From contig JBCCUP010000016.1 in NCBI GenBank assembly GCA_039196715.1, positions 1 through 64,000 of the forward strand: a stretch of 64,000 bases of DNA, in the 5' to 3' direction. A model generated the notes under the pieces. That model saw only the letters and a list, made by a program, of their open reading frames with translations, had not been told where the DNA came from and ran no database searches. The translations under genes and the position numbers were made by a program. The DNA is from Pseudomonadota bacterium (lineage in GTDB: Bacteria; Pseudomonadota; Gammaproteobacteria; CALCKW01). Shown here piece by piece: positions 1 through 64,000 of this stretch (position 1 is the first letter of the stretch; each line of letters starts with the position of its first letter).

Positions 1-1
1 C

Positions 2-391
2 GAGGGCACCGACCCGGCCGAGGCGGCGGTTTTCGCGCGCGACACCCGCGTGGATGCCATGGCCATCTCCGTTGGCAACGTCCACCTGCAACAGGGTGCT
101 GGCGATGGCCTCGACATCGAACGCATCCGCGCGATCGAGGCACTCACCGATGTGCCGCTCGTGATCCACGGTGGCTCGGGCGTGCCGGTCGAACAGCGAC
201 GGGAACTGGCCCGTGACACGCACATCTGCAAGTTCAACATCGGCACCGAGCTTCGAATGGCCTTCGGCACCGCCCTGCATGCGTCCGTCGCAAGGGACCC
301 CGACCGCTTCGATCGCCTCGCGCTCCTCGGTGATACGGTCGAGGCGGTCACCGCCGCTGCGCGCACCAGCCTGAGCTCACTGAAGGTGTAG
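2..391 (+). CDS. class II fructose/tagatose-bisphosphate aldolase, C-terminal part
   Basis: The gene enters from the left edge, so only about 129 C-terminal residues are visible. They show the class II aldolase signatures: a VDAMAISVGNVH segment, the zinc-ligand histidine in VIHGGSGV, and the phosphate-binding KFNIGTELR motif. Members of this family cleave ketose 1,6-bisphosphates into dihydroxyacetone phosphate and an aldehyde, using a divalent metal in the cytoplasm. Whether the substrate is fructose, tagatose or another ketose bisphosphate cannot be decided from this fragment. It reads into an AT-rich intergenic stretch after TAG at 389-391. Confidence 0.85.
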   Translation, partial: EGTDPAEAAVFARDTRVDAMAISVGNVHLQQGAGDGLDIERIRAIEALTDVPLVIHGGSGVPVEQRRELARDTHICKFNIGTELRMAFGTALHASVARDPDRFDRLALLGDTVEAVTAAARTSLSSLKV

Positions 392-563
392 TGCTATCCA
401 CTACACTGGAGTGGCTTCGAGGAGTACGCAGTGTCTCATCCATTTCCGTCTCGACTGTCTATGAACGCGGAGGCTGGGTGTGCCGGTTTGACGCTGACAC
501 GTTCGCATTAGCCTGGGCTAGAAAGGCCACAGTGATGGCGGACACATTAATTGAAAGTCTTAA

Positions 564-1007
564 TTAGAACACCAAGGGTGGCTGATCGGCCTCGTGGCAT
601 CTTTCTCCAGCAATCGCCTGGTAGGCTTCGTTATTTTCGAAGACTAGATGCACCTTGCAAATACAATAAGACTCGTTTAGTGCTTTGATCGTATGCACGT
701 TTGGGTTTCTAGACTGATCGAACAAGATATAGGCTTTCGCACTGATCAGTTCTTGCTTGCTAAGCTTTGCCGCGGCGATCTTTTGGTTGAAAAGCTTAAC
801 GGACCGAACCAGGAACTCCGTCAGTTCCGATGAAGCTGGGAATATCGACTGTTTTATGAAGTCTACAGCGATAGGTTGGCTTTTCATTCCGACAGATGAC
901 CCGATCTGCCTGGAGATGCTGAGAAGTTTGGGCAAATGCCAGTGAGCTGGGTCGGGATGCTCATTGTAAATGAGGCTTTTTGCAATATCAGCGCTCAACC
1001 TATCCAT
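564..1007 (-). CDS. hypothetical protein in AT-rich island
   Basis: This 147-residue protein belongs to no family I recognise. It is soluble, with no signal peptide or membrane segment, and contains helical-looking stretches such as FLVRSVKLFNQKIAAAKLSKQEL and three cysteines. Its base composition is much more AT-rich than its neighbours, as is the noncoding DNA on both sides, which suggests recent acquisition. There is no clear Shine-Dalgarno sequence before the ATG at 1007, so the start is uncertain and the gene could be a decaying remnant. It stands alone between the aldolase and the MFS gene. Confidence 0.5.
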   Translation of the reverse strand: MDRLSADIAKSLIYNEHPDPAHWHLPKLLSISRQIGSSVGMKSQPIAVDFIKQSIFPASSELTEFLVRSVKLFNQKIAAAKLSKQELISAKAYILFDQSRNPNVHTIKALNESYCICKVHLVFENNEAYQAIAGERCHEADQPPLVF

Positions 1008-1566
1008 GGTTTTTTAAAATACGTAGCAGTTAGGTGGGGTGATCTCGGCTGTCCCTATCAATTGTTAACATGCAATCTATTCGTAAGAGGGTTATGTGGG
1101 GCAGTCGGGCCGACAGTTGTTAGTGACCAGTATCTTGCTGTCAACAACAATGTGTCACACTGTCAAATCTTATATTTTTGGGTACCTGGTACCTTTAGAA
1201 GGGGTGCTGTTCGCTCTCGTATGAAAGAGGCGTAACGAATGCAATCTACCGTCCCGATGTAAATTGGCGCGCGCGTTATTGCTAATTTCTTGGGAGAATA
1301 TCAGTATGTTGCACGCTGATTGTGTGAAACTGAGTGTTGCATTGGTGTCAGTGTCTGCGTTCTGTGAAGAGCATGCAGCAGGAAGGAGCAGATAGCAAGC
1401 GAGTCTGCAAAGTAGCGAATGGAATTACTTAAGTACAGCGCTGACTAGTAGCCCAAACCGTATCTCTCTCTTTTCATCTCGTTGCTGCGGGGGTAGCCAC
1501 CTTAGATTGCTGCTGCTCCCGTCGTGACGTCTACGCACTTGGTGCGCTGGACAGGTTTCACACTGT
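1008..1566. other. AT-rich noncoding stretch
   Basis: About 560 bases without a convincing gene. Composition is clearly more AT-rich than the rest of the window. It contains a small perfect palindrome, GGTACC-T-GGTACC, at 1181-1193 and several TATA-like stretches, but no recognisable RNA gene, transposase remnant or terminal repeat. The only sizeable reading frame (936-1235, plus strand) has no family resemblance. Confidence 0.5.
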
Positions 1567-2763
1567 GTGCTTATGCGTGCTAGCCCGCCCCACCTTCTGA
1601 CCCTGATCCTGCTGACCGGCTTCTCGCCGTTGTCGCTCAACATGTTCATGCCGTCGCTTGCGAACATCGCGTTGGACCTCGGGACGGACTACGCGACGGT
1701 GAGCTGGTCGGTGTCGGGGTACCTCGCGATCACCGCGTGCGTGCAGCTTGTGATCGGGCGTCTGTCCGACCGGGTGGGCCGTCGACCGGTGCTCCTCGGC
1801 GCCGTGGGGGTGTTTGCCTGAGCGTCGGTCGGGTGTGTGTTTGCCGACTCGGTACAGAGCTTCCTGTTCTTTCGCATGCTGCAAGGTGGCATGACGGCTG
1901 GTTATAGCCTGTCGATGGCCATCGTGCGCGACACCCGCACCGAGCGTGAAGCGGTCAGCCTGATCGGCTACATCGGCATGTCGATGGCCGTGGCACCCCT
2001 GTTCGGCCCGATGCTGGGTGGCGTGCTGGACACGGTCTTCGGTTGGCGCTCGATTTTCGTCTTCTACGCGTTGGCGGGTTTTGGGTTGTTTGCGGTGTGC
2101 TGGGTTGACCTTGGCGAAACCCGGCGCGTCGCTCCCTCTGAGTCGGGCGCAGCAACCCGGTCGACCGGTTCCCTGTTGCGCGAGCCAACCTTCTGGGCCT
2201 ATGCCCTGTGCAGCGCGTTCTCGGTTGGCGCCTTTTACATCTTCCTGACCGGTGCGCCCTGGGTCGCGGTGACGGACTTCGGCGTTGGCACGGCCGAGCT
2301 CGGCGTCTACATCGGGACCATCACGCTTGGGTTCATGTTCGGCGGGTTCCTGAGCGGGCGCTTCGGCGCTCGATTCGAACTGACCACGATGATGGTGGCC
2401 GGGCGCGTGGTCGCCTGTGTGGGTCTGATCATCGGGCTGCTGTTGCTGGCGTTCGGCGTGAAAAACCCGCAGTTGTATTTTGGCTGCACTGTGTTTGCCG
2501 GTCTCGGAAACGGCCTCACCATGCCGGCGAGCAACACCGGCGCCATGTCGGTGCGGCCCGATCTCGCCGGCAGCGCGGCCGGCCTGAGTGGCGCCTTGAT
2601 CGTGGCGGGGGGCGCGGTGCTGACGGCCATCACGGGAGCGGTGCTGACGGAACGCAACGGCGCGGTCGCGGTGCTCGTCCTGATGCTGTCGGTGTGTCTG
2701 GTGGGCCTCGGCCTCGCGCTCTGGGCCGCCAGACTCAAACGCACTGCCCGGTTGGCGCGCTGA
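1567..2763 (+). pseudogene. MFS drug-efflux transporter (Bcr/CflA type) interrupted by TGA
   Basis: Reading frame 1 encodes a normal-length MFS protein (about 398 residues) except for one TGA at 1819-1821. Before it comes the first part of the transporter, with the MFS loop 2-3 motif GRLSDRVGRRPV; after it the frame continues with GCVFADSVQSFLFFRMLQGG and ten or so more membrane segments to the natural end at 2763. The order of motifs (LTGFSPLSLNMFMPSL, RMLQG, PLFGPMLGG) is that of Bcr/CflA multidrug exporters of the inner membrane. GTG at 1567 or ATG at 1573 starts it. TGA could derive from TGG. The stop truncates the protein after about 84 residues, so it is probably non-functional unless it is a sequence error. 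Confidence 0.8.
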
Positions 2764-2778
2764 CTGGGGCTGCGATCG

Positions 2779-3804
2779 CTACTCGAAGAACAGGTCGATC
2801 TCGTCGTCGGTGAAATCGTCGAAATCGGAAAACAGGTCGATGTAGTCGCCGCCATCCTCGGGGAACACCGACAGGCCGTTGCCGTAGAAGAGGTCGTCAT
2901 CGCCGAGTTCGGCTTCAATGAACACCGGCTGGTCGAAATCGATACTCGCATCGAGTTCGACGTGCGCGGGCAGGACGATGTCGATCCCGCCGACGGCGAT
3001 ATCACCCTCGAACGCACCGTCGACCAGAAAGCCTTCGATCAGCAGTTCGCTTGATTGCGCCACGGTGTAGGCCACATCGTCGAGTGCGACGGAGTCGATG
3101 TGCACTCGGCCATTCTCGAGTCGACCGCGGGCGCGCAACCGACCCGCGGGGGTGGTCCCGGCCAAGCCCGATGCCAGCACCACGGGCATACCGGACAGCA
3201 TGCCGTCGCGCAGCGTGCCGACGAGCTGGACCGTGGGCGAAGGTGGAGTGGACTCGATGAGACTGGCGACAATGCTACCGTCAGCGCGGCGCAAGCCGCT
3301 GACCCGCACACGCTCGCCCGGTGTGAGGTCGGCGAAGCTGACGGCGGCGTCTCCCCTGATGACCCGTGCCGCATTGCCCAGCGTGATCGACTGGTTCAAC
3401 ACGGTGAGTCGGTTGGCGCTGCGGTCGACAGTGGCGATCGCGCCGATCACCTCGTACACAATGGCGATGCGCCTGGCCCGGTAGCGCGCGTCGAGCTTGT
3501 CGGATAACACGGCCACCACCTGGCCGATCTCGAGGGCGTCGGCCGGCCGTGTCTGACCGTTGGCTTCGATGGTGGTCGTCTCGTCGAACTCGACGCGCAC
3601 ATCGGAGAGCCAGATGGACCCGAAATCGGTGACGGTGCCGACGATGCCCGTCCCGCCAATGCCGTCCTCGAGGCGCTGACCGGTGCCCCCGATACCGTCG
3701 GCGAGGCGTTGCCCGGTACCCCCGATGCCGTCGCTCGGCAGCGGCAGTTGGCAACCCAACACCGCCGCCGCGGCCAGCAACGCCGCCCAGAGCAGTCGTG
3801 TCAC
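2779..3804 (-). CDS. DUF5666 domain lipoprotein
   Basis: The protein (341 residues) begins with a lipoprotein signal (MTRLLWAALLAAAAVLGC, lipobox cysteine 18) and so should be anchored in an envelope membrane. Residues 25-53 carry three tandem copies of DGIGGTG separated by QRLA/QRLE. The rest consists of repeated small beta-rich modules of the DUF5666 type (GTVTDFGSIWLSDVRVEFDETT, then VVAVLSDKLD, then VQLVGTL), ending in a strongly acidic tail (DDFTDDEIDLFFE). Function is unknown. I chose the GTG at 3804 because it starts the lipoprotein signal and overlaps the stop of the upstream DUF6502 gene by 4 bases (GTGA), which implies translational coupling. Confidence 0.8.
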   Translation of the reverse strand: MTRLLWAALLAAAAVLGCQLPLPSDGIGGTGQRLADGIGGTGQRLEDGIGGTGIVGTVTDFGSIWLSDVRVEFDETTTIEANGQTRPADALEIGQVVAVLSDKLDARYRARRIAIVYEVIGAIATVDRSANRLTVLNQSITLGNAARVIRGDAAVSFADLTPGERVRVSGLRRADGSIVASLIESTPPSPTVQLVGTLRDGMLSGMPVVLASGLAGTTPAGRLRARGRLENGRVHIDSVALDDVAYTVAQSSELLIEGFLVDGAFEGDIAVGGIDIVLPAHVELDASIDFDQPVFIEAELGDDDLFYGNGLSVFPEDGGDYIDLFSDFDDFTDDEIDLFFE

Positions 3805-4661
3805 TGTGGCGTCTCGGGGCGTGTGCTGTGCTCGTGCCAGGTGTAGATGCCCATGTTGATGCGTTGTGTGCCGCCACCGCGCGCCGCGTCGCGTTGCTTG
3901 AGCTCGCGCGCGCGTGCGTTTATCCGCTTGAGCGCATCCATGCCGACCTCCTCGGTCAACGCCCGCAGCTCGGCGATGGCTTCGTCGCTGAGTTCGTCGT
4001 AGTAGACACAGCGTTCGAAAAAGGGCGGGGTGCCGCCCTGGATGTTGTGTGCCACCGCGTTGAGGTGGTCCGAGAGGTTCATGCCGAGGAAAAAGGCCTG
4101 CTCCTCGACGCCTTGACGTGGTACGAACGCCTCGCTCTGCAACGTGATCCGGCCGTCGTCGGCTTCCGAAACGATGCCCAATCGCAGCCATTCGTCGAGC
4201 ACGACGCGCGGCCGCAGATCCTGTCGGCAGACCTCCTCGACCAGCGATTCGAAGCTCGGTTGATCCGTCGCCTTGAACGGTAAGGGTGCAGCGCTGCCGT
4301 CCGGTAACCGGTAGTGCGGTTCGCTGATCCAGCGGGCGACGATGCGCACGCTCTGGTTTACCGCGAGCGGTTCCTCGACGCCGGCTGCGAGTTGTGTGCG
4401 CAGCCGCTTGATGTCCTTGCGGTGGATACCGGTGAGCAGGCTCATGCGCGTGTCGGTCTGCGGTTTGCCCGGCAGCGGGTGTTCGTGCTCAGCCACCTGG
4501 ACGTAAGCGCTCTTGAGCAGCTCCAGCAACTGGGGATAGACGACGCGGTAGCGCATCAGCAGCCGCACCAGCGCCAGCACGATCAGCCGTAAAGCCTTGA
4601 TCAAGGGTGCAGGAGGCTCGCCGAGGCCGCCCTTTGTCGGGGGGGCGTTGTTCATGTCCAC
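3801..4661 (-). CDS. DUF6502 family protein
   Basis: This 286-residue cytoplasmic protein matches the DUF6502 pattern: an N-terminal helical region (LVRLLMRYRVVYPQLLELLKSAYVQVA) followed by a segment that looks like a winged helix (SLLTGIHRKDIKRLR, then IVARWISEP) and a C-terminal alpha-helical part. DUF6502 and DUF5666 genes are known to me as neighbours, and here they overlap by 4 bases. The helix-turn-helix look and the operator-like palindrome 17-29 bases upstream of its start suggest a DNA-binding regulator, perhaps autoregulated; that is inference. GTG at 4661 or ATG at 4655 could be the start; neither has a clear ribosome site. Confidence 0.8.
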   Translation of the reverse strand: MDMNNAPPTKGGLGEPPAPLIKALRLIVLALVRLLMRYRVVYPQLLELLKSAYVQVAEHEHPLPGKPQTDTRMSLLTGIHRKDIKRLRTQLAAGVEEPLAVNQSVRIVARWISEPHYRLPDGSAAPLPFKATDQPSFESLVEEVCRQDLRPRVVLDEWLRLGIVSEADDGRITLQSEAFVPRQGVEEQAFFLGMNLSDHLNAVAHNIQGGTPPFFERCVYYDELSDEAIAELRALTEEVGMDALKRINARARELKQRDAARGGGTQRINMGIYTWHEHSTRPETPQ

Positions 4662-4677
4662 GACCGTAGCACAAGGA

Positions 4678-4690
4678 GGGAATTATTCCC
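4678..4690. promoter_or_regulatory. operator-like palindrome, site 1
   Basis: GGGAATTATTCCC is a perfect inverted repeat around a central T, followed by AC. It lies just upstream of the DUF6502 start and shares the GGGAA...TTCCCAC pattern with the two sites near the protease promoter. Confidence 0.6.
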
Positions 4691-4741
4691 ACTCACTGGT
4701 TCCCAGACGGTGTGAACGGTTCTCGAGGCGACATCTCAGGG

Positions 4742-4797
4742 TTGACGTGGGAAATTTTCCCACTATTATTGCCTCCGAAAGCGAGGGAAATAATCCC
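4742..4797 (+). promoter_or_regulatory. sigma70-like promoter with operator in the spacer (sites 2 and 3)
   Basis: TTGACG (4742-4747) and TATTAT (4764-4769) are separated by 16 bases and form a strong sigma70-like promoter for the protease gene at 4822. The spacer is filled by a perfect palindrome, GTGGGAAATTTTCCCAC (4747-4763). A second, imperfect copy, GGGAAATAATCCC (4785-4797), lies just after the expected transcription start. A protein bound to these sites would block RNA polymerase, so this looks like a repressor-controlled promoter. The binding protein is not proven. Confidence 0.65.
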
Positions 4798-4821
4798 ACG
4801 CTATAACCGGAGACACTCGAC

Positions 4822-6558
4822 ATGAAGACCCCCTTATTGGCACTCGCCGTGTCAGCCGCTTGTCTGGCCAGCGCGCACGCGCAGGCGTTCAGCGTTCGGA
4901 TCATCAACGGAACCACCGCACAACCCAGCGCCTACCCCTGGATGGTGTCGCTGCGGCAGGGCGGAGGACAGTTCTGCGGTGCGAGCCTGATTGCACCCAA
5001 CTGGGTGATGACCGCCGCGCACTGCGTTGAGCAGGAGAGTGCGCAAGGCATGCAAGCGGTGATCGGTGATTTCGACCTGACTGACACTGACCAGGCCGAG
5101 CAGACACGGGGCGTGAAGCGCATCGTGATCCACCCGGACCGCACAGGTCGGGACGAGGACCACGACATCGCCCTGTTGGAGCTGCAACGGCCGGCGAGCA
5201 ACGCCGCGGTGGCACGTGCATCCGCCGCCGAGACCGACGCGATCGCCGCCGGCACGCCGCTGACGGTGATGGGCTGGGGTAACCGGTCCACCACAGGTGA
5301 AGACTTTCCCGATCGGCTACACGAAGTCCAGGTGCCGTTGGTCTCGCAGCGCCAGTGCGAGACCAACTACGGCGGTGGCATCACTGGCAACATGATCTGT
5401 GCCGGCCTGCCGCAGGGCGGCAAGGACTCGTGCCAGGGTGACAGCGGTGGGCCTTTGGTGTTCCAACGCGATGGGCAGTGGTTGCAAGTCGGCATCGTGA
5501 GCTGGGGCGAAGGCTGCGCGGTACCCGACCGACCCGGTGTCTACGCGCGCGTCGGCGCCTACACCGACTGGATTGCCAACACGCTGTCCGGTGGCGCCGG
5601 CAGTAACGGCGGCACGGGTGACATGGGTGACACAGGCGGCACGGGCCAGCCGGATGAGCCCACTGACCCGGATGCCGGCCCAGATGTCGGCGGTGGCGAC
5701 AACGGGGATGGCGGTTTCCCGCTGGCGGGAGACGTGTTTGGTCTGCCCGCGTGGCTGGATCTCTTTGCCTATGAGGGCGAGGTGGCCGAGGCGAGCCTGA
5801 GCTTCGTCAACACGACCGACACGTCGGTGGTCGTGTCGTCTGCAACCATCGACAGCCCGGCCTTTGACGTCGTGGCCAACGGGTGCACTGCATCCCTTGC
5901 GCCAGAGGCGAGCTGCGACATCGGCGTCGCGTACCAACCGGGCGACTACGGCGACTTCGACACCGCTAACCTCATGATCACTGTGGACAATGGCGCACTG
6001 ATCGACGTCGTGTTGGTCGGGGAAAACCTTGCCAGCCTGCCGGGTATTGGCGGCGCCGACGAAGGTGACTGGTTCGCCGACGACAGTGTGTGGATGCTCG
6101 ATGCCGACGGTGATGGCTACGCGCTCAATGCCTGGTCCGTGGTGGACGGGGACACCGGATTGCTGTTCGCCGAATTCGACGGACCCGGTCTGCTCGAATT
6201 CGAGTGGGGTCTGTTTGGTGAAGACCCAGAGAATCGTCTGGTCTATGCCGTGGACGGCGAACCGGTGCGCACCTTGACGGGCGGACACCGCACGGTCGGC
6301 ACGCATGCGACGACGCTGTCCGACGGTCGGCACACGGTGACCTGGGCGTTTCAGAAGCGGGCGGCGTCGACCGGTCAGGCCAAGGTCAGTGCGCCCCGGT
6401 TTACGCCTCGGACGAACGTGGCAACGCAGACGCAGTCTCGACCCACAGCTGCTCAACCGGACGCTGGGACACCGATAACCGGGGGCGGTGCTGGCGGCCC
6501 GCTCGGTACGCTCATGCTGCTCGGTGCGGTGGCGTTGCACCGTCGTCGCCGCGGCTGA
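4822..6558 (+). CDS. secreted trypsin-like serine protease with GlyGly-CTERM tail
   Basis: A 578-residue exported protease. Residues 1-20 form a signal peptide (SAHA cleavage). The S1 domain starts at Ile27 after Arg26 (VR-IINGT activation site) and contains the catalytic His67 (TAAHC), Asp115 (DHDIALLEL) and Ser208 (GDSGGPL); Asp202, six residues before the serine, predicts trypsin-like cleavage after Lys/Arg. A Gly/Asp-rich linker leads to an immunoglobulin-like module (about 320-395, SLSFVNTTDTSVVV), a further beta domain, and a C-terminal GGGAGG, hydrophobic segment and RRRR. That tail is the GlyGly-CTERM sorting signal processed by rhombosortase in type II secreting bacteria. GGAG at 4809 is the ribosome site. 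Confidence 0.93.
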   Translation: MKTPLLALAVSAACLASAHAQAFSVRIINGTTAQPSAYPWMVSLRQGGGQFCGASLIAPNWVMTAAHCVEQESAQGMQAVIGDFDLTDTDQAEQTRGVKRIVIHPDRTGRDEDHDIALLELQRPASNAAVARASAAETDAIAAGTPLTVMGWGNRSTTGEDFPDRLHEVQVPLVSQRQCETNYGGGITGNMICAGLPQGGKDSCQGDSGGPLVFQRDGQWLQVGIVSWGEGCAVPDRPGVYARVGAYTDWIANTLSGGAGSNGGTGDMGDTGGTGQPDEPTDPDAGPDVGGGDNGDGGFPLAGDVFGLPAWLDLFAYEGEVAEASLSFVNTTDTSVVVSSATIDSPAFDVVANGCTASLAPEASCDIGVAYQPGDYGDFDTANLMITVDNGALIDVVLVGENLASLPGIGGADEGDWFADDSVWMLDADGDGYALNAWSVVDGDTGLLFAEFDGPGLLEFEWGLFGEDPENRLVYAVDGEPVRTLTGGHRTVGTHATTLSDGRHTVTWAFQKRAASTGQAKVSAPRFTPRTNVATQTQSRPTAAQPDAGTPITGGGAGGPLGTLMLLGAVALHRRRRG

Positions 6559-6579
6559 TGACCACGGCGTGACCGCGTG

Positions 6580-6611
6580 TTTTCGGGGCGGGTCGTCAGC
6601 CCGCCCCGAAA
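6580..6611 (+). terminator. GC-rich hairpin after the protease gene
   Basis: TTTCGGGGCGGG and CCCGCCCCGAAA form a long perfect stem around a short loop 22 bases after the protease stop. There is no T-run outside the stem on the plus strand, so termination may be weak or Rho-assisted. Confidence 0.5.
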
Positions 6612-6670
6612 CCGCTCGCGGCACGGCCCAAACCCGCGTCCGCGCGGATCGTATTGTTCAGGAGCTCACC

Positions 6671-7015
6671 ATGTTGATCGACACACGTTCTCTTTTTCTC
6701 GCCCTCGGCTTGTGCAGCATCGGCCCGTCGGTGGGGGCCACCGCCGCACTCGAACCCCTGCGCGCCGTGGGATTTGATGCCGAGGGTGTTAGCATCGAGG
6801 TGCGTAGCCACGGCTGCACCCACGCGCACGACTTCGTGCTCGACTGGGTGTTTGTCGAGCAGACGCCGGTTGCCTTGCAGGTTCGCCGGGAACGGCCCGA
6901 CCGCTGCCGCGGTAAGCCGCGCTGGGTGCGCTTGCGATTCGATGTGAACCACACCTTCAGCCGAGACATTGATGTCACGAACCCGTTCTCCGCGTGGGCG
7001 CGGTCCCCTCAGTAA
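6671..7015 (+). CDS. small secreted protein of unknown function
   Basis: A 114-residue protein with an N-terminal export signal (LFLALGLCSIGPSVGATAA). The mature part contains a CTHAHDF segment, two cysteines that could pair, and a basic, beta-strand-like end (RWVRLRFDVNHTFS). I do not recognise the family. A good ribosome site (GGAG, 6661) precedes the ATG at 6671. The 3' end overlaps the start of the next gene by 44 bases, so the two are probably co-translated from one message. Confidence 0.65.
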   Translation: MLIDTRSLFLALGLCSIGPSVGATAALEPLRAVGFDAEGVSIEVRSHGCTHAHDFVLDWVFVEQTPVALQVRRERPDRCRGKPRWVRLRFDVNHTFSRDIDVTNPFSAWARSPQ

Positions 7016-7799
7016 CGGCCTTGCGTTGACCGTGTGCGCCAGCGCCCTGTGGCTGCTTCCCGCTGCGCACGCGAGCACGGTCGGCACACGGGGTGCGACC
7101 TCGTTGCTCAGCCTCTCGCAGACGTTCAGCAACGGTGACTACGGGCTGGATGTCGACACCGACCTCAAGGCGACGGTGGTGAAGTGGGTTTACCGCCAAC
7201 GCGACTGGGGCTTCAGTCTCAGTGTGCCGTACCTCGACATCACCGGGCCTGCGACGGAAATCTGGGAGGACATCGACACCGGCGAGCTGTTTCTCGTCGA
7301 CGTCGACGACGACAACCGCGAGGGCCTCGGGGACACGGTGTTCAGTGTCGACCGCGTGCTGTCGCACTCCGTGGCCGGGCGACCCCAGCTCAAGGCGGGC
7401 GTGTCGCTCAAGGTGCCGACGGGCGATGAGTTCAAGGGACTGGGCAACGGTGAGTTCGACCTTGCCCTGGTGGGCAGCGGCCGTGTGCGGCGTGCCGAAT
7501 CGGTCTTCAACGTGTCCGTGGGCTACCAGTTGATGGGCGACACCGATGACATCGACTACAACAACCGGGCGTTCGTGGCTGCCGGTGTTTTCCGTCAGCT
7601 CGACAGGCGATCCGGCGTGGGGTTGCGCTGGCAATACAAGCAGGCTTCGCGTGATGAGCGGGACGACCTGATGTCCGTGGGCGCCTTTGTCACCCACCGG
7701 CTGCGACCCGCGTGGACTGCGGCAGTGAATCTGAACGTCGGCCTCAGTGATGCGGTGGCGGATGTGGCGTTTGGTGTGCAGGTCTCCCGGCGCTTCTGA
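6972..7799 (+). CDS. outer-membrane beta-barrel protein, transporter-like
   Basis: A 275-residue protein with a signal peptide (NGLALTVCASALWLLPAAHAS) and a mature part made of alternating amphipathic strands ending in aromatic phenylalanine (VAFGVQVSRRF), which is typical of an outer-membrane beta-barrel. The pattern (VKWVYRQRDWGFSLSVPYLDIT, LGDTVFSVDRVL, SLKVPTGDEFKGLGNGEFD) resembles the broad 'transporter' / MetA-pathway porin-like family (PF13557 type). Substrate unknown. The start is taken at ATG 6972, which overlaps the preceding gene. Confidence 0.7.
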   Translation: MSRTRSPRGRGPLSNGLALTVCASALWLLPAAHASTVGTRGATSLLSLSQTFSNGDYGLDVDTDLKATVVKWVYRQRDWGFSLSVPYLDITGPATEIWEDIDTGELFLVDVDDDNREGLGDTVFSVDRVLSHSVAGRPQLKAGVSLKVPTGDEFKGLGNGEFDLALVGSGRVRRAESVFNVSVGYQLMGDTDDIDYNNRAFVAAGVFRQLDRRSGVGLRWQYKQASRDERDDLMSVGAFVTHRLRPAWTAAVNLNVGLSDAVADVAFGVQVSRRF

Positions 7800-7870
7800 C
7801 CGCAGCTGAGTCGCGCTTTATGGACGCAGGGCGTACCCTCAACAGTCCACGGGTTGCGAAGCGGTTCGTC

Positions 7871-8296
7871 ATGTGTCTCTTCTGCGAGATTGCCAACAAG
7901 CGGGTGCCATCGGTCATTGTCTGGGAGGACGCGGACATCATGGCGTTTCTGGATATTCACCCCATCAGGGAGGCGCATTGTCAGATCATGCCAAAGGCGC
8001 ACTACGAGACGTTCGAGGACGTGCCCGCGAGTGTCATGACCGAGCTGGTTGCGGCCGCGCAACGGCTGGCGAAGCGTATGAAGCAGGTCTACACGGTGGA
8101 TCGGGTCGCGTTCCTGTTCACCGGCGGTGATGTACCGCACGCGCACGCGCACCTGCTGCCAATGCACGAGAAGACCGACATTACCTCGGTGCGGTACATT
8201 CTCAACGACGAACCGCTGCGCTACGGTGAAGCACACCTGCACGCCGACACGGACACACTGAAACGGGTAAGGCGGCAACTCGACTTCAGCGTCTGA
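7871..8296 (+). CDS. HIT family protein
   Basis: A 141-residue histidine-triad protein. The N-terminal CLFCEIANKRVPS with a CxxC pair and the C-terminal HAHAHLLPMH triad are diagnostic of the HIT superfamily, cytoplasmic nucleotidyl hydrolases or transferases that act on AMP-linked substrates; the exact substrate is unknown. The frame is open further upstream (to 7820), but ATG 7871 puts the start at the usual position just before the CLFC motif. The preceding gene ends 71 bases upstream. Confidence 0.88.
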   Translation: MCLFCEIANKRVPSVIVWEDADIMAFLDIHPIREAHCQIMPKAHYETFEDVPASVMTELVAAAQRLAKRMKQVYTVDRVAFLFTGGDVPHAHAHLLPMHEKTDITSVRYILNDEPLRYGEAHLHADTDTLKRVRRQLDFSV

Positions 8297-8345
8297 TGCT
8301 GTGCCGGCGGCCAGGCCGATTCGTTCCACCCCGGAGAAAGGCCCG

Positions 8346-9293
8346 ATGACGCGATCTGACAACGCAATCTGGCACGCAGGCGAACGTGCACTGCAGGACG
8401 AGGCTGGTGTGCGCGCTCGCATGGAGGCGGTGGGCCGCCACGCCATCCGGCCGTACCTGCAACTGGAAGACAAGGCCTTCTACGCGCAGTTGTCCTGCAT
8501 CGCGATCGGGACGGTCGACGACCGAGATCGACCCTGGGCCACGCTGTTGTTCGGGCAACCCGGGTTTGTGCACGCCGACTCGTTCACCGAGATGCGTGTC
8601 GCAACCGCGCCGCCCGATACGGATCCTGCGGCGTCCGGTCTGCAAGCCGGGCGGGCCATTGGCATGCTGGGTATCGATCTGGCGACACGCCGTCGGCACC
8701 GCGTCAATGGCCGCATTGGCTCTCGCGCGGAGGGCGGGTACTCGGTGTCGGTCGATCAGGCGATGGGCAATTGCCCGAAGTACATTCAAACCCGAGACAC
8801 TGCCGTCGACGGTGGCGTGAAGCGCGGTGGGGAAAAGCGCAACCTGAGCCCAGCCGCAGACGACGTCCGTTCCAGGGTCGGTCGCGCAGACACCTTCTTT
8901 GTGGCCTCCTACACCGACATCGAGGATGTCCGCTTGGTCGATGCGTCCCACCGTGGCGGCAACCCCGGATTCGTGCATGTCGACGACGACGGCACCCTGA
9001 CAGTACCCGATTTCGCAGGCAACGGCTTCTTCAACACACTCGGCAATGTTCACCTCACCCCGTTTGCGGGGTTGGCATTCCCCGATTTCGACACGGGTGA
9101 GCTCTTGCAGCTCACCGGTGAAGTGGAGCTCGTCGCACACGACGCCACTCGCCTCCACTACGCGGGCGCGGAGCGGTATTGGCGTGTGACACCAAGCGAG
9201 GTCGTGCTTCGGTCCGACGCGGTGCCGGTCGGCTGGACGCTGCGCGCAGCGTCGATGTACAACCGTCGGCTCGGGCCGTGGTCGTCGCCGTGA
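8346..9293 (+). CDS. pyridoxamine 5'-phosphate oxidase family flavin-binding protein
   Basis: A 315-residue protein of the long PNPOx-like group. It has a split-barrel core (FYAQLSCIAIGTVDDRDRPWATLLFG; later ADTFFVASYTDIEDVRLVDASHRGGNPGFVHVDDDGTLTVPDFAGNGFFNTLGNV) typical of FMN-binding proteins that reduce or detoxify small molecules. A ribosome site (GGAGAAAGG, about 8332) precedes ATG 8346. Its true substrate is unknown; it is not the biosynthetic PdxH, which is shorter. It stands alone downstream of the HIT gene. Confidence 0.8.
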   Translation: MTRSDNAIWHAGERALQDEAGVRARMEAVGRHAIRPYLQLEDKAFYAQLSCIAIGTVDDRDRPWATLLFGQPGFVHADSFTEMRVATAPPDTDPAASGLQAGRAIGMLGIDLATRRRHRVNGRIGSRAEGGYSVSVDQAMGNCPKYIQTRDTAVDGGVKRGGEKRNLSPAADDVRSRVGRADTFFVASYTDIEDVRLVDASHRGGNPGFVHVDDDGTLTVPDFAGNGFFNTLGNVHLTPFAGLAFPDFDTGELLQLTGEVELVAHDATRLHYAGAERYWRVTPSEVVLRSDAVPVGWTLRAASMYNRRLGPWSSP

Positions 9294-9477
9294 CCCTGCG
9301 TCAGTCGGCGGGAAGAGCCAGCCCGTCACAGCAGTGGTTGTTTGTCGGTTCGCTGAGCGAGTTGTTGCGCAGACGCTGAAGCCCGTCCCGTTGGTACCGT
9401 CGCTGGCTGCGGCGCGTAGAGGTGTCGTGCTCTCTGCACGTGCTGCCTGTCAACTGTCGGGGTATCGGCCCGGCAGT

Positions 9478-10089
9478 TCAGGAAGCGGAAATCGACACGG
9501 ACAGACCGGTAACATGGTTGTATGACTCAACAATGAGTTGTTTCACTACCTGAAGCTGTGCGTCTGTCAAGGGTGTGAAGATCATCACCAGGCCGTCCCA
9601 GCCGTCGCGCCTGTCGGCCCAGGGGTGGCGCTCACCCCAACCCCGCTCGACCATCTCGAGCGCCCGTGCATAGGGCAGCGGTGCGTGCAGACTACCGTCG
9701 GTGTGAATGTGGGCGAACTCCCTGCCAGAGACGATGGTTTCAGGTCGGGCGACCGGCAGGCTGTCGTTCAGCCACATGCCCTTTGCGCCCGGTAATGACA
9801 CAATCGTGCGACGTTGCTCGACGCCCGGCAGGGCGAACGCGAATCGTGTCAATGCCGTGAGCAGTTCGGTGTCTGGCGTGATGTTTTTTTGCACGTGCGG
9901 CACCTGGCCGCTGGTTGTGATCGGGTCGCCAACGCGCTGAGGCAAGGGTGCGGTTGCCGTTGTCGATGCCGTGGCCAGCGCCGCCATTGCTATCGGCATG
10001 CTGCTGCGGTTCACCGCAGCGACCGCTTGCCACACGCCGAGCGCAGCGGCCAAGACCGCGGCGAGCGTTGCTGTGCGTGAGATGGACAT
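9478..10089 (-). CDS. DUF5519 (luciferase-domain) family exported protein
   Basis: A 203-residue protein with an N-terminal hydrophobic signal or anchor (TATLAAVLAAALGVWQAVAA). The mature region has the DUF5519/'luciferase' domain pattern GREFAHIHTDGSLHAPLP followed by GWGERHPWA, where conserved histidines may bind a ligand or metal. The family name comes from a small domain once linked to luciferin-type proteins, and its biochemical role in bacteria is unclear to me. Start at ATG 10089. It is divergent from the amine oxidase gene at 10297. Confidence 0.65.
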   Translation of the reverse strand: MSISRTATLAAVLAAALGVWQAVAAVNRSSMPIAMAALATASTTATAPLPQRVGDPITTSGQVPHVQKNITPDTELLTALTRFAFALPGVEQRRTIVSLPGAKGMWLNDSLPVARPETIVSGREFAHIHTDGSLHAPLPYARALEMVERGWGERHPWADRRDGWDGLVMIFTPLTDAQLQVVKQLIVESYNHVTGLSVSISAS

Positions 10090-10296
10090 CGCGTTCTCCC
10101 GGTGTGCGGCACATCACGGCGTCCCGCGGGCGTGCACTGCGTGTGGGTTGACTATACGGCAGGCGCTGGCGGTCGGAACCCGAAGACACTGTTCGGCTGA
10201 CCGGTGCAATCGGGGGCGCGGGTCTCGCGCGGTTGCACGCGGGCAATGCGGGTATCGGATAGACTGAGCGACCTGGCGGAGCTCTTCAGGCGCGAC

Positions 10297-11601
10297 ATGA
10301 CAGACTGTGACATCGCGATCATGGGCGGCGGCCTGGCGGGCGTCACGGCCGCGCGCGAGTTGCGCGCGGCAGGGCGCTCGGTAGTGCTGCTCGAGGCGCG
10401 CGACCGCGTCGGCGGGCGGGCCTGGTTTCAAGCCTGGCACGGCTACCCGATCGAACTGGGCGGGGGCTGGGTCTACTGGTCGCACCCGCATGTGTGGACG
10501 GAAATCACCCGCTACGGTCTCGAGCTGTTCGAGCGGCCGGGGTGGCCGAGTTCGCCGGAGTCCCGTGTGCATGCCCTGGTCGGCGGCAAACGTGTGACCC
10601 GAGCGCTCGGCGACAACCTGGCCGCGCTGCAACCGGTGATCGAGGATTTCGCAAACGAAGCACGGCGGGTGTTCCCTCGGCCATTTGACCCGACGCATGC
10701 CTGGGACGTGGTCTGTGCGCTGGACCACCTCTCGGCGCAGGACCGCATGGACCAGCTCGAACTGCCCGACCTGCAACGTGCGATGCTGCACCGCATGTTG
10801 GCGATGCAGAGCCACAACCACCCGTCGCAGGGCGCCTACGTTGAGTTCCTGCGCTGGTACGCGCTGAGCCATTTCAATGTCGAGGTGTATCTGTCGTCAG
10901 CGTCGCGCTTGCAATTCCAAGGAGGCACCTGCAGCTTGATCGACGCGATGTTGGCCGACGCCGATGCCGACGTGCGGCTGAACTGGCCAGTACGGTCGGT
11001 GACTGAGTCGTCAGATGGGGTTGTGCTGACATCCGTCTCGGGATGCCAGCTTACGGCACGGCACGCTGTGGTGGCCACACCGCTCAACACCTGGAAAGAC
11101 ATCGATTTCGACCCGCCCTTGTCGACGGAGAAACGCACCCTGAGCCAGGAGGAGCACACTGGCAAGGGCCAGAAGCTCTACGTGCGCGTCAAAGGGCACT
11201 GGCCCGACCTCAACCTCGCCGCCGACGGCGAGGCGGCGATCTGCACGGTGATCGTGCAGGAGGCGCGGCCCGACGAAACGCTGTTGGTGGTGATGCTGGT
11301 GAATGACCAGCTGGCGCCCTACAACGTAGCCATTGTTCAACGCGGTCTGCGCGCGTTTGTGCCTGAGTTGGAGGTCATCGACTTGTTTCACCACGACTGG
11401 GTGGCCGACCCCTACGCGCAGGGCACCTGGTGTGGCCTCCGGCCCGGTCAGACGTCGCGGTACCTGCTGCAGGCGCAGCGGCCCGAGGGCAGGCTCGTGT
11501 TTGCCGGAGCCGACATCGCCTCGGGTTGGCGCGGGTTCTTCGATGGTGCCATCGAATCCGGGCTGCGCGCGGCTCGAACGCTGTTGCAAGATCCGCCCTA
11601 G
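10297..11601 (+). CDS. FAD-dependent amine oxidase (flavin monoamine oxidase family)
   Basis: A 434-residue cytoplasmic flavoenzyme. The N-terminus holds the Rossmann dinucleotide motif (DIAIMGGGLAGVTAARELRAAG) followed by LLEARDRVGGRAW, the standard amine oxidase signature, then a substrate region and a C-terminal FAD-binding end (GRLVFAGADIASGWRGFFDGAIESGLRAARTL). Such enzymes oxidise amines or polyamines, releasing H2O2. The frame is open upstream to 10204, but ATG 10297 places the FAD motif at the usual distance from the start. A second, exported member lies at 19019. Confidence 0.88.
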   Translation: MTDCDIAIMGGGLAGVTAARELRAAGRSVVLLEARDRVGGRAWFQAWHGYPIELGGGWVYWSHPHVWTEITRYGLELFERPGWPSSPESRVHALVGGKRVTRALGDNLAALQPVIEDFANEARRVFPRPFDPTHAWDVVCALDHLSAQDRMDQLELPDLQRAMLHRMLAMQSHNHPSQGAYVEFLRWYALSHFNVEVYLSSASRLQFQGGTCSLIDAMLADADADVRLNWPVRSVTESSDGVVLTSVSGCQLTARHAVVATPLNTWKDIDFDPPLSTEKRTLSQEEHTGKGQKLYVRVKGHWPDLNLAADGEAAICTVIVQEARPDETLLVVMLVNDQLAPYNVAIVQRGLRAFVPELEVIDLFHHDWVADPYAQGTWCGLRPGQTSRYLLQAQRPEGRLVFAGADIASGWRGFFDGAIESGLRAARTLLQDPP

Positions 11602-12041
11602 GGCGTTGTATCGCCACGCCGTCATTGTGCCAACCCGGCACAGCGTGTTCGATTCCCGCTGGGTATCCAGTTCGGCGTCGCCCGTCGAGTGGCCTCTATG
11701 GCGACAGCCGACGCGTCTTGCGTCACGTTTTCTCCACGGTGTTTTTAGACGCGTCGCACACAGAAAACCGCGGTTTTTCTGACCCATGCCGCATTGGGTG
11801 CATTTGTGTGACCAGCGTCACACGCGTTTTGTGACGGGCGTCACACAAGCCCTATCAATCGCATTCAAGCGAACGCCGATACCTGAAGTGCGTGTGCGGG
11901 GTAGTGCTCAAGTCCTCCCCACACCCGACTGCAGACCCCTCCGGGGCGACGCCGCGAAGAAAAGCAACAACTCAACCCCAATCGGCTCCGGCTGCGGGCC
12001 ATGTTTCACGCAGCACTGGTCGTTCAGTAGGAAAAACCACA
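11602..12041. other. intergenic region with regulatory sites
   Basis: A 440-base gap between the amine oxidase and a lipoprotein gene. Two perfect CRP-like palindromes lie in its middle (11807-11845). The remainder has no coding potential that I can support. Confidence 0.6.
11807..11845. promoter_or_regulatory. two tandem CRP-like sites
   Basis: TGTGACCAGCGTCACA (11807-11822) and TGTGACGGGCGTCACA (11830-11845) both fit the CRP/Vfr consensus TGTGA-N6-TCACA without a mismatch. Their centres are 23 bases apart, roughly two helical turns. They lie about 200 bases upstream of the lipoprotein gene at 12042, which is the likely target. Confidence 0.7.
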
Positions 12042-13340
12042 ATGAAGAAGCACGTATTGCTTGTCCCCGCCGCACTGCTCCTGGCCGCCTGTGGCGGCGG
12101 AGACAACACCACCGGTTCCCGTCAGCTCAGTGCCCCGGTGCAATCCGACACCACCATCCAGGGCGACGTGCGCACCAGTGCGTCGTTGCTGCCAGTCGGC
12201 GAGATCCGGGTCTCGGTGCGCGGCAGTGACGTCAGTACCACCGTTGACGCGGCCAGCCAGTACCGCATCGACCTGCCAGCCTCGGACGACGACCGCACCG
12301 TCATCGTCGACTTCCGCGGCGACAACATCGTCGAACAGAGCCTCAGTGTCTTCGTGCCCGCACAGATCGAGTCGGTTGAAGCGGACGTCGACGTCGGCAC
12401 ACGCACCGCACCGGTCGCGTTCAACCTCGACGTCGGTGGCGAGCTCAAGAACGCAGGCAGCTCGACCCGCACGTCCGTGACCGTGCCGCCGAACGCCTTC
12501 GAGTTGCCCGACGGCACGATTGCGACCGGCGACGCCTTCGTCAGTATCACCGAGATCGACATCCAGGACTACGCGGGCAACAGTGCGTGGGTGCCCGACA
12601 TGATCGGCACGCGTGTGAACAGCACAGAAGAAGTGGCGATCACGTCCTTTGGCATGAGCGACTTCCACTTCTACCAGGGTGACCAGGTTTTGCAGCTGCG
12701 AGCCGGTGTGGAAGCAACCATCAAGATGGACCTGCTCGAGCCCTACACCATCACCAACGACAACGGTGTGCCGCTGCCCGCGCAGGCCGGTGATGTGATG
12801 CCGCTCTGGCACTACGACCCGCAGGACATGATCTGGGAAGAAGAGGGCTTCGCGGTGGTGTCAGCCGACGTCGGCTCGTCTTCGGGTTACAGTGCAGCGG
12901 GCAAGGTGTCGCACTTCTCGACCTGGAACATTGACGTCTGGACGCCGCAGATCCCGGCTGAAGTCAACTTGTATTTCGAAGACGAGAACGGCGTGATCAT
13001 CGAGGGCTCTAACACCTGGATCAAGAGCTACCACGTGACAGCCAAGACCGTGCGCCCGAGCTGGCACGGCGAGAGCGCCTGGACCAACCGCCGCAACCTG
13101 ACACCAACCGACCGCTGGATCACCGTGATGGCCAACGGACCCGACCGCCAGCACCTGATCGACACGGTGCCCTACGTCACGGGCTGGGTGGAAATGGACA
13201 TCTCGGTTGACAGCATCGTGCTGGACGACGCCTACCTGCCCGGCATGGGCATGAACTTCCAGCTGCCGGTGTCGGGCCGCAAGGTGTTCCGCAGCTACGA
13301 CGGTGACCACTCCATCACCCTCAGCTTGCCAGTGAACTGA
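12042..13340 (+). CDS. lipoprotein of unknown function
   Basis: A 432-residue lipoprotein: signal MKKHVLLVPAALLLAAC with the lipobox cysteine at 17, followed by GGGDN, which would place it at the outer membrane. The mature protein begins with a carboxypeptidase-regulatory-like beta domain (IQGDVRTSASLLPVGEIRVSVRG) and continues with a beta-rich part holding the motif GKVSHFSTWNID, known from several extracellular bacterial proteins, and a further beta domain. No catalytic site is visible. Two CRP-like sites upstream and a strong terminator downstream show it is a single-gene transcription unit. Confidence 0.75.
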   Translation: MKKHVLLVPAALLLAACGGGDNTTGSRQLSAPVQSDTTIQGDVRTSASLLPVGEIRVSVRGSDVSTTVDAASQYRIDLPASDDDRTVIVDFRGDNIVEQSLSVFVPAQIESVEADVDVGTRTAPVAFNLDVGGELKNAGSSTRTSVTVPPNAFELPDGTIATGDAFVSITEIDIQDYAGNSAWVPDMIGTRVNSTEEVAITSFGMSDFHFYQGDQVLQLRAGVEATIKMDLLEPYTITNDNGVPLPAQAGDVMPLWHYDPQDMIWEEEGFAVVSADVGSSSGYSAAGKVSHFSTWNIDVWTPQIPAEVNLYFEDENGVIIEGSNTWIKSYHVTAKTVRPSWHGESAWTNRRNLTPTDRWITVMANGPDRQHLIDTVPYVTGWVEMDISVDSIVLDDAYLPGMGMNFQLPVSGRKVFRSYDGDHSITLSLPVN

Positions 13341-13350
13341 CACAGCCAGG

Positions 13351-13380
13351 CCCCGTGCAGGCCTGCGGGCCTGCACGGGG
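13351..13380 (+). terminator. long GC-rich hairpin after the lipoprotein gene
   Basis: A perfect 13-base stem (13351-13363 with 13368-13380) around a 4-base loop, 10 bases after the stop codon. It has no T-run but is followed closely by a typical intrinsic terminator. Confidence 0.6.
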
Positions 13381-13398
13381 CTGTTCGAAACCGACGAC

Positions 13399-13424
13399 AA
13401 GACGCGCCTCAGCGCGTCTTTTAT
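13399..13424 (+). terminator. intrinsic terminator
   Basis: AAGACGCGC-CTCA-GCGCGTCTT followed by TTAT: a 9-base stem with a 4-base loop and a short T-run. It ends the lipoprotein transcript. Confidence 0.8.
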
Positions 13425-13625
13425 GTGTGCCCGATCTGAAACGCGCCGATCGCGGGTGCCGCAAGAACACTGACCCCACCGCCGTTGCACTGAATTTGTT
13501 GGGTGGGCCGCTGTCTACCGGGGTGCGTGTGCTCCGGAGCCCCGGTGGCAGCGTGGCGTGATTGAATCTGCATTGCGCGCCTGCATGTTAGGCACGCCGC
13601 GCCACACCATAGCTTCGGTGACCCC

Positions 13626-14099
13626 ATGTCCACTGACACCCTGCAACTCGAATTGGCCAAGCAATCCGATGCCGCGGCGATGAGCGTCCTGTCGCGTGAC
13701 GAGATCGAACACGGGCTCGGCTGGCGCTACACACCGCAGCGGCTGGTGCAGGTGATTCGCCATCCGGCCAAGAATGCGGTCGTGGCGCGGCGCGACGGGG
13801 TGCTCGTGGGCTTCGGCGTGATGACCTACCGGCGCAACCAGGCCAACCTCGACCTGCTCGCGGTGGCGCCAGAGCACCGTCGCCACCGCGTGGGCTCGGA
13901 ACTGGTGCGGTGGCTCGAGAACGTCGCGGACACGGCCGGCTGCTACAACGTGTTCGTGCAACTGCGCAGCCGAAACGCCCGCGCCACAGCGTTCTACCGT
14001 GCGCTTGACTACCACGCGCTCGGCCGCGTGCCGCGCTACTACCAGGGTGTGGAAGACGCGACCGTGATGGCCAAGAGCCTGCGCCCGATGGTGGGCTGA
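13626..14099 (+). CDS. GNAT family N-acetyltransferase
   Basis: A 157-residue protein with the GNAT fold. The acetyl-CoA binding motif A is LDLLAVAPEHRRHRVGSELVRWLE (Q/R-x-x-G-x-G/A type, here RRHRVG), followed by the C-terminal strand pattern NARATAFYRALDYHALGRVPRYYQG seen in RimI-like enzymes. It would transfer an acetyl group to an amine or a protein N-terminus; the acceptor is unknown. It is monocistronic, and its end faces the M20 gene. Confidence 0.85.
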   Translation: MSTDTLQLELAKQSDAAAMSVLSRDEIEHGLGWRYTPQRLVQVIRHPAKNAVVARRDGVLVGFGVMTYRRNQANLDLLAVAPEHRRHRVGSELVRWLENVADTAGCYNVFVQLRSRNARATAFYRALDYHALGRVPRYYQGVEDATVMAKSLRPMVG

Positions 14100-14112
14100 C
14101 GCAAACGGTGCC

Positions 14113-15270
14113 TCAGGCCGCCGTCCGCGTTTCGATCAGCCGCGCGTAGATCGACGCGCCAATGGGCAGACAACTCTCGTCGAGGATGAAGCCCTCGTTG
14201 TGCAGCGGCACGGTGCCCTCGTGCCCGACCGTGCAGTAGGCGCCGGGCACGGCGCGCAGCATGTCGGCAAAATCCTCCGAGCCCAGCACCGGGTCGGGGG
14301 TGAGATTGGCCTGGTCGTCGCCGACCACCTCGGCGGCGACGTCGAGCATCACCTGCGACAGGGGTTCATCGTTGACCAACACGTCAAAGGTGTCGCGAAT
14401 GTCCACGTCGATGTCGACGCCGTAGGCGGTGGCCGCGCCGGCGCACAGGTCGCGGATCCGCTGCCGCACAGTCTTGGCGAGCTCGGCATCAAAGTAGCGC
14501 ATGGTGCCGGCGATGGCACACTGCGACGGAATGACGTTGTACGCTGACCCGGCGTGAATCTGGGTCACCGACAGCACGATCGAGCTGATCGGCGGCACGT
14601 TGCGGCTGACGATGCTCTGCAGCTGCTGCACGAGCGACGAGCCGATCACGATCGGGTCGATCGACACGTGCGGCATGGCGGCGTGCGCGCCCGAGGCGTT
14701 GATCGTGATGTCGAAGAAATCCGCCCCGGCCATCGCAACACCGGGTTTGATGCCGACGGTACCGGGCTTGCCATCCGGCTTGTTGTGCATGCCGTAGATC
14801 TCGTCGCAGGGGAAGCGCTCGAACAGCCGGTCGGCGAGCATCGCGCGGGCGCCGCCAAGCCCCTCTTCGGCAGGCTGGAAAATGAACACCGCCGTGCCGT
14901 TGAAATTGCGGGTTTCGGCGAGGTAACGCGCGGCACCGAGCAGCATGGTCGTGTGCGCGTCGTGGCCACAGGCGTGCATGACGCCCGGGTTCTTGGAGGC
15001 AAAGGGCAGGTTGGTCTGCTCGTGTATCGGTAAGGCGTCCATGTCGGCGCGCAGACCGATCGTGCGGCCGGGCGCGGTGCCTTCGAGCACGCCCACCACG
15101 CCGGTCTTGCCGACGCCGGTGTGGGTGGTGATGCCCCACTTTTCGAGGTGCTCGGCGACCAGGGCCGAGGTGCGGACTTCCTCCATGCCGAGTTCGGGGT
15201 GGGCGTGGATGTCGCGTCGAATGGCGACAAGGTCGTCGGAGAAGTCGGCGATCCGGTCGATCACGGCCAT
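14113..15270 (-). CDS. M20 family amidohydrolase (hippurate/N-acyl amino acid hydrolase type)
   Basis: A 385-residue metallohydrolase. Diagnostic motifs in order are RRDIHAHPELGMEE, GLRADMDALPIHE, HACGHDAHTTMLLGAA (metal ligands Cys and His), the catalytic FQPAEEGLGGA, and the C-terminal VLGSEDFADML. These place it in the M20D group that cleaves N-acyl or N-aryl amides of amino acids in the cytoplasm. ATG at 15270 gives the standard length, with GGAG about 10 bases upstream on the coding strand; the open frame extends further to 15390, but that extension is GC-rich and has no homology pattern. Confidence 0.9.
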   Translation of the reverse strand: MAVIDRIADFSDDLVAIRRDIHAHPELGMEEVRTSALVAEHLEKWGITTHTGVGKTGVVGVLEGTAPGRTIGLRADMDALPIHEQTNLPFASKNPGVMHACGHDAHTTMLLGAARYLAETRNFNGTAVFIFQPAEEGLGGARAMLADRLFERFPCDEIYGMHNKPDGKPGTVGIKPGVAMAGADFFDITINASGAHAAMPHVSIDPIVIGSSLVQQLQSIVSRNVPPISSIVLSVTQIHAGSAYNVIPSQCAIAGTMRYFDAELAKTVRQRIRDLCAGAATAYGVDIDVDIRDTFDVLVNDEPLSQVMLDVAAEVVGDDQANLTPDPVLGSEDFADMLRAVPGAYCTVGHEGTVPLHNEGFILDESCLPIGASIYARLIETRTAA

Positions 15271-15560
15271 GGCGGGGGGGCTCCGAGCGCAGAAGGGTGT
15301 GGCTGCCACCTTACAACGCCGCGCGCGGTGTGTCTGTGTGCCGTGGGCTGGTGTTCTGCACGGCGTGGCGGGTGCCCGGCTTGACGGCATTTTGGCGTGC
15401 GCCGGATAATGGCGGCGGGTCGGCAGTTCCCCAGGCGTCGCTGCTCCTCCGGGAGAGCTAAACCTGCCGCGTCATATTTTTCAGGCTCCGCACGTCACAG
15501 GGCGCCGTACCGTCAAGTCAGCGACCAGCGATCACCCAGCGCGCCCGCTGTGGATGCACC

Positions 15561-16145
15561 ATGAGCAAGAAACCCGTTCCGCTTCAGGTCGACGATCTGT
15601 CGGCGTTCACGCGCGCGCTGTCACGCCAACTCGGTGACGCCAGCCCCGCCCACCTCACACTGCTGAACATGGTGGCCCGCTCGGCGGGCTTCCAGAATGC
15701 ACAACACATGCGTGCCGCGACCACAGCAACGCGGCGGCCCAACCCACCGTTGGACTCGCCCCCCACCGATGTGCGCGCAGTAGAGCGCTCGCTGCGGCAG
15801 TTCGACGCGGAGGGCCGACTGCAGCAATGGCCAACCCGCCGCGCCGTGCAGACCTTGGCGCTTTGGGGGCTCTGGGCGGTGCTGCCGGCCGCGACCGAGC
15901 TCTCGGAAAAAGACATCAACCGTGTGCTGGAGGGTGAACACCTGTTCGGCGACCCGGCCACGTTGCGCCGCACCTTGATCGCGTGCGGTTTGCTGACCCG
16001 CGAGACTGACGGCTCCCGCTACCGGCGGGTCGAGCAGGCCCCGTCTGCGGAGGCGCGGGCCGTGATGCGCAGTTTGCGGGATCGACGTCGACAGCGCGCG
16101 CAGGTCCACACGGACGCGCCCTCGGCGGCGCCCGCAACGCGGTAG
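15561..16145 (+). CDS. DUF2087 domain protein
   Basis: A 194-residue protein. Residues 1-70 carry a short region common to some regulators (DDLSAFTRALSRQL...LLNMVARSAGFQNAQHM). Residues 75-165 form the DUF2087 domain: RSLRQFDAEGRLQQWPTRRAVQTLALWGLWAVLP, then INRVLEGEHLFGDPATLRRTLIACGLLTRETDGSRYRR. DUF2087 is frequently fused to or found near ArsR-like helix-turn-helix proteins and is thought to be regulatory, but its biochemical role is unknown. The basic tail may bind nucleic acid. It is followed 29 bases later by a VOC protein. Confidence 0.8.
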   Translation: MSKKPVPLQVDDLSAFTRALSRQLGDASPAHLTLLNMVARSAGFQNAQHMRAATTATRRPNPPLDSPPTDVRAVERSLRQFDAEGRLQQWPTRRAVQTLALWGLWAVLPAATELSEKDINRVLEGEHLFGDPATLRRTLIACGLLTRETDGSRYRRVEQAPSAEARAVMRSLRDRRRQRAQVHTDAPSAAPATR

Positions 16146-16174
16146 AGTGGCGGCACCCAACCGGAGTCGCCGCT

Positions 16175-16543
16175 GTGGACGCACTCAACGTCACTGAAAT
16201 CAAGGCCTTCGTGCCCGCACGCGACTTCGCACAGTCCAAGCGCTTCTACACCGACATCGGTTTCACGATGGCGTCCGAGGGCGGGGGCGTTGCCTACTTT
16301 TACCGGGGCAACGCGAGCTTCCTGTTGCAGGATTTCTGCACGGACGGGCTGGCGCAGGACTTCACCATGCACCTGTTGGTGACCGACGTCGACGCCTGGT
16401 GGCAGCACATCGACGACGCCGGCGTGGTCGAGCGCTACGGCGTGACGCTGTCTCCGGTCGAGCAGCAACCGTGGCGCATGCGCGACTTTTGCCTGAGCGA
16501 CCCCACCGGCGTGGTCTGGCGCATCGGTCAGAACACCGACTGA
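16175..16543 (+). CDS. VOC (glyoxalase/bleomycin-resistance) family protein
   Basis: A 122-residue single-module VOC protein (EIKAFVPARDFAQSKRFYTDIGFTMASEGGGVAYFYRG, DVDAWWQHIDDAGV, FCLSDPTGVVWRIGQN). This fold binds a metal or small hydrophobic compounds, and members serve as glyoxalases, dioxygenases or drug-binding proteins; which applies here is not decidable. GTG at 16175 with CCGGAG upstream is the start. Confidence 0.85.
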   Translation: MDALNVTEIKAFVPARDFAQSKRFYTDIGFTMASEGGGVAYFYRGNASFLLQDFCTDGLAQDFTMHLLVTDVDAWWQHIDDAGVVERYGVTLSPVEQQPWRMRDFCLSDPTGVVWRIGQNTD

Positions 16544-16622
16544 GCCCGCCCGAGCATCGCCAATGCGCTGGCGCCGGCGCGGGGTGCCGGCCGGTGCCGC
16601 TCGTGGTAGGCTTTCGCGCCCT

Positions 16623-17183
16623 GTGACCCAGCCCGTGGAAGCGGACGTGCGCTCTTGGCATTCGACCTTGTACCCGATTCTGTTCGCCGGCGCGGCGAGC
16701 GTGTGGAGCGGCACCGCCCCCGCCTTTGACGGCATTGTCTACGGCGTTGGCGAAAGCCGAGACTCGATCGCGATTTTCAGGTCAGGGCTGCAATTGGCGT
16801 TCGGTCGGCGGTGGTACGAAACCGAGCGCGGCTTCGTGTCGGGGTTTCACGAGGTGTCACTGAACCACTGGTGGACCGGCGAGGAGTCGATCACCGGCGT
16901 CGCGTACTCACCCGTGTTCACCTACCACTTCGTCGGCGGGGCCCGCGTGCAACCCTACGCCGAGTTCGGTATCGGCGTCGGTTACCTGTCCGACAAGACC
17001 ATCCGCTTCCGCAACCTCTCGACGCGGTTTCAGTTCGAAGACCGCTTGGGCGTCGGGTTGACCTTCGGCAAGGACAACGCGCACGACCTCAATTTTCGGT
17101 ACATGCACTACTCCAACGCCAACATGAAGGAGCCGAACCACGGCATCGACATCTTCATGCTGTCGTACGCCTACACCTACTGA
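16623..17183 (+). CDS. PagL-like lipid A deacylase (acyloxyacyl hydrolase family)
   Basis: An outer-membrane beta-barrel with an N-terminal export signal (LYPILFAGAASVWSGTAPAFD). The C-terminal part DLNFRYMHYSNANMKEPNHGIDIFMLSYAYTY carries the histidine-serine catalytic pair (HYSNA) and the following PNHGID that mark PagL, which removes the 3-O acyl chain from lipid A in the outer leaflet. The preceding strands (FTYHFVGGARVQPYAEFGIGVGYL) fit the family. The start is uncertain: GTG at 16623, 16635 or 16647 could be used. Outer-membrane location and enzyme class are confident by motif. Confidence 0.8.
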   Translation: MTQPVEADVRSWHSTLYPILFAGAASVWSGTAPAFDGIVYGVGESRDSIAIFRSGLQLAFGRRWYETERGFVSGFHEVSLNHWWTGEESITGVAYSPVFTYHFVGGARVQPYAEFGIGVGYLSDKTIRFRNLSTRFQFEDRLGVGLTFGKDNAHDLNFRYMHYSNANMKEPNHGIDIFMLSYAYTY

Positions 17184-17189
17184 CGCGGG

Positions 17190-17600
17190 TCAGTCGCTCG
17201 ACCCGCTGGCCGTGGCGCGCTTGGGCCAAAGTCGGTACCACGCGCGCTGCCACCACGGGCGTGTGTCTGTCGGGTCGGGCGATGTGCTCGCCTCCGGGTC
17301 GGTCTCCAACCACACCACCAACGGCAGGTCGGTGTCGGGCAGTTCGCGGCAGCCGTCACCGCCGTCCGCGTCGCTCGCGCGGGTCGGGGCGACTTCGATG
17401 TACACGGTCTGCTCAAGCGCGTGCAGGACGGCGAGTTCGGCCTCCCGCTCCACGGTGAACCGTTGGCGTGGCGCGTCGTCGGTGTCCCAGGGGCAATCCA
17501 TGCCGACGACGGTGTCGCCCAGTGCCAGGGACGTGGACAAGACGCGGCGCAGGTGGGTGCGGGCCGGGCCGGTGACGCCGTTTTGTGACTGCACTTTCAT
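17190..17600 (-). CDS. hypothetical protein
   Basis: A 136-residue protein with no family I recognise. It has no signal peptide; the middle part (FTVEREAELAVLHALEQTVYIEVAPTR) looks beta/alpha folded, and the C-terminal third is low-complexity, rich in Pro, Thr and Trp (PWWQRAWYRLWPKR). ATG at 17600 is used. It is convergent with the PagL gene, 6 bases apart. Composition matches the genome, which supports a real gene but does not prove it. Confidence 0.5.
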   Translation of the reverse strand: MKVQSQNGVTGPARTHLRRVLSTSLALGDTVVGMDCPWDTDDAPRQRFTVEREAELAVLHALEQTVYIEVAPTRASDADGGDGCRELPDTDLPLVVWLETDPEASTSPDPTDTRPWWQRAWYRLWPKRATASGSSD

Positions 17601-17762
17601 TTTTCTCAAGGTGTGCTTCGACTTTGAGACAGAATGCCCATTTCAGGCGGGAACAGATGTGACGCAGTTCGCAAAACGCGGGCGCGGGTGTACCGTTTTC
17701 GAGCCGGGTGTCTGTGGCCGTGTTGTTGCACACTGGCGGTGGTGTCGAGGCCGGAGGGTGAG

Positions 17763-18332
17763 ATGACGAGACGGGGGCGGGGTATGACAATCGATTGGCG
17801 CTGTGCGCTCTGCGTGTTCTTCGCCGTTGCAACCACCGTGGCCGCTGCCCGTGACGTTGTGCACGTGCGGTTGCAGGACCGCCTCGACCGGCCACGTGAT
17901 GGCTATTGCCTGGACATCGTGGGCACTGGCTCGAACCTGCGCCTCGACCTGCCGTTGTTTGCACACAACTGCAAATCCGGCCCCACGCCGGATAGCAGTG
18001 TGCGCGTGAGCCGCGAGGGCTGGCTGCGCTTTCCCGGTCCCGGCGTGTGCGTGACGGCCTTCGGTGTCAACAACACGGTGTTGCCCGGGACGGCGGTGTT
18101 GCTGCGCCCGTGCGGTCACCAGAGTGCGTTTTTCGACGCATCACGTCTGCAGCGCTTTGACTGGCAGTCGAACGGGCAACTGCGACTGCGCGGTTTCGAC
18201 GTGTGCCTGTCGGTTGGTGAAGACTCAGCGGAGACCTTCTCCCCAGCTGATCGGTGGCGGGTGTTGCTGCTGGCACGCTGCACCGAAGTGCCCCTGCGTC
18301 TCTCGGCCTGGGAACGCGCGCCGCTGCGGTGA
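17763..18332 (+). CDS. exported ricin-B-like (beta-trefoil) protein
   Basis: A 189-residue protein with an N-terminal signal (ALCVFFAVATTVAAA). The mature part has the repeated trefoil features of ricin-type domains: GYCLDIVG, GVCVTAFG and FDVCLSVG, each a cysteine-containing strand with LR..L or RF motifs between (VLLRPCGHQ, LQRFDWQSNGQLRLRG). Such domains usually bind sugars. No enzyme domain accompanies it, so it would act alone as a small lectin-like exported protein. A good ribosome site (GGAGG, 17753) precedes ATG 17763. Confidence 0.6.
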   Translation: MTRRGRGMTIDWRCALCVFFAVATTVAAARDVVHVRLQDRLDRPRDGYCLDIVGTGSNLRLDLPLFAHNCKSGPTPDSSVRVSREGWLRFPGPGVCVTAFGVNNTVLPGTAVLLRPCGHQSAFFDASRLQRFDWQSNGQLRLRGFDVCLSVGEDSAETFSPADRWRVLLLARCTEVPLRLSAWERAPLR

Positions 18333-18353
18333 CCACAGGCGTCGCGGCGCGAG

Positions 18354-18776
18354 CTAGTCAGGCGGTGGGCGGGTGTCGCCGGGCCGGCGGAAGGTGATGA
18401 GCTTGTTGCAGGTGAAGTTGAACAGGAATACCACGCCGATGGCCATGGCTGTCGCGATCAGGTACTGCACGTGCAGCTCGTGGATGCTGAAACTGAAGAT
18501 GAAACGGTTGATGCCAAGCCCGATCACGGCGAAGCCGACGAACAGCGGAAACTGCTGCAAGTGGTACTGCACTTCACTGCTGAAGGTGATGAAGGCCTGA
18601 AACAGGTAGTTCACGATGACGCCGAAGATAAAGCCGATGGAGTTGGCGTCCTCCTTGTCGACCGCGGCGAGCTCCACCAGTCCGGCCACAATCGAGATGT
18701 GGATCCCCGCCGCGAGGCAGCCGCCGAGGATGTAGCAGAAGAACGTGATGCGTAGCAAGCGTCCCAGGACAGACAC
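18354..18776 (-). CDS. GtrA family membrane protein
   Basis: A 140-residue protein with four membrane segments (ITFFCYILGGCLAAGIHISIVAGLVELAAV, NSIGFIFGVIVNYLFQAFITF, FPLFVGFAVIGLGINRFIFSF, YLIATAMAIGVVFLFNFTCNKLITF) and the final N-x-x-x-x-K-x-x-TF motif of GtrA. The family helps move lipid-linked sugars or modify cell-surface polysaccharide, often with a GtrB glycosyltransferase; none is nearby. ATG at 18776. Confidence 0.88.
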   Translation of the reverse strand: MSVLGRLLRITFFCYILGGCLAAGIHISIVAGLVELAAVDKEDANSIGFIFGVIVNYLFQAFITFSSEVQYHLQQFPLFVGFAVIGLGINRFIFSFSIHELHVQYLIATAMAIGVVFLFNFTCNKLITFRRPGDTRPPPD

Positions 18777-19018
18777 GACAGACCCCAGACAGAGCGTTTC
18801 ACCCTAGTGTACCGAAGCCCGTGCAAGGCAACAGGCCAAATATGGGGACTGCATTCGGTTTTCGCACGAAAGCGCGATGCGGTGGATCACTATTCTGCCG
18901 GTTTGGCGTCCGGGCTGCAGTGGTGCGATTGGCTCCCGCGACACGCCTGCGCACGCACCCAGACATCGGCAGGCGTACAATGTCGCGGCTGGTGGCACGC
19001 GGCAACGGGGAGACGACA

Positions 19019-20185
19019 GTGAACAGGCGGCGGTTTCTGGCGATGGCGAGGGCGCTCGGGCTCGGCGCACCCGCGGCGGCGGCGCTGGCCGCCTGCGCGG
19101 GCACCCCGGCGGGGGCGACGACAGTCGGGCGCGTCACGGTCATCGGTGCGGGTGCGGCAGGCCTCACGACGGGCTATCTGCTGCAGCAACTCGGCATCCC
19201 CTTCACGATCCTCGAGGCGGCGGCGCAGCCCGGCGGCCGCATGAAACGCACGGCCGACTTTGTCGACTTCCCGGTCCCGCTCGGCGCCGAGTGGATCCAC
19301 GTCGACACCGACATCCTCGAGGAGATCGTCAACGACGACACCGTCGACGTCGACGTGCCGACCACGCAATACAACCCGCGCACCGACTACGCGCTCTTCG
19401 AAGGCGATCGCTACACCATGCGGGACATCGGCTTCGCGATCGAAAGCAAGTTCATCGGCGCCACCTGGCTCGATTTCTACGAGCGCTACATCCTGCCGTC
19501 GGTGGCCGAGCACATCCGCTACAATGCCGTTGTCGAGTCGGTGGACTACACCGCCGACGCGGTGGTGGTGCGCACGCGGGAAGCCGCCTACACCTCCAAG
19601 CGTGTGGTTGTCACCGTGCCGGTCAAACAGCTGCAGCGCAGTGCCATTGCCTTTTCGCCGCCGCTGCCGGGCTGGAAGCAAACGGCGATCGACCGCGTGC
19701 GCGTCTGGGACGGCTGCAAGGCTTTCATCGAGTTCTCGAAGACCTTCTACCCGGCGGCTGTCGCCTTCGAGATCACGCCCGAAACGGCGGGCCAGAAGCT
19801 GTACTACGACGCGGCCTACGGGCAACGTGTCGACCGGCACGTGCTCGGGCTCTTCGCCGTCGGCACCGGTACGCTGCCCTACGTCACGCTCGACGACGAC
19901 GCGTTGATCGCCTACATGCTGGCGGAACTCGACGCCCTCTTTGAGGGGCAGGCCTCACGCCACTACCTGCAGCACACCTTCCAGAACTGGAACACCGAGC
20001 CCTTCATCAACGGCGCCTACGTGGTCAGCCACGAGAACTGGCGGCGCGTGCGCACCCTTGGCAAGCGCGTGGGCGAGCGGCTGTATTTCGCCGGCACGGC
20101 CTACACCGAGGGCGACGACTGGAGCAGTGTGCACACCGCGGCGCGCTCAGCGGCGCGCGCCGTGCGCGAGATGCTCGGGGCCTGA
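19019..20185 (+). CDS. FAD-dependent amine oxidase with Tat lipoprotein signal
   Basis: A 388-residue flavoenzyme. Its N-terminus MNRRRFLAMARALGLGAP...LAACAG combines a twin-arginine motif (RRRFL) with a lipobox cysteine, so the protein is predicted to be exported folded with its FAD and then lipid-anchored. The core has the Rossmann motif VTVIGAGAAGLTTGYLLQQL, LEAAAQPGGRM and the C-terminal LYFAGTAYTEGDDWSSVHTAARSAARAV typical of amine oxidases. GTG at 19019, with GGGGAG upstream, begins exactly at the Tat signal; the frame runs further upstream without one. It is a second amine oxidase beside the cytoplasmic one at 10297. Confidence 0.87.
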   Translation: MNRRRFLAMARALGLGAPAAAALAACAGTPAGATTVGRVTVIGAGAAGLTTGYLLQQLGIPFTILEAAAQPGGRMKRTADFVDFPVPLGAEWIHVDTDILEEIVNDDTVDVDVPTTQYNPRTDYALFEGDRYTMRDIGFAIESKFIGATWLDFYERYILPSVAEHIRYNAVVESVDYTADAVVVRTREAAYTSKRVVVTVPVKQLQRSAIAFSPPLPGWKQTAIDRVRVWDGCKAFIEFSKTFYPAAVAFEITPETAGQKLYYDAAYGQRVDRHVLGLFAVGTGTLPYVTLDDDALIAYMLAELDALFEGQASRHYLQHTFQNWNTEPFINGAYVVSHENWRRVRTLGKRVGERLYFAGTAYTEGDDWSSVHTAARSAARAVREMLGA

Positions 20186-20206
20186 TGAGGCGCCGTGCGG
20201 CGGTGT

Positions 20207-20680
20207 TCAGTCGGGGTTGATCGCCAACAACTCGACGTCGAAGACCAGCGTCGAGCCCGGTGCGATCTTGCCCGCCGCGCGGTTGCCGTAGGCGAGGTTG
20301 CTCGGGATGAAGAGCCGTGTTTTCTCACCCTCGACCATGAGCTGCAGGCCTTCGGTCCAGCCCGGGATCACCTGATTCAAGGCGAATGTGATGGGTTCGC
20401 CGCGGTCAACCGAGCTGTCGAACACCGTGCCATCGATGAGTGTGCCGTGGTAGTGCACCTTCACCCGGTCCCGCGCGCCGGGGTGGTCAGATCCGCTGCC
20501 CTCGGTCAGCACTTTGTATTGCAAGCCGGACGCCGTCACCTCGACGCCGTCCTCGCCCGCGTTGGCATCGAGAAACTGCTTGCCGAGCGCGATGTTCTCC
20601 TTGGCTTTGCCACTGCCGATGAACTGCATCGCGATGTACGCGACAAGGAAAACGGCGATCAGGATGAGAACAAATTTCAT
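20207..20680 (-). CDS. FKBP-type peptidyl-prolyl cis-trans isomerase
   Basis: A 157-residue protein with an N-terminal hydrophobic segment (FVLILIAVFLVAYIAM) that anchors it to the inner membrane with the rest in the periplasm. Residues from about 50 on form the FKBP domain: VKVHYHGTLIDGTVFDSS, INFALNQVIPGWTEGLQLM-like and LAYGNRAAGKIAPGSTLVFDVELL. It speeds proline isomerisation in folding proteins, in the style of FkpA or FklB. ATG at 20680; GTG at 20689 is an alternative start. Confidence 0.9.
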   Translation of the reverse strand: MKFVLILIAVFLVAYIAMQFIGSGKAKENIALGKQFLDANAGEDGVEVTASGLQYKVLTEGSGSDHPGARDRVKVHYHGTLIDGTVFDSSVDRGEPITFALNQVIPGWTEGLQLMVEGEKTRLFIPSNLAYGNRAAGKIAPGSTLVFDVELLAINPD

Positions 20681-20792
20681 GGGAGTCACTCAGGGGTCAG
20701 GTCGGCGTCCGCGTCAGACACCGCGCGGGTAGGCAGCGCAGTATAGCGACTGATCGCTGTCTTCTGTGGCCAACACGCGACGGCTGATCGGG

Positions 20793-21518
20793 TCACTGGT
20801 GCAACCAGATGCGGTGGCGACCCAAAGGCGACACCGTCAGCGGCGCGAGGTCGTCGAGGTCGGTAGCGTCACCGTAGCCCACAACAGGGCGGTCGTCTGT
20901 CAGCGCCATCGCGTGCCGAACGGCGTCGCGCAACACCCCCGCGCGGGCAGGCTCGGTACCGACGAACACATTGGACAGGCCGATGCCGTGTCGGTCTACG
21001 TGCGTGATCGCACCGCCCACGGCATGCTCGCGATCGCGGAGGGTCCAGAAGGCGTTGTCTGCATGCTGCAACACGGCGGGTGGGAAGACGCGGCCTGCAG
21101 GTGAGGGTGACCACTGGCGCCACCGGGCTTCCCAATCGGCGAGTTCAGGTGCGGTCGTCACCCGCTCGAAACGCAACGCGGTCTCCCGCTCGGGCTTGAC
21201 CGCGTCATCGACGCCAAACCACTCGGCGTCGAACAGGATCCTGAAGCCCAGCGCTGCCATGGCGGCGACGTCGAGCGCGGCCGCACAGTCGGCCACGCCG
21301 AGCGGGTGGGGTCGGCGCTCTGCCACGATGGCGTCGATGGCAGCGAGCTGCCGCTCGGGGTCACCTGCAACGCGGGTGACGATGTCGGAGTAGTAGGGCG
21401 GCGCGCGGTCGCGCGCGAGTGCCCAGAGGTCGGCGTCGCAGGCGTAGGCGAGGCCGTGCGCGTCCATGACGCGGCAATACCACGCGAGGTTGTTTTCGCT
21501 GGCGTCGGCTCGGTGCAT
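20793..21518 (-). CDS. hypothetical protein, possibly acetyltransferase-like
   Basis: A 241-residue cytoplasmic protein. An N-terminal helical half (MDAHGLAYACDADLWALAR...LDVAAMAALGFRILFDAEWFG) and a C-terminal half (AVGGAITHVDRHGIGLSNVFVGTEPARAGVLRDAVRHAM) look like a degenerate GNAT fold, but the acetyl-CoA motif R/Q-x-x-G-x-G/A is not intact, so I give no function. ATG at 21518; the frame extends upstream without coding character. Divergent from the Nudix gene. Confidence 0.5.
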   Translation of the reverse strand: MHRADASENNLAWYCRVMDAHGLAYACDADLWALARDRAPPYYSDIVTRVAGDPERQLAAIDAIVAERRPHPLGVADCAAALDVAAMAALGFRILFDAEWFGVDDAVKPERETALRFERVTTAPELADWEARWRQWSPSPAGRVFPPAVLQHADNAFWTLRDREHAVGGAITHVDRHGIGLSNVFVGTEPARAGVLRDAVRHAMALTDDRPVVGYGDATDLDDLAPLTVSPLGRHRIWLHQ

Positions 21519-21611
21519 GGGTGCGCTCGGCGAGTGGGTGGGGTCTCGGACTATGCTCAGTATGCAGCCCGCCCCCGGTGGCTGCACGACCGCACACGAA
21601 GAGACCCCGCC

Positions 21612-22154
21612 GTGGCTGAAATCGAATCGATCGACAGCGTTGTTGCCTACCAGAACAAGTGGATGACGGTGCGCGAACACCGCATTCGCCGCCCGAGCGG
21701 CGCCGAGGGAATATTCGGCGTGGTCGAGAAACCCAATTGCGTGGTGTTGCTGCCGATCGACCGCGGGGAGATTCACCTGGTCGAGCAGTACCGCTTCCCG
21801 GTGGGCGCGCGGTTCTGGGAGGCGCCGCAGGGCGCCTGGGAGGAACGCCCCGACGCGCCGATCGAGGCGCTCGCGGCCGGCGAATTGCGCGAGGAAACCG
21901 GCCTGGTGTCCCACCGGCTCCGCTGCCTCGGGCAGGTGCACCTGGTGCCCGGGTACTCGAACCAGGCGTGTTGGGTGTTCCTCGCCAGCGAGCTCGAGTC
22001 GGCTGGCGAAACGCGCCTCGACCAGGAGGAGGAGGGGCTGATCTCGCGGGCGTTCCCGGTGGAGACGTTCGAGGCGATGATCGCATCGGGCGAGGTCAAG
22101 GACTCGACCACCCTGTGCGCCTACGGTCTCGCGAAAGCCAAGGGCGCGCTCTGA
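21612..22154 (+). CDS. Nudix hydrolase (ADP-ribose pyrophosphatase-like)
   Basis: A 180-residue protein with the Nudix fold and the box GAWEERPDAPIEALAAGELREETGL. The core REExGx residues are present, but the usual R of the RE(L/U) triplet is a glycine (GELREETGL). The surrounding features (VVEKPNCVVLLPIDRGEIHLVEQYRFPVG, VPGYSNQACWVFLA) resemble NUDT5/ADP-ribose pyrophosphatase proteins, which split nucleoside diphosphate-linked sugars. GTG at 21612 is the likely start. The repeat element 22178-22326 follows. Confidence 0.85.
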   Translation: MAEIESIDSVVAYQNKWMTVREHRIRRPSGAEGIFGVVEKPNCVVLLPIDRGEIHLVEQYRFPVGARFWEAPQGAWEERPDAPIEALAAGELREETGLVSHRLRCLGQVHLVPGYSNQACWVFLASELESAGETRLDQEEEGLISRAFPVETFEAMIASGEVKDSTTLCAYGLAKAKGAL

Positions 22155-22177
22155 CCTGAACCGGACTGGGGAGCGCG

Positions 22178-22326
22178 CTAGCAGGATGCTGAAAAACTAC
22201 TGCGAGCCTCAATTACCGCGTTGCTGCGCTGCTCGGACCGAGCCTATCTGCTTGATATGTCTCGGCCTCTGCGCTGCTCGCGCCTTGTACTTGAGTCTCT
22301 CGCTACGTTTTTCAGCAACCTGCTAG
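22178..22326. repeat. 149-base MITE-like inverted-repeat element
   Basis: A structure bounded by CTAGCAGGATGCTGAAAAAC (left) and GTTTTTCAGCAACCTGCTAG (right), whose arms are near-perfect inverted repeats of 20 bases. The interior continues a weaker inverted repeat and includes a duplicated TGCGCTGCTCG, so the whole folds into a long stem. It has no coding capacity. This is the shape of a miniature repeat moved by a transposase elsewhere. It is the only copy in the window. Its right end contains the TAG stop codon of phnM. Confidence 0.7.
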
Positions 22327-23513
22327 ACGCGCGTGCCCTTCGACCAGGTGCTGCGCACGCGTGGCGTGCCCTCGTGCACGGCCACGTGCAGCAGGTCGCC
22401 CCGGCACCCTACGGCGATGCGGCCGCGGTCGAGCAACCCGCTGGCGACAGCGGGGTTGTGCGAGACACAGTTGATCGCGCGCGGCAGGTCCTGCCAGAGG
22501 TCCGCCAGACGAAATGCTGACAGCAGCAGCGCAGCGGGCACGTAGTCCGACGAGGCGATGTCGAGCAGGTCGGCCTCGGCGAGCGCGCGCGCCGACACAT
22601 TGCCCGAGTGCGACGCGCCGCGGATGATGTTGGGCGCGCCCATCATGATGTGGATACCGTGCTCGCGGCAGGCGGCAGCCGCTTCGACTGTGGTCGGAAA
22701 CTCCGCGATCTGCACGCCGTGTGTGTGGGACGTCGCCACCTGAGCTGCGGTGGTGTCGTCGTGGCTTGCGAGCACCGCGCCGTAGCGGGCCGCCTCGGCC
22801 ACGGCCGTGACTTCGTGTTGGATGCCGACGCGGGCATGCAGTGCCTGCTGGGCGGCAACGTGTTCGCGGAACGCGTCGTCGTTCATGTTGCGTTTTTTGC
22901 CGAGGTACACCTTCAGGGCGTCGAGGTCGCGAAACTGGCGTTGCCCCGGTGTGTGGTCCATCAGGCTGACGATACCAACCCGGTCGGCCGGGCCGAATTC
23001 GGCCAGTTCCGAGGTCAGGGTTTCCGAACACACCTCGGCGCGCAGATGCAGGAAATGGCTGATGCGCAGCACCCCTGCGGCACGTGCGCGCAGCAATGCC
23101 GTGGCGAGCTTGCGCGCGTAGGCGCCGTAGTGCACATCGCGCGACACGATCGAGCCGACGCGCAGCGCGTCGAACACGGTCGTGATGCCGGTTGAAGCGA
23201 GCTCGGCGTCGTGTGCGATGATCGCGGCGGTCAATGGCCAGTGCACTTCCGGCCGCGGTTCGATGTGGCGCTCGAGGTTGTCGGTGTGCAGCTCCACGAG
23301 GCCCGGCACGACGTGGTCGCCTTGGCAGTCGACGCCGCCGTCGGGCACGCGGGCGCCCTCGCCAATTTCCGTGATGACACCGTCCTCGACGCTGACGTAC
23401 CCTCTCAGTACACGGTCTTGCAATACCAGGTTGGCGTTGGCGAGACTGACGGTGCCTGACACGGCGCTGTCATCTGCCGCTGCTATACGGTCAGCAGCCA
23501 GGGATAATGTCAT
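22323..23513 (-). CDS. phnM: alpha-D-ribose 1-methylphosphonate 5-triphosphate diphosphatase
   Basis: PhnM, 396 residues as drawn, of the amidohydrolase superfamily. It splits pyrophosphate from the 5-triphosphate intermediate of phosphonate breakdown. Motifs include the metal-binding LHTDNLERHIEPRPEV, DALRVGSIVSRDVH, SLMDHTPGQRQFRDL, ASHDDTTAAQV and ASDYVPAALL. The ATG at 23513 overlaps by two bases the ATG of the divergent DUF1045 gene; GTG at 23462 fits the family N-terminus (SGTVSLANANLVLQDRVL) better and leaves 49 bases between the genes. The gene is separated from the other phn genes and runs left, ending in the repeat element. Together with phnGHIJKLN it converts methylphosphonate-type compounds to phosphate. 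Confidence 0.9.
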   Translation of the reverse strand: MTLSLAADRIAAADDSAVSGTVSLANANLVLQDRVLRGYVSVEDGVITEIGEGARVPDGGVDCQGDHVVPGLVELHTDNLERHIEPRPEVHWPLTAAIIAHDAELASTGITTVFDALRVGSIVSRDVHYGAYARKLATALLRARAAGVLRISHFLHLRAEVCSETLTSELAEFGPADRVGIVSLMDHTPGQRQFRDLDALKVYLGKKRNMNDDAFREHVAAQQALHARVGIQHEVTAVAEAARYGAVLASHDDTTAAQVATSHTHGVQIAEFPTTVEAAAACREHGIHIMMGAPNIIRGASHSGNVSARALAEADLLDIASSDYVPAALLLSAFRLADLWQDLPRAINCVSHNPAVASGLLDRGRIAVGCRGDLLHVAVHEGTPRVRSTWSKGTRV

Positions 23514-24183
23514 GACCTACTCTCGCTTTGCACTGTACGATCTGCCGGCGGATGCCGAATTGGCGCGGCACGGTGCCGCGTGGCTCGGCTGGGACGCAGA
23601 GCGCGGCACGGTGTGCGACTCGCCTACGCTGCCCGGCCTCGATGACGTCACGATGACACCGCGGAAATACGGCTTCCACGGCACGCTGAAAGCCCCGTTC
23701 CGTCTGGTGGACGGCGTCGATCTCGATGCCCTGAAAGAGGCCGTTGCCGCGCTTGCGTTGTGTACGGCACCTGCGCGCTGCGATGGCTTGCGCGTCGCGA
23801 CGCTCGGACGCTTTCTCGCGCTGGTGCCGGTGGGTGACGCGAGCGACGTATCCGCCCTCGCGGCGCGCTGCGTGACGGCGCTGGACTGCTTTCGCGCGAT
23901 GCCGAGTGACGCCGAGATGGCGCGGCGGCGTGCCGTCGGCCTCACACCGGCCCAGGACGCGCTGTTGCTGGAATGGGGCTACCCCTACGTGCTGGAGGCC
24001 TTCCGCTTCCACATCACCTTGACCGGCGTCCTTGGCGCCGACGCGCTCGACGCGTGGTATGCCACGGTGGTGTCCTTCCTGCCCGCCCTGCCGGCGCCGT
24101 ACACCGTTTCGAGCTTGGCGTTGGTGGGTGAGCGCGAGGATGGTCATTTTGAGCTCATCGAGCGCTACGCGCTGACCGGTTGA
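23512..24183 (+). CDS. DUF1045 protein, putative 2H phosphoesterase of phosphonate metabolism
   Basis: A 223-residue protein of the DUF1045 group (TIGR03223-type 'phosphonate metabolism protein'). Two HxT motifs, KYGFHGTLKAPF and FRFHITLTG, make up the catalytic pair of 2H phosphodiesterases. The reaction is not known; its location in C-P lyase loci suggests it hydrolyses or protects a cyclic phosphate intermediate. AGGGA at about 23501 supports the ATG at 23512. Its 3' end overlaps phnN, which runs the other way, by 19 bases. Confidence 0.88.
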   Translation: MTYSRFALYDLPADAELARHGAAWLGWDAERGTVCDSPTLPGLDDVTMTPRKYGFHGTLKAPFRLVDGVDLDALKEAVAALALCTAPARCDGLRVATLGRFLALVPVGDASDVSALAARCVTALDCFRAMPSDAEMARRRAVGLTPAQDALLLEWGYPYVLEAFRFHITLTGVLGADALDAWYATVVSFLPALPAPYTVSSLALVGEREDGHFELIERYALTG

Positions 24184-24725
24184 AGCGCCCGCAAGGCGGC
24201 TGCGACCGCGTCGTCGAGCGAACCGTCGTTCGCGATGTGGACAACATCAACGCTGTCCGGCAACGGTCGGTTCGACCGCGCGAGCCGGTGCCGTATCTGG
24301 TCGAGGCTCTCGCGGCCGCGCTGGGCCAACCGCGCCGCGATGGTCTCGGGGCGTGCCGTGACATGCAAGGCAATCACGGCTGGAAACCGGGCCACGGCGT
24401 CGCGCACCGCGTCTCGAGACAGGTTGACCACGCAGTGCTCGCCGGCCGCCACGTCGCGCAGCACGTGCAAGGGGATGCCGTAGGACAGCCCGTGGGCGTG
24501 CCAGTGCAGGCAAAAGGCGCCGGCGGACACGGCCTCACCGAAGGCTTCGGCGTCCATCGGTATGTGGTCTTCGCCGGGTAGACCGGCTTCGCGCGTGACC
24601 ACACGGCGCACACGCCGCAGTCGCGTGTCGGCTGCGAGCATGCCGTCGATGACGCTGTCCTTGCCGACGCCGGAAGGCCCGACGACGGCGATCAGCCGGC
24701 CTGCGTCCAGGCTGTCGCGGTTCAC
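24165..24725 (-). CDS. phnN: ribose 1,5-bisphosphate phosphokinase
   Basis: PhnN, 186 residues, with the P-loop VVGPSGVGKDSV near the N-terminus and the pattern RRVVTREAG, FCLHWHAHGLSYGIP, CVVNLSRDAV typical of the family. It phosphorylates ribose 1,5-bisphosphate to PRPP, recycling the ribose left after C-P lyase action. Its start overlaps phnL by 4 bases (ATGA), so it is the last gene of the phnGHIJKLN operon. Confidence 0.93.
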   Translation of the reverse strand: MNRDSLDAGRLIAVVGPSGVGKDSVIDGMLAADTRLRRVRRVVTREAGLPGEDHIPMDAEAFGEAVSAGAFCLHWHAHGLSYGIPLHVLRDVAAGEHCVVNLSRDAVRDAVARFPAVIALHVTARPETIAARLAQRGRESLDQIRHRLARSNRPLPDSVDVVHIANDGSLDDAVAAALRALQPVSA

Positions 24726-25405
24726 GCTGCCTGCTCCGGTGTGAAGGCGCTTATGTCGATCGCCCGGTCGCAGACCCGGTCTCGCGCCTCCGTGTCGTGG
24801 AAAATGCCGACGATCGCGGCACCGCGGGCCTTGGCCCGTTCGATCAGCGACAACACCACTTCGCGGTTGACCGGATCGAGGCTGGCAGTGGGCTCGTCGA
24901 GCAACATGGCCGGAAAGGCGTGGGCAAAGCCGCGCGCGATGTTGACGCGCTGCTGTTCACCGCCCGAGAAGGTCGTGGGCGAGAGCGACCACAGGGCCTC
25001 GGGAATGTTGAGTTCGCGCAGCAGTTCGCGTGCGCGGTCTTCGGCGTCGGCCTCGGACACGCCAAGCGCACGCAGCGGCTCGGCGACCACCGCGAGGGTC
25101 GGGACGCGCGGTACCACGCGCAGGAATTGGCTGACATAGCCCAGCACCTCGCGCCGGGTGGCGATGATCTCACGTGGCTCGGCGGAGGCCATGTCGACAT
25201 CGCCGACCCGGATGACGCCCTGACCGGCGAGGTAGTTGCCGTGGATCAGGCGCATCAGGGTGGACTTGCCCGAGCCCGAGGCACCCATCAGGGCGACACA
25301 CTCACCCGGGTCGACACGGAAGGACACACCCTCGAGCACCTGAATCACCGCGCTGCCCTGGTTGTGCAGCGTGAAGGTCTTGGCGACGTCGTTGAGTTCG
25401 ATCAT
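24722..25405 (-). CDS. phnL: phosphonate C-P lyase system ABC-type protein
   Basis: PhnL, 227 residues, an ATPase with Walker A (GASGSGKSTL), the signature (SPTTFSGGEQQRVNIARGFA) and Walker B (AMLLDEPTASLD). It is not a transporter subunit: in known systems it belongs to the C-P lyase core or its assembly. It lies 9 bases after phnK and overlaps phnN. Confidence 0.93.
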   Translation of the reverse strand: MIELNDVAKTFTLHNQGSAVIQVLEGVSFRVDPGECVALMGASGSGKSTLMRLIHGNYLAGQGVIRVGDVDMASAEPREIIATRREVLGYVSQFLRVVPRVPTLAVVAEPLRALGVSEADAEDRARELLRELNIPEALWSLSPTTFSGGEQQRVNIARGFAHAFPAMLLDEPTASLDPVNREVVLSLIERAKARGAAIVGIFHDTEARDRVCDRAIDISAFTPEQAA

Positions 25406-25414
25406 GGCGGTGTC

Positions 25415-26194
25415 TCAGACCTGCAGGACGGAGCTGACGAGCAGCTGGCTGTACGGGTGTTGTGGGTCGTCGAGCACCTGGTCGGTCAGGCCGCTCTCGA
25501 CCACGTAGCCCGACTTCATGACCATCAGCCGGTCGGCGAGCAAACGGACCACGGCGAGATCGTGGGTAACGATGATGGCGGACAGCCCCATGTCGCGCAC
25601 GAGGCCGCGCAGCAGGTCGAGGAGCCGGGCCTGCACCGAGACATCGAGGCCGCCGGTGGGCTCATCCATGAAGATCAGGCGCGGGTTGGTGACGAGGTTG
25701 CGCGCAATCTGCAGGCGTTGCTGCATCCCGCCCGAGAAGGTACTCGGGCGGTCGTCGATGCGCGCCTCGTCGATTTCAACGCGCGTCAGCCAGTCGAGTG
25801 CGCTGTCGCGGATGCTGCCGTAGTGGCGTGCGCCGACGGCCATCATGCGCTCACCGACATTGCCGCCCGCCGACACGCCCATGCGCAAACCGTCGCGCGC
25901 GTGCTGGTGAATGAAGGCCCAATCGGTGCGCGAGAGCATGCGGCGCTCGGGTTCGGACATCACGACGGTGTCGCGCGGCCCGTCGACGCGGGTGTCGAAC
26001 ACCACCTCGCCGTTGTCGGGTGGCAGGTGGCCGGCCAGGCAGTTGAGCAGCGTGGACTTGCCCGAACCGCTCTCGCCGACGATGCCCATGACTTCGCCTG
26101 GGTAGAGGTCGAAACTGACGTCGGCGCAACCGATGTGCGCGCCGTAGAACTTGTCGAGTTGGCGCACCGACAACAGGGGGGTGGGTTGGCTCAT
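25415..26194 (-). CDS. phnK: phosphonate C-P lyase system ATP-binding protein
   Basis: PhnK, 259 residues, ABC ATPase with Walker A (GESGSGKSTLL), signature (STFSGGMQQRLQIARNLV) and Walker B (RLIFMDEPTGGLD). It associates with PhnGHIJ in the C-P lyase complex. Its start overlaps phnJ by 4 bases. Confidence 0.93.
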   Translation of the reverse strand: MSQPTPLLSVRQLDKFYGAHIGCADVSFDLYPGEVMGIVGESGSGKSTLLNCLAGHLPPDNGEVVFDTRVDGPRDTVVMSEPERRMLSRTDWAFIHQHARDGLRMGVSAGGNVGERMMAVGARHYGSIRDSALDWLTRVEIDEARIDDRPSTFSGGMQQRLQIARNLVTNPRLIFMDEPTGGLDVSVQARLLDLLRGLVRDMGLSAIIVTHDLAVVRLLADRLMVMKSGYVVESGLTDQVLDDPQHPYSQLLVSSVLQV

Positions 26195-27048
26195 GCTGCG
26201 TCCTTGCCGCGGTATCCCGCTGCGCGTCGGTCTTCACAGTAGTCGGTGTCGGAGCACACGAACAGGCGGTTGCCGGCGTCGTCGACGATGACTTCGTCGA
26301 GGTAACTCGTGTCCGCGCCACAGAGCGCGCAGGCGTGGTTGGCCTTCGAGGGGTCGAAGGGGTGGTCGTCGAAATCCAGGCTCACGACGCGGGTGTAGGG
26401 CGGCAGCGCGTAGATGCGCTGCTCGCGGCCGGCGCCGAAGAGCTGTATGGCCGGGCACTCGCCGAGCTTGGGGTTGTCGAATTTCGGGATGGGCGACGGG
26501 TCCATCACGTAACGGTCTTCGACCCGGACGGGGTAGGCGTACGCCGTCGCAATGTGGCCGTGTCGACTGATGTCCTCGTACAGCTTGACGTGCATCAGGC
26601 CGTACTCTTCGAGGCTGTGCATCTTGCGCGTTTCGCTTTCGCGCGGCTCGAGAGAACGCAGGGGCTCCGGGATCGGCACCTGGTACACCAGGATCTGGTC
26701 TTCGGTCAGTGGCACTTCGGGGATGCGGTGCCGTGTTTGTATCAAGGAGGCCTCGCGCGTGTGCGTGGTTGTCTCGACCCCGGCCGTGCGCTCGAAGAAC
26801 TGCCGGATAGACACCGCATTGGTGGTGTCGTCCGCCCCCTGATCGATCACCTTGAAGCGGTCGTCGGGGGTCATCACCGCAGCCGAGACCTGCACACCGC
26901 CGGTGCCCCAGCCGTGGGGCATCGGCATCTCGCGTGCGGCGAACGGCACCTGGTAGCCCGGCACCGCCAGCCCCTTGAGGATGGCGCGTCGGATCATGCG
27001 CTTGGTTTGTTCGTCCAGGTAGGCGAAGTTGTAGGCTTCGTCTCTCAT
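26191..27048 (-). CDS. phnJ: alpha-D-ribose 1-methylphosphonate 5-phosphate C-P lyase
   Basis: PhnJ, 285 residues, the radical SAM-type enzyme that breaks the carbon-phosphorus bond. Four cysteines near the C-terminus, Cys240, Cys243, Cys265 and Cys271 (ACALCGADTSYLDE...FVCSDTDYCEDRR), have the same spacing as in E. coli PhnJ (241, 244, 266, 272), three of which bind the 4Fe-4S cluster. The family motifs ALLKGL-like and PMPHGWGTGGVQ are present. It overlaps phnI by 4 bases. Confidence 0.95.
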   Translation of the reverse strand: MRDEAYNFAYLDEQTKRMIRRAILKGLAVPGYQVPFAAREMPMPHGWGTGGVQVSAAVMTPDDRFKVIDQGADDTTNAVSIRQFFERTAGVETTTHTREASLIQTRHRIPEVPLTEDQILVYQVPIPEPLRSLEPRESETRKMHSLEEYGLMHVKLYEDISRHGHIATAYAYPVRVEDRYVMDPSPIPKFDNPKLGECPAIQLFGAGREQRIYALPPYTRVVSLDFDDHPFDPSKANHACALCGADTSYLDEVIVDDAGNRLFVCSDTDYCEDRRAAGYRGKDAA

Positions 27049-28136
27049 GCGGCACTCTGCGGGTTGGCGGCGTGTTCCGTGGCCTCGGTGCGCAGCTTGC
27101 GAATCAGTTCCAGTTCGGACTGAAAATCGACGTAGTGCGGCAGCTTGATGTGCTCGAGAAAACCGGTCGCCTGGATGTTGTCGGCGTGGTACAGCACGAA
27201 CTCGGTGTCCTGTGCAGGTGCACCGACGAAATCCTCACCGAGCTCTTCCCAGCGCAAGGCACGGTCGACCAGGGCCATGGAGATCGCCTTGCGCTCGGTG
27301 TGGCCGAACACCAGCCCGTACCCGCGGGTGAATTGCGGGGGCTCGGTCTTCGAGCCCATGAACTGGTTGACGGTCTCGCACTCGGTCAGGGTGATCTCGC
27401 CGATCTCGATCGCGAAACCGAGTTCCGGGATGTCCATTTCCACCACGACCGCGCCGATGCGCAGCTCGCCGACAAAGGCGTGGTTGCGTGCGTAGCCGCG
27501 TTGGGTCGAGTAGGCGAGGGAGAGCAGAAAACCCTCGTCCGAGCGGGTCAGGGCTTGCAATCTCAGGGCGCGATCCGCTGGCATTTCCAGTGGCTCGCGC
27601 GTCAGGTCAGGCGGTTCGCTGTCGTGTTGCGGCACCGCCTCCATCAGGCCTTCACGGTTGAGGAAATCGCTGACACGCGGCACCGGCTCGGGGTCGGTGT
27701 CGCGCACGGGCGCGGTGGCGGGCTCGCCGTCGGCGAGCAGCGTGAAGTCCAGCAGGCGGTGGGTGTAGTCGAATGTCGGACCGAGCACCTGACCGCCCGG
27801 CACGTCCTTGAAGGTGGCCGAGACGCGTCGATCGCAGGCCATGGCCGCGGTGTCGACCGGCCGGGACGCGCCGAAGCGGGGCAGTGTGGTGCGGTAGGCG
27901 CGCACCAGGAACGTCGCTTCGATCAGGTCACCGCGGGCCTGCTTGATGGCCAGTGCCGCGAGGTCCGGGTCGTAGAGCGAGCCCTCCGACATCACCCGGT
28001 TGACAGCGAGTCGAAGTTGTTCGCGAATGTGGTCGACACCGAGCTCGGAGACCGCCGTGTCGCCGCGGCGCTCCTCGGCCAGCCACGCGTGGGCGTTCTC
28101 GATGGCGCGTTCGCCGCCTTTGACCGCAACGTACAT
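27045..28136 (-). CDS. phnI: carbon-phosphorus lyase complex subunit
   Basis: PhnI, 363 residues, matches the family length (about 354 in E. coli). It begins with MYVAVKGGERAIENAHAWLAEERRG and has HDTEFVLYHADNIQATGFLEHIKLPHYVDFQSELELIRKLR near the end. With ATP it attaches phosphonate to the ribose. The ATG at 28136 overlaps the stop of phnH by one base (TGATG). Confidence 0.93.
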   Translation of the reverse strand: MYVAVKGGERAIENAHAWLAEERRGDTAVSELGVDHIREQLRLAVNRVMSEGSLYDPDLAALAIKQARGDLIEATFLVRAYRTTLPRFGASRPVDTAAMACDRRVSATFKDVPGGQVLGPTFDYTHRLLDFTLLADGEPATAPVRDTDPEPVPRVSDFLNREGLMEAVPQHDSEPPDLTREPLEMPADRALRLQALTRSDEGFLLSLAYSTQRGYARNHAFVGELRIGAVVVEMDIPELGFAIEIGEITLTECETVNQFMGSKTEPPQFTRGYGLVFGHTERKAISMALVDRALRWEELGEDFVGAPAQDTEFVLYHADNIQATGFLEHIKLPHYVDFQSELELIRKLRTEATEHAANPQSAA

Positions 28137-28699
28137 CAGTTCACCTCCGTCGACCGGGGCAGGGCGGCCACCTGATCGCCACACGCGAAAACGAAATCCA
28201 GTCCGAGGGGGTACTGCCGGTGGTTGCGCTGGAAGGCGCTGATGTCCGGTAGCGACACGTGCGCGGTGTCCCGGATACCGGGGCCGCGCAAGGTGGCGCC
28301 CGATTGGGTCAGCGCGTCGAGCTCGACAATCAGCGTTGCCGACCGGTCGGGGTAGGCCGGCGTGCCGACGGGGTAGTCCGCGAGTGGCAGCAGCTGCTCC
28401 CAGCGACCCACCGCGAACGCACAGTCGCTGCGGTCGACGCGCGGCGCGCCGGTGTGGAAGGCCATCCAGTCATGGACGGCGGGCGTGTCGATGTCGCCCG
28501 CAAGGTGGACCGGCGTGTCGGTGTCGCACAGGGTCAGCAGGCAGGCCGCCGCTGCAGCCGACAGAGGCGTTGGCGGTGCCGCACCGCTCAGCCGGTGAAC
28601 GGTTCCGGGTCGGGCCAGGGCGGCCATGATGCCGCGGAACGCGTGTGCGGCCTGCACGTCGGGTTGCGTGAATCCGCCCTCGAGCGCGTGCGTGTCCAT
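28136..28699 (-). CDS. phnH: phosphonate C-P lyase system protein
   Basis: PhnH, 187 residues, of usual length, with the GGFTQPDVQAAHAFRGIMAALARPGTVH start and the GPGIRD...LDFVFACGDQVAALPRSTEV end seen in the family. It is a structural subunit of the GHIJ core. It overlaps phnG and phnI by one base each. Confidence 0.92.
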   Translation of the reverse strand: MDTHALEGGFTQPDVQAAHAFRGIMAALARPGTVHRLSGAAPPTPLSAAAAACLLTLCDTDTPVHLAGDIDTPAVHDWMAFHTGAPRVDRSDCAFAVGRWEQLLPLADYPVGTPAYPDRSATLIVELDALTQSGATLRGPGIRDTAHVSLPDISAFQRNHRQYPLGLDFVFACGDQVAALPRSTEVN

Positions 28700-29163
28700 C
28701 AGTCTTCTCCGCGTGCCAGGGTGAAGAAATCCACTTTGGTCGCGGCGGCCTTGGCGGCCCGTGCGGCCTTGGCGGTCGCGTGTGCCGAGCGCAAGGGCTC
28801 GAGCACCTGGGTGCGCACCGTGTCGGCCTGCTCGGTTTGCATCAGCGCGTCGACCAGTGCGGCTGCTTCGGCGCAGCGCTTGCGCCGCCCCTGGACATAG
28901 GCGTGGCCGACGGCGCCGTTCGACAACCGCAGGCTGCAGCGCGTGACACTCATCTCGCCGAGATTGAACGGTGCGCCCGTGCCACTGGCGCGACCCCGCA
29001 CCATGACGCTGCCGATCTCGGGTGCGCGCAACCACGTGAACGTGGGCAGGGGCGCGAGCCCCGCCAGGTGTTCGGCGGCCCGGCCCTCGGGCGCTTTCGC
29101 CAGCAGGCTCATCCAGGCCTGCCGGTCGTTCAGGGTGTCGGTCGTGTCGTTCACGGGTTCCAC
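28699..29163 (-). CDS. phnG: phosphonate C-P lyase system protein
   Basis: PhnG, about 154 residues, with the family pattern NDRQAWMSLLAKAPEGRAAEHLAG, FTWLRAPEIGSVMVRGRASGTGAPFNLGEMSVTRCSLRL and a CAEAAALVDALMQTEQADTVRTQVLEPL tail. It is the first gene of the operon. GTG at 29163 or 29154 is the likely start (both are GTG). It is divergent from phnF across a 75-base control region. Confidence 0.9.
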   Translation of the reverse strand: MEPVNDTTDTLNDRQAWMSLLAKAPEGRAAEHLAGLAPLPTFTWLRAPEIGSVMVRGRASGTGAPFNLGEMSVTRCSLRLSNGAVGHAYVQGRRKRCAEAAALVDALMQTEQADTVRTQVLEPLRSAHATAKAARAAKAAATKVDFFTLARGED

Positions 29164-29175
29164 TCGTTCGAGTAC

Positions 29176-29191
29176 TAGACAACTATACAAC
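29176..29191. promoter_or_regulatory. tandem repeat, candidate PhnF operator
   Basis: TAGACAAC (29176-29183) and TATACAAC (29184-29191) form an 8-base tandem repeat in the 75-base gap between phnG and phnF. HutC-type GntR proteins often bind TA-rich sites here, so this is the best candidate operator for PhnF. Confidence 0.45.
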
Positions 29192-29237
29192 TTATCTGAT
29201 GGGATACCATAGCGCCGCTCTGTGAAACCTGCATGAC

Positions 29238-29960
29238 ATGACCACGACCGCCCGAACCCAGACGCCGGTGTGGCGCGCGATCGCCGAGGCACTGCGCACC
29301 GACATCGCGCGGGGCCGCTACCGTGCCGGTGACAAATTGCCGACCGAGCACGCGCTCGCCGCGCGCTTCGGTGTCAACCGCCACACGGTGCGGCGGGCCG
29401 TGCTGGCGCTCGTCGAGGACGAGCTGGTGCGCACCCGACGGGGTGCCGGCGCCTTCGTGCGCACCGAGGCGACCGAATACCCGCTCGGGCGGCGCGTGCG
29501 GTTTCACGAGAACCTGCTGGCGGCGGGGCGCGCCCCGCGCCGGCGCGTGCTGACGCTGGAGCAGCGTGCGTCGACCGACGGCGAAGCGGCGGCACTCGCC
29601 ATCGACGTCGGCGCGCCGGTCTGCGCCTTCCACGGCGTGTCGCTCGCGGACAACAGCCCCATCGCCGTCTTCGAGAGCCTCTTTCCCGCTGAGCGGCTGG
29701 TGGGCATCGAGGCCGCGTTGCGTGTTGCCGACGGGGTCACCGACGCGCTGTGCCGCGTCGGCGTGGTGGACTATATGCGTGCGTCCACGCGCGTGACGGC
29801 GGTGCTGGCAGATGCAAGCCAGGCCCTACACCTGGAGCTGAAACCGGGCGACCCGTTGCTGCGCACCTCGGCCGTCAATGTCGACCCGGACCGTGTGCCG
29901 GTGGAGTACGGTCGCACCTGGTTTGCCGGCGACCGCGTGACGCTGACGCTCGACACCTGA
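29238..29960 (+). CDS. phnF: GntR/HutC-family regulator of phosphonate genes
   Basis: A 240-residue regulator with an N-terminal winged helix (VWRAIAEALRTDIARGRYRAGDKLPTEHALAARFGVNRHTVRRAVLALVEDELVRTRRGAG) and a C-terminal UTRA ligand-sensing domain. Its position, divergent from phnG, is that of PhnF, which represses the C-P lyase operon. ATG at 29238. Confidence 0.9.
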   Translation: MTTTARTQTPVWRAIAEALRTDIARGRYRAGDKLPTEHALAARFGVNRHTVRRAVLALVEDELVRTRRGAGAFVRTEATEYPLGRRVRFHENLLAAGRAPRRRVLTLEQRASTDGEAAALAIDVGAPVCAFHGVSLADNSPIAVFESLFPAERLVGIEAALRVADGVTDALCRVGVVDYMRASTRVTAVLADASQALHLELKPGDPLLRTSAVNVDPDRVPVEYGRTWFAGDRVTLTLDT

Positions 29961-29967
29961 GCGCCGG

Positions 29968-30585
29968 TCAGCCGTCGTACCTCTCGAGGAACGCTTCGGC
30001 GTCCAGGGTGCGGAAATCGTTCAGGCGTTCGCGCAACACCGCGTGTGACCCGTCCCACCAGGCCAGCGCCATCAGGCGTTCGGCGATGGCAGCCGGCTGG
30101 CGTGGCCGCAACACGCTGGCCGGTGTGCCAGCGACAATCGTGTAGAACGCGACATTGCGGGTCACGACGCTGGCGGCTGCGACCACGGCGCCGTCGCCGA
30201 GGGTCACGTCGGGCTAGATCATGGCGCCGTGCCCGATCCAGGTGTCGTGGCCGATGCGGGCCCGGCGTGAACGACGGTGTTCGAAAAACGCGGAGTCGTG
30301 CTCCACGTCGTCCCAGTAGTCCGCCGACCGGTAGAGAACGTGGTGGCAGGCGGCCGTGTGCAGAGGGTGGTCGGTGGCGCCGATCCGCGTGAGGGCGGCG
30401 ATGTTGGCGAACTTGCCAACCGTGGCATTGGCGATGTCGGCGTAGCGGTCGCAGCAGGCGTAGTCGCCGAAATCGACGTTCGAAAGCCGCGAGCCACGGC
30501 CGACTTCGGTGACGCGCCCGAACTGCACGTCGGTCAGCAGGAAGTCGTCGTGCAGGGTCGGCGTGTCTGGGGAGAGTCTGGCCAT
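29968..30585 (-). pseudogene. hexapeptide-repeat acetyltransferase of phosphonate loci, interrupted by TAG
   Basis: A 205-codon frame with left-handed beta-helix repeats. The first part (MARLSPDTPTLHDDFLLTDVQFGRVTEVGRGSRLSNVDFGDY...HDTWIGHGAMI) matches the TIGR03308-type acetyltransferase of phosphonate loci, and the part after the stop (PDVTLGDGAVVAAASVVTRNVAFYTIVAGTPASVLRPRQPAAIAERLMALAWW) continues it in the same frame. One TAG at 30214-30216 separates them, where relatives have Leu (ILPxVTIG), so a TTG-to-TAG change is enough. Without readthrough the helix loses its last coils. It ends 7 bases from phnF, convergent. Confidence 0.8.
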
Positions 30586-30658
30586 GCCAGCGAGTGTAGC
30601 CCGCCCCGTGTGTCCGGCACGTGACAGCCGGCATCACCTGCGCGACAGTGCCTGCACG

Positions 30659-31534
30659 TCACACGAACGGCTGGCCACGGACCGCTTGGGCGAGCACCCC
30701 CAGGACGAACACGGCGTACAGCGCCGTGAGGGCCAGTGCGATCCGACGTGGGGTGCGCGTTTCACCGCTTGTCGCGCGCGGCAACACCGCCACGATCACC
30801 CACGCCACCAGCGGGACGCCGTGCAGCGCGTGGGTCGAGAAGAAATGCGCGACACGCAGGTCACCGGCGTTCATCAACCAGCCCAGCACCGGCAGACCCG
30901 CGCGCGATTCCAGCGCCGTGACGCCGGCCGGCAGGACGGCGTGCGTCTGTGCCGGCGCACCTGACATGTAGCCGGCCGTCAGGACGGTCAGGACAGCCGT
31001 TGCCAGCAGGCTGTACCCGATGGCGTAGCGCAGCAGTGCGGGCACCCCGCTCTCGTGGTGGCGGAGAATGCCAACCCCGAACACCGCGGAGAGCGACGTC
31101 AGCAACACCGCGAGAACGCCCATCAGGCCGTACATCGGCGCGAGCACGGGGTGGGTCTGGTTGAAGTGTGAGGGCTCGCCGATGGAGGCGGCGTAGATCA
31201 GCCAGGCCATCTCGAACACCACGGTCAGCGCGATCGCCGCCACGTAGCGGTTGAACCACCGGCTCGTTCTCCAGTGAGGCGGCAGCAGGTGGGCGTAGGC
31301 TGACAGGGTGATCAGGTAGATCGCGATGGCGAGGTCGAACTTGATGGGTTTGAGCCAGACGTTGGTGTCCAGCACGGTGCGTGCGTCCAGCGTGTACGCC
31401 AGCAGCAGGGCAGGCAGGATCACGAGCAGGGCGGCCGTGTAGGCGGCGAGCAGGCGGTGACCGGTCCACACGGTCAACCACGTCATGCGGTTGGCGGTTA
31501 TCGGAATCGTGGCGTCGATGGCGTGGGCGGTCAT
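30659..31534 (-). CDS. integral membrane protein of unknown function
   Basis: A 291-residue inner-membrane protein with about eight hydrophobic segments (LLAAYTAALLVILPALLLAY, IAIYLITLSAYAHLL, VAAIALTVVFEMAWLIYAAS, MYGLMGVLAVLLTSLSAV and others). It contains few charged residues and several histidines near the membrane (HFFSTHALHGVPL). I do not recognise the family. Its ATG at 31534 overlaps the stop of the Aba4-like gene by 4 bases, so the two form one operon. Confidence 0.65.
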   Translation of the reverse strand: MTAHAIDATIPITANRMTWLTVWTGHRLLAAYTAALLVILPALLLAYTLDARTVLDTNVWLKPIKFDLAIAIYLITLSAYAHLLPPHWRTSRWFNRYVAAIALTVVFEMAWLIYAASIGEPSHFNQTHPVLAPMYGLMGVLAVLLTSLSAVFGVGILRHHESGVPALLRYAIGYSLLATAVLTVLTAGYMSGAPAQTHAVLPAGVTALESRAGLPVLGWLMNAGDLRVAHFFSTHALHGVPLVAWVIVAVLPRATSGETRTPRRIALALTALYAVFVLGVLAQAVRGQPFV

Positions 31535-31989
31535 GCGGCAGCTTCCATGGGGTGGGCGTTGATCTGTGTGGCCACGCGGGCCGCGGTGTAGAGCAGCAAG
31601 CCCACCGGGCCGAGCATGAAGGTGAAGCCGAAGCAGGGAACCACGAACCAGCGGGACACCCGCCGCTGCACCGCGTCCTGCGCGATGCACCAGCCGACGA
31701 AAAGATCGAAGGCGAGGTAGTGGACCCAGCCCGCGAGCACCATGCCCGGTTGGGTGAAGAGCAACATCACGTCCTCGAGTGAGTCGAACCCGCCCACGCT
31801 GTCGCTGAAATACACGCCAACCGCGGCGGCGTAGAGCAGGCTCAAGGCGAGTGGCAACGCGAGGCCGATGTAGCGGCTGCGGCGTTGCCAGGCGGCAGGC
31901 AGGAACAACCAGACGATCAACACGATCCAGCCCAACAGGGCCGTCGGGTTGGCGAGGTTGAACGCCATCTCGGGTGTGGTCGGTGGCAT
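31531..31989 (-). CDS. Aba4-like (DUF4281) membrane protein
   Basis: A 152-residue protein with four membrane segments and the conserved pattern WVHYLAFDLFVGWCIAQDA...VPCFGFTFMLGPVGLLLY of the DUF4281 group, named after plant Aba4, which is involved in neoxanthin synthesis. The bacterial function is unknown. It is the first gene of a two-gene operon and is divergent from the TetR gene. Confidence 0.8.
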   Translation of the reverse strand: MPPTTPEMAFNLANPTALLGWIVLIVWLFLPAAWQRRSRYIGLALPLALSLLYAAAVGVYFSDSVGGFDSLEDVMLLFTQPGMVLAGWVHYLAFDLFVGWCIAQDAVQRRVSRWFVVPCFGFTFMLGPVGLLLYTAARVATQINAHPMEAAA

Positions 31990-32020
31990 AGGGTGTGCTC
32001 CTGAGGGCCGTCGCCCAAAC

Positions 32021-32074
32021 TAGACACTGTAAAGATTTGCGTCTCAGGCTAGTGCTGAAAATTGACAGTGTCAA
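32021..32074. promoter_or_regulatory. pair of operator-like sites for the TetR regulator
   Basis: TTGACAGTGTCAA (32062-32074) is a perfect palindrome around G. TAGACACTGTAAA (32021-32033) is its inverted, imperfect copy (its reverse complement TTTACAGTGTCTA matches 11 of 13 positions). They lie in the divergent gap between the Aba4-like operon and the TetR gene, where a TetR repressor would bind. Spacing of centres is 41 bases. Confidence 0.65.
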
Positions 32075-32114
32075 GATTGAGGGCGAAAATAACCGAAACG
32101 CAGCGAGCGAGCCC

Positions 32115-32729
32115 ATGGAGCCAAAGAAGCAGCGGTACCACCACGGCGACCTGCGCGCCGCGTTGCTCAAAGCCGCCGAGCAGGAGCTCAAGGCGCGGGG
32201 CATCGAGCAGTTTTCCCTGCGCGGTGTCGCGCGTGCCGCCGGCGTCAGCCACGCGGCGCCGGCGCACCATTTCGACGATGTTACCGGCCTGCTGACGGCC
32301 CTGGCCGTGGTCGGTTGGCACCGCTTCGTCGAGGCGCAACGTCGGCAGCAGGCGAAGGCGGAGGCCGAACCGCTCGCCCAGTTGGTGGCGGCGGCGAAAG
32401 GCTATGCGGCCTTTGCCAAGGCCAACCCCGAGTTGTTTGTTCTGATGTTCGCGTCCCAGAAAGCCGACCGCTGCGACCCGGCCTTTAAGACGGCGGGTGA
32501 CGCCGCTTTCGACCACCTTCTGGGTCTGGTCAACACGGTGGCAGGGCGTGACGCGGATGCGCACCCTGACACCATGATCGATGCGCTCGCGACCTGGTCG
32601 CTGATCCACGGTATTGCAAGCCTGCTCAACAATGGCTTTCTGCTGGTACTCGGCGGTGGCCGGGCCGAGCGCGATGCGGCCATCGCCGCCATGATCACGC
32701 GCTACTGGCAGGCGCAACCGGCGGTGTGA
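32115..32729 (+). CDS. TetR family transcriptional regulator
   Basis: A 204-residue regulator with the TetR N-terminal helix-turn-helix (YHHGDLRAALLKAAEQELKARGIEQFSLRGVARAAGVSHAAPAHHFDDVTGLLTALAVVGW) and an all-helical WHG-type ligand domain. It should control the divergent Aba4-like/membrane protein operon and itself. ATG at 32115. Confidence 0.87.
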   Translation: MEPKKQRYHHGDLRAALLKAAEQELKARGIEQFSLRGVARAAGVSHAAPAHHFDDVTGLLTALAVVGWHRFVEAQRRQQAKAEAEPLAQLVAAAKGYAAFAKANPELFVLMFASQKADRCDPAFKTAGDAAFDHLLGLVNTVAGRDADAHPDTMIDALATWSLIHGIASLLNNGFLLVLGGGRAERDAAIAAMITRYWQAQPAV

Positions 32730-32803
32730 TCGGTTGTTGGCGAGAAAGCGCACCGGGTCTGCCGACTTGCTAGGATAGCGCGATCAAGGCTCTGGAGGAC
32801 GGT

Positions 32804-33637
32804 GTGGCATCGCCCCTCTCGGCGGCGCAGGTCGATCGCCTGGTGGCAAGCATCGATCGCGCAACCGCCTCGAACACCGACGTGCCGTTCTCGGTGTACA
32901 CCTCGGTGCATGAACAGCGTTTGGTGGATGTGCCGATCAACAAACCGCTGTTGGTCGTGGTGTTGCGCGGCAGCAAGCACATCGGGCGCTCGCCCGTGCA
33001 GGTGTGCAGCGCCGGTGAGTTTGTGTTCCTCTCGGACAGTGCGGCAGTCGACATGCGCAACATTCCGGGTGATGAGCGCTACCACGCCCTGTTGATCGAA
33101 TTCGACTACGCCGATTTCGACGTGCTGCCGGTGGTCGCCGCCTCGCCAACAACCCAGGTCATTGGCGTGTCGGAGGCGCCGTTTCTCGATTGCCTGCAGC
33201 AGTGGGTCGACAGCGTCGGCTGGGGCATGCCGGCGATCACGGCGGCACGCAAACGGGAACTGCTCGCGGTGTTGTCAGCGCTCGGCTTCACCGGCCTGCG
33301 TGGGTTGATGGGGCGCTCCGAGTTGAGCCACCGCCTCTACGACCTGCTGAGCCGCGAAGCGGATGAAGAGGCCTCGCTCGCGGCGCTCTGCCGTCTGCTC
33401 GGCGTCAGCGAGTCAACCTTGCGGCGCCGCCTGCACGCGGAGGGCACGGGGCTGCAGGCCATCAAGGACGCGGTGCGTCTCGGGCGTGCCTTGCATTTGC
33501 TGCAAACCACCGCGTTGCCGATCGGCGTGATTGCGGGGCGCTGTGGCTACAGCTCGCAGTCGCGCTTCACCGCACGGTTCAAGGCGCGCTTCGGTTTGAC
33601 GCCGTCGGCACTGCGCAAAACGCACGTGACCGGATAG
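32804..33637 (+). CDS. AraC family transcriptional regulator
   Basis: A 277-residue regulator. The N-terminal part looks like the AraC cupin sensor of the AraC_N type (PFSVYTSVHEQRLVDVPINKPLLVVVLRGSKHIGR), and the C-terminal part contains two helix-turn-helix motifs (EEASLAALCRLLGVSESTLRRRLHAEGTGL and GVIAGRCGYSSQSRFTARFKARFGLTPSALRK). GTG at 32804. Its target is unknown; the YbhB gene follows 87 bases later on the same strand. Confidence 0.87.
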   Translation: MASPLSAAQVDRLVASIDRATASNTDVPFSVYTSVHEQRLVDVPINKPLLVVVLRGSKHIGRSPVQVCSAGEFVFLSDSAAVDMRNIPGDERYHALLIEFDYADFDVLPVVAASPTTQVIGVSEAPFLDCLQQWVDSVGWGMPAITAARKRELLAVLSALGFTGLRGLMGRSELSHRLYDLLSREADEEASLAALCRLLGVSESTLRRRLHAEGTGLQAIKDAVRLGRALHLLQTTALPIGVIAGRCGYSSQSRFTARFKARFGLTPSALRKTHVTG

Positions 33638-33724
33638 GGCGAACATCTGACCGGTTTCGGTGTAGTGCCATTCGACGCCCGCCACCACGCTGTGTGTTCA
33701 ACACAAACGGTGTGGGAGCACACG

Positions 33725-34282
33725 ATGAACACAAAGAAAACGGGTCTGTTGTTGGCTGCGGCGATGGTGGCCGCGTCGGTGTCGGCGGGGGACTTCACCC
33801 TGAGCAGCTCGGACATCGCACACGGCGAGTCGATGTCGGCCAGGCACGAGTTCGCCGGTTTCGGCTGCACCGGCGACGACCTCTCGCCCCAGCTGGCCTG
33901 GTCGAACCCGCCGGCCGGCACGCGGAGCTTTGCCATCACCGCCTACGACCCGGATGCGCCGACCGGCAGCGGCTGGTGGCACTGGCAGGTGGTCAACCTG
34001 CCGGCCACGGTTCGCCTGCTTGAAACCAACGCGGGTCACGCGTCGGGCGAGGGCTTGCCGGCCGGTGGTCAGCAGGTGGTGAACGACTACGGTGTCGCGG
34101 GCTTTGGTGGTGCGTGCCCGCCGGTGGGCCACGGGGTGCACCGCTACCGGTTCACCGTGCATGCGCTGTCGGTTGAATCGCTCGATGTGCCACCGTCGGC
34201 GTCGGGTGCGTTGGCAGGCTACCTGATCAACGCCCACACGATCGAAAGTGCAACGCTGGAGGCGCTTTACGAGCGGCAGTGA
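33725..34282 (+). CDS. exported YbhB/YbcL (PEBP, Raf kinase inhibitor-like) protein
   Basis: A 185-residue protein with a signal peptide (KTGLLLAAAMVAASVSAG) and the phosphatidylethanolamine-binding fold: GDDLSPQLAWSNPPAGTRSFAITAYDPDAPTGSGWWHWQVVNLP and GVHRYRFTVHALSV. The conserved DPDAP and GxWxHW motifs line the small anion site. The role in bacteria is unclear, possibly stress or lipid-related. Two hairpins follow, before the convergent ABC operon. Confidence 0.87.
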   Translation: MNTKKTGLLLAAAMVAASVSAGDFTLSSSDIAHGESMSARHEFAGFGCTGDDLSPQLAWSNPPAGTRSFAITAYDPDAPTGSGWWHWQVVNLPATVRLLETNAGHASGEGLPAGGQQVVNDYGVAGFGGACPPVGHGVHRYRFTVHALSVESLDVPPSASGALAGYLINAHTIESATLEALYERQ

Positions 34283-34290
34283 GGCGAGAT

Positions 34291-34348
34291 GCCGGCCCCG
34301 ATGGGGCCGGCGGTGTGGCGTGGCGGCCGGTTGCGGTGGCAACCGGCC
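34291..34348. terminator. two hairpins between convergent genes
   Basis: GCCGGCCCC/GGGGCCGGC (34291-34311) and GGCCGGTTGC/GCAACCGGCC (34325-34348) are perfect stems of 9 and 10 bases. They separate the YbhB gene from the ABC operon and can act on both strands; neither has a clear T-run. Confidence 0.55.
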
Positions 34349-34360
34349 CCATGCCAGGGT

Positions 34361-35494
34361 TCAGCGCTCGAGTGCGCCGACGCCTGAGAAGCGGAAGGCT
34401 TCCTGTTCGAGCGCGTCGATTTCCTCGAGGCTCATCTCGTCGTGCGCCACGGTGATGCGGCCGAGGAAGACGAATGGCAGTTCATCAGCCCGGCCCTCGA
34501 GGTCGGCCTTGATCGCTTCAGCGGTGGCTGCGCCAACGTCGTCACCCATGCGCATCGGTGTGGCGTCGAGCTCGCCCTTGCGGATCGCTTCGAGTTCGAG
34601 GCCGGTGCCACCCCAACCTGTGGAGAAGATCTCTTTCTCTTTGCCCATGGCGAGTTGCGCCTCGACCGAACCCATCGCCATGGCCGTGTTGGCGTTGTGG
34701 ATGATGGTGGCTTCCGGGTACGCCTGCATGATCAGCGAGGTGCCTTCAAAACCGCCTTCACGCTGGTACTCGCCGTAGTGCTCGTACACCGTGGTCCAGC
34801 CGGCCTTGGATTCCACACAAGCCTTGAAGTCGCCGGAGCGCTGGTTGTCGGTGATGCCCGGAATGCCGCGGTTCATCGCCATGGTTACGCCCTCGCCGAG
34901 GCGACCGATCATGTAGTCACACATGGTCAGTGCACCGGCGGCGGAGGAGAAGTCGAACCACGCGTCGGGCTGCGGGTCGAGGTACTTCAGCGGCGTGTGA
35001 AAGGCCCACACATAGGTGGCAAAGCCGTCGTTGCCGGCCAGCTTCGAGATGTTGTCGGCTTGGATGGCCAATTCGGAGGGGCCGAAGATCACGTAGTCGT
35101 AGAGGTCGGCGTCCTGCTCGACCTGATTGGCATAGGTCGATTGCAGCGAGTGCTCGATCTGGCGACTGGCGAACTCGGTGGTCTCGTAGGAGATACCCAA
35201 CTGGTCGAGTCGCTTGGTCAGGGCAAGGTAGTTGCGCGCCCAGAAGTCCGAGGTGTCGGCCGACGGGTAGATCAGCGCGATCTGGATCGGCTTGTCCTGC
35301 GTGCCGCTGAACGGCACAGCGTCCGCGCCGACGACCGCCTGCATGGCTTCGAGTTTACCCTCGGCGTTGACTTCGCCCGGAATCCAGTAGTCCCGGTCGG
35401 CGATACCGTCCATCTCTTTCAACGGGAGTTGCGTGGCGGCGAACGCGCCGGATGCGACGCTCGCCAAAAGTGCTGTTGTGATCAGTCTGTTCAT
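34361..35494 (-). CDS. LuxP-like sugar-binding protein of ABC transporter
   Basis: A 377-residue periplasmic protein with signal peptide (cleaved near GAFA-AT). It belongs to the Peripla_BP_4 family, and its sequence follows Vibrio LuxP: KPIQIALIYPSADTSDFWARN, then RSGDFKACV, WGGTGLELEAIRKGELDATPMRMGDDVGAATAEAIKADLE. Several ligand residues known in LuxP seem kept (Ser82, Trp85, the Trp of GWGG, the Arg of MRM); others appear changed (Gln to Asp at 80). No LuxQ kinase is present. It lies 82 bases after its permease gene as the last gene of the tandem transporter operon. The ligand is probably a furanose-like sugar or sugar acid. Confidence 0.85.
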   Translation of the reverse strand: MNRLITTALLASVASGAFAATQLPLKEMDGIADRDYWIPGEVNAEGKLEAMQAVVGADAVPFSGTQDKPIQIALIYPSADTSDFWARNYLALTKRLDQLGISYETTEFASRQIEHSLQSTYANQVEQDADLYDYVIFGPSELAIQADNISKLAGNDGFATYVWAFHTPLKYLDPQPDAWFDFSSAAGALTMCDYMIGRLGEGVTMAMNRGIPGITDNQRSGDFKACVESKAGWTTVYEHYGEYQREGGFEGTSLIMQAYPEATIIHNANTAMAMGSVEAQLAMGKEKEIFSTGWGGTGLELEAIRKGELDATPMRMGDDVGAATAEAIKADLEGRADELPFVFLGRITVAHDEMSLEEIDALEQEAFRFSGVGALER

Positions 35495-35576
35495 AACGTT
35501 TCCTTCCAGTGTGTGAAGTCAGCGTGGTCGGCCGGCGTGTGTCCACGCCGTCGACGCACCGCTGTCGAGCGCCAGC

Positions 35577-36701
35577 TCAACCGCTCGGGTTGGGATTGCC
35601 GGCGAAGAGGCCACCGAGGGCCAAGAGGGCTATCAACAGCCCGAGTAGCGCTGCGGTGAACCGCAGCATTTTCTGGCCGTCCGGTGTTTGCAGGCCGGCC
35701 AGCCAACCGCTCGCACCGTCACGGTCCTTTTTCTGAATCCAGGCGTAGAGCGCGACCGAACTCACGATCACCACGCCCGAGGCCACCGACTGCCAGAAGA
35801 ACTCGATGCGCAAGGTGACCAGGGCATTGATCATCATCGAGAGCAGCAACACGCCCGCGAAGGACCCCAGCATCGACGCCCGTCCACCAAACAAGGACGT
35901 GCCACCGACCACGACAGCCGCGATCACGTGCAGGTTGAAGTAGGGCGCCGAGGTCGCCTGGATCGCGTTCAGCTTGCCGGTCAACATCACGCCGGCCAGT
36001 GCGGCACAGGCGCCGCACATCACGTAGGCGTACACCTTGTGGCGATTGACCGCGATGCCGGTGAGTTCAGCGGCCTCGGGGTTGGAGCCGATCGCGATGG
36101 TATACCGGCCGAAGTAGGTTTTACGTAGCACAAAGTACCCGGCTACCATGGTTGCAATACCGATGATGACGGGGATCGGGATGAAGCCCGGGATCTGCCC
36201 ACGCCCGATACCGGTCAGAAAATCCGGGAAGCGCGCCAGCACCAGACCCTTGGCGAGTACCAGGGCGAAACCGCGGTAGACGAGGTCCATCGCGAGCGTG
36301 CCGATCAGGTCCGGCACGTTGAAGCGCGTGATGATCAAGCCGTTGATCAGGCCCATGACCGCGCCGAGGGCGATCGCGATCGGCACGGCGACGTAGACAG
36401 AGTACCCGTACTGCTTGATCAGGAAGGCCATCAGGATCCCGGACAACGCGGCGATCGAACCGATCGAGAGGTCGATACCGCGCTGGGTGATCACGAAGGT
36501 CATCGCCATCGCCATCGGCATGTAGAGCGCCGCGTCAAGCAGGATCAGGTTGAGGTTGGTGGTGCGGAAGTAGCGCGTCGGCTCTGCCACACCCATGAAC
36601 AGAAGGATCGCGAGGATCATCGCCAGCGGGCCGATGATCGCGATGTACGGCTCGATGCGTTCGGTCCAGGGGGCCTTTTCGGCGTCGATAGGCTGTTGCA
36701 T
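35577..36701 (-). CDS. ABC transporter permease, CUT2 (system 2)
   Basis: A 374-residue inner-membrane permease of the RbsC/FrcC group: about ten membrane segments, with ITQRGIDLSIGSIAALSGILMAFLI, GLINGLIITRFNVPDLIGTLAMDLVYRGFAL and VVVGGTSLFGGRASMLGSFAGVLLL. The C-terminal extension has an extra hydrophobic segment (FTAALLGLLIALLALGGLFAG). Its ATG overlaps the stop of the ATPase gene by one base (TGATG). With the 252-residue ATPase and LuxP-like binding protein it makes up the second importer. Confidence 0.9.
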   Translation of the reverse strand: MQQPIDAEKAPWTERIEPYIAIIGPLAMILAILLFMGVAEPTRYFRTTNLNLILLDAALYMPMAMAMTFVITQRGIDLSIGSIAALSGILMAFLIKQYGYSVYVAVPIAIALGAVMGLINGLIITRFNVPDLIGTLAMDLVYRGFALVLAKGLVLARFPDFLTGIGRGQIPGFIPIPVIIGIATMVAGYFVLRKTYFGRYTIAIGSNPEAAELTGIAVNRHKVYAYVMCGACAALAGVMLTGKLNAIQATSAPYFNLHVIAAVVVGGTSLFGGRASMLGSFAGVLLLSMMINALVTLRIEFFWQSVASGVVIVSSVALYAWIQKKDRDGASGWLAGLQTPDGQKMLRFTAALLGLLIALLALGGLFAGNPNPSG

Positions 36702-37459
36702 CACGCGTTCTCCTCTTTGGCGCCAACGATCAGGCCGAGCACCTCCTGGGTGTTGCTCTCGGCGGTCTTGACCACGCCGACACACTGGCCGCGTCGCTGC
36801 ACGTGCACGCGGTCGGCCACTTCGAAGACGTCGTCGAGCGAGTGGCTGATCAGGATCACGGCGAGGCCTTGGGCCTTGAGGGTCTTGATCAGCTTCAGCG
36901 TGCGCGCGGTTTCCTGGGGGCCGAGTGCCGCGGTGGGTTCGTCCATCACGAGCACCCGCAGGTCGTCGTGGTAGACGGCGCGGGCAATGGCAACCGCCTG
37001 CCGTTGTCCACCGGACAGGCTCTCGGTGGGTGCGTCGAGTGACTTGAGCTTCACTCCGAGGCGGTCCATGAGCACACGCTCGGTCTCGGACCGCATGCGT
37101 TTGTTGTCGAGCACCGTGACGCCGAACACCGAGGTGGTGAGTTCGTTGCCCAGGAACAGGTTGGCTGGCGGGTCGAGGTGGTCTGCCAGTGCCAGCGTTT
37201 GGTAGACCGCGTCGATACCGACCTTGATCGCATCGGCGTGGCTTGCGAGCTGCAAGGGCTTGCCGTCGAGTTGCAGCGTTCCCGATGTCGGTTGGTAGAC
37301 CCCGGTCAGGATCTTGATCAAGGTCGATTTGCCGGCGCCGTTGTCGCCGACGATGGCAAGCACCTCGCCGGCGTGGGCGTCCAGGTCGACGTCCTGCAAG
37401 GCGGTCACACCCCCAAAGCGCTTCGAGATGCCGCGCATTTGAACCAAAGCTTCGGACAT
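36701..37459 (-). CDS. ABC transporter ATP-binding protein, CUT2 single-domain (system 2)
   Basis: A 252-residue ATPase with Walker A GDNGAGKSTLIK, signature ESLSGGQRQAVAIARAVYHDD, Walker B VLVMDEPTAALG and His switch ISHSLDDV. This single-domain form is typical of the FrcA-like group, unlike the double-domain RbsA-type ATPase of system 1. ATG at 37459 with GGGGAG upstream. Confidence 0.92.
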   Translation of the reverse strand: MSEALVQMRGISKRFGGVTALQDVDLDAHAGEVLAIVGDNGAGKSTLIKILTGVYQPTSGTLQLDGKPLQLASHADAIKVGIDAVYQTLALADHLDPPANLFLGNELTTSVFGVTVLDNKRMRSETERVLMDRLGVKLKSLDAPTESLSGGQRQAVAIARAVYHDDLRVLVMDEPTAALGPQETARTLKLIKTLKAQGLAVILISHSLDDVFEVADRVHVQRRGQCVGVVKTAESNTQEVLGLIVGAKEENA

Positions 37460-37514
37460 AAGCTCCCCCTGGCTCGGGCAACACCGCCCGAACCCCGTCA
37501 AAAGTGAAAGGTGT

Positions 37515-37536
37515 GCGCCGGTCAGTTCACCGGCGC
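37515..37536 (-). promoter_or_regulatory. intergenic hairpin after binding protein 1
   Basis: GCGCCGGT and ACCGGCGC form an 8-base stem around CAGTTC, 13 bases past the stop of the binding-protein gene. Stems here often protect the binding-protein message from decay and raise its level above that of the membrane parts. Confidence 0.45.
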
Positions 37537-37548
37537 GCGGTCAGCCGC

Positions 37549-38586
37549 TCAGTTGGACCAGATCGCGGTGTAGGCCTCGCGGTACGGGCTGTCCGGATCG
37601 AAGGCATTGCTGTCGCCCATCTTCTCGAGACCGGTTTGCGTCACCAGCGCGGGGGAGGTGATGTAACCGGAGCACGGCTCGCCCTGGATGGCGCGGTTGA
37701 GCTCGTCGACCAGTTGCCAGCCTTGCAGGTTGAGTGGTTCGGCCACGGTGATGGTCTGGTAGTTGCCGGTGCGGATGCGCTGGAACGCCGCTTCGGAGCC
37801 GTCGCCGGCCGAACCGGCCTGCGGGCCATCACCGGCCGAAATACCGGCCGAGGCGAGTGCCGGGCCCATGAAGTCGAAATACAGGTCGTTGATCGCCAGT
37901 GCGTGCGTCCAGCTGTCGCCGTATTTCTGCAACAGACTGATTGTCAGCGGCCCCATGCGCGTGGAGGTGTCGGCGATCGGCGTGTCGACGTACTCGAGTA
38001 CCGTGCCACCCATATCCTCGATGGTTTTCTGGATGCGGTCGGCCTTGTCGATCGCGATCTGGTAGGTGCTGTCGGTGAAGATGATCGCGCCCATGCCGTT
38101 GCCGCCGTCGTCCATCGCCCACTCTGCGGCGACTTCTGACACGGTCATCGCGTCGGTCGAGATATTGGCGAAGATGCCGCCGGGCGCATCGCAGCCGATC
38201 TTCGGGCCGGAGTGCCAGGCGACCATCGGGATATTGCTGGCGGTCACGCCTTCGAGCGCCGCCTGTTGTTCAACGGCGTCAAAGCCGTTGATCACCAGGC
38301 CGTCGGGTTTGAGCGCGAGCGCCTGACCGATCGCCGCGGTACGCCCCTGAATGGAGCCGGCACCGTCGAGGATGCGCACGGTCCAGCCGATCGCTTCGGC
38401 GGCTTCTTCCACGCCTTCGGTCACGCCGAGGATGCCGCCGTTCTTGAGGTCGGCGGCAACCACCACAATGGATTGGCCGGCGGCGGCCGACGGGCCGGTG
38501 GTGGGCCCGTCCCAGGCGGTTTCGGCGACCGCGCTGGACAGCAGCACGGCGTTGGCGATCAAGAGCGCGGTGTGTGTGAGTTTCAT
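37549..38586 (-). CDS. sugar ABC transporter substrate-binding protein, CUT2 (system 1)
   Basis: A 345-residue periplasmic binding protein of the RbsB/Peripla_BP_4 type with a signal peptide (LLIANAVLLSSAVAE). Features include VVAADLKNGGILGVTEGVEEAAEAIGWTVRILDGAGS, GLVINGFDAVEQQAAL and ITVAEPLNLQGWQLVDELNRAI. It lies between the RbsC-like permease and the second ATPase. The ligand is unknown; the regulon suggests a sugar acid or a sugar. Confidence 0.87.
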   Translation of the reverse strand: MKLTHTALLIANAVLLSSAVAETAWDGPTTGPSAAAGQSIVVVAADLKNGGILGVTEGVEEAAEAIGWTVRILDGAGSIQGRTAAIGQALALKPDGLVINGFDAVEQQAALEGVTASNIPMVAWHSGPKIGCDAPGGIFANISTDAMTVSEVAAEWAMDDGGNGMGAIIFTDSTYQIAIDKADRIQKTIEDMGGTVLEYVDTPIADTSTRMGPLTISLLQKYGDSWTHALAINDLYFDFMGPALASAGISAGDGPQAGSAGDGSEAAFQRIRTGNYQTITVAEPLNLQGWQLVDELNRAIQGEPCSGYITSPALVTQTGLEKMGDSNAFDPDSPYREAYTAIWSN

Positions 38587-38614
38587 GGTGTGGTCCTCAT
38601 GACAAAAGGGTGTA

Positions 38615-39637
38615 TCAGCGCTTGCGGGCGCCTTTGTTGCGTTGGGCGTACCCTGCGATACCGATGGCGATCAGCAGGGTGACCCCGTTGAAGAGCGGCT
38701 CGACCCAGAAGGAGCCGCCGAATTGTTGGATGCCGGAGATGCCGACGGCGAGAATCGCGACGCCGACAATCGTGCCGAGCACGTTGACGCGACCCGGTTT
38801 GATCGTGGTCGAGCCGAGAAAGGCGCCGACGAGCGCGGGCAGCAGAAATTCAAGCCCGACACTCGCCTGGCCAATGCGCAGCTTCGAGGCGAGGATGATG
38901 CCGGCCAATGCGGTCATCGTGCCCGAGGCGACAAAGGCCGCGATCACGTACTTGCGTGTGGGAATGCCGTTGAGCTGGGCCGCGCGCTGGTTGGCGCCGA
39001 TGGCGTAGAGGTAGCGGCCGGCCGGGGTGAACTCGAGCACGATCCACATCGCCAGCGTGATGGCGAGCAGGTAGAAGCCGGTGATCGGCAGCCCGAACAC
39101 GAAGGTTGTCGAGATGTCGTAGAAACCGTCGGGCAAGAGGCCGACCATTTGCCGGCCGCCGGTGTGCCAGAGCGCGAGCGCGTAGAGCACGGTGCCGGTG
39201 CCGAGCGTTGCGATGAAGCTGTCGATCTTGGCGACTTCCACCAACAGGCCGTTGAGAAAACCGACGAAGGCACCCAGGCACAGCACGAGCAGCACGGCCG
39301 CGGGCCACGGCAGGCCGAGCAGCGTCTGGGTGGAGATCGCGAGAATGTGCCAGAGCACGATGCCGTAGCCCACCGTGAGATCGATGCGACCTGCCGCCAT
39401 CGGGATCATGGCGCCAAGGCTGAGCAGCGCAATGATCGCCTTGTCCGAGATGATCGCGCGCAGGTTCAGCATGGTCGGGAAGGTGTCGGGCAAGAGCACC
39501 GAGAACAGCGCGATCAGGAACACCATCAGGATGACCAGCCCGTAGGCAGGCAGGAAACGCAGCACCCGTTTGCCCAGCGGCAGGCCACGCAGCTCGGACG
39601 CGGTGGGTTCGAGGGCGCTGCTTTCAAGCGACTGCAT
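38615..39637 (-). CDS. ABC transporter permease, CUT2 (system 1)
   Basis: A 340-residue permease with about ten membrane segments (GLVILMVFLIALFSVLL, SLGAMIPMAAGRIDLTVGYGIVLWHILAIS, VGFLNGLLVEVAKIDSFIATLGTGTVLYALALW, LVGAFLGSTTIKPGRVNVLGTIVGV). It forms a pair with the 509-residue ATPase, whose stop lies 14 bases inside this gene's start. ATG at 39637 follows a TTG at 39640. Confidence 0.9.
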   Translation of the reverse strand: MQSLESSALEPTASELRGLPLGKRVLRFLPAYGLVILMVFLIALFSVLLPDTFPTMLNLRAIISDKAIIALLSLGAMIPMAAGRIDLTVGYGIVLWHILAISTQTLLGLPWPAAVLLVLCLGAFVGFLNGLLVEVAKIDSFIATLGTGTVLYALALWHTGGRQMVGLLPDGFYDISTTFVFGLPITGFYLLAITLAMWIVLEFTPAGRYLYAIGANQRAAQLNGIPTRKYVIAAFVASGTMTALAGIILASKLRIGQASVGLEFLLPALVGAFLGSTTIKPGRVNVLGTIVGVAILAVGISGIQQFGGSFWVEPLFNGVTLLIAIGIAGYAQRNKGARKR

Positions 39638-41153
39638 CAACGGCTCCTGTGCGGGGTGTGGCGTTGGTGGACGACGCGGCCTGGATCAGGCGTTCAGTCG
39701 AGAGGCGGGTGCCGCTGAGTTCCTCGACGATGCGCCCCTGGCTGAACACGATGGCTCGGTGGCAAATGGCGCAGATCTCCTCGAAATCCGTGCTGATCAG
39801 CAAAATGCCAACGCCGTCTTCCAGGGCGCGGTTGAGCAACGCGTAGATCTCGGCCTTGGCGCCGACGTCCACGCCAGCGGTTGGATCTTCGCAGATCAGC
39901 AGCTTGCGACCGGTGGCGAGCCAACGGCCAATGACCACTTTCTGTTGGTTGCCACCAGAGAGGGCCTCGATGGCGAGTTCGGGTTCGTTGGGCGAGAGGC
40001 CGAGCTCGGTGCCGATTTCGGTGGCCTGGTCGGCTTCGGTGCGCGTGCCGAGGATGTTGAGCAGCGAGCGGCCGATGCTCGCCGGGTTCAGGAAGGTGTT
40101 TTCACGGATGCTGAGGTTCATCGCGACCGATTCTTCGGTGCGGTCTTTGGCCACGAGACCAATGCCGGATTCCATCGCCGTTCGGGGTGAGCGCAGATCG
40201 GGCGTTACACCGTTCAGTGTCACCTCACCGGTGCAGGGGGCGAGTCCGAACAGCGCACGCGAGATGGTTTCGTGCCCGGCGCCCCGCAGGCCCACCAGGC
40301 CGACAATCTCTCGGGCCTTCAACGCGAACGTCAGTGGGCCGATGCCATCAGAGGCGAAGTCCGTCAGTGAGAGGATCGTCTCGCCTGGCTCGCCCTTCAG
40401 CTTCACCGTGGCGCGCGCCTTCCGTCCGACGATTTTCTGCACCAACTCCTCGGGCGTGGTGTGTTCGATGCTGCGGACGCCCACCATCATGCCGTCGCGC
40501 AGCACCGCGACGCGGTCGGCAATCTGGAAGATCTCGTCGAGGCGGTGGCTCACGTAGATCATGCCGACACCACGGTCGCGAAGCGGGCGCAAGGCGCTGA
40601 ACAGCCGCTCCACCTCGTCTGCCGGCAACGATGCCGTGGGTTCGTCGAGCACCAGGAATTCACTCTCGACGGCAAGGGCACGCGCGATGGCCACCAGGGA
40701 TTTCTCGGTCCGCGTCAGGTCCTCGACGCGCACGGTGGGGTCGAATTCACAGTCGACGCGCGCAAGTGCTTCGGCGGCGTAGCGTTCGACTGCGCGCCAA
40801 TCAATGAGGCTGGCGCGTTGGCTGAAACCCAGCGCCAACGCCATGTTCTCGGCCACTGTCATCCATTCAATCAGGCCGAGGTCCTGGTGGATGAAGGCGA
40901 CTTTCTGACGCTGGCCGAAACCGCCAGGTGCGTGGTGGTACGGCTGACCGTCGATCAGCACGTCACCCTTGTCGGCGCGGTGGATGCCGCCGAGGATCTT
41001 GATCAGCGTGGATTTGCCCGCGCCGTTCTCGCCCAGGAGCGCGACGATTTCCCCACGACTGACCGCCATCGACACGTCCTTCAGCGCGTAGGTGCCGCCA
41101 AAGTGCTTGTCGATGCGGTCAAAAAACAGCCCGGTGGGGTGGGTGTGTGCCAT
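39624..41153 (-). CDS. ABC transporter double ATP-binding protein, RbsA-type (system 1)
   Basis: A 509-residue ATPase with two ABC domains. The first has GENGAGKSTLIK, the SLVAIARAL region and FLVLDEPTASLP; the second has GLRGAGHETISR, IEALSGGNQQKVVIGRWLATG and LLICEDPTAGVDVG, with the usual degenerate Walker A. This is the RbsA form that powers CUT2 importers for sugars. It is the first gene of the leftward operon; two operator-like sites lie upstream, between it and the LacI gene. Confidence 0.93.
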   Translation of the reverse strand: MAHTHPTGLFFDRIDKHFGGTYALKDVSMAVSRGEIVALLGENGAGKSTLIKILGGIHRADKGDVLIDGQPYHHAPGGFGQRQKVAFIHQDLGLIEWMTVAENMALALGFSQRASLIDWRAVERYAAEALARVDCEFDPTVRVEDLTRTEKSLVAIARALAVESEFLVLDEPTASLPADEVERLFSALRPLRDRGVGMIYVSHRLDEIFQIADRVAVLRDGMMVGVRSIEHTTPEELVQKIVGRKARATVKLKGEPGETILSLTDFASDGIGPLTFALKAREIVGLVGLRGAGHETISRALFGLAPCTGEVTLNGVTPDLRSPRTAMESGIGLVAKDRTEESVAMNLSIRENTFLNPASIGRSLLNILGTRTEADQATEIGTELGLSPNEPELAIEALSGGNQQKVVIGRWLATGRKLLICEDPTAGVDVGAKAEIYALLNRALEDGVGILLISTDFEEICAICHRAIVFSQGRIVEELSGTRLSTERLIQAASSTNATPRTGAVDAVA

Positions 41154-41188
41154 GGTTAGCCGTTATCATCCTGCACGGTTGTGCATAC

Positions 41189-41200
41189 TTTACCCGTAAC
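41189..41200. promoter_or_regulatory. GntR/IdnR-type operator, site A
   Basis: TTTACCCGTAAC matches GTTACCGGTAAC at 10 of 12 positions. It lies 36 bases upstream of the RbsA-type gene. Confidence 0.6.
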
Positions 41201-41245
41201 GTAGCCTGCATGTTCCGATTCTTGGTCGTGGTTGTCAAGAATTAA

Positions 41246-41257
41246 GTTATCGGTAAA
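41246..41257. promoter_or_regulatory. GntR/IdnR-type operator, site B
   Basis: GTTATCGGTAAA matches GTTACCGGTAAC at 10 of 12 positions. Centre is 57 bases from site A, so a LacI-type dimer pair could loop or cooperate. It lies just before the LacI coding region, which suits autoregulation. Confidence 0.6.
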
Positions 41258-41287
41258 CTTGAATTATCAAAGCCGCTGGGTGCCGCT

Positions 41288-42301
41288 ATCAAAAGCAAAC
41301 AGGTCAGCCTGTCAGACGTCGCCAACGCCGCTGGCGTGTCCAAGATGACCGCGAGCCGCGTGTTGCGCAACGAGGGCGGGTACTCCGAGGCGACGCGCGA
41401 TCGGGTGTTGGAGAAAGTCGAGGTGTTGGGCTATTTGCCCAACCGGTTGGCGACCGTGTTTTCCGGCGACACCCGCTCGACATTCGTGGGTGTGTCCATC
41501 CCGGACCTCGGCAACGAGGTGTTCTCTCAGGTGCTCGAGGGCATCGACCGCAAATTGCGCTCGCTCGGCTACCAGAGCGTGCTCGGCCTGACGCAGCACA
41601 CGCTCGAGGAAGAGGAGAACTGGATCAAGACCGTGTTGTCCTGGCAGCCGGCCGGGCTGATCCTCACCGGCCGATCGCACTCGCGCAAAGCCCTCGAAAT
41701 GCTGCGTGGCTGCGGGCTGCCGATTGTTGAAATCTGGGACCTCAATTCCAGCCCGCTCGACGTCAGCGTGGGCATCAACCACTTTGACAGCGGCTTCGAG
41801 ATGGGCCGGTACCTGACCGAACTCGGCTACCGCAACCTCGCGTATGTCGGCACCTCGCACGACACCGCCAACGCGGCCACGGCGCGTTTGGAGGGCTTCT
41901 CCAAGGCTGTCTCGGTCAGCCAGGGGCAGCTGACGCGGCAATTTTGCCTGCACGACACGGCAACCTTCTACCCGGGCTACTACGGCACCGAACAGTTGCT
42001 GGCAACCGGCGCGGAGGTTGATTGCATTTTCTACCAGAACGATTCGATGGCGTTTGGCGGTATGCAGTACTGCCAGAAGGTGGGGTTGACGGTGCCCGAC
42101 GACATCGGCATCGCGGGGTGGGGGGACATGCCGGTGGCGTCGGTGCTCAACCAGCGGCTCACCTCGGTGCACGTGTCGCACCTCAAGATCGGCCAGCTCG
42201 CCTCGGAGACCCTCGTCGCCCGGTTGTCGGGTGAACCCTGTGAGACCTCGATTGACGCCGGTTTTCACCTCGTGCCTGGTGAGACGGTGAGACGTCAGTA
42301 G
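41288..42301 (+). CDS. LacI family regulator, GntR/IdnR-like (start codon unusual)
   Basis: The frame encodes a complete LacI-family regulator of about 337 residues, starting with KSKQVSLSDVANAAGVSKMTASRVLRNEGGYSEATRDRVLEKVEVLGYLPNR, the DNA-binding helix-turn-helix. The sensor domain follows E. coli GntR closely (VLSWQPAGLILTGRSHSRKALEM, LPIVEIWDLNSSPLDVSVGINHF). No ATG, GTG or TTG lies in frame between the stop at 41243 and GTG 41336, which is already inside the DNA-binding domain. The natural start would be ATC at 41288, where relatives have ATG (Met-Lys-Ser-Lys), or CTG at 41276. It is either a rare start or a start lost by point mutation. Divergent from the CUT2 operon. Confidence 0.8.
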   Translation: MKSKQVSLSDVANAAGVSKMTASRVLRNEGGYSEATRDRVLEKVEVLGYLPNRLATVFSGDTRSTFVGVSIPDLGNEVFSQVLEGIDRKLRSLGYQSVLGLTQHTLEEEENWIKTVLSWQPAGLILTGRSHSRKALEMLRGCGLPIVEIWDLNSSPLDVSVGINHFDSGFEMGRYLTELGYRNLAYVGTSHDTANAATARLEGFSKAVSVSQGQLTRQFCLHDTATFYPGYYGTEQLLATGAEVDCIFYQNDSMAFGGMQYCQKVGLTVPDDIGIAGWGDMPVASVLNQRLTSVHVSHLKIGQLASETLVARLSGEPCETSIDAGFHLVPGETVRRQ

Positions 42302-42321
42302 CGTGCGCGTCCCCCCCGCGT

Positions 42322-43518
42322 TCAGGCCCGCTCTCGCGTGGGGAGAGTGAGGCACAGCAGCGAGCCGATCAGAGCCAGTATCGCCAGGCCTGCAAAAGAG
42401 AAGCTGTAGTTGCCGAGCTGGTCGTAGGCGTAGCCCACGAGGATCGGGGCGATGGCGCCGGCGACGGTGCCGCTGAACAGCACACGCCCGAACACCGCAC
42501 CGTGCTCGCGCAATCCGAAGTACTCCGCCACCGTCGGCGACACCGCGGTGAAAAAGCCGCCGTGGGCCACGCCGTACACGCCCGCAACCGCGTACAACCA
42601 GAGGGGATCGCTGATCACGAGCAAGGCCAACAGCGAACCGATCAGCAACACGAAGCCCGTCAGCAGCGAGAGCTTGCCGCCGAAGCGGTCGGCGAGGTAG
42701 CCGAGCAGGAAGCGCCCGATCACGCTGCAGCCGCCGATGGTCGAGAGCATGGTGGCTGCCTGCGTCTGGCTCATGCCTAGGTCGACGGTGTGCGGGGCGA
42801 TGTGCAGCGGCACTGACATCAGCGCGGCGAAGAAGGAAAACTGGATCAGGCACAGCGTCCAGAGCAGTCGGGTGCGGGTGCCACATCGGACTTCCGACGC
42901 GTCGGTGTCGGCTGCGTATCCGCTTGTCGGTGTGCCGACCGGGTGTGCGGCCGCGCCGACGGCCAGCAGGTGCGCTGCGTAGAGCAGGATGGCCGCAGCC
43001 AGCAGGCCGAGACCGAGCACCGTGTGGCGCCAGCCGAACGCGACAATGCCGGCTGCGACCAGCGGTGGCGCCACCACCTGACCGAGTGCGGTGCCGGTCT
43101 TGACAATCGCCGTGAACAGGCCGCGGCGTTTTCCGAAAGCGCGGGCGACGAACGACAGCGTGACGACGTCGTGTGTGGACATGCCCATGGCGACGAACAC
43201 ACCGAAGAGCGCTATCAGGTGCCAGGGTTGCTGCATGAAGGCCATCAGGACGAACCCGAGGCCGATCGCGGTGCCGGTGATGCTCATCAGGACCCGCGGT
43301 CCGTGGTGGTCGTTCAGCACCCCTGCGAGCATCGCGAGCACACCCATCATGAAAATGCCGATAGAGAAACTCGACGACAGCAGCGTGCGCGACCAGCCGA
43401 ACTCGGTTTCGAAGGTCGTGAAGAAGACCCCGTAGCTGAACAGGCAACCGACGGCGGTGAACTGGGTCAGGAAGCCGCCCGCGACACCGTCGTAACGCGC
43501 GTCGGTGAACAGCGGCAC
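42322..43518 (-). CDS. MFS transporter, oxalate/monocarboxylate-like group
   Basis: A 398-residue permease with 12 hydrophobic segments. The motif FGWSRTLLSSSFSIGIFMMGVLAMLAGVLNDHHGPRVLM resembles the OxlT/monocarboxylate group of major facilitators, and IGRFLLGYLADRFGGKLSLL is the mid-protein MFS motif. It carries organic anions across the inner membrane; the substrate is unknown. Its GTG start lies one base after the stop of the ABC-2 permease gene, so it is the third gene of that operon. It is convergent with the LacI gene, 20 bases apart. Confidence 0.82.
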   Translation of the reverse strand: MPLFTDARYDGVAGGFLTQFTAVGCLFSYGVFFTTFETEFGWSRTLLSSSFSIGIFMMGVLAMLAGVLNDHHGPRVLMSITGTAIGLGFVLMAFMQQPWHLIALFGVFVAMGMSTHDVVTLSFVARAFGKRRGLFTAIVKTGTALGQVVAPPLVAAGIVAFGWRHTVLGLGLLAAAILLYAAHLLAVGAAAHPVGTPTSGYAADTDASEVRCGTRTRLLWTLCLIQFSFFAALMSVPLHIAPHTVDLGMSQTQAATMLSTIGGCSVIGRFLLGYLADRFGGKLSLLTGFVLLIGSLLALLVISDPLWLYAVAGVYGVAHGGFFTAVSPTVAEYFGLREHGAVFGRVLFSGTVAGAIAPILVGYAYDQLGNYSFSFAGLAILALIGSLLCLTLPTRERA

Positions 43519-43519
43519 C

Positions 43520-44281
43520 TCAGCTTTTCATCTTGTAGCCGGTCTTGAACATCCAACCGACGACGGACAGGCACGCGAACAGGAACACCGCGACCGCGAT
43601 CAGGCTCCACACGATGTTGACGTCGGAGACCTCAAAGAAGCTCCAGCGGAAACCGCTGATCAGATAGAGCACCGGATTGAACAGCGAGATGGTCTGCCAG
43701 ACAGGGGGCAACATGTCGATCGAGTAGAAGCTGCCGCCCAGAAACACCAGCGGCGTGATGACCAGCAGTGGCACCAGCTGCAGCTTCTCGAAGTTGTCCG
43801 CCCAGATGCCGATGATGAAACCGAGCAGGCTGAAGGTCACGCAGGTCAGCACGAAGAAGCTCACCATCCAGATCGGGTGGGCGATGCGGATGTCGACGAA
43901 GAAGCTCGCGGTTATCAGGATGATCGTGCCGATAATCAGCGATTTGGTTGCTGCCGCCCCGACGTAGCCCAGCAGGATCTCGAAATGCGAGATCGGCGCC
44001 GACAGGATCTCGTAGACGGTGCCGATGAATTTCGGAAAAAAGATGCCGAAGGACGCGTTGCTGATGCTCTGGGTGAGCAGTGACAGCATCATCAAGCCTG
44101 GCACCAGAAAAGCGCCGTAAGGCACGCCGTCAATGTCTTCGATGCGCGAGCCGATCGCGCTGCCGAAGACGACGAAATAGAGCGAGGTTGAGATCACCGG
44201 AGACGCAACGCTTTGTGCCATGGTACGAAACATGCGCATCATTTCGGTCACGTAAATCACTTTGACGGCGTGCCAGTTCAT
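43520..44281 (-). CDS. ABC-2 type transporter permease
   Basis: A 253-residue permease with six membrane segments and the ABC-2 pattern ([105 protein letters not shown]). It resembles YadH, which exports unknown substrates together with the YadG ATPase. It overlaps the ATPase gene by 4 bases. Confidence 0.9.
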
Positions 44282-45201
44282 TCTTGATTCACCAGGTTGA
44301 CAAAGATCTCCTCGAGCGAGCTCTGTCGGGTTTGGATATCGCGCAATTCGAGTCCGGCCTGTTGGATGGCCTGCAGCAGCCGTGTGATGCCGGTGCGCTC
44401 GGCGCGCACGTCGTAGGTGTAGATCAGGCGTTGACCGGCCTCGGCAAGCTCGAGGTCGTACTCGCCGAGGGTGTCGGGCACCCCGTCGATCCCTTCACGC
44501 AGTTCGATGATGAGCTGTTTCTTGCCGAGCTTCTGCATCAGCGTGGCCTTGTCCTCGACCAGCAGCAACTGACCCTTGCTGATCACACCGACGCGGTCGG
44601 CGATGGCCTCGGCCTCCTCGATGTAGTGCGTGGTCAGGATGATCGTGACGCCGTCGGCACGGAGCTTCTCGACGATCGCCCACATGTCCTTGCGCAACTC
44701 GACATCGACACCGGCCGTGGGCTCGTCGAGGAACAGCACGCGGGGCTTGTGGGCGAGTGCCTTGGCGATCAATACCCGGCGCTTCATACCGCCCGACAGC
44801 GTCATGATCTCGCTGTCGCGTTTGTCCCAGAGCGAAAGGTCCTTGAGCAGTTGCTCGACCCAGGCGTCATCTCGGCCCTTGCCGAACAGGCCGCGGCTGA
44901 AACTGACGGTGTCGGACACCCTGTCGAAGGAACCCAGTGTCAGTTCCTGCGGCACCAGCCCGATCAGGCTGCGCGTCTTGCGGAAGTCGGTGACGTTGTC
45001 GTGGCCGGCGACCGTGACACGCCCCTCGCTCGCGTTGACGATGCCGCAGATGATCGAGATCAGTGTCGTCTTGCCGGCGCCGTTCGGGCCGAGCAGGGCG
45101 AGGATTTCGCCCTCGCGGATGTCCAGGTTGACGCTGGTCAGGGCCTCGTGCCCCGACGCGTACCGCTTGCTGAGGTTCTCGACCGAGAGGATCGTGGACA
45201 T
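44278..45201 (-). CDS. ABC-2 exporter ATP-binding protein (YadG-like)
   Basis: A 307-residue ATPase with Walker [14 protein letters not shown], signature [19 protein letters not shown], Walker [15 protein letters not shown] and His switch TTHYIEEAE. It is paired with the downstream ABC-2 permease. The start is taken at ATG 45201, just before the family's usual N-terminus ([12 protein letters not shown]). The exported substrate is unknown. Confidence 0.92.
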
Positions 45202-45299
45202 GAGAGATGGGTCTGGCACAGGCAATCGCCCATCGTATCAGCTTGTGATGCTCTCGCGTGTCAAGACACCGTGAGCATCGTCCTGCGGCGCGCGTGGGC

Positions 45300-46187
45300 T
45301 CAGCCGGCGGTGTCGCGACCAAACCCCGCGTAGTACTCCATCAGTGTGGCCTGATCGGCGTCGCCGTAACCGGCGCGCACCATGAGCTTGTGCAGCTCGG
45401 CGACCATCGCGGTCAGCGGCAGCGACGTGCCGACGGCGTTGGCGACGTCGAGGGCGCCGCCGAGGTCCTTGACCATGTTGTCGATCCGCCCGGTCGGGCG
45501 GTAGTCGCGCTCGCTGTAGCGTGGCATGTACTCCTGCAACAATGCACTGTCGGCGCGGCCGCCGGCGAGGGCCTCCGGGACTTTCGCCGCGTTGATGCCG
45601 GCGTCCTCGGCGAGTTTCGTCGCCTCGGCCACGGCGACGAAGCCGAGCGCGCACAGCACCTGGTTGATCAACTTGGTGGTCTGTCCGGCGCCGGCTGGGC
45701 CCATGTGGGTGATGTTCTTCGCCACGTGCGAAAGCACGGCGCGAGCGCGTTCGACCGGCTCGGAGTCGCCCCCGAGCATCAGGGTGAGCTCGCCGATCAG
45801 GGCCTTGGGCGCACCGCCCGACAGCGGGCTGTCGACCCAGTCGAAGCCGTTTTCGCGAGCGCGGGTGGCCAGCGTCCGGGTGGCCTCGGGTGCGATCGAT
45901 GACATGTCGATGATGACCGTGCCGGGGCGGGCGCCGGTCGCCACTCCGGCAGTGTCAAAAACCGCCCGCTCGACGATCCCGGCGGTGTTCAGGCTCAGGA
46001 TCACGGCCTCCGAGGCGGCGGCGGCAGCGGCGGCGGTGTCGGCCGCTGTGGCACCGAGTGCCACGAGGGCTGCGACCTTGTCCGGGTCGATGTCGAACAC
46101 GTGCAGGCGTTGGCCGGTTTCCAACAGGCGTGTGCCGATGGCGTTGCCCATGGCGCCGGCCCCGATCAGGGCGATGGATGCGGTCAT
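45300..46187 (-). CDS. NAD(P)-dependent beta-hydroxyacid dehydrogenase (HIBADH family)
   Basis: A 295-residue enzyme. The N-terminus holds the Rossmann GAGAMGNAIGTRLLETG, followed by the substrate motif DSPLSGGAPKALIGELTLMLGG and the catalytic lysine region AGAGQTTKLINQVL. The family includes 3-hydroxyisobutyrate, tartronate semialdehyde and sulfolactaldehyde reductases. In this operon, downstream of the gluconokinase gene, it likely handles a short hydroxyacid or a sugar acid. ATG at 46187. Confidence 0.85.
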   Translation of the reverse strand: MTASIALIGAGAMGNAIGTRLLETGQRLHVFDIDPDKVAALVALGATAADTAAAAAAASEAVILSLNTAGIVERAVFDTAGVATGARPGTVIIDMSSIAPEATRTLATRARENGFDWVDSPLSGGAPKALIGELTLMLGGDSEPVERARAVLSHVAKNITHMGPAGAGQTTKLINQVLCALGFVAVAEATKLAEDAGINAAKVPEALAGGRADSALLQEYMPRYSERDYRPTGRIDNMVKDLGGALDVANAVGTSLPLTAMVAELHKLMVRAGYGDADQATLMEYYAGFGRDTAG

Positions 46188-46207
46188 GCGGGGAGTCTCC
46201 TTGGAGA

Positions 46208-46735
46208 TCAGGTGTTGTCGGGCAACGGCCCGACGGCGCCGCGCGCGTAGGCCACGGCTCGGTGGATCACCTCCTCGAGCGGGGCCGCCACGTCCACCAC
46301 CGTGCCGAGTTCGTCGGGCTCGAGCGCTTCGAGCAGGGCGATCTGGCTGTCGAGCAGTGAAGTCGGCATGAAGTGGTCCGTGCGCAGTCGCATTCTCGCG
46401 GCGATGACCTCGCGCGAGCCGTGAAGGTGGATGAAATGGGTGGTGTCCGCGCGCTCGCCGCGGAGGGCGTCCCGGTAGCGACGGCAGAGAGCGGAACAAC
46501 TCGCGACCGTCACCGGGGCACTGTGCGCCAGGGCGTCGGCGACGCGTGCCAGCCAGGGCCAACGGTCATCGTCCGTCAGCGGGTCGCCCCGCGACATCTT
46601 GGCGATGTTGTGCTCCCCGTGCAGCGCGTCGCCCTCGATGTACGGGGCCTGCAAGGCGCCCGCGAGCGCCTCGGCCACGGCGCTTTTGCCGCAGCTCGTC
46701 ACGCCCATGACAACAAACTGGGTGCCGCCGCTCAC
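46208..46735 (-). CDS. gluconokinase (GntK/IdnK type)
   Basis: A 175-residue kinase of the small gluconokinase family. The P-loop is GVTSCGKSAV (residues 11-20; the usual GVSGSGKS is varied), then EGDALHGEHNIAKMSRGDPLTDDDRWPWLARVADAL and HFMPTSLLDSQIALLEALEPDE, all typical. It phosphorylates D-gluconate to 6-phosphogluconate. It overlaps the reductase gene by 4 bases (ATGA), so the two are translated together. Confidence 0.93.
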   Translation of the reverse strand: MSGGTQFVVMGVTSCGKSAVAEALAGALQAPYIEGDALHGEHNIAKMSRGDPLTDDDRWPWLARVADALAHSAPVTVASCSALCRRYRDALRGERADTTHFIHLHGSREVIAARMRLRTDHFMPTSLLDSQIALLEALEPDELGTVVDVAAPLEEVIHRAVAYARGAVGPLPDNT

Positions 46736-47499
46736 AGCGACGCCGTGATGCCGCCGTCGACGTAGAGCGTGTGGCCGTTGACGAAGCTCGACGCAGCGCT
46801 GGCGAGGAACACACAGGCGCCGACGAGCTCTTCGACCTCGCCCCAGCGGCCGGCCGGGGTGCGCTTCTCAAGCCAGGCCGAGAAGGTCGGGTCGGCGACC
46901 AGCGCGGCGTTGAGCGGCGTGTCGAAGTAGCCCGGGGCGATCGCGTTGCACTGCAAGCCGTACCGGGCCCAGTCGGTCGCCATGCCTTTGGTCAGGTTGC
47001 CAACCGCGCCCTTGGTGGCGGTGTAGGGTGCAATGCCGGGTCGGGCCAGCGCGGTTTGCACGCTCGCGATGTTGATGATCTTGCCCTGCTTGCGGCTGAT
47101 CATGTGCGTGGCGGCGGCCTGGGCCACGTTGAACACGCTTGCAATGTTGGTCTGCAGCAGTTGATTGAACATCACCGGATCGAAGTCCTCGAGTGGACCA
47201 CGGTGCTGCATGCCGGCGTTGTTGACCAGGATGTCGACCTGGCGGCCGTCGGCCTCGAGGCCGTCGATGGCCGCCTTGGCGGCCGCGTGGTCGGTGACGT
47301 CGAAGGCCAGCGTTTCGACTTCCAGGCCCTCGGCACGCAGTGTGGCGGCGCTGGCGTCAAGCTTGTCGGTGTCGCGCCCGTTCAACACCAGTGAGGCGCC
47401 GGCGGCGCCAAGCCCGCGTGCCAGCGCCATGCCGATGCCTTGTGACGACCCGGTGACGAGGGCGCGGCGGTGGGTCAGGTCAAAAAGCGGTGTGGTCAT
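46732..47499 (-). CDS. SDR, probable 5-keto-D-gluconate 5-reductase
   Basis: A 255-residue short-chain dehydrogenase. It has the glycine-rich NAD(P) site TGSSQGIGMALARGL, NNAGMQ, the catalytic Ser-Tyr-Lys (IASVQT, PYTATKGAV), and the C-terminal VNGHTLYVDGGITASL. The pattern LFDLTHRRALVTGSSQGIG and MQHRGPLEDF is that of gluconate 5-dehydrogenases (IdnO/Gno), which reduce 5-ketogluconate to gluconate. Pairing with a gluconokinase and an IdnD-like gene supports the assignment. First gene of a leftward operon behind a perfect operator. Confidence 0.9.
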   Translation of the reverse strand: MTTPLFDLTHRRALVTGSSQGIGMALARGLGAAGASLVLNGRDTDKLDASAATLRAEGLEVETLAFDVTDHAAAKAAIDGLEADGRQVDILVNNAGMQHRGPLEDFDPVMFNQLLQTNIASVFNVAQAAATHMISRKQGKIINIASVQTALARPGIAPYTATKGAVGNLTKGMATDWARYGLQCNAIAPGYFDTPLNAALVADPTFSAWLEKRTPAGRWGEVEELVGACVFLASAASSFVNGHTLYVDGGITASL

Positions 47500-47549
47500 G
47501 GTGGTGTGCTCGGGCGATTCGGATGGGAAAGGGCATGTGTGTATGCTAA

Positions 47550-47561
47550 GTTACCGGTAAC
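47550..47561. promoter_or_regulatory. GntR/IdnR-type operator, site C (perfect)
   Basis: GTTACCGGTAAC is a perfect 12-base palindrome in the 89-base divergent gap between the SDR operon and the 2-hydroxyacid dehydrogenase gene. It closely resembles the known operator of E. coli GntR/IdnR. Confidence 0.75.
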
Positions 47562-47588
47562 GTCACATCAAGGGGGTGGGAAGCGCAC

Positions 47589-48533
47589 GTGAAGCCGGTG
47601 GTACTGCAGATGGGAGCCTTGCCCGACTGGGATCAGGGACCGCTCGAGGCGCAATTCGACGTGCGTGCGTTTTTTGCCGCTGAGGACGGTAACGCATTTC
47701 TGCGCGATAACGGCGAATCGGTTCGGGCCATCGTCACCCGCGGTGAACTTGGCGCCGACAGCACCGTGCTTGACGCGTGCCCCGCAGTGGAGCTCGTTGC
47801 AGTCTACGGTGTGGGGTTCGATGCGGTGGACATGGCGGCGTGCACGGAGCGCGGCATTCGTGTCACCAACACCCCGGACGTCCTCACCGAGGACGTCGCC
47901 GACCTCGGGGTCGGCATGATGATCGCGCTCTCGCGCGAGACGGTGCAGGCAGCGGCCTGGGTGCGCTCCGGCCGCTGGGCGTCAGAGGGCAACTACCCGC
48001 TCACGACACGGGTGCACGGGCGACGCGTCGGCATCCTCGGCATGGGGCGCATTGGCCAGGCGGTCGCACGGCGCCTGCAGGGTTTCGGGGTGTCGATCCA
48101 CTACGCGGACCTCGCGCCGCTCGACGACCAACCCGCTTGGGTGCACGTGGACAACCCGGTCGCGCTCGCCGAAGCCGTTGATGTGCTCTTTGTGACGCTT
48201 GCGGCCTCAGCGCGCACCCGCCACATCGTCGACGCGGCCGTGTTGAGCGCGCTCGGGCACAACGGGCAGCTGATCAACATCTCCCGGGCGAGTAACGTCG
48301 ACGAGTCGGCCTTGCTCGACGCCCTGGAGGGCGGCACGCTCGGCGCGGCGGCGCTCGACGTGTTCGAGGGCGAGCCGGCCATCGACCCGCGGTTTCTCGC
48401 ACTCGACAATGTGCTGTTGTTGCCGCACTGTGCCTCCGGCACGGTCGAGACCCGACAGGCCATGGGCCAGCTCGTGCGCGACAACCTGGACCGTCACTTC
48501 GCCGGTGACGCCCTTCTCACGCCTGTCAACTGA
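47589..48533 (+). CDS. D-isomer specific 2-hydroxyacid dehydrogenase (2-ketoaldonate reductase-like)
   Basis: A 314-residue enzyme. The NAD(P) motif GILGMGRIGQAVARRLQGFG lies mid-protein, followed by INISRASNVDESALLDALEGGTLGAAALDVFEGEPAID with the catalytic Arg, then Glu, and His in LPHCASGT. The family includes GhrB, which reduces 2-ketogluconate and 2-keto-L-gulonate; the latter gives L-idonate, the substrate of the next gene. It is thus a good fit as the first pathway step, though glyoxylate/hydroxypyruvate reductase activity is equally possible. GTG at 47589. Confidence 0.85.
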   Translation: MKPVVLQMGALPDWDQGPLEAQFDVRAFFAAEDGNAFLRDNGESVRAIVTRGELGADSTVLDACPAVELVAVYGVGFDAVDMAACTERGIRVTNTPDVLTEDVADLGVGMMIALSRETVQAAAWVRSGRWASEGNYPLTTRVHGRRVGILGMGRIGQAVARRLQGFGVSIHYADLAPLDDQPAWVHVDNPVALAEAVDVLFVTLAASARTRHIVDAAVLSALGHNGQLINISRASNVDESALLDALEGGTLGAAALDVFEGEPAIDPRFLALDNVLLLPHCASGTVETRQAMGQLVRDNLDRHFAGDALLTPVN

Positions 48534-48558
48534 CACCCCAACCTTTCAGGAAAACGCC

Positions 48559-49590
48559 ATGCGCGCTCTCGTTGCCCACGCTGCCCGCGACATCCGCATC
48601 GAAGACCAGACCGTCCGGGAGCCGGGCGAGAACGAGGTGCTGGTGCGGGTGCTGCGCGGTGGTATCTGCGGTTCGGACCTGCACTATTACAACCACGGTG
48701 GCTTTGGCACCGTGCGGTTGCGCGAGCCCATGGTGCTCGGCCACGAAGTCGCCGGCGAAGTGCTTGCCTGCGGCCCGGGCGTTGACGTCGTTGTGCCCGG
48801 TCAGTTGGTCGCAGTGTCACCGTCGCGTCCGTGCGGCCAGTGTGTGCAATCCCGGCGCGGGCTGTTCAACCACTGCCTCAACATGCGTTTTTACGGCTCG
48901 GCGATGCCGTTTCCGCACATCCAGGGCGCGTTTCGCGAGCACCTGGTCGCGCACACCAGTCAACTTGCCGTGGCCGACGGTCTGTCGGCTGCGACGGCCG
49001 CGATGGCCGAGCCGCTCGCGGTGGCAATCCACGCAGCGAACCAGGCGGGCAGTCTGGTCGGCAAACGGGTGCTGATCACCGGCTGCGGTCCGATTGGCAT
49101 GCTGTGCCTGTTGGTCGCCCAGGCGGCCGGTGCGGTCGAGGTGGTGGTGACTGATCTCGCCGACTTTCCGCTCCGGATGGCGAGCACACTCGGCGCGACG
49201 CGCGCCGTGAACGTTGCGACGGACGCCGACGCACTGGATGACTACACGGCGGACAAGGGGTACTTCGACGTGCTGTTCGAGTGCAGTGGCGCCGAGCAGG
49301 CTTTCGCTGGCGCGCTGCCGGTGCTTCGGCCGGGCGGGGTGATTGTGCAGCTCGGCCTCGGCGGTGACATGTCCATCCCGATGCAATTGCTGACGGCCAA
49401 GGAACTGCAGCTGCGCGGGTCGTTCCGTTTCCACGAGGAGTTCTTTGTCGGCGTGCAGTGGATGCGGCAAGGTCGCATCGATGTCACGCCCCTGCAGACC
49501 CACACCTTCGCGCTCGATGATGCCGAACAGGCCTTCGCGCAGGCCAACGACCGCAGCCAGGCGATGAAGGTGCACCTCGACCTGAGCTGA
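48559..49590 (+). CDS. probable L-idonate 5-dehydrogenase
   Basis: A 343-residue zinc-dependent medium-chain dehydrogenase. It aligns by eye with E. coli IdnD: GGICGSDLHYY (Cys37, the catalytic zinc ligand), VLGHE (His62-Glu63), MRFYGSAMPFPHIQGAF, AEPLAVAIHAANQAG, KGYFDVLFECSG and LRGSFRFHEEF. The structural zinc lobe is CGQCVQSRRGLFNHC, where a Ser stands in the place of the third Cys. It would oxidise L-idonate to 5-ketogluconate. It follows the 2-hydroxyacid dehydrogenase by 25 bases. Confidence 0.88.
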   Translation: MRALVAHAARDIRIEDQTVREPGENEVLVRVLRGGICGSDLHYYNHGGFGTVRLREPMVLGHEVAGEVLACGPGVDVVVPGQLVAVSPSRPCGQCVQSRRGLFNHCLNMRFYGSAMPFPHIQGAFREHLVAHTSQLAVADGLSAATAAMAEPLAVAIHAANQAGSLVGKRVLITGCGPIGMLCLLVAQAAGAVEVVVTDLADFPLRMASTLGATRAVNVATDADALDDYTADKGYFDVLFECSGAEQAFAGALPVLRPGGVIVQLGLGGDMSIPMQLLTAKELQLRGSFRFHEEFFVGVQWMRQGRIDVTPLQTHTFALDDAEQAFAQANDRSQAMKVHLDLS

Positions 49591-49695
49591 GTCTCACGTT
49601 GGCCTCGACGTGCTTGGCTTACGGGGTTGTCGGCGGCGGGGTGTGCCCGGCGAATTCGGGTAGACTGACGGCTCTGGTCGCAGGCGCAGTGGGCC

Positions 49696-50742
49696 ATGGC
49701 GAAATCGGATCACGGACCCGTCACGTCGGTGACAATGGAAGACGTCGCGCGTGCTGCGGGCGTCTCGCGCATGACCGTGTCCCGCGCGCTTCGCGAGAAC
49801 AGCCCGATCTCCGACAAGACCCGTGCGCGCATTCTCGCCGTGGTGCGCGAACTCAACTACGTACCCGACCAGATGGCCGGCAGCCTGACCACGCGCAAGT
49901 CGGGCTTCGTCGCGGCGCTGTTGCCGTCGCTCAACAACCTGCACTTCGCGCTCACCGTACAGGCCCTCACCCAGGAGCTCGAATCGGCCGGTTTGCAGAT
50001 CCTGCTCGGTCATACCGAGTATTCGGCCGAGCGCGAGGAGCGCTTGGTGGAGTCGCTGTTGCGCCGACGTCCGGAGGCCATGGTGTTGTCCTACGACGGG
50101 CACACGCCGCGCACCGTGGAGCTGCTCAAGGACATCCAGATTCCGGTGGTCGAGATCTGGGAGCTGCCCGAACGCTCGCTCGACAACGCCGTGGGCTTTT
50201 CGAATTTCGAGGCGGCGAAGGCGATGACCGAAGCCTTGATCGGTGAGGGTTTTCGCCACATCACCTTTCTCGGCGAGGTGCACGACGATTGGACACGCGG
50301 TGCCGCGCGGCGCCGCGGTTTTGTCAATGCCATGCAGGCGAGCGGCCTGGATGCGTCCCGCGTGCTGCAATACGGTGTGCCGCCTTTGTCGATCGAGACC
50401 GGTGCCAAAGCGGTCGAGGCCGTGTTGTCGCGTTTTCCGGACACCGAGTGTGTGTTCTGCGTGTCGGACGCCGCTGCTTTTGGCGTGCAAAGCGAGCTGC
50501 TTCGGCGGGGCATTGCCGTGCCGGGTGACATGTCCGTCGCCGGTTTCGGCGATTTCGAAGTCTCCCGTTTCGCCTCGCCAAGCATCTCTACCGTGGTTGT
50601 GGATCCTGAACGCATCGGCGCCGAGACCGGACGGATGATCTACCGCATGCTCTCCGACGCGTCGGGACTGCCCAGAGCCCGCGAGTGCATTGATATCGGG
50701 GTTCGAATCTCATTGCGTGAGAGCACGGCGCGCGCCGGGTGA
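49696..50742 (+). CDS. LacI family regulator, GntR/IdnR-like (second copy)
   Basis: A 348-residue regulator with the helix-turn-helix VTMEDVARAAGVSRMTVSRALRENSPISDKTRARILAVVRELNYVPDQ and a periplasmic-binding-like sensor domain. It shares the GntR motifs HTPRTVELLKDIQIPVVEIW and NAVGFSNFEAAKAM. It differs from the other LacI protein at 41288, so the two may see different effectors but could use the same operator. It follows the IdnD-like gene on the same strand. Confidence 0.92.
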   Translation: MAKSDHGPVTSVTMEDVARAAGVSRMTVSRALRENSPISDKTRARILAVVRELNYVPDQMAGSLTTRKSGFVAALLPSLNNLHFALTVQALTQELESAGLQILLGHTEYSAEREERLVESLLRRRPEAMVLSYDGHTPRTVELLKDIQIPVVEIWELPERSLDNAVGFSNFEAAKAMTEALIGEGFRHITFLGEVHDDWTRGAARRRGFVNAMQASGLDASRVLQYGVPPLSIETGAKAVEAVLSRFPDTECVFCVSDAAAFGVQSELLRRGIAVPGDMSVAGFGDFEVSRFASPSISTVVVDPERIGAETGRMIYRMLSDASGLPRARECIDIGVRISLRESTARAG

Positions 50743-50834
50743 GCGGCTGAATTCCCGGCGCGCGCGGATGCGCAACCCGATCTGAAGGCGAGCCGGTCGC
50801 CGGGTGCCTGCACATCAATGCCGGGCAGAATTGT

Positions 50835-50846
50835 GTTACCGGTAAC
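50835..50846. promoter_or_regulatory. GntR/IdnR-type operator, site D (perfect)
   Basis: GTTACCGGTAAC, flanked by T and A to make a 14-base palindrome, lies 46 bases upstream of the CUT1 ATPase gene at 50892. It has the same sequence as site C. Confidence 0.75.
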
Positions 50847-50891
50847 AATGTGCAATGGTGTGCACCTCGGTAGACGCGGATTGGGGCGGCC

Positions 50892-51986
50892 ATGCCACGC
50901 ATTGAGCTCGAAAAACTGGGCAAACGGTACGGCGACGTGGAGGTGTTGCACGGGATCGATCTCAGCATGGCTGAGAATGAGTTCACCGTGCTGGTCGGGC
51001 CCTCGGGCTGCGGCAAATCCACCACGCTGCGCATGATCGCCGGACTGGAAACGGTCTCCTCCGGTGAGATCTACATCGACGGCAACCCGGTCAGCCACCT
51101 CGAACCCAAGGCCCGCGACCTTGCGATGGTCTTCCAGGACTACGCGCTGTACCCGCACATGGACGTCGCCCGCAACATGTCCTTCGCACTGCGCCTGCAG
51201 AAGGTGCCGCAGGCAGAGATCGACCGGAAAGTGCGCGACGTGGCCGAGGTGCTCGGCCTCACGGCATTGCTGACGCGCAAGCCGGCAGAGCTCTCCGGCG
51301 GGCAACGACAACGCGTCGCCATGGGCCGCGCGCTGACCCGCGACAGCGCGACTTTTCTCTTCGACGAACCGCTCTCGAACCTTGACGCCAAGTTGCGCGG
51401 GCAGATGCGCGCCGAGCTCGCGCTGATGAGCCAGCGTGTACAAAAAAACATGATCTATGTGACCCACGACCAGATCGAGGCGATGACGCTGGCAGATCGG
51501 ATCGTGGTCATGCACGGCGGGCACATCCAGCAGCAAGGCACGCCCGAGGAGCTGTTCAAGCGGCCCGCCAACAAGTTCGTCGCGGGCTTTCTCGGCATGC
51601 CGCCGATGAACTTCCTCGCCGGTGAATTGCAGGCCGAGGGCGACAGCTTGCAGGTGGTGGGTGACGGCTTTGCCATTGCCCTGCCCGAGGCGCTGGCAGC
51701 GCGCTGCGGCGAGCGCACGGAACGTGGCGTCGTGCTTGGCATACGTCCGAGCGACCTGAGCCTCGACGCCGACCGGTCCGCAGCTCCGACAGCGCGCTTC
51801 GAACTCGATGTCGTGGTCACCGAATACATTGGCGCCCAGTCTGTGCTGATTTGCGATTGCAAATCGCAGCGCATGGTCGTCGAGCTCAAATCCGATGTGC
51901 CTGTGGGGTTGGGTCAGCGGATGGACTTCAAGATCAACCCCGACGGGATTCACCTTTTTGATGCGCGCACCGACGTGGCGCTCTAG
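50892..51986 (+). CDS. ABC transporter ATP-binding protein, CUT1 (UgpC/MalK-like)
   Basis: A 364-residue ATPase: Walker A GPSGCGKSTTLR, signature LSGGQRQRVAMGRALTRD, Walker B TFLFDEPLSNLD, His switch THDQIEAM. The C-terminal extension (about 240-360) is the TOBE-type regulatory domain typical of UgpC/MalK subunits. It powers the CUT1 importer encoded by the following genes. ATG at 50892. Confidence 0.93.
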   Translation: MPRIELEKLGKRYGDVEVLHGIDLSMAENEFTVLVGPSGCGKSTTLRMIAGLETVSSGEIYIDGNPVSHLEPKARDLAMVFQDYALYPHMDVARNMSFALRLQKVPQAEIDRKVRDVAEVLGLTALLTRKPAELSGGQRQRVAMGRALTRDSATFLFDEPLSNLDAKLRGQMRAELALMSQRVQKNMIYVTHDQIEAMTLADRIVVMHGGHIQQQGTPEELFKRPANKFVAGFLGMPPMNFLAGELQAEGDSLQVVGDGFAIALPEALAARCGERTERGVVLGIRPSDLSLDADRSAAPTARFELDVVVTEYIGAQSVLICDCKSQRMVVELKSDVPVGLGQRMDFKINPDGIHLFDARTDVAL

Positions 51987-52025
51987 ACCGTCCCGCGTTC
52001 TCACTCACCCATTGGAGATGAACTG

Positions 52026-53354
52026 ATGCAGAAATCGTTGAAGAAACTGGCCACGGCAACGGGGCTTTTCGTTGCCAGCATGGCAGCGGTCCATGCAGGG
52101 CCCTACGACGAATTCGCCGGCACCACGCTGGTGGTCAACTTCCCGGCACACCCGCACTACAACGCGGTCATGAAGGTGTTGCCGGAGTTCACCAAGGAAA
52201 CCGGCATCGAGGTCGAGGTGGACCAGTTGCCCTACCTCAAGATGCGCGAGCGCCAAACGCTCGAACTGGCTCAAGAAGACGGTGACTACGACCTGATCGC
52301 CTACGTGGTGTTCTCCAAGGCCGACTACGTCTACGCCGACCAGCTCGAAAACCTCGCGCGCTACTTCATGAACCCGAAGCTCGCCGATCCGGCGTACGAC
52401 TCGGACGACCTGATCGACGGCTACGTCTACAACATCGGTTTCGCCGGTGGCCGCAAGGGCTACCTCGAGGGCAAGACGGGTTCGCTGTTCGGCATTCCCT
52501 TCGGTTCGGAGACCTCGATTCTCGGCTACCGCAAGGACATCTTCGACAAGCACGGCCTGAAAGTGCCGGAGACCTACGACGAGATGCTCGAAACCGCCTG
52601 CAAGATCCCCGAGCTCGAGCCGGGCATGGGTGGCTTGTCCTCGCGTGCGGCCTCGGGCCACCATGCCAGCCACGCCTTCTTGCTGCACCTTGCGCCGCTC
52701 GGTGGCCGGGTGTTTGACGACGCCTGGAAGCCGCGCATCAACGACGAAGCCGGCGTGGCGGCGGCCAACGCACTGAAGACCATCGTCGATTGTGGCCCTG
52801 AAGGCGCAGCCTCGTTCGGTTTCGGCGAGGCCCTCGGCTCCTTCCTGAACGGCGACACCGCCATGTTCCTCGACACCACGGTGGTGGCGGGCCAGATCGA
52901 TGACCCGTCCAAGTCCCAAGTGGTGGGCAAGGTCGGTTGGGCGATGCACCCGATGGGCGTGCGCCGCGGCAGCCAGACCGGCGGTTTCGGCATCGGCATT
53001 CCGAAGAACGCGCTCAACAAGGAAGCGGCCTTTCTGCTGATGCAGTGGCTGACCTCGAAGCAGGGCGACAAACTCGTGGCCATGGCCGGCGGCAACCCGT
53101 CGCGCTTCTCGACGCACGCTGACGCAGACGTGAACGCCAAGTTCCCGCACATGGCGACCTTCGGTGAGGCGCTGAAGCACGCTGACCCCGACTGGCGTCC
53201 GATCATCCCGGTCTGGGGCAAGATCAACGCGGACATCGGTACCACCTTGTCAAAAGTGTTGACCGAGGGGCTCGACGTGCAGGAAGCCCTGGATGGCGTG
53301 GCGGAGCGCGCCGAGGCGATCATGGACGAAGCGGGTTACTACACCTGGCAGTGA
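52026..53354 (+). CDS. sugar ABC transporter substrate-binding protein, CUT1
   Basis: A 442-residue periplasmic binding protein with a signal peptide (LATATGLFVASMAAVHAG). It is of the SBP_bac_1 type (NAVMKVLPEFTKETGIEVEVDQLPYLKMRERQTLELAQEDGDYDLIAY...GIPFGSETSILGYRKDIFDKHGLKVPETYDEML...KGFPIGIGIPKN-like). Its ligand is unknown; a sugar or sugar acid is likely. Good ribosome site GGAG at 52014. Confidence 0.9.
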   Translation: MQKSLKKLATATGLFVASMAAVHAGPYDEFAGTTLVVNFPAHPHYNAVMKVLPEFTKETGIEVEVDQLPYLKMRERQTLELAQEDGDYDLIAYVVFSKADYVYADQLENLARYFMNPKLADPAYDSDDLIDGYVYNIGFAGGRKGYLEGKTGSLFGIPFGSETSILGYRKDIFDKHGLKVPETYDEMLETACKIPELEPGMGGLSSRAASGHHASHAFLLHLAPLGGRVFDDAWKPRINDEAGVAAANALKTIVDCGPEGAASFGFGEALGSFLNGDTAMFLDTTVVAGQIDDPSKSQVVGKVGWAMHPMGVRRGSQTGGFGIGIPKNALNKEAAFLLMQWLTSKQGDKLVAMAGGNPSRFSTHADADVNAKFPHMATFGEALKHADPDWRPIIPVWGKINADIGTTLSKVLTEGLDVQEALDGVAERAEAIMDEAGYYTWQ

Positions 53355-53363
53355 GTCGCGCGT

Positions 53364-53393
53364 GTCGGGCCCGGTGCTGATGCCGGGCCCGAC
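53364..53393 (+). promoter_or_regulatory. intergenic hairpin after the CUT1 binding protein
   Basis: GTCGGGCCCGG and CCGGGCCCGAC form a perfect 11-base stem with an 8-base loop, 10 bases past the binding-protein stop. There is no T-run. Such stems limit readthrough and protect the binding-protein message. Confidence 0.55.
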
Positions 53394-53427
53394 CGGGCAC
53401 CTCTGAGCACACCTGCGGAGCAAGCAC

Positions 53428-54324
53428 GTGAACCGACTGACGCCGTACCTGTTCATGGCACCGGCCGCCGTGATCATCGTCATCACGTTGCTGTACCCGC
53501 TCGGGTACATGGTGTACGGCAGTTTCCGCGATTGGGACCCGAGCCAGACCATCGGCGAAACCGACTGGGTGGGTCTGCGCAACTACGTCGTGCTGTACGG
53601 CGACCCCGCCTTCCGCGAGAGCCTGTGGGTGACGCTGAAGTTCGCCTTCTGGGTCGTGACCATCGAGATGCTGCTCGGGGTCGGGCTGGCCTTGCTACTC
53701 GACCGCAAACTGCGCGGCATGTCGGTGCTGCGCACGCTGTTCATCCTGCCGATGATGATCGCTCCGGTGGTGGTTGGCCTCATGTGGCGATACATGTACC
53801 ACCCGACCGTTGGCACGATAAACCGCTGGCTCAAGGAGGTCGGCTTCAGCGGTGTCGACTGGCTTGGGCAGAACGCCTTGCTGTCGGTGATCATTGCCGA
53901 CGTGTGGCAGTGGACCCCCTTCATTTTCATTCTGGCGCTCGCGGCATTGCAGTCGCTGCCGAGCTCCGCGATCGAGGCGGCGCGCATGGATGGCGCCACC
54001 AACTGGCAGACGATCTGGCACATCAAGCTGCCGCTGATGATGCCGGTGCTGATCGTCACCTGCCTTCTTCGCCTGATCGACGCCTTCAAGGTGCTCGAAG
54101 TGATACTCGTGTTGACCGAGGGCGGGCCGGGCTTGTCAACCGAGATTCTGGCATTGCGGATTTCACGAACGGCGACCGAGTTCCGTGAGCTCGGTACCGC
54201 TGCCGCGATGTCGGGTTACCTGATGCTGTTGCTCATGACCCTGACGGCAGCGATGTTCATTTACACCAAGTTGGTCGAGCGACGTGCACAGCGACTCGCC
54301 CGGCTTGTGGCGGAGACCGAGTGA
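53428..54324 (+). CDS. sugar ABC transporter permease, CUT1 (first)
   Basis: A 298-residue permease of the MalF/UgpA type: six membrane segments and the EAA loop AIEAARMDGATNWQTIWHIKLPLMMPVLI. GTG at 53428. Its stop overlaps the start of the next permease by one base (TGATG). Confidence 0.92.
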   Translation: MNRLTPYLFMAPAAVIIVITLLYPLGYMVYGSFRDWDPSQTIGETDWVGLRNYVVLYGDPAFRESLWVTLKFAFWVVTIEMLLGVGLALLLDRKLRGMSVLRTLFILPMMIAPVVVGLMWRYMYHPTVGTINRWLKEVGFSGVDWLGQNALLSVIIADVWQWTPFIFILALAALQSLPSSAIEAARMDGATNWQTIWHIKLPLMMPVLIVTCLLRLIDAFKVLEVILVLTEGGPGLSTEILALRISRTATEFRELGTAAAMSGYLMLLLMTLTAAMFIYTKLVERRAQRLARLVAETE

Positions 54325-55256
54325 TGCACGCGCAAGACAGACAGCACCCCGCGTTTTACGCGGTTCTGGTCGCCTTGGTGTTCATGTCGGTCGGGCCGAT
54401 CTGCCTGATGTTCATCAATTCCTTCAAGCTCGACGTCGACATCCTGTCCGGCACCAGCGGCTTGTTGTTCATGCCGACCCTGCAAAATTACGAAACGGCG
54501 CTCTGCGATGTGCTGCCTTACGAGCCGGAACACCTCGATTACTGCGCGTTGAAAATCGGCGGTTCGTTTGTCAACTCGTTGATCATTTCGATTGTCTCGA
54601 CGGCGCTGACCCTGGTGATAGGCTGCATGGCGGCTTACGCCCTGGTGCGTTTTCAGTTCATGGGGCGGGACGTGGCCTCGGTGACGACGCTCGCCGTTCG
54701 GATGTTGCCGCCGGCCGTGTTGCTCGTGCCGGTGTTCGGTCTCTGGAACAACGAATTCTGCATCGACAAGAACAGTTTCGTCGGCGAACTCATCCGGGAC
54801 ACCTTCGGTGGGCGGGGCGACGTGTGCCTGGCCGGCACGCACAGCGGCATCATCCTCGTGTACATCGCGATGAACCTGCCGTTCGTGATCTGGATTTTGC
54901 AAAGCTTCATCGTGCAGGTACCGCGGCAACTTGAAGAGGCTGCACGCATGGACGGTGCAGGGCCGTTCCAGGTGTTTTTCCTCGTGGTGTTGCCCTTGAT
55001 TCGGCCGGGTCTTGCGGCGGCGGCCATTTTCGCCTTCCGCATTGCCTGGAACGAGTACCTGCTCGCCTCGGCGCTGTCCGACCGTGACACCAAGACGGTG
55101 CCCATCCTCATCGTCAACAACATGTCCGAATTCAACATCGAATGGGGCGTGATCATGGCCACCGGCATGCTGCTCGCGATACCGCCGATCATCTTCACCC
55201 TGTTGGCGTCACGGCAGATCATCACGGGCATGACGGCGGGTGCGGTGAAAGGCTGA
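54324..55256 (+). CDS. sugar ABC transporter permease, CUT1 (second), with cysteine-rich inserts
   Basis: A 310-residue permease of the MalG/UgpE type with the EAA loop QLEEAARMDGAGPFQVFFLVVLPLIRPGL. Compared with usual members (about 275-280) it carries extra loop sequence in two places: ETALCDVLPYEPEHLDYCALKIGG after the first membrane segment and LWNNEFCIDKNSFVGELIRDTFGGRGDVCLAG in the middle. Each insert holds two cysteines that could form a disulfide outside the membrane. Coupled by TGATG overlaps to genes on both sides. Confidence 0.9.
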   Translation: MHAQDRQHPAFYAVLVALVFMSVGPICLMFINSFKLDVDILSGTSGLLFMPTLQNYETALCDVLPYEPEHLDYCALKIGGSFVNSLIISIVSTALTLVIGCMAAYALVRFQFMGRDVASVTTLAVRMLPPAVLLVPVFGLWNNEFCIDKNSFVGELIRDTFGGRGDVCLAGTHSGIILVYIAMNLPFVIWILQSFIVQVPRQLEEAARMDGAGPFQVFFLVVLPLIRPGLAAAAIFAFRIAWNEYLLASALSDRDTKTVPILIVNNMSEFNIEWGVIMATGMLLAIPPIIFTLLASRQIITGMTAGAVKG

Positions 55257-55990
55257 TGTGGGAGTGGCTCTGGCTGCCCATTGATGCATCCAGACCGCAC
55301 GTGGTAGACGGCGCGATTGCATGGCACGGGCGGTTGATGGTGCTGGTCTGGGCGGTACTGGTGCCCACCGCCATCTGTGTTGCCCGCTTTGCCAAGATTC
55401 TGCCGACGCAGCGCTGGCCCGATGAACTCGACAACCAAGTCTGGTGGCGCGCCCACTGGATCCTGCATTCGATCGCCTTTGCGCTTGCCGGGCTTGCCTT
55501 TTATCTCGTGGGTTACAGCGGCGCCTGGGCCGGTGTTGGCTGGCACGTGTGGCTCGGTCGGTTGATGCTGTGCGGCATGGCGGTCCAGGTGCTGTCGGGC
55601 GCTTTGCGCGGCAGCAAGGGCGGGCCGACTGACCCGCGCCGTGACGGTTCCTTGATCGGTGACCATTACAGCATGACCCCGCGGCGGCGTGCCTTCGAGA
55701 CGTTTCACAAGTCGCTCGGGTACACCCTGGTCGCGCTCAGTGTGCTCGCCGTGTTGACGGGCCTGTGGCGGGCGAACGCCCCCCACTGGATGTGGATCGG
55801 TGTCGGGAGCTGGTGGGCCGTGTTGGTGTGTGCCTTCCTGTGGCTGCAGCGCCGCGGCTACGCCATCGACACCTACCAGGCCATCTGGGGTCCGGATCTC
55901 GAGCACCCGGGCAACCGCATGGCGCCGGGTGGCTGGGGCGCGCGGCGGCTGTCCGAAAGCGTCCGTCACGACGGTTCGCACCGGGTATAG
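55256..55990 (+). CDS. cytochrome b561-like membrane protein
   Basis: A 244-residue protein with five or six membrane segments and histidines placed as in b561-type haem proteins (AIAWHGRLMVLVWAVLV, WWRAHWILHSIAFALAGLAFYLVGY, GWHVWLGRLMLCGMAVQVLSG, FHKSLGYTLVALSVLAVLTGLW). It would carry electrons across the inner membrane. Its ATG overlaps the stop of the permease gene by one base, which is unusual company for a transporter operon. The partner is unknown. Confidence 0.75.
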   Translation: MWEWLWLPIDASRPHVVDGAIAWHGRLMVLVWAVLVPTAICVARFAKILPTQRWPDELDNQVWWRAHWILHSIAFALAGLAFYLVGYSGAWAGVGWHVWLGRLMLCGMAVQVLSGALRGSKGGPTDPRRDGSLIGDHYSMTPRRRAFETFHKSLGYTLVALSVLAVLTGLWRANAPHWMWIGVGSWWAVLVCAFLWLQRRGYAIDTYQAIWGPDLEHPGNRMAPGGWGARRLSESVRHDGSHRV

Positions 55991-56006
55991 GAGCCTCGAC
56001 TGACAC

Positions 56007-56888
56007 TCAGCCGAGCAGGTCGCGCAAGGCCGATTCGAGTGTGGTGAACCGAAACCGGAACCCGAGTGCGGTCGCAGATGCCGGTAGAACCCGCCGGCCA
56101 TGCAACAGGAGCTCCACACCCATCTCGCCAAACAGGGTCTTGACCACAGGGCCCGGCATCGGGAACACCGTCGGCCGTTTCAGCACGGTGCCGAGGGCCT
56201 TGGTGAAGTCGCGGTTGCTCACAGGCGTGGGTGCGACGGCGTTGATCGGCCCGCTGGCGCGTTCGTCGCTCAGCAGCGCGACGATCAACGCGATGATGTC
56301 GTCGATGTGGATCCACGGCATCCAGTGGCTGCCCGAACCGATGACGCCGCCCAGCCCCAGTCGAAACGGCGGCAGCATCTTCGCCAAGGCGCCTCCGTCG
56401 CCGAGGACGATGCCGGTGCGCAACAGGCACAGCCGGGTGCCCTCGGGGCACGCCTGCTCGGCGGCCTGTTCCCAGTCGCGGCAGAGCGTGCTGGAAAAAC
56501 TCGCGTCACCGCTGTCCGATTCCGTCACCGGGTCGTCCCCGGCCCCCAGGCCGTAGACGCCGATGGCCGAGCCGCTGACCAGCACCCTCGGCGCCGCGTC
56601 GCGCGCGGCCAACCACTGACCGAGGGCGGTGGTGGTGTCGATGCGACTCGCTCGCAGGACGGCCTTGCGCGCGTCCGACCAACGCCGGGCAGCGATGTTT
56701 TCCCCGGCCAGGTTGATGACCGCATCCGGTGTCCCCTCGCCGTAGTCGTCCAGCGACGTGATCGCACGCGCGCCCTCGACCACGCGGCCAGGGTCGCGGC
56801 ACCAGACGGTGACGGTGTGGTCCGCCAACAGGGTGCGGGTCAGGGGCCGGCCGATGAAACCGGTGCCGCCGGTGATGAGTATGTTCAC
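56007..56888 (-). CDS. TIGR01777 family epimerase-like protein
   Basis: A 293-residue NAD(P)-binding protein of the SDR39U1/YfcH group: NILITGGTGFIGRPLTRTLL, INLAGENIAARRWSDARKAVLRASRIDTT, SGSAIGVYG, FHSTLCRDWE-like and PMPGPVVKTLFGEMGVELLLHGRRVLP. The reaction in bacteria is unknown. GTG at 56888 sits after GGAG and matches the family start. Confidence 0.88.
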   Translation of the reverse strand: MNILITGGTGFIGRPLTRTLLADHTVTVWCRDPGRVVEGARAITSLDDYGEGTPDAVINLAGENIAARRWSDARKAVLRASRIDTTTALGQWLAARDAAPRVLVSGSAIGVYGLGAGDDPVTESDSGDASFSSTLCRDWEQAAEQACPEGTRLCLLRTGIVLGDGGALAKMLPPFRLGLGGVIGSGSHWMPWIHIDDIIALIVALLSDERASGPINAVAPTPVSNRDFTKALGTVLKRPTVFPMPGPVVKTLFGEMGVELLLHGRRVLPASATALGFRFRFTTLESALRDLLG

Positions 56889-56981
56889 GAGGTGCTCCAA
56901 CGGGCTGTCGGCGTTGGCCCGCGGTTGCAAACGGGCGCGATGCGAGCGGACAATTCCCCTGTTGACCTGATTGAGTGAGAA

Positions 56982-57674
56982 ATGGTTCGGCCAACCCGTC
57001 CCAAAGCCGTGTTGTGCGACCTCGACGGCACGCTGGTGGACACGGCGTCGGAGATCGCCGCCGCTGTCAATGATACGTTGCTCAACGGCGGTCTGCCGGC
57101 GCTAGAGTCGGACCGCATCGCGCGGTGGGTCGGGCACGGGGCGCGCGACCTGATGCGCTCGGTGATGGCGTATGTGCACGACGAAAGCGCTGCCGAAGCG
57201 CAGGTGCGGGCCGGGTTCGAGGCCACGCTGGACCGGTTTCGTCGGCACTACGCCGAGCGGACCGGCACCACCGGTGAGCTCTACGAGGGGGTTCGTGCCT
57301 GCCTGTCGCAGTGTGCTGCAACCGGGCTGGCACTGGCCGTGGTCACCAACAAGGACACCGCCTTTGCGCGCAAATCGCTCGCTGCGAATGGCATCCTGGA
57401 TGGCTTTGCCGCGCTGGTCTGTGGCGACACGCTCGACACCCTGAAGCCCGACCCCGCAGGCGTGCACGCGGTGCTCACCCAGCTCGGCTGTGCGCCGTCC
57501 GAGGCGGTGTTCATCGGGGACTCCTCGGTCGACGTCGAGACGGCCCGGCGCGCGGGTGTGCGGGTGCTTGCCTTCAGCCGCGGGTACAACCGCGGTGAAC
57601 CGATCGAACGCGCGCAGCCCGACGCCGTCTTTGATCACTGGTCCGAGGTGCCCGGATTGCTCGGCCTGGGGTGA
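56982..57674 (+). CDS. gph: phosphoglycolate phosphatase
   Basis: A 230-residue HAD phosphatase. The catalytic motif DLDGTLVDTASEIAAAVNDTL, the cap-domain region, and motif III/IV KPDPAGVHAVLTQLG and FIGDSSVDVETARRAGVRVLAFSRGYN match Gph, which clears 2-phosphoglycolate formed by DNA repair or photorespiration-like chemistry. ATG at 56982; divergent from the epimerase gene. Confidence 0.85.
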   Translation: MVRPTRPKAVLCDLDGTLVDTASEIAAAVNDTLLNGGLPALESDRIARWVGHGARDLMRSVMAYVHDESAAEAQVRAGFEATLDRFRRHYAERTGTTGELYEGVRACLSQCAATGLALAVVTNKDTAFARKSLAANGILDGFAALVCGDTLDTLKPDPAGVHAVLTQLGCAPSEAVFIGDSSVDVETARRAGVRVLAFSRGYNRGEPIERAQPDAVFDHWSEVPGLLGLG

Positions 57675-57783
57675 GCGGCGCGGCCGGATTGTGTGAACTG
57701 CGTCGCGTCCGGCACGTGCCAACAAGGCTTCGCGGCGGGGTTGGTGGGATACTGGGCTGTCGAGTCGAGAGGCGTGTTGGAGC

Positions 57784-60063
57784 GTGAGTGTCGCGAAGGA
57801 AAGACCTCTGGTAAGCGGGCGTGCGCTGGTGGTGCTGTGCGTGTGCCTGCTCCCCCCGGTCCGCGTGCTCGCCAACTGGTCCGTCAGCCTTGCGTCGGCA
57901 GGCGACAGCCAGGTGGCCATCACGCTCGAGAACCGCGGCGCGCGCGACGCGTGGGTGCGGGTGCCGGGGTCGGTGCTCGACACTGCGTTGCCCGAGCACC
58001 TGTTCGTGCTCAGCCCCGCGGTCCGCAATGGTGCGACGGGTGGCGTGACCTATGCCGGGCCCGTGGTCAAACGCGCGCTACCCGACGTGGGCGACTACCA
58101 GCGGATCGGCGCCGGCGAGCGCGTGGAGCGCGTGCACGATTTGCGTGCGCACTACCGCATCCCGGCAGCCGGGGAGTACCGCGTTCAGTTGATTCAACAC
58201 CTGCACACGCTCGATCGGGCACCCGAGGCGGGCGAGGGCGCACGCCTCGCGCAACGCGAGCAGGTGGCGTGGTTGCGTTCCAACACCCTCGATGTGGTGT
58301 TGCCACAGGACCTCGCGAAAACCCGTGTGCGGACACCGGACTTCGCCGGGTGTGACGCGAGTCAGCAGTCGCTGGTGCTTTCGGCAGCGCAGTCTGCCGA
58401 AAGCCTGGTTGGCGTCGCGGTCACGGACCTCGCGTCGCTTGGCGAGCTGCAGCAGCTCAACTCACCGCGCTATCGCCAGTGGTTTGGCCCCCACAGCAGC
58501 GCGCGCTTCGCGACCGCGTTGCAGAACCTGCGCAACGTGCAGAAGGTGTTGCGCGAGGACACGGTGCGTTACAACTGTGGCTGTGACATTGCGGGTGTGT
58601 ACGCGTTCGTGCGCGCAGACCTGCCCTACGACATCACGCTGTGCCCGGCCTTTTGGTTGACGACGCCAGTGGGCACGGACTCGCGCGCCGGGACCATTGT
58701 GCACGAGCTGTCCCACTTTCGAATTGTCGCGGGCACGGCCGACCACGCCTATGGCCAGCAGAGCGCAGCTGCGCTCGCGAGTCAGAACCCGGTGCTGGCA
58801 GTCGACAACGCGGACAACCACGAATACTTCGTCGAAAACACGCCCGATATCTCGATCCTGTCGCCCTCTCTGCCACCGCCCGCAGACGCGGTGTTCACGC
58901 CGCTGGAGCGCGACGCGCAAGTGGTGGGCACGGCGGTGCTCGGCGAGCGCCTGTTCTACACCGTGGACACCGCCACGCGGATCACCCTGCAGGTCGAGGC
59001 CGATGACACGGACTTGCTGGTGTTCGCTGACCGACTGCTGGCCAAACGACTCTGTGCCCGCACGACCGAGCGGACTGGCACCGAGCAGTGCGCACCGGGT
59101 GTCACGGGGCCGGTGTTCATCGAGGTGCGTGGTACGCCCGGCGACGCTTTTCGTCTGACGACCGAAACCGCCTCAGTGGGCCGTGACCTGAGCACGCTGC
59201 AGGCCGGGCAGTCGGTGGCGTCTGACGTGCGCATCTCGTCCTCGCAAGCCTACCGGGTCGAGGGCTTCAACACGGTCGCCCTGACCTCGTCCGCGGGAAA
59301 CGCGGACTTGTATATCCTGCGCGACCCTTCGGACCTGCACACCGCGGTGTGTTCAGCGATCGGCACGGCACCGGTTGAAACCTGCCGTCTGCCCGACGAC
59401 TACAGCGTGCTGTTTCCCCTCGTGGTGGGCGTCTCGGATGCCCGCTACGAGCTGTCTGCCTCGACGGACCGTGTTGTCCCGTCAGGCGACACCGCCACAG
59501 GCGGGGGCGGCAGTGTAAGCGGGTTCTGGGTACTGCTGCTCGGTGTGCTGGCGGTGCAGGCAGGCCGGCGTGGCCGCGCTCTGGCGTGTCTGCCGCTGAT
59601 CGCGGCGTCGGTGGCGGGGTGTGCGCAGCCCGACACCCGAAGCGCATCCGACCCAGCCGATGACCGGGGCGTCGTCGTCGTGTTGCAGGCGTCCGAGCGC
59701 AGCCCGAGCTCCGTTCGCTTCAGTGTGCTGAACACCGGCGCCGACACCGTGGGGGTGCCGGTGAACGGCACGCCGTTCGAAACCCCGATTCTCGGTGACT
59801 ACTTTGCCGTGGTGTCCGCGGGCGACACGCGCCGGTACACCGGGCCGCTCGCCAAGCGTGACCTGACGGACGGCCCGGTGATCCCGCTTGGGGCCGGCGA
59901 GCGCAACACGGTGGAGATCGATTTGGCCACGCTCTACGACTGGCCGGTCTCCGGACCTGTCCGTGTGCAGTTCCGCCCGGGCGAGCGGGACGGGGTGCTG
60001 TGGCTCGGCCAACGCCTCGTGCTTGCCGACGCGGGCGACGCAGTGGAGTTGCCCGCGCCCTGA
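57784..60063 (+). CDS. M35-type metalloprotease with GlyGly-CTERM, fused to a lipoprotein repeat of its N-terminal module
   Basis: A 759-residue frame. Residues 1-30 are a signal; 31-165 form a beta-rich N-terminal module (propeptide of deuterolysin type). The M35/aspzincin domain follows, with HELSH (His307, Glu308, His311) and GTADHAYG (Asp320, Tyr323). A PPC-like beta domain (ALAGRLFYTVDTATRITLQVEADDTDLLVF-type) leads to GGGG (573-576), a hydrophobic stretch and AGRRGR, a GlyGly-CTERM tail. The frame continues into a lipoprotein signal (LPLIAASVAGC, Cys613) and a domain that repeats the first module (YTGPLAKRDL...IPLGAGERNTVEIDL...YDWPVSGPVRVQF). GTG starts within the tail could express the last part alone. 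Confidence 0.85.
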   Translation: MSVAKERPLVSGRALVVLCVCLLPPVRVLANWSVSLASAGDSQVAITLENRGARDAWVRVPGSVLDTALPEHLFVLSPAVRNGATGGVTYAGPVVKRALPDVGDYQRIGAGERVERVHDLRAHYRIPAAGEYRVQLIQHLHTLDRAPEAGEGARLAQREQVAWLRSNTLDVVLPQDLAKTRVRTPDFAGCDASQQSLVLSAAQSAESLVGVAVTDLASLGELQQLNSPRYRQWFGPHSSARFATALQNLRNVQKVLREDTVRYNCGCDIAGVYAFVRADLPYDITLCPAFWLTTPVGTDSRAGTIVHELSHFRIVAGTADHAYGQQSAAALASQNPVLAVDNADNHEYFVENTPDISILSPSLPPPADAVFTPLERDAQVVGTAVLGERLFYTVDTATRITLQVEADDTDLLVFADRLLAKRLCARTTERTGTEQCAPGVTGPVFIEVRGTPGDAFRLTTETASVGRDLSTLQAGQSVASDVRISSSQAYRVEGFNTVALTSSAGNADLYILRDPSDLHTAVCSAIGTAPVETCRLPDDYSVLFPLVVGVSDARYELSASTDRVVPSGDTATGGGGSVSGFWVLLLGVLAVQAGRRGRALACLPLIAASVAGCAQPDTRSASDPADDRGVVVVLQASERSPSSVRFSVLNTGADTVGVPVNGTPFETPILGDYFAVVSAGDTRRYTGPLAKRDLTDGPVIPLGAGERNTVEIDLATLYDWPVSGPVRVQFRPGERDGVLWLGQRLVLADAGDAVELPAP

Positions 60064-60133
60064 ACGCCGCGCGGTGGCGTTTGGCCGGGCGATGCGCCAA
60101 GCTAGGGCATCACCCCACGCGACGCGTTCCCCC

Positions 60134-60691
60134 ATGGCTCTGACCGAATCCAACATGCTGCCGCTCGGCGCGGCCCTGCCGGCGTTCTCACTGCCCGACA
60201 CCGTGTCGGGCGACACCGTGTCCCACACCGATTTCGAGGGCAAGCCGCTTGTCGTGGTGTTCATGTGCAACCACTGCCCCTTCGTTGTGCACATCCTCGA
60301 TGGCCTTGCCGCGGCCGGCCGGGATTTTCAGGCGCAGGGCGTCGCGATGCTGGCGGTCTCGAGCAACGACGTGCGCACGCACCCGGCGGACGGGCCCGAA
60401 CACATGGCCACGCTCGCGCGCGAGACGGGCTTCGTCTTCCCCTATGCCTACGACGAGACGCAACAGGCAGCCAAGGCGTTCGACGCTGCGTGCACGCCTG
60501 ACTTCTACCTGTTCGACGCGACCGGGTCACTCGTCTACCGCGGCCAGTTCGACGCGTCGCGCCCCGGCAACGACGTCGACGTGACCGGCGAAGACCTGCG
60601 AGCCGCGGTGTCGGCTCTGTTGGCCGGGGATCCGATCTCGGCCACCCAGGCCCCGAGCATCGGCTGCAACATCAAGTGGCGCGCGGCCTGA
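60134..60691 (+). CDS. thioredoxin/redoxin family protein
   Basis: A 185-residue cytoplasmic redoxin of the AhpC/TSA-Redoxin group: MLPLGAALPAFSLPDTVSGDTVSHTDFEGKPLVVVFMCNHCPFV, where the redox pair is Cys-Asn-His-Cys (CNHC) in place of the usual CGPC/CxxC. Then AVSSNDVRTHPADGPEHMATLARETGFVFPYAYDETQ. This CNHCPFV form occurs in a small bacterial group of thioredoxin-like proteins of unknown partner. ATG at 60134. Confidence 0.88.
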   Translation: MALTESNMLPLGAALPAFSLPDTVSGDTVSHTDFEGKPLVVVFMCNHCPFVVHILDGLAAAGRDFQAQGVAMLAVSSNDVRTHPADGPEHMATLARETGFVFPYAYDETQQAAKAFDAACTPDFYLFDATGSLVYRGQFDASRPGNDVDVTGEDLRAAVSALLAGDPISATQAPSIGCNIKWRAA

Positions 60692-60723
60692 GGCCGTTGC
60701 CCTCGTTGTGCTGACGCCGGACA

Positions 60724-61212
60724 GTGTCCCTGAACACACCAGCGTCGGCGGAGCTGCTGATCCGCTCGGCACGCGACGGAGACACCGCCGACCAGCACGC
60801 CTTACACACTGAGGCGGTGCGCTCGGCGTGCGTGCCGCACGACAGCACCGCGGTGATCGAGGGCTGGTTAAGCGGCAGGGCGCCTGCGGATTAGCTGCCG
60901 CCCGTTCAGCGGGGTGAGCTGCACGTGGCCGAGCGGGGTGGTGAGGTCCTCGGCTTTGTCGAGGCGGTGCCCGGCTCGCTGGTGGCCTTGTACGTGGCCC
61001 CGGATGTCATGTGCCAGGGTGTCGGTGCTGCGCTGTTGCAGCACGGTCTGTCAAAAGCCCTTGCGGCGCCGGACGGGGAGGTCGCTTTGCAGGCGACGTT
61101 GAACGCGGTCGGCTTCCACCGGCGCTTCGGGTTCAGCGATGTTCGGCACGCGCACGTGATGCGAAACTGCGTCGAGGTGCCCATCGTCGAGATGCACTAT
61201 CCGGGGCCCTGA
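60724..61212 (+). pseudogene. GNAT acetyltransferase interrupted by TAG
   Basis: Frame 60724-61212 encodes a GNAT protein (about 162 codons) but has TAG at 60892-60894. Before it: LIRSARDGDTADQHALHTEAVRSACVPHDSTAVIEGWLSGRAPAD. After it: LPPVQRGELHVAERGGEVLGFVEAVPGSLVALYVAPDVMCQGVGAALLQHG with the acetyl-CoA motif CQGVGAALL, then GFHRRFGF. Relatives have a Tyr here (PEDY), so TAT/TAC to TAG explains it. GTG at 60724 starts it. A truncated downstream protein from 60925 would lack the N-terminal fold. Confidence 0.8.
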
Positions 61213-61220
61213 AGACATAA

Positions 61221-61249
61221 AAAAAGGGTGCGACCAGCGCACCCTTTTT
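61221..61249. terminator. bidirectional intrinsic terminator
   Basis: AAAAAGGGTGCG-ACCAG-CGCACCCTTTTT: a 12-base stem with T-runs in both directions. It ends the GNAT pseudogene message and the convergent TPR gene. Confidence 0.88.
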
Positions 61250-61282
61250 GGTGCCCCTCTCGCGGGGGGCGAAACGCGTGAA

Positions 61283-61789
61283 TCAGGTGTTCTGCGCCTT
61301 GTACTTCTTGATCGCTTTCTTGAGCATGCGCTTTTCCTTGCAGAACAGCGAGCACAGCTCACTGACCTTCTGGAGCTGGGCCTCGGCGTCTGCGAGACGG
61401 TCGGTCTGCAGGTACAGCTCGCCAAGGTACTCGTGTGCGCGGATGTGCTTCGGGTCGATGCTCAGGGCTTTCTGGTAGTGGTCGAAAGCGACATCGAAGT
61501 TGCCGAGCTTGCGGTTGCTGAAGCCGAGCAGGTTGTGCACGTCGGCGTCGTCGGGCGTCTCTTCCGCGAAGACGGTGAGCATGTCGATGGCTTTCTGATA
61601 CTGCTTGGCGCTGATGGCCTTGTTGACATCGCTGAAGCGGTCGTCTCGGCTGCTCTCGTAGGAGTCGCCGCCGGCCGCCTGGACCGGTGCCGTCAGAGCC
61701 ATGGCGAAAACGAACGCGATGGCAAACGCGATCCACTGTGGGGTTGTTACGGGCAACGCGCGCGAGGCGGCGTGGGCATATGATGTCAT
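61283..61789 (-). CDS. exported TPR protein
   Basis: A 168-residue protein with an N-terminal signal or anchor (PQWIAFAIAFVFAMALTAPVQAAGG) and about three tetratricopeptide repeats (AISAKQYQKAIDMLTVFAEETPDDADVHNLLGFSNRKLGNFDVAFDHYQKALSIDPKHIRAHEYLGELYLQTDRLADAEAQLQKV). TPRs bind proteins in the periplasm; the partner is unknown. A C-terminal KKAIKKYKAQ tail is basic, with two cysteines before it (SLFCKEK, ELCSLF). Confidence 0.8.
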   Translation of the reverse strand: MTSYAHAASRALPVTTPQWIAFAIAFVFAMALTAPVQAAGGDSYESSRDDRFSDVNKAISAKQYQKAIDMLTVFAEETPDDADVHNLLGFSNRKLGNFDVAFDHYQKALSIDPKHIRAHEYLGELYLQTDRLADAEAQLQKVSELCSLFCKEKRMLKKAIKKYKAQNT

Positions 61790-61980
61790 GGGTGAATGTC
61801 CTCGTGTGATAGTCGATGTCTGATTCTGGCAACAGCGCCACTGGCGCTGTGACCGCGAAACGCAAGCGGGGTTCGAAACTAGGCAGTTTTTCGTATGCGG
61901 CGCTGGCCCAACCGGGCGGCGCGCGCTAGTGTTGGATACCTTGCTGCGATCGCCGTTCGCGCTGCACGAGGCCCCAGCCG

Positions 61981-62694
61981 ATGCGCCCTTTGACCTCCGA
62001 CGAGCTTCAACACTACCACGCCAAGGGCCACGTCGTGCTGCCCGACTGGCTCACGCCCGCGGCGCTCAGTACCTTGCAAGCTGCCTGTGATGCACTGCTG
62101 GCGGAGCCGCCGGACGACGACCACGGTGGCCGCTCGCACGACATCGGCCGAGGGCAGGACCGGCGTTTTTTGCGGCACCGGCACACCGACATCGCGGCGG
62201 TCTCCGAGCTGATCCTCGGCACGGCGTTCAAGGACGTGGTGTGCAGCTGCCTCGACGCTGACCCCTACCTCTTCAACGAACAATTCGTGGTCAAGGGCCC
62301 CAACACCGGTGCGAGTTTCGCCTGGCACCAGGACAGCGGCTACCTGGACCAACCGCACGCGCCCTACCTCAGTGTGTGGTTGGCGCTCGACGACACCACG
62401 GCCGCCAACGGCGCGCTGTCGGTGATCGACCGCGACCTGGAAACGGAGCGGTGTGTCGACCCGCACCGCTGGGACGAGGTGGGCAAGGAGCGGGTCGGCT
62501 ACGACGGGGACGACCCGGGCACCCTGGTCGAGGCCGCGGCCGGCAGCGCGGTGTTGTTCTCGTCACTGACGCTGCACCGCTCGAGCGCCAACACCACCCG
62601 CGCGCCTCGACGAGCGTACCTCGTGCAGTATTCGCCGGAGCCGATCTACAAGGTCGGAACCACCGAGCCCAAGGTGTTCGCCACCGCGCTCTGA
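61981..62694 (+). CDS. phytanoyl-CoA dioxygenase (PhyH) family protein
   Basis: A 237-residue Fe(II)/2-oxoglutarate-dependent oxygenase. The iron ligands HxD...H appear in FAWHQDSGY and, near the C-terminus, LTLHRSSANTT, followed by Arg for 2-oxoglutarate (RRAYLVQYSP). The early part (LNAKGHVVLPDWLTPAALSTLQ-like) fits the family. Its substrate is not known; PhyH members hydroxylate many small compounds. It is convergent with the ureohydrolase gene, 3 bases apart. Confidence 0.88.
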   Translation: MRPLTSDELQHYHAKGHVVLPDWLTPAALSTLQAACDALLAEPPDDDHGGRSHDIGRGQDRRFLRHRHTDIAAVSELILGTAFKDVVCSCLDADPYLFNEQFVVKGPNTGASFAWHQDSGYLDQPHAPYLSVWLALDDTTAANGALSVIDRDLETERCVDPHRWDEVGKERVGYDGDDPGTLVEAAAGSAVLFSSLTLHRSSANTTRAPRRAYLVQYSPEPIYKVGTTEPKVFATAL

Positions 62695-62696
62695 GC

Positions 62697-63500
62697 TCAG
62701 CCGACGTTGCGGTGCAGCCGGGCCATGATCTCCTTCGCGAGCTTGGCAGCGACCATCGCAGTGACACCGTTGAGGTCACGGGCGGGGTTGAGTTCGACCA
62801 GATCGGCGCCGACCAGGCGGCCGTGAAAGCGCTGAACGATGTCGATCACCTGACGTGTGCTCAAGCCACCCGGTTCATGGTGCGAGACGCCGGGGGCGAA
62901 CGCGGGGTCGAGCGCGTCGAGGTCGAGTGAGAGGTACACCGGACCGTCGAATCGCCGATCGAACACCGCATCCGGCTCGCGCATGCTGATGATGTCCACG
63001 CCGAAGCGTTCCGCCTGATCCGCCTGATGGCGGTTCAAGGTGCGTATACCCACCTGCACCAGGCGCGAGACCGCACCGGATTCCATGAGCCGGGCGAAGG
63101 GCGACGCGTGGCTGAAGCGGTTCGACTGCATGTCGTCGTAGAGGTCGGGGTGGGCATCGATGTGCAACACCTGGAGACCGTTGTGGTGCTCGGCGGCGGC
63201 CGTGATCGCCGGCCACGACACCGAGTGGTCGCCCCCGAGTGCGAGGACCGGGCCGTCGGTTTGCGCCTGGCCGACGGCTGCGTGAATCGCGTCGTACGCG
63301 GCTTGACCGCCGAGTGATGACAGCGCGACGTCGCCCAGGTCGTGCCACCAGTCGGTGTCGCCGAGATCGAGGCCGCACTCGGTCGACAGGTTGCTCGAGT
63401 CGCAGCGCAGCGCGGTGCGGATGGCCTCCGGTGCAGTGGCCGGGCCGGTCAGGTAGGTCGAGTTGTTGTCCTGCGGCAAGCCGATGACAGAGACGGGCAT
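62697..63500 (-). CDS. ureohydrolase (arginase/agmatinase/formimidoylglutamase superfamily)
   Basis: A 267-residue Mn-dependent hydrolase. The metal-binding motifs are GGDHSVSW, DAHPDLYDD and SLDLDALDPAFAPGVSHHEPGGLS. It cleaves guanidino-type substrates; arginase, agmatinase, formimidoylglutamase and guanidinobutyrase all share these motifs, so the substrate is left open. ATG at 63500. Confidence 0.9.
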   Translation of the reverse strand: MPVSVIGLPQDNNSTYLTGPATAPEAIRTALRCDSSNLSTECGLDLGDTDWWHDLGDVALSSLGGQAAYDAIHAAVGQAQTDGPVLALGGDHSVSWPAITAAAEHHNGLQVLHIDAHPDLYDDMQSNRFSHASPFARLMESGAVSRLVQVGIRTLNRHQADQAERFGVDIISMREPDAVFDRRFDGPVYLSLDLDALDPAFAPGVSHHEPGGLSTRQVIDIVQRFHGRLVGADLVELNPARDLNGVTAMVAAKLAKEIMARLHRNVG

Positions 63501-63627
63501 GGTGCGGGTGCCTGGGTGTGGGCGGTTGCGCCGACGGTACCAGAGCGGGCAGGGGTGCGCGTGGCCGGGTCCGCAGGCGCAGGGCAGTGCGTTACCCTAA
63601 GGGGTCAATGTGAGGTGAGACGGGTTC

Positions 63628-64000
63628 GTGACGGAATGGGTTACAGCGCTGCCGCTGGTGGCGTTTTTGGTGGTGATCGGCGCGTTTGCCGGCGTCCTGG
63701 CCGGCCTGCTGGGGGTGGGCGGCGGCATCGTGTTGGTGCCCGCGTTCTTTTTTCTGTTCTCGTACCTCGGCTACGGCGGCGACTACGTCATGCAACTCTG
63801 CCTCGGCACCTCGCTTGCCACCATCGTGGTGACCTCGATGCGCTCCTTGCAGGCCCACAACCGCAAGGGGGCCGTCGATTGGGCGCTGCTCAAGAGTTGG
63901 GCCTGGGGCATTGCCGTCGGGGCCGTGGTCGGCGGTTTTGTCGCCTCGGCACTCCGCTCGGACGTATTGCAGGCCATCTTCGGTGTGCTCGGCATGGCGG
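63628..64000 (+). CDS. TauE/SafE family sulfite exporter-like permease (partial)
   Basis: The first 124 residues of a membrane protein that runs off the right edge. GTG at 63628 is the likely start. It shows AFAGVLAGLLGVGGGIVLVPAFFFLF, the N-terminal TauE/SafE motif, and LCLGTSLATIVVTSMRSLQAHNRKGAVDW, which is the family's second signature. These permeases export sulfite or sulfoacetate-like anions. Confidence 0.88.
   Translation, partial: MTEWVTALPLVAFLVVIGAFAGVLAGLLGVGGGIVLVPAFFFLFSYLGYGGDYVMQLCLGTSLATIVVTSMRSLQAHNRKGAVDWALLKSWAWGIAVGAVVGGFVASALRSDVLQAIFGVLGMA

Follow-up and report, generated by a model that had tools for sequence, protein, structure and literature searches.

The known systems that come nearest to the present locus are the cyanobacterial heterocyst regulator HetR and the classical autogenous local repressors. 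HetR binds GAGGGGTCTAACCCCTC (GAGGGG-N5-CCCCTC) in the hetP promoter (PMC4192349), the GGG-N5-CCC core of its operator is indispensable (PMC4649674), and its Arg62 contacts guanine. RGSGR and HRGTGR peptides inhibit HetR, and PatX is an exported protein that is processed by the peptidase PatP (PMC4649674, PMC12756182). Classical autogenous local repressors are recognized by a divergent gene pair whose core promoter elements are covered by several palindromic operators, and by a regulon that is largely limited to the locus. A divergent locus in the window analysed here (the whole 64,000-nucleotide stretch, positions 1 to 64,000 of contig JBCCUP010000016.1 from a gammaproteobacterial genome) shares these features and also meets the criterion that operators lie over both the regulator's own promoter and the divergent one. 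It differs from the classical examples in that its presumed regulator belongs to DUF6502 (PF20112), a family of unknown function, and in that the operator spacing splits this family in two. Comparative genomics and predicted structure make it very likely that DUF6502 is an autorepressor that also represses exported hydrolases, while binding, dimerisation and repression themselves remain inferences.

The locus protein scores 127.1 bits against the DUF6502 Pfam model, well above the gathering cut-off of 27, and comparison with the homologue L157 suggests that the ATG is the more probable of its two start codons. The end of the DUF6502 gene is overlapped by 4 bases by the gene of its DUF5666 partner, and a secreted trypsin-like protease is encoded divergently (Table 1). 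Relatives of the PF13557 gene lie near DUF6502 in 50 of 80 related loci. Among the four genomes of the order, the trypsin gene was found in the genome under study only, which shows that the locus is accessory; with just four genomes, this comparison is uninformative beyond that point.

Table 1. Features of the divergent DUF6502–trypsin locus (coordinates within the window)
Feature	Coordinates	Strand	Remarks
DUF5666 lipoprotein-like operon partner	2779..3804	-	Pfam E 1.8e-12; linked in relatives
DGIGGTG motif, three tandem copies behind the DUF5666 lipobox	3646..3732	-	Supported by motif statistics
DUF6502 gene (PF20112), inferred repressor	3801..4661	-	Pfam E 7e-37; start GTG 4661 or, likelier, ATG 4655
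Predicted DUF6502 helix-turn-helix segment, TDTRMSLLTGIHRKDIKRLR	4398..4457	-	Residues 69-88 from GTG; most conserved segment of the family; model helices 70-77 and 81-91
Operator O3, GAGGGAATTATTCCCAC	4676..4692 (core 4678-4690)		In front of DUF6502; position class of the relatives' proximal sites, ~35 bp before ATG
Trypsin promoter	4742..4769	+	-35 TTGACG 4742-4747; -10 TATTAT 4764-4769; kept in relatives
Operator O2, GTGGGAAATTTTCCCAC	4747..4763 (core 4749-4761)		In the -35/-10 spacer of the trypsin promoter; layout recurs in 26/80 loci
Operator O1, GAGGGAAATAATCCCAC	4783..4799 (core 4785-4797)		Just past the trypsin -10
Secreted trypsin-like protease, divergent target	4822..6558	+	Pfam Trypsin E 4.8e-67; divergent from DUF6502 in L157, L159, L161 and L162
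Conserved 114-aa exported-looking protein after the trypsin gene	6671..7015	+	Homologues trail trypsin in L157, L159 and L162
PF13557 (MetA-pathway) outer-membrane-type protein	6990..7799	+	Pfam match

An initial annotation of the window had described three related palindromes between the protease and DUF6502 genes, and all three are present. They are more than a chance occurrence, because the 4.95-Mb genome holds exactly three copies of GGGAWWWWWTCCC, all of them in this divergent promoter, and none of the reversed control pattern. The further claim that one palindrome exactly fills the gap between the -35 and -10 boxes held in part, as the spacer measures 16 bp (4748-4763) and the first G of the 17-bp O2 palindrome doubles as the final base of the -35 box. 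The third site, previously placed 17 bases before DUF6502, ends 16 bases before the GTG or 22 before the ATG. Paired sites 33-36 bp apart also occur in L157, L161, L170, L181 and L235. The own promoter of DUF6502 is poorly defined at this locus, a point against the repressor reading.

The same annotation had proposed that the absence of such a motif near other DUF6502 genes would refute its reading, and this test was run on two sets of genes. The first was a class-wide sample of 274 genomes. Of these, 76 carry DUF6502, a wide distribution for the class as sampled, and they supplied 92 DUF6502 genes, each searched over the 320 bp upstream of the conserved domain. GGGA-N5-TCCC was found at 15 and GGGA-N6-TCCC at 28 of the 92 genes, against 0.53 and 0.42 expected from dinucleotide shuffles, while the spacings N3, N4, N7 and N8 remained at background (1, 2, 0 and 0 genes, respectively). 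No such site was present within the searched 320 bp at 46 of the 92, the second DUF6502 gene of the genome under study among them, and this weighs against the proposal that DUF6502 reads the sites. The second set comprised 80 named relatives of the locus-type DUF6502, searched over the 300 bp upstream of the start codon, and here GGGA-N5-TCCC was present in 55, with any other spacing tried (N2 to N10) found at most once; several relatives that lack the exact N5 site carry a version with one mismatch. The motif thus passed the test: it is strongly enriched, its spacing is specific to the clade and its position in the promoter is conserved.

In a maximum-likelihood tree of 91 DUF6502 proteins, N5 operators are confined to one clade, which includes the locus protein (support 100/99), and N6 operators occur only outside it. 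The tree requires a single change of operator type, compared to a mean of 12.7 when labels are shuffled, and none of 500 shuffles was as low. Furthermore, one genome (G137), the only one on which the same-genome argument rests, encodes two DUF6502 paralogues, one from either group, and in both cases the operator type matches. Because operator type tracks the DUF6502 clade, even between these two paralogues, it is very likely that DUF6502 itself, and not a global factor, reads the sites, although there are no binding or expression data. A side observation is that the second DUF6502 gene of the genome under study (contig 1, 96631-97392; L005/L055) belongs to the other clade and has neither operator type nearby.

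The placement of the sites relative to promoter elements is also conserved. The layout seen at O2, TTGACG-[TGGGA-N5-TCCCAC]-TATTAT, recurs in the divergent promoter of 26 of the 80 related loci, with the consensus TTGAC-G-[T/C]GGGA-N5-TCCC-[A/G]-C followed by a -10-like box. Proximal sites in the relatives precede a TATACT-like box and stand some 35 bp ahead of the DUF6502 start. N6-clade operators overlap a -10 box that follows a near-perfect TTGACA. These comparisons show directly that the sites exist and are conserved, that they overlie core promoter elements and that their spacing differs by clade. All of these positions fit repression through exclusion of the polymerase, which is inferred. 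In the proposed mechanism, a DUF6502 dimer would bind each GNGGGA-N5-TCCCNC palindrome; the protein bound at O2, between the trypsin -35 and -10 boxes, and at O1, just past the -10, would exclude the polymerase, and the protein bound at O3 would cover the upstream part of its own promoter, leading to autorepression of the DUF6502-DUF5666 operon. The repressor layout over the trypsin gene and this operon, as well as DUF6502 as the binding protein, both proposed by the initial annotation, are accordingly retained as supported inferences from comparative genomics and, for the binding protein, predicted structure, without binding data. Separately, at 17 of the 26 sites examined in N6-type loci (L009-L058), no more than 6-8 bases separate the predicted -10 from the ATG, and the DUF6502 mRNA of this clade is therefore likely to be leaderless.

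The protease is not the general target of these operators, which qualifies the layout as first described. The closest relative, Candidatus Thiodiazotropha (L157, 67% identity), keeps the whole arrangement, with a MetA-like gene, a 115-aa protein and trypsin divergent from DUF6502-DUF5666, and operators at -136, -101 and -34; a divergent trypsin is also found in Thiotrichaceae-type genomes (L159, L161 and L162). Elsewhere, trypsin is replaced by other proteins. Pseudohongiella-type and SAR86 genomes have an alpha/beta-hydrolase as the divergent gene (Pfam support above the cut-off for L203, weak for L166), and in G128 a beta-propeller gene (PF09826) is preceded by an operator pair near DUF6502. 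The equivalent META/beta-propeller target of G179 and G052 is unlinked to DUF6502 and still carries paired operators, with TTGACG beside one of them. Judged from the operator sites, the regulon is small and consists mainly of exported proteins. A large regulon was considered and rejected, as genome-wide motif counts are mostly near background and the sites inspected in G239 are scattered and partly intragenic; that genome has 14 N5-type matches compared to 1 in the control. The open-access literature searched yielded nothing relevant on DUF6502/PF20112 or a TGGGA-N6-TCCCA site, and no mention of DUF6502. The present evidence provides the family with a concrete and testable function, with one binding motif for each of its two clades and a set of targets.

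The AlphaFold2 model of the locus DUF6502 (pLDDT 90.4, pTM 0.78, from a 63-sequence alignment) contains a helix-turn-helix and a winged-helix-like second domain, in support of the winged-helix look noted earlier. In the predicted helix-turn-helix, a T-G-x-x-R-K segment and an upstream Arg are conserved in both clades, as is the shared GGGA half-site, and these residues are possible base readers, a suggestion that rests on the model and not on binding data. One position, which precedes R-K and opens the recognition helix, separates the clades: the N5 group invariably has His there (His80 from the GTG, His78 in ATG numbering), the N6 group Thr, Asn or Ser.

HetR is the sole full-length fold match of this model (Foldseek E 2e-3, probability 0.99). 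The VIA comparison of the full model with HetR gave a modest score (Z 8.2 over 219 residues, rmsd 10.4 A), and the high rmsd probably reflects a different domain arrangement. When the region after the DNA-binding domain was predicted alone, the five HetR entries were the top five on re-alignment, the best with Z 8.1 over 78 residues at 2.5 A, compared to 6.6 for the best unrelated chain; in Foldseek alone, HetR was not significant for this region (E 0.08). In this second domain, DUF6502 residues 97-183 align onto HetR 97-218, and the DNA-binding and flap domains are collinear in the predicted fold. For the HetR-type hood domain (alpha-beta-alpha-beta), which binds the inhibitory peptide, the helix order fits, and the strands are unformed in the monomer model. 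In addition, HetR Arg62 may correspond to the conserved DUF6502 Arg72 (GTG numbering), an assignment taken from our own helix-turn-helix register and not from a tool.

Beyond the collinear predicted fold, DUF6502 and HetR share GGG/CCC inverted-repeat operators and a site upstream of their own gene. The differences are considerable, however. Sequence similarity is not detectable: hmmscan found no match to PF03574 (Peptidase_S48) or PF18460 (HetR_C) among 63 DUF6502 members at E<=10, HetR searched against Pfam gave no PF20112 match, and hhalign of DUF6502 with HetR gave E 0.61, a weak test with a HetR profile of only two near-identical sequences. A PDB sequence search with the DUF6502 profile returned nothing but a ParA match (E 0.82), no PF03574 was found in the genome under study, and plasmids searched for HetR sequences contained none. 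The GGG-N5-CCC core of HetR is absent from the DUF6502 sites, which read GGG-N7-CCC in the N5 clade and GGG-N8-CCC in the N6 clade and which overlap core promoters in a repressor layout. Moreover, DUF6502 is found in Proteobacteria beside exported hydrolases, and the equivalence of the hood domain is unproven. By analogy and from the model, DUF6502 may thus work like HetR and may be a remote relative, but it is not assigned as a HetR member. A fold of the HetR kind in bacteria other than cyanobacteria would be relevant to how the heterocyst regulator arose.

The exported-looking partner encoded downstream of DUF6502 carries a motif of its own. [S/D/G]-G-[ILFVM]-GGTG occurs in the partner at 74 of 79 N5-type loci, compared to 3.3 in shuffles, with 198 copies in total, often in tandem and for the most part near the N-terminus and 9-15 residues apart, and it is independent of the presence of a DUF5666 domain. 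The motif was absent from ten DUF5666 proteins not adjoining DUF6502; one further DUF5666 protein, L276, whose contig also encodes a DUF6502, has one copy. The literature searched held nothing relevant on GGIGGTG as a bacterial motif.

These data allow a speculative extension of the repressor reading, in which DUF6502 could be a remote HetR homologue and a GIGGTG-type peptide of the partner would switch its binding to DNA. This peptide would mature beyond the cytosol, and in genomes with trypsin the divergent protease would do the processing. In its favour are the HetR matches of the full-length model and of the second domain, the concentration of the motif in operon partners, and the precedent set by peptide inhibition of HetR together with PatX export and PatP cutting (PMC4649674, PMC12756182). 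Against it are the lack of a sequence-profile link, the modest Z and full-length rmsd of 10 A, the GGG/CCC spacing of N7 or N8 compared to N5 in HetR, the absence from GIGGTG of the arginines that contact the hood domain, and the lack of a known import route. The likeness to the PatX/PatP/HetR circuit lies in a DNA-binding regulator, an exported protein with a G-T-G-containing motif and, at this locus and in trypsin-bearing relatives, an exported protease under shared control. In contrast, the motif is GIGGTG here and RGTGR there, the DUF6502 partner is a lipoprotein or another exported protein rather than a small peptide precursor, and the parallel, with a peptide effect on DUF6502 yet to be shown, is no more than suggestive. 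The bolder reading, that this is a proteobacterial HetR/PatX/PatP counterpart in which an exported hydrolase controlled through the same operator matures a GIGGTG peptide, is no more than a possibility; if true, it would hint that the peptide-sensing module predates heterocysts. In any case, the motif offers a candidate ligand for DUF6502.

Turning to explanations that compete with repression, DUF6502 could bind the sites and act as an activator, or as a ligand-dependent repressor/activator. HetR, its best fold match, shows positive autoregulation and also switches on other genes (PMC4649674, PMC4192349), and the paired and distal sites could serve activation. This is nevertheless unlikely, since the sites lie in the -35/-10 spacer or over the -10, at near-consensus boxes, which fits steric exclusion.

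A second alternative is that the palindromes are bound by a different transcription factor whose gene lies elsewhere, with DUF6502 as merely one of its target genes. The N5 pattern does occur sporadically in genomes without DUF6502, and a few of these, such as G097, hold many copies of related patterns. Against this, each DUF6502 clade has its own operator spacing, which holds even for the two paralogues of a single genome, the sites of the genome under study are all at the DUF6502 locus, and the predicted structure of DUF6502 contains a helix-turn-helix, and we regard this alternative as very unlikely. In G097, where no DUF6502 was found, there are 16 GGGANWWWWNTCCC matches compared to 1 in the control, perhaps owing to another regulator or a repeat.

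The view that the palindromes act as RNA hairpins (terminators, attenuators or mRNA stability elements), for which it can be said that O1 would fall in the trypsin 5' leader, is all but excluded because O2 sits in the promoter spacer, upstream of the transcription start and hence outside the trypsin mRNA, and the length of the centre is fixed (N5 or N6 by clade) with its position tied to promoter boxes.

Two minor observations concern the exported proteins of the locus. DUF5666 and DUF6502 tend to occur together, with 27 of 32 DUF5666-bearing genomes also carrying DUF6502 in a 114-genome sample. The C-terminal tail of the trypsin, for which no NCBIfam match was obtained, is encoded at 6480-6558 (+) and contains a Gly-rich stretch, a hydrophobic segment and RRRR, which by eye resemble a GlyGly-CTERM sorting signal.
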